DNA of 17,623 bases, taken from assembly GCA_015654715.1 (NCBI GenBank), contig JAATGK010000453.1, forward strand, positions 1 through 17,623, written 5' to 3'. The stretch's first letter is position 1; each line of letters begins with the position of its first letter. Shown one piece after another: positions 1 to 17,623 of the stretch. A model generated the notes under the pieces. The model did not search any database. It was not told where the DNA came from and saw only the letters and a program-made list of their open reading frames with translations. A program made the position numbers and the translations under genes. This DNA comes from Alphaproteobacteria bacterium (GTDB lineage Bacteria > Pseudomonadota > Alphaproteobacteria > Micropepsales > Micropepsaceae).

Positions 1-1
1 T

Positions 2-1144
2 GCCTGCACCTATTTCAACATCGGCGATCCCTTGACCAAGCGCGAACTGCGCACCCATTTCCGCGACAAGCAGGTGCATATCTCGGGCGATGTCGCGATC
101 GCGATGTGGGAGTACTTCAAAGTCACCGGCGACGATTCGGTGCTGCTGGAAGGCGGCGCCGAAGTGATTCTGGAATGCGCGCGGTTCTATTACTCCTATG
201 CCTATTTCAAGAAGGACAAGTACCGCTACGAGATTCTCGACGTCATCGGGCCGGACGAATATCACGAGCGCGTCAACAACAATGCCTTCACCAACATGGT
301 CGCCAAGGCGACGTTCGAAATTGCTTGCGCCGCGGTGGCTTATCTCGGCGCCCATCATCCCGACGCTTTGGCCGCGCTGATCAAGCGGATCGAGATCGCC
401 AAGGAGCTGCCGCTGTTTGCCGAAGCCTCGCGCCAGCTTTATGTGCCCGAGCCCGATCCAAAAACCGGCCTGATCGAACAGTTCGACGGCTATTTCAATC
501 TGAAAGACGTGCCGATCGAGGAATTGAAGGCGCAGCGCATCCATCCCGACGAATATCTCGGCGCCGCCCAGGGGCTCGCCGTTCCCACTCAGGTCATCAA
601 ACAGGCCGACGTGGTGATGATGCTGAACCTGTTCAAGGACCGCTTCGGCAGCGACGTGAAAAAGGCCAATTGGCGCTATTACGAACCGCGCACCGAGCAT
701 GGTTCGAGCCTGTCGGCCAGCGCCTATGCCTTGGTGGCGGCCGAGTTCGGCGATCTCGAAGTCGCCTACCGGTATTTCCTCAAAACCGCCAAGCTGGACC
801 TCGACGCTAAATACAAAGTCTATGTCGGTACGGTGTTCATGGGCGGCTCGCACCCGGCGGCCAATGGCGGCGCCTGGATGACAGCGGTGTTCGGCTTCGG
901 CGGCGTCCATGCCGAGCCCGATCGCGTCACCATCACGCCGCGGCTGTACAAAAGCTGGAACAGTCTGTCGTTCCATCTGACTTACAAGGGCGATCATTTC
1001 GCGGTTCACATCACGCATGACACAGTGACGGTGGCGGCCGAGGCGTCCAACCGGCAGACGCATTGCTTCGTCCTCTGGAACTGTCCGGTGCCGTGTGTGC
1101 CGGGGCGAACCGTGACCATGGAACGGGCGGAGAAAGTCGCTTAG
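2..1144 (+). CDS. GH65 glycoside phosphorylase (3' part, truncated by window edge)
   Basis: The reading frame is open from base 2 to a TAG at 1142-1144, so the 5' part of the gene lies outside the window. About 380 residues are visible, against roughly 750-800 for whole GH65 enzymes. The segment IGPDEYHERVNNNAFTN carries the family's general-acid Glu (codon 257-259). HGSSLS (His codon 698-700) is the phosphate-binding His-Ser-Ser loop typical of phosphorylases, so phosphorolysis is more likely than hydrolysis. KQADVVMMLNLF and GGAWMTAVFGFGG are also family-typical. GH65 phosphorylases split alpha-linked diglucosides (maltose, trehalose, kojibiose, nigerose) into beta-glucose 1-phosphate and a sugar, and are usually cytoplasmic since no export signal is common in the family. 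The downstream GH87-type glucanase makes nigerose (alpha-1,3) a reasonable substrate, but this is inference; specificity cannot be read from this fragment. Confidence 0.9.
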   Translation, partial: ACTYFNIGDPLTKRELRTHFRDKQVHISGDVAIAMWEYFKVTGDDSVLLEGGAEVILECARFYYSYAYFKKDKYRYEILDVIGPDEYHERVNNNAFTNMVAKATFEIACAAVAYLGAHHPDALAALIKRIEIAKELPLFAEASRQLYVPEPDPKTGLIEQFDGYFNLKDVPIEELKAQRIHPDEYLGAAQGLAVPTQVIKQADVVMMLNLFKDRFGSDVKKANWRYYEPRTEHGSSLSASAYALVAAEFGDLEVAYRYFLKTAKLDLDAKYKVYVGTVFMGGSHPAANGGAWMTAVFGFGGVHAEPDRVTITPRLYKSWNSLSFHLTYKGDHFAVHITHDTVTVAAEASNRQTHCFVLWNCPVPCVPGRTVTMERAEKVA

Positions 1145-1156
1145 GTTTTCTTAGTT

Positions 1157-1206
1157 GTCGCGCTTTCGGACGGAAAACCGGGTTCCACTTTTCCTGAAAG
1201 CGCTCT
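1157..1206 (+). repeat. Palindromic intergenic repeat, copy 1
   Basis: This 50-base element lies between the GH65 and GH87 genes. Its 44-base core (1160-1203) matches the cores at 10703-10746 and 10764-10807 with one base changed (CCGGGTTCC instead of CCGGTTTCC). The outer arms GCGCTTTC and GAAAGCGC form an 8-bp stem. Inside is the near-palindrome GGAAAACCGGTTTCC, here with that one substitution. It keeps an upstream frame open, so an over-long start for the next gene would translate the repeat into protein. Confidence 0.85.
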
Positions 1207-1217
1207 GTGAGGTTTCC

Positions 1218-2954
1218 ATGAACCGGCGCGAACTTCTGATTTCCACGGCCGCTTTGGTAACCGCTGGGCCGGCGATTGCGGCGGTGAAGCCGGCACGCCC
1301 GGTCGGCGCGGATCTGCCGTGGACGAGCTATCAGGCCGAGGCGATGAAAACCTCCGGCACGGTGCTGGGGCCGGCTTACGGGCCGTTCCGGGTCGAAAAC
1401 GAAGCCTCGCACCAAACCTGCGTCAGCTTGGGGGCGGCGGGCGACTTTGTCGAATTCATCGTCAAGTCGCCCGCCAATGCGTTGGTGGTGCGGTTTTCGC
1501 TGCCGGATGCACCGGAAGGCGGCGGGCTCAGCGATACGCTGACGCTTTATTGCAATGGCGCGAAAATTGCCGACATCGCCCTGTCGTCGCGCTTCGCCTG
1601 GAATTACGGCGACTATCCCTTCACCAACGCGCCGGCCGACGGCAAGCCGCGGCATTTCTTCGACGACGTCCGGCTGAAAGGCCTGAAGCTGGCCCAAGGC
1701 GATGTCGTCAAGCTGGTGAAGACCGGCGCGGCGCCGACTTGCATTCTCGATCTGGTCGACTTGGAACTGGTGGCCCCGCCGCTGCCCCGCCCGGCGGACG
1801 CGTTGTCGCTGACCGATTTCGGCGCCGACGGCAAAGGTACGCGCGACGATACCGAAGCCTTGCGCGCGCTACTGGCGGCGGCGGCCAAGAACCGCAAGAT
1901 CGCTTATATGCCGCCGGGCGACTACCAGCTGACCGGCGATATCGAGCTGCCGTCCGACGTGACGCTGCAAGGCGCCGGCATGTGGCACACCACCTTCATT
2001 GGCGACGAAGCCCTTTATCCGCAGCCGAGCCGCCGCTTGCGCTTCAAGCTGACCGGCACGAACAGCCGGCTTTGCGATTTCGCGCTCGACGGCCGGCTTA
2101 AATACCGCAACGACCAGGAACAGAACGACGGGATTTTCGGCGCGCGCGGCAGCAATTGCACCGTTGCACGCGTGTGGATCGAGCACACCAAGGTCGGCAT
2201 GTGGTTCTATGTCTGTCGCGGTATCCGGGTGGAAGGCTGCCGAATGCGCAATCTTTTCGCCGACGGCATCAATCTGTGCGTCGATACGCGCGACTGCGTG
2301 ATCGAAAACTGCTCGACCCGCAACACCGGCGACGACTGCTTCGCGATCTGGCCGGCGCCCTCCGACCAAGGTTTCACGCAAACGGCGGCGGCGCCGGGAG
2401 GCAACATCATCCGCCGCTGCACCGGCCAATTGCCGTCTCTGGCGCAAGGCGGTGCGATCTACGGCGGCGCGAACAACCGGATGGAAGATTGCCTGTTCAC
2501 CGACATCACCAGCGGCTGCGGCATTCTCATCAGCACCACGTTCCCGACCGCAGACGAGCACACCGACAACAATTTCAGCGGTACCACCGTGGTCGAGAAC
2601 TGCCATCTGGTGCGCTGCGGCGGTTACGATCACGGCTGGACTTGGCGGGCGGCACTGCAGATTTGCCTGCAGCGGAAAAGCATTTCCGGCCTCAGAATTT
2701 CCGATATCCGCATCGACGACAGTCTCTCCGACGGCTTCGGCGTCATCGTTCCGCCTGAGGTGAGCGAACCGCGCACGCTGACCGACACGCAGCTTCGCGG
2801 CGTCGTTATCCGGCGCAGCGGCATCGGCACTGCGGGCCGCCACGACGTCTTGATCGGTGCGGGCGTCAGCGGACGCATCGACGTCGCCCAATCGCATCTT
2901 GGGGTAATCGAGAACAAGTCACCCGGTTTGCAGATCGCCAGCGCGACGCGCTGA
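1218..2954 (+). CDS. Tat-exported beta-helix glycosidase, probable GH87 alpha-1,3-glucanase/mycodextranase
   Basis: I chose ATG 1218 because GAGG lies 5 bases upstream and because the longer frame runs through a repeat; the protein is then 578 aa. Residues 1-22 (MNRRELLISTAALVTAG then AIAA) resemble a twin-arginine signal peptide, so the enzyme is probably periplasmic or secreted. Residues about 31-190 look like a carbohydrate-binding-type beta-sandwich. From about residue 197 (LTDFGADGKGTRDDTEALRALL) a right-handed beta-helix of the pectate-lyase superfamily begins. Asp349 (FADGIN), Asp372 and Asp373 (NTGDDCFAIW) are spaced +23 and +24, which matches from memory the catalytic Asp triad of characterised GH87 alpha-1,3-glucanases. 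Such enzymes hydrolyse alpha-1,3-glucan or nigeran. The GH65 gene 73 bp upstream could take up the nigerose released. The alternative is another beta-helix glycosidase such as GH28 or an uncharacterised pectate_lyase_3 protein. Confidence 0.75.
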   Translation: MNRRELLISTAALVTAGPAIAAVKPARPVGADLPWTSYQAEAMKTSGTVLGPAYGPFRVENEASHQTCVSLGAAGDFVEFIVKSPANALVVRFSLPDAPEGGGLSDTLTLYCNGAKIADIALSSRFAWNYGDYPFTNAPADGKPRHFFDDVRLKGLKLAQGDVVKLVKTGAAPTCILDLVDLELVAPPLPRPADALSLTDFGADGKGTRDDTEALRALLAAAAKNRKIAYMPPGDYQLTGDIELPSDVTLQGAGMWHTTFIGDEALYPQPSRRLRFKLTGTNSRLCDFALDGRLKYRNDQEQNDGIFGARGSNCTVARVWIEHTKVGMWFYVCRGIRVEGCRMRNLFADGINLCVDTRDCVIENCSTRNTGDDCFAIWPAPSDQGFTQTAAAPGGNIIRRCTGQLPSLAQGGAIYGGANNRMEDCLFTDITSGCGILISTTFPTADEHTDNNFSGTTVVENCHLVRCGGYDHGWTWRAALQICLQRKSISGLRISDIRIDDSLSDGFGVIVPPEVSEPRTLTDTQLRGVVIRRSGIGTAGRHDVLIGAGVSGRIDVAQSHLGVIENKSPGLQIASATR

Positions 2955-2982
2955 CGCGTTCGAGGCGCAATCTCGCCGCACA

Positions 2983-3001
2983 TTGTAAACGCTGCTTACA
3001 A
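2983..3001. promoter_or_regulatory. Inverted repeat TTGTAA-N7-TTACAA
   Basis: A perfect 6-bp inverted repeat with a 7-base spacer lies 29 bases after the GH87 stop and about 165 bases before rquA. The form resembles an operator for a dimeric repressor such as a LacI or TetR family member. A weak terminator is also possible, though no T-run follows on the plus strand. No function is proven. Confidence 0.3.
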
Positions 3002-3043
3002 AAAACGCCGCCCGGACGCTGCGAAACCACCCGCCGCGGCGAT

Positions 3044-3097
3044 TGTCCTGGAGGACAGCCCGCGGCCATCTTGCGCAGGCTGACAGGGCTGTCTGCC
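3044..3097 (+). promoter_or_regulatory. Two hairpin-forming inverted repeats in the rquA leader
   Basis: TGTCCTGGAGGACA (3044-3057) is a 6-bp inverted repeat with a 2-base loop. GGCTGACAGGGCTGTCTGCC (3078-3097) pairs GGC/GCC and GACAG/CTGTC around one T-T mismatch and a GG loop. Their centres are 37 bp apart, and both lie in the 211-bp gap before rquA. They could be paired operator sites or RNA hairpins in the 5' leader. I found no TTGAT-N4-ATCAA (FNR-type) site here, although an oxygen-responsive regulator might be expected for this gene. Confidence 0.3.
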
Positions 3098-3165
3098 GAT
3101 TCCGCCGCATTGTTCGCGCCAGCCGTGTCCCCCATTTTCAGAGCTGACAATCGGTGGAAGGATTC

Positions 3166-3906
3166 ATGGACCGCAGTAACGATGACGCCATCAAGCCCGC
3201 GGCGGCCACGGCCTCGTATCACGAGCATGTGGCGGTTCCGGACTATTTGATGCGCCACTACTGGTGGGCTTATGTGCACCCCAAAGCCCCGCGGGTGTTC
3301 GATCGGTTGTGGCTTATCAATTTGATTTTGCTGTGTAATTACAATCGGATGCGGCGCACGGCCCTGGCCGAATTCGACGCCCCTGAGCTGGGGCGGATGC
3401 TGCAGATCGCGTGCGTCTACGGCAATCTGACGCCCAAGCTGGCAAAAAAGGCGGCGCTGCAAGACGGCGAACTCGACGTCATCGATGTGTTGCCGATCCA
3501 GCTTCGCACCCTGAAGTGGAAGCTGCCCAAGCGCACCCCGGTGCGGCTCATGCGGATGGATTCGACGGCGCTGCATCTGGACGATGCCGCATATGATAAG
3601 GTGCTGCTGTTCTTCCTTCTGCACGAACAGCCGGTAGACGTGCGCGCCAAGACGATCAGCGAAGCCTTGCGGGTTCTGAAGCCCGACGGCACGCTCGTCA
3701 TCTGCGATTATGGTCCGCCGGCTTGGTGGAATCCCCTGCGTTACCTGATGCCCCCGTTCCTGGCGCTGCTGGAACCGTTCGCTCTTTCACTCATGCGCCA
3801 GCCGCTCAAAGATCTGCTGCCGCCCGACATGACGGTCCGCCACACGCCGTTCTTCGGCGGCTTCTACCAGAAGGTTGTTGCAACCCGCGGTCCTGCGACC
3901 GATTGA
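3166..3906 (+). CDS. rquA: Rhodoquinone biosynthesis protein RquA
   Basis: RquA converts ubiquinone to rhodoquinone by replacing a ring methoxy group with an amine; published work describes an unusual amino transfer from S-adenosylmethionine. Rhodoquinone lets fumarate reductase work as a terminal electron acceptor without oxygen. The protein (246 aa) has the usual RquA length and layout. VPDYLMRHYWWAYVHPKAP (residues 24-42) followed by DR matches the family N-terminus. LQIACVYGNL (79-88) replaces the Gly-rich SAM motif of ordinary methyltransferases, as is characteristic of RquA. LDVIDVLPIQ (103-112), FFLLHE (149-154) and the C-terminal FFGGFYQKVVA (229-239) also fit. ATG 3166 is preferred over GTG 3154 because GGAAGG sits 4 bases before it. 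The flanking genes are carbohydrate enzymes, so context does not explain its role; it may be transcribed alone from the 211-bp gap upstream. Confidence 0.88.
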   Translation: MDRSNDDAIKPAAATASYHEHVAVPDYLMRHYWWAYVHPKAPRVFDRLWLINLILLCNYNRMRRTALAEFDAPELGRMLQIACVYGNLTPKLAKKAALQDGELDVIDVLPIQLRTLKWKLPKRTPVRLMRMDSTALHLDDAAYDKVLLFFLLHEQPVDVRAKTISEALRVLKPDGTLVICDYGPPAWWNPLRYLMPPFLALLEPFALSLMRQPLKDLLPPDMTVRHTPFFGGFYQKVVATRGPATD

Positions 3907-3919
3907 CGAGACACGTCAA
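3903..3919. promoter_or_regulatory. Inverted repeat TTGACG-N5-CGTCAA at the rquA stop
   Basis: A perfect 6-bp inverted repeat with a 5-base spacer overlaps the rquA stop codon (3904-3906) and lies about 87 bases before the next start. It could be an operator for the SMP-30-like gene or a short hairpin at the end of rquA. No T-run follows it. Function is inferred only from symmetry and position. Confidence 0.25.
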
Positions 3920-4005
3920 ATAATTGCGCCGGTTTCACCCACGGCCCGCTTCCGCTGCGGGCACGAGCGACATAGGGTGCGCCGCCGGACGTTTGGGAGG
4001 GTTCC

Positions 4006-5046
4006 ATGGCCTTGATTTCGCGCCGTACCGTTCTTGCCAGCAGCGCCGCACTGCCAATTGCCGCTTTGACGATTACCGCGGGGGCGAGCCCGGCGCCGGG
4101 CTCCTACGGCATGGTTCGCCGCCAGAATGCCGCTCTCGACGCCATTGTTGACCTTACCGCACCAGTCGAGCAGATCGGCTGGGGCTATGGCTGGACGGAA
4201 GGCCCGGTCTGGGTGAAGGACGGCGGCTATCTGCTGTTCAGCGAACCCAGGGCCAACGCGATCTATCGCTGGACTGCGGGCACGCAGCCGGTCGAATTTC
4301 TCAAGCCCTCGGGCTACGCCGGCGATCCCAATCCGGCCTTGCGCGAACCGGGCTCGAACGGCCTCGCGATCGATGCGGCGGGCATGCTGGTGATGGCCGA
4401 TTCCGGCACCCGGGCGATCGCCAGAGTCGATCTCAAGACCAAGAAAAAGACCATCGCCGTCGACAAATTCGAGGGCAAGCGCCTCAACAGCCCCAACGAT
4501 CTCGTCATCGCCAAATCCGGCGCGATCTATTTCACCGATCCGCCGTACGGTCTGACCGAAGGCGACACCTCGCCGGTCAAGGAACTGCCGTTCAGCGGCG
4601 TTTACCGCCTCGATCCCAGCGGCACGCTAACGGTGCTCGACAAAGAGCTGGCGCGCCCCAACGGCATCGCCCTGTCGCCGGATGAAGCGACGCTTTATGT
4701 CAGCAATACCGACCCGGCCAAGCCGGTGTTGAAAGCTTATGCGCTGGGAAGCAACGGTCTGGTGCAAAGTTCGTCGGTGCTGTTCGACTTCACGCCACTG
4801 ACAGCGCCCCACGCCAAGGGCAATCCGGACGGCATCAAGGTCGATCAGGACGGCAATCTGTTTGCGGCCGGGCCGGGCGGCATCTTGATCCTGTCGAAGG
4901 AAGGCAAGCTCCTCGGCTTGATCAATGTGACCGGACGGGCGACGCCCAATTGCGCTTTCGGCGAAGACGGCTCGACGCTGTTCATCTGCGCCACCGATAT
5001 CGTCGCCAAGATCAAGCTGAAGACCAAAGCGGCGAATTGGGGCTGA
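4006..5046 (+). CDS. Tat-exported SMP-30/gluconolactonase-like protein
   Basis: ATG 4006 has a strong ribosome site, GGGAGG, 5 bases upstream. The 346-aa product starts with MALISRRTVLASSAAL, a good twin-arginine signal, so it should act in the periplasm or outside the cell. The rest is a six-bladed beta-propeller of the SMP-30/gluconolactonase/LRE family. Candidate metal and substrate ligands are all present: Glu65 in TEGPVW, Asn164 in NSPNDL, Asn219 in RPNGIALSPDEATLYV, and Asp275 in NPDGIKVD. Family members hydrolyse sugar lactones such as gluconolactone using a divalent metal. A role after periplasmic glucose oxidation, using glucose freed from glucan, would suit the neighbourhood, but no glucose dehydrogenase is visible. 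Other lactonase substrates are equally possible. Confidence 0.85.
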   Translation: MALISRRTVLASSAALPIAALTITAGASPAPGSYGMVRRQNAALDAIVDLTAPVEQIGWGYGWTEGPVWVKDGGYLLFSEPRANAIYRWTAGTQPVEFLKPSGYAGDPNPALREPGSNGLAIDAAGMLVMADSGTRAIARVDLKTKKKTIAVDKFEGKRLNSPNDLVIAKSGAIYFTDPPYGLTEGDTSPVKELPFSGVYRLDPSGTLTVLDKELARPNGIALSPDEATLYVSNTDPAKPVLKAYALGSNGLVQSSSVLFDFTPLTAPHAKGNPDGIKVDQDGNLFAAGPGGILILSKEGKLLGLINVTGRATPNCAFGEDGSTLFICATDIVAKIKLKTKAANWG

Positions 5047-5087
5047 GGCTAGTTCAGACCGGTAGGCCTTTATCCTAACCCCTGATC

Positions 5088-5116
5088 GTCGTGACCGGGC
5101 TTGACCCAGCCATGAC
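5088..5116. terminator. Imperfect hairpin between convergent genes
   Basis: GTCGTGACCGGG (5088-5099) can pair with CCCAGCCATGAC (5105-5116) across a 5-base loop, with a few mismatches. It lies between the convergent SMP-30-like and lpdA genes, where a bidirectional transcription stop would fit. No T-run follows on either strand, so it is not a canonical rho-independent terminator. Its wording resembles a GTCATGGCCGGGCTTG-type palindromic repeat that I remember from many alphaproteobacterial genomes. Confidence 0.35.
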
Positions 5117-5145
5117 GGAAAGAGCACGGAATTAAGGCCGTTGCA

Positions 5146-6549
5146 TCACATCTGCATCGTCCAGCCTTCGACCGCCATCGCTGCCTGACGTACCGCTTCG
5201 GTCAGCGTCGGGTGGGCGTGGCAGGTGCGCGCGATGTCTTCCGACGACGCGCCGAATTCCATCGCCAAGGTGGCTTCGGCGATCAGATTGCCGGCTTCCG
5301 GGCCGATGATGTGCACGCCCAGAACCTTGTCGGTCGCAGCCTCGGCGAGGATTTTGACGAAGCCTTCCGTCGCCAGAATCGTCTTGGCGCGGCCGTTGGC
5401 GCTGAAGGGGAATTTCCCGACCTTGTAGGCGATCCCGGCGGCCTTCAGTTCCTCCTCGGTCTTGCCGACCACCGCCACTTCCGGCGCGGTGTAAACGACG
5501 GACGGAATGGCATCGTAATTGACATGCCCGGCGCGGCCGGCGATGCGCTCGGCTGCGGCCACCGCTTCGTCTTCGGCCTTGTGCGCCAGCATGGGACCTT
5601 CGCGGCAATCGCCGATCGCCCAAATGCCCGGCACATTGGTCTTGAAGTGAGAGTCGGTAATGACGCGGCCTTTGGGATCGCGCGCCACGCCGATCTCGTC
5701 GAGGCCGAGGCCGTCGGTGTAAGGACGGCGGCCGATGCAGACGAGAATCACGTCAGCTTCAAGCGTCTGCGGCGCCCCGCCAGCAGCCGGTTCGACGGTG
5801 ACGGCGAGAACATCGCCTTTCTTCTCGACGCCGGTGACCTTGGTCGAGAGATGGAAGCTGAACCCTTGCTTGGTGAGAATGCGCTGGAAGGTTTTCGACA
5901 CCTCGCCGTCGAGACCGGGGGTGATGCGGGCGAGAAATTCCACCACCGTCACCTCGGAGCCCAGACGCCGCCATACCGACCCGAGTTCGAGGCCGATCAC
6001 CCCCGCGCCGACCACGAGCAGCCGCTTGGGCACGCTTTTGAGCGACAAGGCGCCGGTCGACGAGACGATGCGCTCTTCATCAATGGTGACGCCAGGAAGC
6101 GGCATGACGTCGGAGCCGGTGGCAATGATGATGTTCTTGGCCGCGAGCGTACGGACGCCACCGTCAGCGGCGCGCACCTCGATCTTGCCCGGTGCGGTGA
6201 TCCGCGCTTCGCCGACGATGGGCTCGACCTTGTTCTTCTTGAACAGAAATTCGACGCCCTTGGTCAGCTCGCCGACGACCTTGTCCTTGTGCTGCATCAT
6301 GGTGCCAAGATCGAGACCGACCTCGGTGGTAATGCCGAGCTTGCCGAAGGTCTTCTTGGCTTCCTCAAAGCGCTCGGACGCGAACAGCAGCGCCTTGGAC
6401 GGGATGCAGCCGATGTTGAGGCAGGTGCCACCGAAACGGCCGCGTTTGTCGATGCAGGCCGCCGTCAGCCCAAGCTGCCCAAGCCGGATGGCGGCGTTGT
6501 AGCCCCCAGGTCCGCCGCCAATGACGACAGCATCGAAAATATCGGCCAT
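5146..6549 (-). CDS. lpdA: Dihydrolipoyl dehydrogenase (E3)
   Basis: This FAD- and NAD-dependent flavoprotein reoxidises the dihydrolipoyl groups of 2-oxoacid dehydrogenase complexes (pyruvate, 2-oxoglutarate, branched-chain) or of the glycine cleavage system, in the cytoplasm. The 467-aa length is standard. Visible motifs are the FAD-binding VVIGGGPGGYNAA (8-20), the redox disulfide GGTCLNIGCIPSKALL with Cys43 and Cys48, the NAD-binding VVGAGVIGLELG (179-190), IWAIGDC (309-315) near the FAD, and the C-terminal HAHPTLTE with the His446/Glu451 pair. No E1 or E2 gene is in the window, so the partner complex is unknown. The gene lies 57 bp behind the GT39 gene on the same strand; it may be read from there or from its own promoter at about 6582-6610. 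No clear Shine-Dalgarno sequence precedes the ATG. Confidence 0.95.
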   Translation of the reverse strand: MADIFDAVVIGGGPGGYNAAIRLGQLGLTAACIDKRGRFGGTCLNIGCIPSKALLFASERFEEAKKTFGKLGITTEVGLDLGTMMQHKDKVVGELTKGVEFLFKKNKVEPIVGEARITAPGKIEVRAADGGVRTLAAKNIIIATGSDVMPLPGVTIDEERIVSSTGALSLKSVPKRLLVVGAGVIGLELGSVWRRLGSEVTVVEFLARITPGLDGEVSKTFQRILTKQGFSFHLSTKVTGVEKKGDVLAVTVEPAAGGAPQTLEADVILVCIGRRPYTDGLGLDEIGVARDPKGRVITDSHFKTNVPGIWAIGDCREGPMLAHKAEDEAVAAAERIAGRAGHVNYDAIPSVVYTAPEVAVVGKTEEELKAAGIAYKVGKFPFSANGRAKTILATEGFVKILAEAATDKVLGVHIIGPEAGNLIAEATLAMEFGASSEDIARTCHAHPTLTEAVRQAAMAVEGWTMQM

Positions 6550-6558
6550 GTCGGAATT

Positions 6559-6578
6559 CCCGTCAGGAGAGAGACGGG
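6559..6578 (-). promoter_or_regulatory. Hairpin in the lpdA leader
   Basis: CCCGTC (6559-6564) and GACGGG (6573-6578) form a 6-bp GC-rich stem with an 8-base loop, ending 10 bases upstream of the lpdA start. A hairpin this close to a start with no clear ribosome site could influence initiation, but no regulator or riboswitch class is recognisable. Confidence 0.3.
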
Positions 6579-6581
6579 TTC

Positions 6582-6610
6582 AAAATAAGTATTCTTATTG
6601 TAATTCTCAA
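6582..6610 (-). promoter_or_regulatory. Candidate sigma70-type promoter for lpdA
   Basis: Read on the minus strand, TTGAGA (6605-6610) and TATTTT (6582-6587) are separated by 17 bases. The -35 matches TTGACA at 5 of 6 positions and the -10 matches TATAAT at 4 of 6. The -35 overlaps the stop of the upstream GT39 gene. Transcription would start near 6575, about 25 bases before the ATG. An imperfect AATAAG/CTTATT palindrome overlaps the spacer. The call rests on sequence likeness only. Confidence 0.35.
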
Positions 6611-8145
6611 GGCATCCGGCCAAGCGATGCGCCCTTGGGGCTGCTCACCCGGTAAACGACGTAATGGGCGATCGCGATGCCATGGCGCTGGCGGTCGATG
6701 CGGGCGACCGGCGTCACCTCGGCAAAGGACTGGGCAACCAAAGCGTGCAGATCGCGGCGCTCCTCGGCGATGTAAAGGGCCGGTTCGGCGAAGGCGGCAG
6801 CGGTCAGCGGCGGCGAATTGGGCCAGCGCTCGTCCTCGCCCAAGCTGGCGACCGGGTACGGGCTGTAGAAGGCGAACCAGGCAGTGGAGGCGTAATCGGT
6901 GGTCAGGATCACCTCGGCGCCGGTAGCGGTTTTGAGAGCCCCGAGGTCTTCGACAACCTCGGGCATGCCGACCGCCAGCAGCCGGGCCAGCGGGTCCTTG
7001 CGGCCCATCGGAACGACGCCGAAGAGCGCCTGGGCATAACCGGCGACGACCAGCACGGCGGCAACCGGAATTGCCAGTCTGGCCGACCATTGCGCCAGCG
7101 GCCGGCGCCAGCCGGTCCAATCGGTGCGGGTGAAGGCATCGGCCGCGGCGATGGCCAGCGCCGGATAAAGGTAACACGGCCAATTGCCCTGCACCCGGTC
7201 GTGCAGCGCGTGAACGGCGAAATAAGCGAGCGACGGCCAAATCAGGCAGGCGATCAGGGCGCGGGCTTGGTCACGGCGGCGGGCGGCGCACAGCCCCATC
7301 ACGCCCAGCACCAGGGTGAACGGCGTCGCCAGCAAAGCCTGCGCCCCGACGAACTCGCCGAGGTATTTGAAGGTGAAGTGGTTTCCGGCGATGCGGCCGA
7401 ACTGGAAAGCGATGGTCACCCAGCCGTGATCGGCATTCCAGGCGATGTTGGGCGCGAACAGCGCCAAGGCGATGGCACCGCCGAGATAGGGCCAAGGCGA
7501 GACCAGCCAGCGCCGCAGCGGCGGCAAGGCGATCAGCCAGATCAGCACGCCCGCGCCCAGAAACAACGTCGAATATTTGGCGAGAAGACCCAGCCCGGCC
7601 GCGACGCCGACGGCGAGCCACCAACGGCCGTTACCGGTCGCGGCGACTTTGGCGAGGGTCCACAGCAAGGCGCTGGCGGTGAGAATCTGCGGCGTGTCCG
7701 GGGTGGCCGCCAGCATTTCCACCGTGACCATCAAGGTCAGATTGAACAGCAACGCGGCGCGGGGACCGGCGTCTTTATCCTTCAGCAGCAGGGCAGCGCT
7801 CTGCCACACGAACCAAGTGGCAAGGAGCGAGCTGAGAATGCCGGCGATGCGGACGCCGAAGGCGGTCTGGCCGAATAGCAGCGTGCCGGCGCGAATCAGC
7901 CAGGCGATGGCCGGGGGATGGTCGAAATAGCCGGCCGCAAGGTGGCGCGACCACAGCCAATAATAGGCTTCATCGGCCGACAGCGGCAGCACGGCGCCCG
8001 CGATCAGCCGCACGGCGCCCAACAAAACCAGCGCCGCCAGAAACCGGTTTTTGCGGATTACCTGGTGCGCCAGATGAACATGCTCGACATGGCGTAATTC
8101 CACAGCACGCCCACAACCGATCCCGCGAGGCCGGCAACCAACCAT
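6607..8145 (-). CDS. GT39/ArnT-like integral membrane glycosyltransferase (PMT_2 superfamily)
   Basis: The 512-aa frame encodes a polytopic GT-C protein with many hydrophobic segments. The first periplasmic loop has the hallmark SADEAYYWLWSRHLAAGYFD followed by HPP (residues 56-78), where Asp58-Glu59 is the metal-binding/catalytic pair of this superfamily. A less hydrophobic C-terminal region follows after about residue 380. Such enzymes move a sugar from a polyprenyl-phosphate donor to an acceptor on the outer face of the inner membrane (lipid A, glycan or protein). The upstream GT2-GtrA gene, which it overlaps, would supply the donor. The start is uncertain. ATG 8145 gives an 88-bp overlap; GTG 8103 gives 46 bp. 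Neither has a convincing ribosome site, and the conserved part begins only around residue 34 (RFLAALVLLGAVRL), so the true start may be nearer the end of the upstream gene. The acceptor is unknown. Confidence 0.85.
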   Translation of the reverse strand: MVGCRPRGIGCGRAVELRHVEHVHLAHQVIRKNRFLAALVLLGAVRLIAGAVLPLSADEAYYWLWSRHLAAGYFDHPPAIAWLIRAGTLLFGQTAFGVRIAGILSSLLATWFVWQSAALLLKDKDAGPRAALLFNLTLMVTVEMLAATPDTPQILTASALLWTLAKVAATGNGRWWLAVGVAAGLGLLAKYSTLFLGAGVLIWLIALPPLRRWLVSPWPYLGGAIALALFAPNIAWNADHGWVTIAFQFGRIAGNHFTFKYLGEFVGAQALLATPFTLVLGVMGLCAARRRDQARALIACLIWPSLAYFAVHALHDRVQGNWPCYLYPALAIAAADAFTRTDWTGWRRPLAQWSARLAIPVAAVLVVAGYAQALFGVVPMGRKDPLARLLAVGMPEVVEDLGALKTATGAEVILTTDYASTAWFAFYSPYPVASLGEDERWPNSPPLTAAAFAEPALYIAEERRDLHALVAQSFAEVTPVARIDRQRHGIAIAHYVVYRVSSPKGASLGRMP

Positions 8146-9188
8146 GTTTCATGATGGACGTAAAGCTGCGAGGCGAGCCCGATATCGGTTACCGCCCCGA
8201 TGGCGCCGAAGATGCTAAAGCCGATGAAGCCGCGGATCAATCCGAGACCCTTCAGGCGGCGGTCGCGATAGGTGAAGTTGTTGTTGAGCAGGAAGTTCCA
8301 CAGCATCGCGACGCCAGTGGCGACCGTTTTGGCCCATTCGAAACCCGCTGCCGGAGACAGCACCATGGCGAGATTGAGAATCGCAAGATTGATCGCCACA
8401 CCGGTGGCCCCGACGATGGCAAAGAAGATGAAGCGCGGATCGACGAGGCCGTGGGTCAGCTTCGACAGTACCAGGCCGAGGAACTCGACGCCGATCTGCA
8501 TGTTGAATTTCGATTCGCCTTCAAAGCGCGCGCCGAAAGAATAGGGCTGTTCGGCGATCCTGAGGCCTTCGCTGGCGGTGGCGATGTCGAGCAGGATCTT
8601 GAAGCCCACCGGCGACAGGCGCGGCGCCATTTCATCGAAGGTCTCGCGGCGCATCATGAAGAAGCCGCTCATCGGATCCGAAAGTTCGGTGCCCAACACC
8701 TTCTGGGTGATTTTGGTGGCCAGCCGGCTGATTTTCGAGCGCGCCGCGCTGAACGAACCGGCATCGCCGCCTTCGACATAACGGGTGGCGCCGACGAGGT
8801 CGTATTCGCCCGATTGCAATTTGGCGAGCATCGCCGGCAGCACGGTCTCGTCGTGCTGCAAATCGGCGTCCATCACGGCGACATAGGGGGCGGCCGACGA
8901 CAGAATACCTTCGATGCAGGCCCCGGCGAGGCCGCGGCGTCCAACCCGGCGCAAGCACCGCACACGCGGATCGGTGCGCGCGATGTTCTTCACCGCATCG
9001 GCGGTACCGTCCGGCGAATTGTCGTCGACATAAACGGCTTCCCAACGGATGCCCTTGAGCGTCGCATCAAGTCGCCGGATCAATTCCGTGACGTTGCCGC
9101 GCTCGTTGTAGGTCGGGATGACGACGGAGAGTTGCACGTCCTGCCCCACGCTAGGGGCGGACTTGGAATCGGCGCTGGCGAAAGTCAT
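8058..9188 (-). CDS. GT2 polyprenyl-phosphate glycosyltransferase fused to GtrA-like membrane domain
   Basis: I set the start at the ATG 9186-9188 because AGGTGGGA lies 3 bases upstream of it; a longer frame exists to 9224. The product is 376 aa. Residues about 20-245 are a dolichol-phosphate-mannose-synthase-type GT2 domain: SVVIPTYNERGNV (21-33), DDNSPDGT (55-62), MDADLQHDE (106-114), RYVEGG (136-141), DPMSGFFMMRR (171-181). Residues about 253-374 form a GtrA-like domain with about four membrane helices and the typical NFLLNNNFTYRDR stretch (298-310). The enzyme should transfer a hexose from a nucleotide sugar to undecaprenyl phosphate in the cytoplasm, with the GtrA part anchoring it or helping flip the product. 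The GT39 gene starts inside its 3' end, which implies translational coupling and joint function. The transferred sugar cannot be read from sequence. Confidence 0.9.
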   Translation of the reverse strand: MTFASADSKSAPSVGQDVQLSVVIPTYNERGNVTELIRRLDATLKGIRWEAVYVDDNSPDGTADAVKNIARTDPRVRCLRRVGRRGLAGACIEGILSSAAPYVAVMDADLQHDETVLPAMLAKLQSGEYDLVGATRYVEGGDAGSFSAARSKISRLATKITQKVLGTELSDPMSGFFMMRRETFDEMAPRLSPVGFKILLDIATASEGLRIAEQPYSFGARFEGESKFNMQIGVEFLGLVLSKLTHGLVDPRFIFFAIVGATGVAINLAILNLAMVLSPAAGFEWAKTVATGVAMLWNFLLNNNFTYRDRRLKGLGLIRGFIGFSIFGAIGAVTDIGLASQLYVHHETWLVAGLAGSVVGVLWNYAMSSMFIWRTR

Positions 9189-9270
9189 GGGTCCCACCTT
9201 TAAGGGGCGGGTTAGTGGGCGCACCGCACGGCAACGTCAAGTGTTCGCCAGCCGCAGCCGATGCCCTCAA

Positions 9271-9300
9271 ATTATTGGCGTCATATCAGTATGTTAGCAA
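9271..9300 (-). promoter_or_regulatory. Candidate promoter for the GT2-GtrA/GT39 genes
   Basis: On the minus strand TTGCTA (9295-9300) and AATAAT (9271-9276) are 18 bases apart, in the AT-richest part of the 220-bp divergent gap (9189-9408). The -10 matches TATAAT at 5 of 6 positions and the -35 matches TTGACA at 4 of 6. Transcription would begin near 9264, leaving a leader of about 75 bases. For the divergent cfa gene I see only a weak TATAAA-like element at 9368-9373. A GCGAC-N6-GTCGC inverted repeat sits at 9311-9326. Confidence 0.3.
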
Positions 9301-9408
9301 AGATTACCGTGCGACAAAAACGTCGCGGGAGCCGGTAATTTGGTTTCCGGTGCCACGGCCCGGGCGCTATAAAGGAGCGGCGGAACGTCACGCCATACGG
9401 GGGGTTAC

Positions 9409-10584
9409 ATGCTGTCGATCACCAATTCGTTCGTTGAAAAGCGCTGGTACGACGTTCTGTCCCGGCTGCACTGCGGGACCCTGACATTCGTCGCCCCGAA
9501 CGGCGAGGTTCACATTGCCAAAGGCGCCCTGCCCGGACCGTTGGCAATGTTCGCGATTCACGATTGGAGTGTGCTGCGCCATATCGTGCAGCGCGGCGAT
9601 GTTGCGCTCGGCGAGGACTATATCGACGGCGCCTGGGATACCGACGACATCGAAAAGCTGGTTCAGCTCTTCCTGCTCAACATGGATGCGCTCGGCGATC
9701 TCGCCCATGGCGGCCTGTTCGGCCGGATGGCGCTCGTCATCAGCGACCGCTTCATGCGGCGCAATTCGATTGCGGGCGCCAGGCGCAACATCGAAGCCCA
9801 TTACGACGTCGGCAACGAGTTCTATGCGCTATGGCTTGATCGGAGCATGACCTATTCCTCGGGCCTGTTCGGCGAAACCGCGGCGAGTCTGGAGCACGCC
9901 CAAAGCAACAAATACGAACGCATCCTGCAGCGCATCGCCGGATGCGGGCGATCGGTCCTCGAGATCGGCTGCGGCTGGGGCGGATTTGCCGAAAAAGCTG
10001 TGGCGGCGGGGCGCGATGTGACCGGCCTCACCATATCGCCGTCGCAATACCGCTTTGCCACCGAACGCCTCAAAGGCGCGGCCGATATTCTGCTCGAAGA
10101 CTATCGCAAAACCAAAGGCGTGTTCGACAGCATCGTCTCGATCGAGATGTTCGAGGCCGTGGGCGAGCAATATTGGCCGGCCTATTTCCACACCATTGCC
10201 GAACGGCTGAAGCGCGGCGGACGGGCGCTGGTCCAGACCATCACCGTACGCGACGATCTGTTCCAGGATTACCGGCTGCGCAGCGATTTCATCCGCCACT
10301 ACGTTTTTCCCGGCGGCATGCTGCCGTCGCTGCAACGCTTCTGCGAAGAAGCCGAACGGGCGGGCCTCAAGGTGGCGGACCAGTTCGCTTTCGGCAAGGA
10401 CTACGCCAAGACCTTGCGCGAATGGTCGGGGCGCATGATGGATCATACCGCCGAAATCAAGGCCATGGGCCACGACGACCGCTTCCTGCGCAACTGGCAG
10501 TTTTACCTCAATATCTGCGCCGCCGCGTTCCAGGTCGGGCGTACCGATGTGGTCCAGGTTGAGCTCGTGCACGCCGGTGCTTGA
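9409..10584 (+). CDS. cfa: Cyclopropane-fatty-acyl-phospholipid synthase
   Basis: The enzyme uses S-adenosylmethionine to add a methylene bridge across cis double bonds of membrane phospholipid acyl chains, typically in stationary phase or under acid or other stress. The 391-aa length is usual. An N-terminal lipid-binding region (about 1-110) precedes the catalytic domain. AHYDVGNEFYALWLDRSMTY (131-150), then SSG, is the family signature. VLEIGCGWGGFAE (183-195) is the SAM-binding glycine loop. SIEMFEAVGEQYW (244-256) and the C-terminal NWQFYLNICAAAF are further family motifs. No motif is missing. ATG 9409 follows a G-rich run (9399-9404) that may act as a weak ribosome site. The gene diverges from the GT2-GtrA gene across a 220-bp gap and is followed by a hairpin that may end its transcript. 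Confidence 0.95.
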   Translation: MLSITNSFVEKRWYDVLSRLHCGTLTFVAPNGEVHIAKGALPGPLAMFAIHDWSVLRHIVQRGDVALGEDYIDGAWDTDDIEKLVQLFLLNMDALGDLAHGGLFGRMALVISDRFMRRNSIAGARRNIEAHYDVGNEFYALWLDRSMTYSSGLFGETAASLEHAQSNKYERILQRIAGCGRSVLEIGCGWGGFAEKAVAAGRDVTGLTISPSQYRFATERLKGAADILLEDYRKTKGVFDSIVSIEMFEAVGEQYWPAYFHTIAERLKRGGRALVQTITVRDDLFQDYRLRSDFIRHYVFPGGMLPSLQRFCEEAERAGLKVADQFAFGKDYAKTLREWSGRMMDHTAEIKAMGHDDRFLRNWQFYLNICAAAFQVGRTDVVQVELVHAGA

Positions 10585-10647
10585 TTTGTCTGATTACCGG
10601 TTCAGAGGCTTCTCCGTCGCACTGTGACGGGCCATCCTGAACGTGCT

Positions 10648-10694
10648 AGAGCATTTCACCGTTTCACCGAAACGATGAAACGCTCTCGATTTTT
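10648..10694 (+). terminator. Long palindrome with T-run after cfa
   Basis: Arms of 18 bases (10648-10665 and 10669-10686, the second being GAAACGATGAAACGCTCT) pair with two mismatches around a 3-base loop. Five Ts follow at 10690-10694, only a few bases after the stem. The hairpin begins 64 bases after the cfa stop, so it could act as a rho-independent terminator. The wording AGAGC-TTTCA-CGTTTC also looks like a dispersed alphaproteobacterial palindromic repeat, and it adjoins two other repeats. Confidence 0.5.
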
Positions 10695-10702
10695 AGTTTG
10701 GC

Positions 10703-10746
10703 GCGCTTTCGGACGGAAAACCGGTTTCCACTTTTCCTGAAAGCGC
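10703..10746 (+). repeat. Palindromic intergenic repeat, copy 2
   Basis: This 44-base core is identical to copy 3 (10764-10807) and differs by one base from copy 1 (1160-1203). GCGCTTTC and GAAAGCGC form the outer stem, and GGAAAACCGGTTTCC is the inner palindrome. Copies 2 and 3 are in the same orientation with a 61-bp period, in the 273-bp gap between cfa and the first GT-C-like gene, which holds no gene. Confidence 0.85.
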
Positions 10747-10763
10747 GAGAGTCTCTGTTTGTC

Positions 10764-10807
10764 GCGCTTTCGGACGGAAAACCGGTTTCCACTTTTCCTG
10801 AAAGCGC
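10764..10807 (+). repeat. Palindromic intergenic repeat, copy 3
   Basis: This is the second unit of the tandem pair; its last base is 50 bases before the start of the next gene. The 17 bases separating the two cores (10747-10763) include GAGAGTCTCTG, itself partly palindromic. Being directly upstream of a coding region, this copy could form a hairpin in the leader of that transcript. Confidence 0.85.
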
Positions 10808-10857
10808 TCTATTAGGGCGTTTCCGGCTTTTTGCGCCGGTGGGGACCCATAGCGCTC

Positions 10858-12408
10858 ATGCAAGCATCGCGTCACTGGCCAGTCGCCGTCTTGGGGCTGC
10901 TCACAGCTCTTTTCATTCTTCCGTTGTGGTGGGTGAGTTCGCCCGCCATGCCGGACTATCCGGCGCATCTGGCCGGATTCCATCTCATCCGTAGCGGCGC
11001 CGAGGCGTCGCCGTTCTACACCATTCATTGGCGGCTGCTGCCCAATCTCGGCGCCGACATTCTGGTGCCGCTGTTGGCTGCCGTGCTGCCGCTCGAAGTC
11101 GCCGTGAAACTGTTCCTCAGTATCGCGGTCTTGATGTGGGTGACGGGCGCCGCTCTCATTCAGCGCGCGATAACTGGACGCATCGGCGTCGCACCCTTGG
11201 CTGGCGCGCTCTTTACGGTTAACGCAAATTTCACCTGGGGCTTTCTCAACTACACCTTCGCCTCCGGGCTCGCCTTCGTGCTCTTCGCGGCCTGGATCGC
11301 AACACGCGGCAAGCGTTCGCCGCTGGTGCTGGCGGGATTCATGGTGGCGGCGTTCGCGCTCTATGTCTGCCATCTGTTCGGCGCCTGCGTGCTGGCGGCG
11401 CTGATCGGCATGTACGAAATCTCGGCGGGGTTGCGCGCCCGGCCGTTCGATCTCGCCGCGCTGGGCAAGCGCGTGCTGACCGTGTTCGTGATCTTCCTGC
11501 CGGAAGCGTTATTGGTGCTGTTCTTCAAATCGGCCGGCGGCGAGGGCGGCGGCGTCGAATTCAATTATGGCGACACGATCGGCGACCGTTTCGGCAGCGC
11601 CGCGCAATGGGCGTTTTCCGATCCGGCCTATCTCGTCATCGGCGGGCTCTCGATTCTGATCCTGGCGGGTCTGGCCTATGGCAAGTTGCGGCTGCATCCG
11701 GCGATGAAGCTCTTGGTGCTGGTCATGGCGACGCTGACGCTGATCGCGCCGGAATGGGCGCTGGGCGGCTGGGGCGTCGACATGCGCCTGCCGCCGGTTT
11801 TGGGTGTCATCGTCTTCGCCAGCCTCGAACTCAGGGTCGACAAGCGGCTCGCCGCGGCATTCGGCACCCTCGTCGTGGTGATTGCCGCCGTCAATGCCGC
11901 AACCTTGATCATCGACTGGTCTGCCAAGAATCGTCAGTACAGGGAATTCCGCACCGCCATCGCCGACATCCCCAAGGGCTCGAAGATCTTCACCGTGCTC
12001 GACGGCGATGCCTTGAACGACACCTCCGACCCGCCTTATTGGCACATGGCGGAATTCGCCATCGTCGATCGCGGCGCCTTCACGCCCTTGATGTTCGCCA
12101 CCAAAGGTCAGCACGTCGTCGAACTCAAGGCGCCTTACGACAAGCTGGCCGCCGCCACGGCGCAACAAGGCTCGCCGCCCGACGCGACGGAACTGGCCAA
12201 TCTGGCGCTCGGCCGCTCCGCCGACGACAAGGACATCGACGAGGTGTTTCCGTACCTCAAGTTCTTCCAGTGCCGCTTCGATTATGCCGTGGTGATCCAC
12301 GGCGGCGGCGACCAGGCGGATGTGCCGGCGTTCATGCACCTCGCCTATGCCGGCAGCTTCTTCTCGCTTTATAAGATACGACCCACCGGGCTTTGCACCA
12401 CGCTATGA
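10858..12408 (+). CDS. Polytopic membrane protein, GT-C glycosyltransferase-like
   Basis: I do not recognise a named family. ATG 10858 gives 516 aa; an in-frame TTG at 10831 would add nine residues but lies next to the repeats. About ten hydrophobic helices run from residue 8 to about 352, followed by a soluble C-terminal domain (about 355-516). The first loop after helix 1 has SSPAMPDYPAHLAGFHLIRS (27-46), with Asp33 where GT-C glycosyltransferases carry an acidic catalytic residue. Helix packing with a C-terminal extracytoplasmic domain is also GT-C-like. The next gene starts inside this stop codon (ATGA), so the two are surely co-translated and probably work together. A role in lipid-linked sugar transfer during surface glycan assembly is inference. 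No signal peptide separate from helix 1 is seen. Confidence 0.75.
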   Translation: MQASRHWPVAVLGLLTALFILPLWWVSSPAMPDYPAHLAGFHLIRSGAEASPFYTIHWRLLPNLGADILVPLLAAVLPLEVAVKLFLSIAVLMWVTGAALIQRAITGRIGVAPLAGALFTVNANFTWGFLNYTFASGLAFVLFAAWIATRGKRSPLVLAGFMVAAFALYVCHLFGACVLAALIGMYEISAGLRARPFDLAALGKRVLTVFVIFLPEALLVLFFKSAGGEGGGVEFNYGDTIGDRFGSAAQWAFSDPAYLVIGGLSILILAGLAYGKLRLHPAMKLLVLVMATLTLIAPEWALGGWGVDMRLPPVLGVIVFASLELRVDKRLAAAFGTLVVVIAAVNAATLIIDWSAKNRQYREFRTAIADIPKGSKIFTVLDGDALNDTSDPPYWHMAEFAIVDRGAFTPLMFATKGQHVVELKAPYDKLAAATAQQGSPPDATELANLALGRSADDKDIDEVFPYLKFFQCRFDYAVVIHGGGDQADVPAFMHLAYAGSFFSLYKIRPTGLCTTL

Positions 12409-13802
12409 CGAAGCCGACGCCGCGCCTCGCACTGGTCGCCGTTCTGACCCTTCTGGGTCTGCTTTGTGCGATAGCGCTGTGGCGGGTGGTGACGGTACTC
12501 GGCCTCACGATGGCGTTCGATCCCAACGAGGGTTGGAACGCTTATCACACCGCCGCCCTGATGCGCGGCCAGGCGCTTTATCCCGGGCACGCCGCTTATC
12601 TGGTCAACAATTATCCGCCGCTGTCGTTCTATGTCGTCGGCGTGGTTGGCCTTATCGTCGGCGACAACATCGTGGCGGGACGGCTGGTATCGCTGCTCGC
12701 TGTCGCGGCGATCGCGCTGGCGATGACGATCCTGGCGCGGCGGCAAGGTGCGGACCGTGCGGTGTGCGTGTTGCCGGCGCTGTGGTTTCTCGCCGGATTG
12801 CTGGTCACCACCGACTATGTCGGCATGGACGATCCGCAGCTGCTGGCGCATGCCGTATCGATCGCAGGCCTTTTGGTTCTGACGCAAAAACCTTCGTCGC
12901 GTACTGGTGTTGCGGCTGCGGCGCTGCTGTTCGTCGCCGCGTTCTTCGTCAAGCACAATGTCGTGGCGCTGCCGGTTGCCGCGTTCCTGTGGCTGCTGCT
13001 TGACAATCGCAAGCGCGCTTTCGAACTTGCCGCGTTCGGCGCGCTGTTCCTGGTCGTCGGACTGATCGCGTTCCGGCTGGCATATGGCGTGAGTTTGCTC
13101 GCTGTGGTGGCGACGGCGCGGCTCTATTCGGTGGACCAGCTTGTCGCCGCGCTGCTGCACTGGCTTTACTGGACGGGCTTCGCCATCCTCGCGCTCGCCG
13201 TTCTGACATGGGTCAGGCCGCGCAACGCCGCGGTTCGCTTCGCAGCAATTTATGCTGCGGTCGCGATCGCCATCGGCAGCTATTTTCTCGGCGGCGCCGG
13301 CGTCGATCCGAATGTGATGTTCGACGCCGACATCGCCCTCGGCCTGTCGCTGGCCTTGGTGGTACAGCGCATCGCCGGCTGGATGCGGCCTGCCGCTGCG
13401 CTGGTGTTGGCGGCGCCGCTGCTTTTCACCGCTGCGACCGACAAGGAATGGCAGGCGGTCTATCTCGATTTTCATGCTGTGGCTGAGGAGTCGTTCATCG
13501 CGCGCGGCGACATCGCCTTCATGGCGGCGCACAAAGGCCCGGGCCTCTGCGAAATGCTGGCGTTCTGTTACTGGGCCGGCAAGCCGCCGGCGGTCGACAT
13601 GTTCAATGTCGGCCAGCAGTTCGAGACCGGCAGCCGAAGTGACGCCGAGGTGGTGCGCGACGTCGCCGCCAAACGCTATGCGGTGATCCAATTCGATCCC
13701 GGCGAGCCTTATGCCCTGGGCGAGAACGTCGCCAATGCGGTGATGCGGTCTTATCGTCTGCATCACAGCGACGATTTCGGGACCTTCTACGTCCCGAAGT
13801 AA
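12405..13802 (+). CDS. GT-C-family integral membrane glycosyltransferase (putative)
   Basis: ATG 12405 overlaps the previous stop as ATGA, which I prefer to the TTG four codons earlier. The 465-aa product has a first helix at about 7-33, then a loop with DPNEGWNAYHTAALM (39-53) and NNYPPLSFYVVG (68-79). An acidic D/E pair followed about 30 residues later by YPP is the usual GT39/GT83-like GT-C pattern: the acidic residue is catalytic and the donor is a polyprenyl-phosphate sugar. Eight or more helices follow to about residue 345, then a soluble tail. A second acidic motif, DPNVMFDADIAL, lies at 303-314. Acceptor and sugar are unknown. It is convergent with the exopolysaccharide synthase fusion with only 20 bp between the two stops. 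Confidence 0.8.
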   Translation: MTKPTPRLALVAVLTLLGLLCAIALWRVVTVLGLTMAFDPNEGWNAYHTAALMRGQALYPGHAAYLVNNYPPLSFYVVGVVGLIVGDNIVAGRLVSLLAVAAIALAMTILARRQGADRAVCVLPALWFLAGLLVTTDYVGMDDPQLLAHAVSIAGLLVLTQKPSSRTGVAAAALLFVAAFFVKHNVVALPVAAFLWLLLDNRKRAFELAAFGALFLVVGLIAFRLAYGVSLLAVVATARLYSVDQLVAALLHWLYWTGFAILALAVLTWVRPRNAAVRFAAIYAAVAIAIGSYFLGGAGVDPNVMFDADIALGLSLALVVQRIAGWMRPAAALVLAAPLLFTAATDKEWQAVYLDFHAVAEESFIARGDIAFMAAHKGPGLCEMLAFCYWAGKPPAVDMFNVGQQFETGSRSDAEVVRDVAAKRYAVIQFDPGEPYALGENVANAVMRSYRLHHSDDFGTFYVPK

Positions 13803-13822
13803 CGCCGCTGGTCGCGTCACGC

Positions 13823-16800
13823 TTATTCCGCTGGCGTCTTGCGCGCGACGGTCTTGACCGTGCCCGTCCGTTCCAGCTTGCCCCAACCGACCACGGCGCC
13901 GCGCAAGGCAGTCGAGATCGAACGCATCACGACGTAGTACATGAGCTGGCGATAACCGAAGCGTTGCAACATCAGCCACCAGAGCAGACTCCAGTTCTCG
14001 CGCTTCTCCATCGCGAAACCGACCACCGCCGCGGCGAGGTCGACCAGCGTGAAGACGACATAATAGATGCCGACGGTGACGAGGTTCTGATTGGAGAATT
14101 CGGAGCCATGCTGCACAAACGCGACCCATTGCGTCAGCAATTGCCAGATCAAAAGCAGGTCGGCGACCGGCGCCAAAGCCGTCAGAATGATCTGGAACAT
14201 CCAGACCTGCGGCAGGGCGATCAGGCCAAGCGCGCCGTAGCGCTTGTTGAAGGTCATGTCGCGATACTTCCACAGGCACTGCAGCGTGCCATAAGCCCAG
14301 CGGAAGCGCTGTTTCGCTAAGGTACGGAACGACGACGGCGCCTCGGTCCAGGCCACGGCGGTGGAATCGAACCGCACATGATAGCCGGCGCGCTGCAGAT
14401 TGATCGTGAGGTCCTGGTCCTCGGCGAGCGTATCGGTGGGATAGCCGCCGAGATCGAGCAGCACCTGCCGGCGCCACGCCCCGACCGCGCCGGGAACCAC
14501 GGTGAGCGTGCCCAGCGCCGCCAGCGCCCGCCGCTCCAGGTTCTGCGCCACCACGTATTCCAGCGCCTGCCAGCGCGTGATCATGTTGAAGCGGTTGCCG
14601 ACCTTGGCGTTGCCGGCGACGGCGCCGACTTCCGGATCGACGAACCAACGCACCAGCCGCGAAATCGTGTCGTGATCGAACTGGGTGTCGGCATCAAGCG
14701 CGACGATGACGTCGCCGTGCGCCCGCTCCAGACCGAGATTGAGCGCCTTCGCCTTGCCGCCGTTGGGGATGGTGATGAGGGTGACGTTCGGCACCGCGCC
14801 GAAGCTCTCCTTCACCACCTCCGACGTGCGGTCGTGCGAGCCGTCGTCGATCACCAGAACTTCTAGATCGCGGTAATCGGAGGCCAAAATGCGCGCCACG
14901 GTCTCCGCAATCACCTTCTCTTCGTTGAAGGCCGGAATGATGACCGACACCGGAATGTGCGTTACCGGCGCCGGCGGATCTTCCGTCCGGTGCGCCCGCT
15001 GCTGGTTCCAGAGCGCCAAGCCGCAAAGCACCAACAGGCGGCCCAGCCCCAAGAAGATCGCCGCCAGGAAGCAATAATAAAGAATACTGCCCATCCAGCT
15101 CAGCGTCAGGAAGACGACGCGGTTGGCATAAAGCGTCAGAGTCGGCGCCGAACGCGGCATCGACTGCTCGCGCGTCAGACCGGCGAGCTTGGACACCATC
15201 ACGAACTTGTAGCCGCGGGCACGCAGATCATCGATCAAACCGGGCAACAGCTCGACGGTCCTGGTGCGGTCGCCGCCGGAATCGTGCAGAAGAATAATGT
15301 TGCCGCGGGTTTCGGGATCGGGGTCGGTCACCGCCGCCAGGATGCGCGCCATCATCTCTTGGTGCGAGGGCTGCTGCCAGTCGAACGGATCGACGTGCAC
15401 ACCGATGGTGAGATAGCCCTGGTCCTGAGCGATCTGAACAGGAATGATTTCGTCCTTGTTCACCGGCTCGGCGTCGCCGAGATAGGGCGGGCGGAACAGA
15501 ACCATGCGCCGCCCGGTCAGCGCCTCGAACAGTTTCTGGGTCGCGTTGTATTCGATGCGATCGGCTTCCGGCGACGTTTCGGCGAGGTTCGGATGGGTGA
15601 AGGTGTGATTGCCGACTTCGTGGCCTTCATCAAGGATGCGCTGCAACAACCCCGGATGGGCTTCGGCATTGGCGCCGATAATGAAGAACGTCGCCTTGAC
15701 GTGCTTCGCTTTCAGAATGTCGAGAATGGTGGGCGTGTAGGCCGGATCCGGACCATCGTCGAACGTCAGCGCCAAGGTCATCGGCTGGGCGCCGACCCGC
15801 CGGATGACGAAGCTGGTCGGCAGACCGATGTAGGTCTCGTCGCTGATGTCGCCGGTCTGGGTATCGATTTCAAAGCTGCGGGTGCCGGCGGTCGGCGAGG
15901 CGACGACGCGCAGCACCTCGCCGATGCCTTCGAAGTCGACATCTTCGCTGGTCGGAATATGGCGCAATCCGGCCGGAGCCGGCGCATCGTAAGGCCGGCC
16001 GAACACCGACCAGACCGTCGGGTCCTCACTGCCCACTTTCCACAATGCGTAGCCCGCCGGCTGGAAAACGTCGGCGGCGTGGATCTGGTTGAACACAGTC
16101 ACGCCATCGAGAAACCAGACGTCGTGACGGACATGGTCGTTTTCGAAATAAGAGAAGTGCGGATTGTTGCTGTTGGGATCGAAATCGACACGGGCGCTGG
16201 AGTCCTTGGCGGCCACCATCGCACCCTGGAAGGTCATGTTATCGGCGAGTTCCGTGCCGCGGCTCCAATCGTAGGCATAACTGCCGACGGCAATGATGGT
16301 GCGGCTCGGCGGCAGCTCCCGCATCCGCTTGTCGAGCGTCTCTTCAAACCAGGACTCGCCCGCGATCGGTCCGGCTTGGTCGGCGTCGTCGTGCTGGTCG
16401 TAGGCCATCAGCACGGTGTAATCGATCGACTTGGCGAACTGGGCGTAAGGCCAAGTGTCTTCCTCGAACGGCGCGCATTGTACCAACACCCAGCCGTTGG
16501 GCGCGAACTGGGCCGACAATTCCTTGAGGAACGTGTCGAGATCGTTGTAGCCGCTCGCCGGCACCATTTCGAAGTCGATCACCAAGCCCTGGAATTTGCC
16601 CGTCCGGACGAAATCGACGAGGTTTTTTTCGAGCGCGGCGCGGCGGGCCGGATCGGCGAGCATGCGCTGCAGATTGGCGCCGTCCCAATCGCCGCCGGCG
16701 ATGTTCTGCACCAGCGGCAGGATCGGCAGCGACGGCCGCTCGGTCTGCACCAGCTTCTGAGCCTCATGGTCGATCGTGACCTTAAGGGCCATGTTGGGGC

Positions 16801-17260
16801 CGGAGATCGTCAGCCAGCACGGCATAAACCAGTCGAGTTTCCACAATGCCCGCTTCAGCGCCGGGTAGCTGGTGTCGTTGTTGTCTGAGGAATCATAGAA
16901 GCCCATCGCCAGCGGCCGGTCGGGACGGGGCCGGAGCGCCGCCGACAGTTCGCGCGAGGAGGCCTTTTGATGCGCCAGCCGGTCTTTCCAGCCCCGCACC
17001 AGAGCTTCGCGGTGGCGCGCCTCGGCGGCGTAGCGCACGGCAGACTTAAGCTTGGTCGGATCGACGGCGCGGCGGACCAGCGGATTGTTGGGGGTCAGCT
17101 TGAGCTGAATATCTGGTGTTTCGGTGTTCGTGCTGACCAGAATCGACGCCAAAAAGGCGATCCCGAACAGGGTAGAGACGATTGCCCCCGCCCAGCCCAG
17201 CATCGACAGGCGCGCCGCGCGGCGGCCGGTTTCATCAAAAAAGATCGGTTTGTTGGCCAT
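13823..17260 (-). CDS. Trimodular GH18-like / CE4 polysaccharide deacetylase / GT2 synthase fusion
   Basis: The 1145-aa protein joins three carbohydrate-active modules. A signal-anchor helix lies at about 20-43. A GH18 domain of the spore-hydrolase (YaaH) type spans about 115-425, with GLVIDFEMV (225-233) supplying Asp229 and Glu231; the first two Asp of the DxxDxDxE motif are Gln224 and Val227. A CE4/NodB deacetylase spans about 490-695: TFDDGPDP (499-506), metal ligands NHTFTHPN (551-558), RPPY (590-593), ILLHDSGGD (656-664). After a membrane helix near 715-740 comes a processive GT2 domain (about 768-1000): VSVIIPAFNEE, DDGS (805-808), ALDADT (854-859), AEDQD (946-950), KQRFRW (983-988), then C-terminal helices. 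Topology puts GH18 and CE4 outside and GT2 inside. It probably polymerises GlcNAc, deacetylates the emerging chain and may cut it, like PgaB plus PgaC in one chain. The polymer is unproven. Confidence 0.92.
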   Translation of the reverse strand: MANKPIFFDETGRRAARLSMLGWAGAIVSTLFGIAFLASILVSTNTETPDIQLKLTPNNPLVRRAVDPTKLKSAVRYAAEARHREALVRGWKDRLAHQKASSRELSAALRPRPDRPLAMGFYDSSDNNDTSYPALKRALWKLDWFMPCWLTISGPNMALKVTIDHEAQKLVQTERPSLPILPLVQNIAGGDWDGANLQRMLADPARRAALEKNLVDFVRTGKFQGLVIDFEMVPASGYNDLDTFLKELSAQFAPNGWVLVQCAPFEEDTWPYAQFAKSIDYTVLMAYDQHDDADQAGPIAGESWFEETLDKRMRELPPSRTIIAVGSYAYDWSRGTELADNMTFQGAMVAAKDSSARVDFDPNSNNPHFSYFENDHVRHDVWFLDGVTVFNQIHAADVFQPAGYALWKVGSEDPTVWSVFGRPYDAPAPAGLRHIPTSEDVDFEGIGEVLRVVASPTAGTRSFEIDTQTGDISDETYIGLPTSFVIRRVGAQPMTLALTFDDGPDPAYTPTILDILKAKHVKATFFIIGANAEAHPGLLQRILDEGHEVGNHTFTHPNLAETSPEADRIEYNATQKLFEALTGRRMVLFRPPYLGDAEPVNKDEIIPVQIAQDQGYLTIGVHVDPFDWQQPSHQEMMARILAAVTDPDPETRGNIILLHDSGGDRTRTVELLPGLIDDLRARGYKFVMVSKLAGLTREQSMPRSAPTLTLYANRVVFLTLSWMGSILYYCFLAAIFLGLGRLLVLCGLALWNQQRAHRTEDPPAPVTHIPVSVIIPAFNEEKVIAETVARILASDYRDLEVLVIDDGSHDRTSEVVKESFGAVPNVTLITIPNGGKAKALNLGLERAHGDVIVALDADTQFDHDTISRLVRWFVDPEVGAVAGNAKVGNRFNMITRWQALEYVVAQNLERRALAALGTLTVVPGAVGAWRRQVLLDLGGYPTDTLAEDQDLTINLQRAGYHVRFDSTAVAWTEAPSSFRTLAKQRFRWAYGTLQCLWKYRDMTFNKRYGALGLIALPQVWMFQIILTALAPVADLLLIWQLLTQWVAFVQHGSEFSNQNLVTVGIYYVVFTLVDLAAAVVGFAMEKRENWSLLWWLMLQRFGYRQLMYYVVMRSISTALRGAVVGWGKLERTGTVKTVARKTPAE

Positions 17261-17467
17261 CGTTCAAGCTTCGGCTGCTCCAGCCCGCATTATAGGCACA
17301 CGGGCGGCGGCGCAATTCGTTAGTTAGCGTATGACGAGGCCGTAAGGTTGGATGTCCACCCAAGGCTGGTTGCGGGGACACGATTTGGCCGAGACCGACA
17401 TACGCTCATGGTGGCGATTTGATGTCATCCCAAGCTAGAGGCTTTGATCCAACCAATGCGACCGCCG
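17261..17467. other. Gene-free gap upstream of the synthase fusion, with weak direct repeat
   Basis: This 207-bp stretch contains no convincing gene. Apart from the promoter candidate it holds an imperfect direct repeat, GATGTCCACCCAAGGCT (17351-17367) and GATGTCATCCCAAGCT (17421-17436), about 70 bp apart. It also holds an 8-bp inverted repeat, GGTTGGAT (17346-17353) with ATCCAACC (17447-17454). The direct repeats could be half-sites for a regulator of the exopolysaccharide synthase, but chance is a fair explanation. Confidence 0.3.
17289..17315 (-). promoter_or_regulatory. Candidate promoter for the synthase fusion gene
   Basis: On the minus strand a perfect TATAAT lies at 17289-17294, which would start transcription near 17282, about 20 bases before the ATG. 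The best -35 is TTGCGC (17310-17315) with a short 15-base spacer, so the promoter may be weak or activator-dependent. The ribosome site is also poor: only a distant GGAG is seen. Confidence 0.35.
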
Positions 17468-17623
17468 CTACCACAACCAGCCGAGAGGCGACCGGCTGTG
17501 CTTGTCGAGCTTGAGCACGTCACGGAACCTCGCCGTGAGGCCGTCAATCTGCTCGACAAGCCATCGCGTCTGTTCGTTCGCCGCAAGGGTCGCCTTTGCC
17601 CGCTCTGGGCTGCCTTCAGGCAA
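17468..17623 (-). CDS. 3' end of an unidentified gene, cut by the window edge
   Basis: A minus-strand frame is open from the window edge to a TAG at 17470-17468, giving 51 codons. Third codon positions are mostly G or C, as in the neighbouring genes. The peptide ERAKATLAANEQTRWLVEQI, then DGLTARFRDVLKLDKHSRSP and LGWLW, looks like an amphipathic helix with a basic, aromatic C-terminus. I do not recognise the family. It may also be chance, since the frame is short. If real, the gene lies upstream of the synthase fusion on the same strand, 207 bp away. Confidence 0.4.
   Translation of the reverse strand: MPEGSPERAKATLAANEQTRWLVEQIDGLTARFRDVLKLDKHSRSPLGWLW

Follow-up and report, generated by a model that had tools for sequence, protein, structure and literature searches.

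What does a bacterial protein make when it carries a hydrolase, a deacetylase and a polysaccharide synthase on one chain, and is it simply a fused Pga system? These questions are raised by a gene in a 17,623-nucleotide stretch of DNA (the window) from a bacterium of the alphaproteobacterial family Micropepsaceae. The gene (P0001) occupies exactly positions 13823..17260 on the minus strand, and is a single intact ORF encoding a protein of 1145 amino acids (aa). A first-pass annotation had placed three activities on this one chain and called for a domain search. Pfam recovers all three domains, in the order GH18, CE4 and processive GT2 from the N- to the C-terminus.

Domain organization and membrane topology

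The protein begins with a membrane helix at residues 13–41 of the model (17138..17224, on the minus strand like all features of the fusion gene below), which coincides largely with a hydropathy segment at 18–46. This is followed by the GH18 TIM barrel at residues 112–427 (15980..16927), which matches PF00704 over residues 187–369 with 58.3 bits against a cut-off of 29.6. It keeps D229-x-E231 and the MAYD motif at 285–288, with D229/E231 and Y287 as predicted catalytic residues, and thus has the fold, the DxE signature and the above-threshold score of a GH18 domain. These catalytic residues are retained in nearly all rows of the alignment, so that an inactive, GH18-like domain is unlikely. A linker with a conserved consensus, modelled as five β-strands (residues 440–490; 15791..15943), connects the barrel to the CE4, or NodB homology, deacetylase at residues 495–700 (15161..15778).

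The CE4 assignment is supported by Pfam (PF01522, 119.1 bits, residues 494–595), by Foldseek matches to 7fbw (TMt 0.91) and 4l1g (TMt 0.84–0.85), and by the canonical succession of its five motifs (TFDDGP 499, HTFTHP 552, RPPY 590, DPFDW 624 and LLH 657), with the D/H/H metal triad. The processive-type GT2 domain at residues 771–998 (14267..14950) matches PF13641 with 122.5 bits over residues 771–991. Its motifs DDGS 805, DAD 856, ED 947 and QRFRW 984 are intact, and together with the membrane helices and a HAS/BcsA-like fold they define a processive GT2 whose polymerising activity is predicted. The earlier observation that all CE4 and GT2 motifs are intact therefore holds, and the GH18 DxE is kept as well.

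An AlphaFold model of the full chain (pLDDT 88.7) contains one helix ahead of GH18 and one long helix joining CE4 to GT2. The latter spans 51 residues (708–758; 14987..15139) and forms a single crossing, which gives the odd number of crossings between CE4 and GT2 that had been proposed. Besides the N-terminal segment, hydropathy marks segments at 715–753, 1008–1043 and 1059–1086. The last two coincide largely with C-terminal helices of the model, which runs 1006–1054, 1058–1084 and 1090–1120 there (13901..14245); these are membrane helices and perhaps also interface helices. Charges around helix 1 (+4/−2 before, +5/−3 after) and helix 2 (+3/−1 before, +2/−2 after) show no clear bias, which is confined to the C-terminal helices. 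The best reading, although not proven, places GH18 and CE4 outside the membrane and GT2 inside, as first suggested and consistent with the predicted structure.

Distribution and genomic neighbourhood

The GH18-CE4-GT2 architecture is common and widespread in databases, in keeping with the earlier remark on relatives in other genomes. Homology also takes the protein well past a chance reading frame: in a search, 5985 of 7994 scored candidates match at E ≤ 1e-3, and the best 120 of these 5985 include a full-length relative that is 94% identical. The architecture is found in 22 of 25 sampled genomes of the genus (three of them with contig-end pieces only) and in 77 of 149 genomes of another alphaproteobacterial family, as well as in sphingomonads, Armatimonadota, Deinococcus and Prevotella. 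Literature searches, from whose coverage subscription journals mostly fall outside, yielded no paper recognised as describing a three-domain GH18-CE4-GT2 protein and no characterised member, which agrees with the first-pass view that the product of the architecture is undefined.

Set against two-domain CE4-GT2 proteins, the fusion has GH18 as a third domain. In a tree of the CE4-GT2 region, one branch separates 29 GH18 fusions from 17 two-domain proteins (support 96/86, 97% of bootstraps), and the same split is weaker in a tree of GT2 only (62/64, 80%). The GT2-only tree, which includes PgaC, NodC and BcsA, has long branches, and neither PgaC nor NodC is firmly placed in it. Phylogeny was therefore dropped as a guide to glycosidic linkage.

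Two neighbours recur beside the fusion. A membrane protein with a PTPS_related / PMT_2 match in Pfam (12393..13802, plus strand) lies tail to tail with it in the window. Such a neighbour occurs in 14 of 41 relatives, adjacent to the fusion in all 14, and in 17 of 36 loci; it is a linked neighbour to which no role is assigned. The second is a 525-aa protein without a Pfam match (10831..12408, plus strand), found in 16 of the 36 loci by tblastn and in 15 by ORF clustering. In f63, the commonest neighbours look by eye like TCA-cycle genes. Polysaccharide-export genes lie near the fusion in some relatives, once alongside a canonical chitinase. In the family of that one relative, just one of 17 genomes has the fusion at all, so this fusion-OPX-chitinase cluster is a single case and was rejected as a general arrangement. 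The OPX matches of the window's own genome are located away from the fusion.

In all five opened sphingomonad loci (out of 12 sphingomonad records, two being near-identical Sphingobium plasmids), genes for VirJ/AcvB and MprF stand within 8 kb of the fusion, as does a two-component system. The C. difficile glycolipid system HexRK/HexSDF likewise combines its two-component system with a CE4 and with a flippase resembling MprF (PMC10128005, available text). This resemblance, together with a mannosyltransferase among the best fold matches, argues that the fusion's product is a glycolipid or a short oligosaccharide carrying aminosugar, instead of a polymer. Such a product is nevertheless quite improbable. 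The model matches the polymerising hyaluronan synthase over more residues than the mannosyltransferase, and HexS, annotated in the same text as a monogalactosyldiacylglycerol synthase (PMC10128005), is unlike the fusion's QxxRW GT2. Moreover, MprF adjoins the fusion only in the five sphingomonad loci. Of the 20 f63 loci, none has MprF and one has VirJ (7 kb away, 32%), and neither is matched in the 36 loci plus the window, some of which are short contigs, so a general MprF/VirJ link was discarded.

Comparison with known systems

In E. coli PgaABCD, as in the proposed topology of the fusion, deacetylase and hydrolase lie outside and the synthase inside, and the fusion's GT2 is related to PgaC. 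PgaC_IcaA is its highest-scoring model, although at 195.4 bits it falls below the equivalog cut-off of 422.3. The Pga activities, however, sit on separate proteins, and the fusion's CE4 is NodB/PdaB/PgdA-like, its GH18 is SleL/YdhD/chitinase-like, and the hydrolase precedes CE4 instead of following it as in PgaB. E. coli PgaB has no significant BLAST match to the fusion (E 0.6). Among 12 chosen fusion-bearing genomes, one being the window's own, which is 74% complete, none has PgaA (TIGR03939) over its cut-off of 366.65 bits, although each yields partial matches that are weak (50.3 bits at best); the cut-off is exceeded by one of the 14 control genomes, and E. coli is among the controls giving a match. 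The PgaB GH153 domain (PF14883) and PgaD (PF13994) are likewise found in 0 of the 12, with E. coli positive for both. These absences and the lack of PgaB similarity rule out a fused Pga system. Of the original Pga comparison, the union of hydrolase, deacetylase and synthase on one chain stands, as does the replacement of GH153 by GH18, but the protein is not simply PgaB plus PgaC. The available text of PMC7112194 describes Gram-negative pga-like clades without detectable pgaA or pgaD, in which PgaB-like CE4 proteins carry N-terminal fusions, mainly GT domains; GH18 is not mentioned there, and the likeness to the fusion is one of description.

The closest described precedent in plan for the CE4-GT2 core is Streptomyces MatB (SCO2962/SLI_3306), which has an extracellular CE4, one membrane helix and an intracellular PgaC-like GT2 and, as tested by antibody and dispersin B, is needed for PNAG (PMC5972031, available text). 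Compared by description, the fusion shares these parts on one chain and differs in its third domain, GH18 at 112–427; the MatB host is actinobacterial and has no outer membrane. CE4-GT2 proteins of Kocuria and of a Streptomyces plasmid are 37–39% identical to the fusion over the CE4-GT2 part. The Kocuria "chitinase" next door was set aside, its GH18 match being below cut-off (22.9 against 29.6 bits).

The order of CE4 then GT2 also resembles the adjacent nodB and nodC genes of S. meliloti, whose products are separate and lack GH18. CE4 is 35% identical to NodB (105 bits) and GT2 32% identical to NodC, and the fusion scores below the equivalog cut-offs of TIGR04243 (124.9 against 240 bits) and TIGR04242 (119.3 against 550), which the S. 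meliloti NodB and NodC controls pass.

The nearest solved relatives include the spore cortex enzymes SleL and YdhD and peptidoglycan deacetylases, and the best NCBIfam model for CE4 is PdaB (145 bits, under the cut-off of 237). It might thus be supposed that GH18 and CE4 remodel peptidoglycan, with GT2 producing a glycan that is either unrelated or linked to the wall. This is very unlikely, since fusion to a processive-type GT2 is common to Pseudomonadota, Armatimonadota, Deinococcus and Prevotella, which suggests one pathway, and export genes adjoin it in some relatives. The GH18 is of the type of SleL/YaaH/YdhD and of C. violaceum GH18 enzymes, none of whose solved chains has a CE4 or GT2 part.

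Proposed product and mechanism

What computation establishes is the domains, residues, conservation and genome context of the fusion; its activities, substrate, linkage and location are predicted. The fusion probably acts in the inner membrane as a polysaccharide synthase that also tailors its own product, which would be partly de-N-acetylated poly-GlcNAc. The cytosolic GT2 would polymerise GlcNAc from UDP-GlcNAc and, judging by its PgaC/NodC-like domain and hyaluronan-synthase-like fold, push the growing chain through the membrane. On the periplasmic side, as the conserved catalytic residues suggest, the tethered CE4 would strip part of the acetyl groups, and GH18 would cut acetylated stretches and thereby set the chain length or free the chains. 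Neighbours in some relatives point to OPX-type export proteins, not PgaA, as the possible exit through the outer membrane.

As to the linkage of this polymer, β-1,4 is favoured by GH18 and the one chitinase-bearing gene cluster, and β-1,6 by MatB and the PgaC-like GT2 score. It is possible, if somewhat doubtful, that the fusion makes β-1,6-linked PNAG like MatB, with GH18 turned to a new linkage or merely binding the chain. GT2 does score higher against E. coli PgaC (144 bits, 31% over 272 aa) than against S. meliloti NodC (117 bits). However, the tree places PgaC and NodC without firmness, the GH18 catalytic residues are kept, and no GH18 is known to cleave β-1,6-GlcNAc. GH18 and NodB-like CE4 enzymes are mostly β-1,4-acting, and for this reason we lean slightly toward a chitosan-like over a PNAG-like product, a chitosan-like polymer being a guess.

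At its most specific, this proposal becomes a one-protein chitosan machine, in which GT2 would make β-1,4-poly-GlcNAc, CE4 would deacetylate it at emergence, and the chitinase-like GH18 would cut acetylated stretches, so that the enzyme itself would set chain length and acetylation pattern. OPX proteins would export the product, and in sphingomonads co-regulation with lysyl-phosphatidylglycerol homeostasis would serve as a surface-charge response. This full version is speculative and rather unlikely as a whole.

If the proposal is true, a common aminosugar-polymer enzyme in Gram-negatives would extend PNAG- or chitosan-type exopolysaccharides to lineages scored negative by pgaABCD searches. 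With synthesis, deacetylation and trimming of the polymer on one polypeptide, the enzyme would also be a handy system for studying modification during secretion, and may offer a possible route to defined chitosans.

Domain content and catalytic residues

The first-pass annotation had assigned three activities to a single protein, and a Pfam domain search finds all three in one open reading frame of 1145 amino acids (aa) at 13823-17260 on the minus strand of the window: a GH18 domain (58.3 bits, cut-off 29.6), a CE4 deacetylase (119.1 bits) and a GT2 synthase (122.5 bits). Because the window is the entire contig (C27) of a fragmented assembly (3.13 Mb, 518 contigs, 74% complete), the upstream context ends 363 bases past the start codon of this fusion.

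Residue conservation was read from a 66-row alignment with pairwise identity below 62%, from which short rows and loci L008 and L015 were left out. The CE4 and GT2 motifs are intact, as had been claimed: CE4 residues D501, D502, H552, H556, R590, D627 and H659 are present in 66/66 rows and D624 in 65, and GT2 residues D856, E947, D948, Q984, R985, R987 and W988 in 66/66. Among rows having the position, GH18 residues D229, E231 and Y287 occur in 65/65, 64/65 and 65/65. These GH18 residues and the listed CE4 and GT2 residues are also invariant in the 72-row alignment that served for the fold. Given this conservation of catalytic residues, the GH18 domain is probably an enzyme rather than a remnant. 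Its motif (QGLVIDFE in the fusion, FQGxNxDFE in the 72-row consensus) resembles that of SleL/YdhD, and the solved sequences nearest to it are YdhD (3cz8), a C. violaceum chitinase (5jh8) and SleL (4s3j). The window's genome contains a second GH18 gene (G000:C437:1295-1900, 64.5 bits, open frame of 391 aa). Some fusion genes in genomes G012, G480, G549, G557, G539 and G466 carry one in-frame stop each, which may reflect sequencing error or decay.

Distribution and relation to known synthases

The expectation that the architecture has relatives elsewhere is borne out. Named-record relatives include Alphaproteobacteria bacterium UBA1301 (94% identity) and Rhizomicrobium electricum DSM 21034 (82%). 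A search with the fusion matched 5985 of 7994 scored candidates at E<=1e-3, and the best 120 of these all carry a GH18 Pfam entry except P0083 (judged by reading). A second search, with a Chthonomonas member as query, matched 7444 of 7998 candidates, the best 120 being GH18-bearing (judged by reading) with query coverage of 91-100%. Matches turned up in 23 of 41 near relatives, namely in 22/25 genomes from the genus (counting the window's own; G005, G008 and G018 contribute contig-end pieces) and in 1/16 others. The fusion occurs in 9/385 genomes (6/276 genera) of an even class sample, and in 77/149 genomes (15/22 genera; a few only as pieces) of another alphaproteobacterial family, f63. Plasmid records give 26 matches at E<=1e-60, 21 of which cover at least 80% of the query, including Sphingobium, Novosphingobium, Sphingomonas, Sulfitobacter, Deinococcus and Prevotella nigrescens; in two Streptomyces records and one Kocuria record the match is confined to the CE4-GT2 part. 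In a CE4-GT2 tree, a single branch separates 29 GH18 fusions from 17 two-domain proteins (96/86, 97% of bootstrap trees), a split that is weaker in a GT2-only tree (62/64, 80%). The three-domain form may have arisen once. No paper on the architecture was recognised in a literature search.

The annotation's comparison with the Pga system holds in part: GH18 is present and GH153 was found in 0/12 selected fusion-bearing genomes, but the fusion cannot simply be read as PgaB joined to PgaC. By BLAST, the fusion matches E. coli PgaC (144 bits), S. meliloti NodC (117) and NodB (105; both Nod proteins confirmed by their equivalog models) and E. coli BcsA (53.5), while E. coli PgaB gives 22.7 bits (E 0.6). 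It falls below the NCBIfam equivalog cut-offs for PgaC, NodC, NodB and PdaB. In the same 12 genomes PgaD was found in none, E. coli being the positive control for both GH153 and PgaD, and PgaA passed the cut-off in none (1/14 control genomes passes), although TPR regions in all 12 match the PgaA model weakly and in part. The PgaB GH domain is reported to have a fold like GH18, GH20 and GH13 without their catalytic motifs (PMC5933820), whereas the GH18-type motifs are present in the fusion. Another study describes CE4 clades of Gram-negatives whose N-terminal fusions are mostly to GT domains, and in which pgaA and pgaD are not detectable (PMC7112194).

Genomic neighbourhoods

Two membrane-protein genes lie tail to tail with the fusion. 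Across 36 loci (the window and 35 loci of relatives), the first (12393-13802) recurs in 17 and the second (10831-12408) in 16, or 15 by ORF clustering. In the whole-genome sample the first was found in 14/41 genomes (E<=1e-25), all with the fusion and all convergent with it, with no more than about 60 bases between the match ends. The fusion occurs without this neighbour in eight genomes of the genus, and three more lack both. The linkage is suggestive only, as all 14 genomes belong to one genus with shared synteny. Elsewhere in the window, positions 2-2954 contain a GH65 gene truncated at the contig end next to a gene with CatAgl alpha-1,3-glucanase domains, apparently a pair for using alpha-1,3-glucan. 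At 6607-9224 a PMT_2-type transferase and a GT2 carrying a GtrA/DPMS transmembrane domain, whose reading frames overlap, perhaps serve lipid-linked sugar transfer.

Polysaccharide-export (OPX, PF02563) genes lie near the fusion in 5/36 loci (L010 at 55 bases; L014, L015, L033 and L037 at about 1.5-3 kb) and, by coordinates, in 4/23 fusion-bearing relatives (G001, whose contig is that of L014; G002, or L122; G018; G038, or L118). In L122 the fusion converges with the gene for a 914-aa multi-SLBB protein. At L118:4265-10309 the fusion is followed in the same direction by a directly downstream 491-aa protein with a weak Poly_export match (33.5 bits, cut-off 28) and then by a secreted classical GH18 chitinase (249 bits); this fusion is the only one among 17 genomes sampled of its family. 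None of the 10 plasmid loci or 20 f63 loci searched gave a match to the OPX queries, and the window's genome has two matches, both on other contigs.

In all five opened sphingomonad loci (L054, L058, L060, L061, L062), VirJ/AcvB, MprF, a response regulator and a histidine kinase lie within 8 kb of the fusion in variable order. In Sphingobium, VirJ/AcvB, MprF and the two-component genes come after the fusion on the same strand, and adjacent genes overlap or are separated by a few bases; a BLUF photoreceptor-like gene is immediately upstream. This cluster is possibly a surface-charge regulon, and it prompts a weaker rival reading, that the product is a glycolipid, as with HexSDF (PMC10128005). 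Near the fusion in f63, MprF was found in 0/20 loci and VirJ in 1/20, and neither gene matched in the set of 36 loci, which includes short contigs.

A DUF3131 protein adjoins the fusion in the three Rhodobacterales records opened (L055, L063, L064) out of nine Sulfitobacter/Limimaricola plasmid-search records, and in L119 and L121; its gene is downstream in all of these except L121, where it is divergent. In Deinococcus sp. KNUC1210 (L056:5692-10859) a diguanylate cyclase gene follows the fusion, hinting at c-di-GMP control there. Genes resembling sucC-sucD-sucA-sucB adjoin the fusion in 8-9/20 f63 loci (L096-L115, judged by eye).

Likely polymer product

The nearest described relative in plan is Streptomyces MatB, for which the literature gives an extracellular CE4, a single membrane helix and an intracellular GT2 (PMC5972031), as well as an anti-PNAG signal that is lost in matA and matB mutants and removed by dispersin B (PMC5972031; PMC4391728). 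Like that of the fusion, the MatB CE4 is closest to chitin-type deacetylases, and thus CE4 type does not settle the linkage. What the three-domain family has beyond MatB is the conserved GH18.

Known GH18 enzymes mostly act on beta-1,4-linked GlcNAc and make use of the substrate's acetyl group. The fusion GH18 would therefore cut acetylated stretches of the chain and spare deacetylated ones. For these reasons we lean slightly towards a chitosan-like product, with PNAG a close second. The observation of a three-domain protein is confirmed and the earlier interpretation is supported in part, the chitosan-like product only as this slight preference. The GH18-CE4-GT2 protein is best read as a GH18-bearing form of a known kind of system, the synthase-dependent machines for poly-GlcNAc that include a fused deacetylase.
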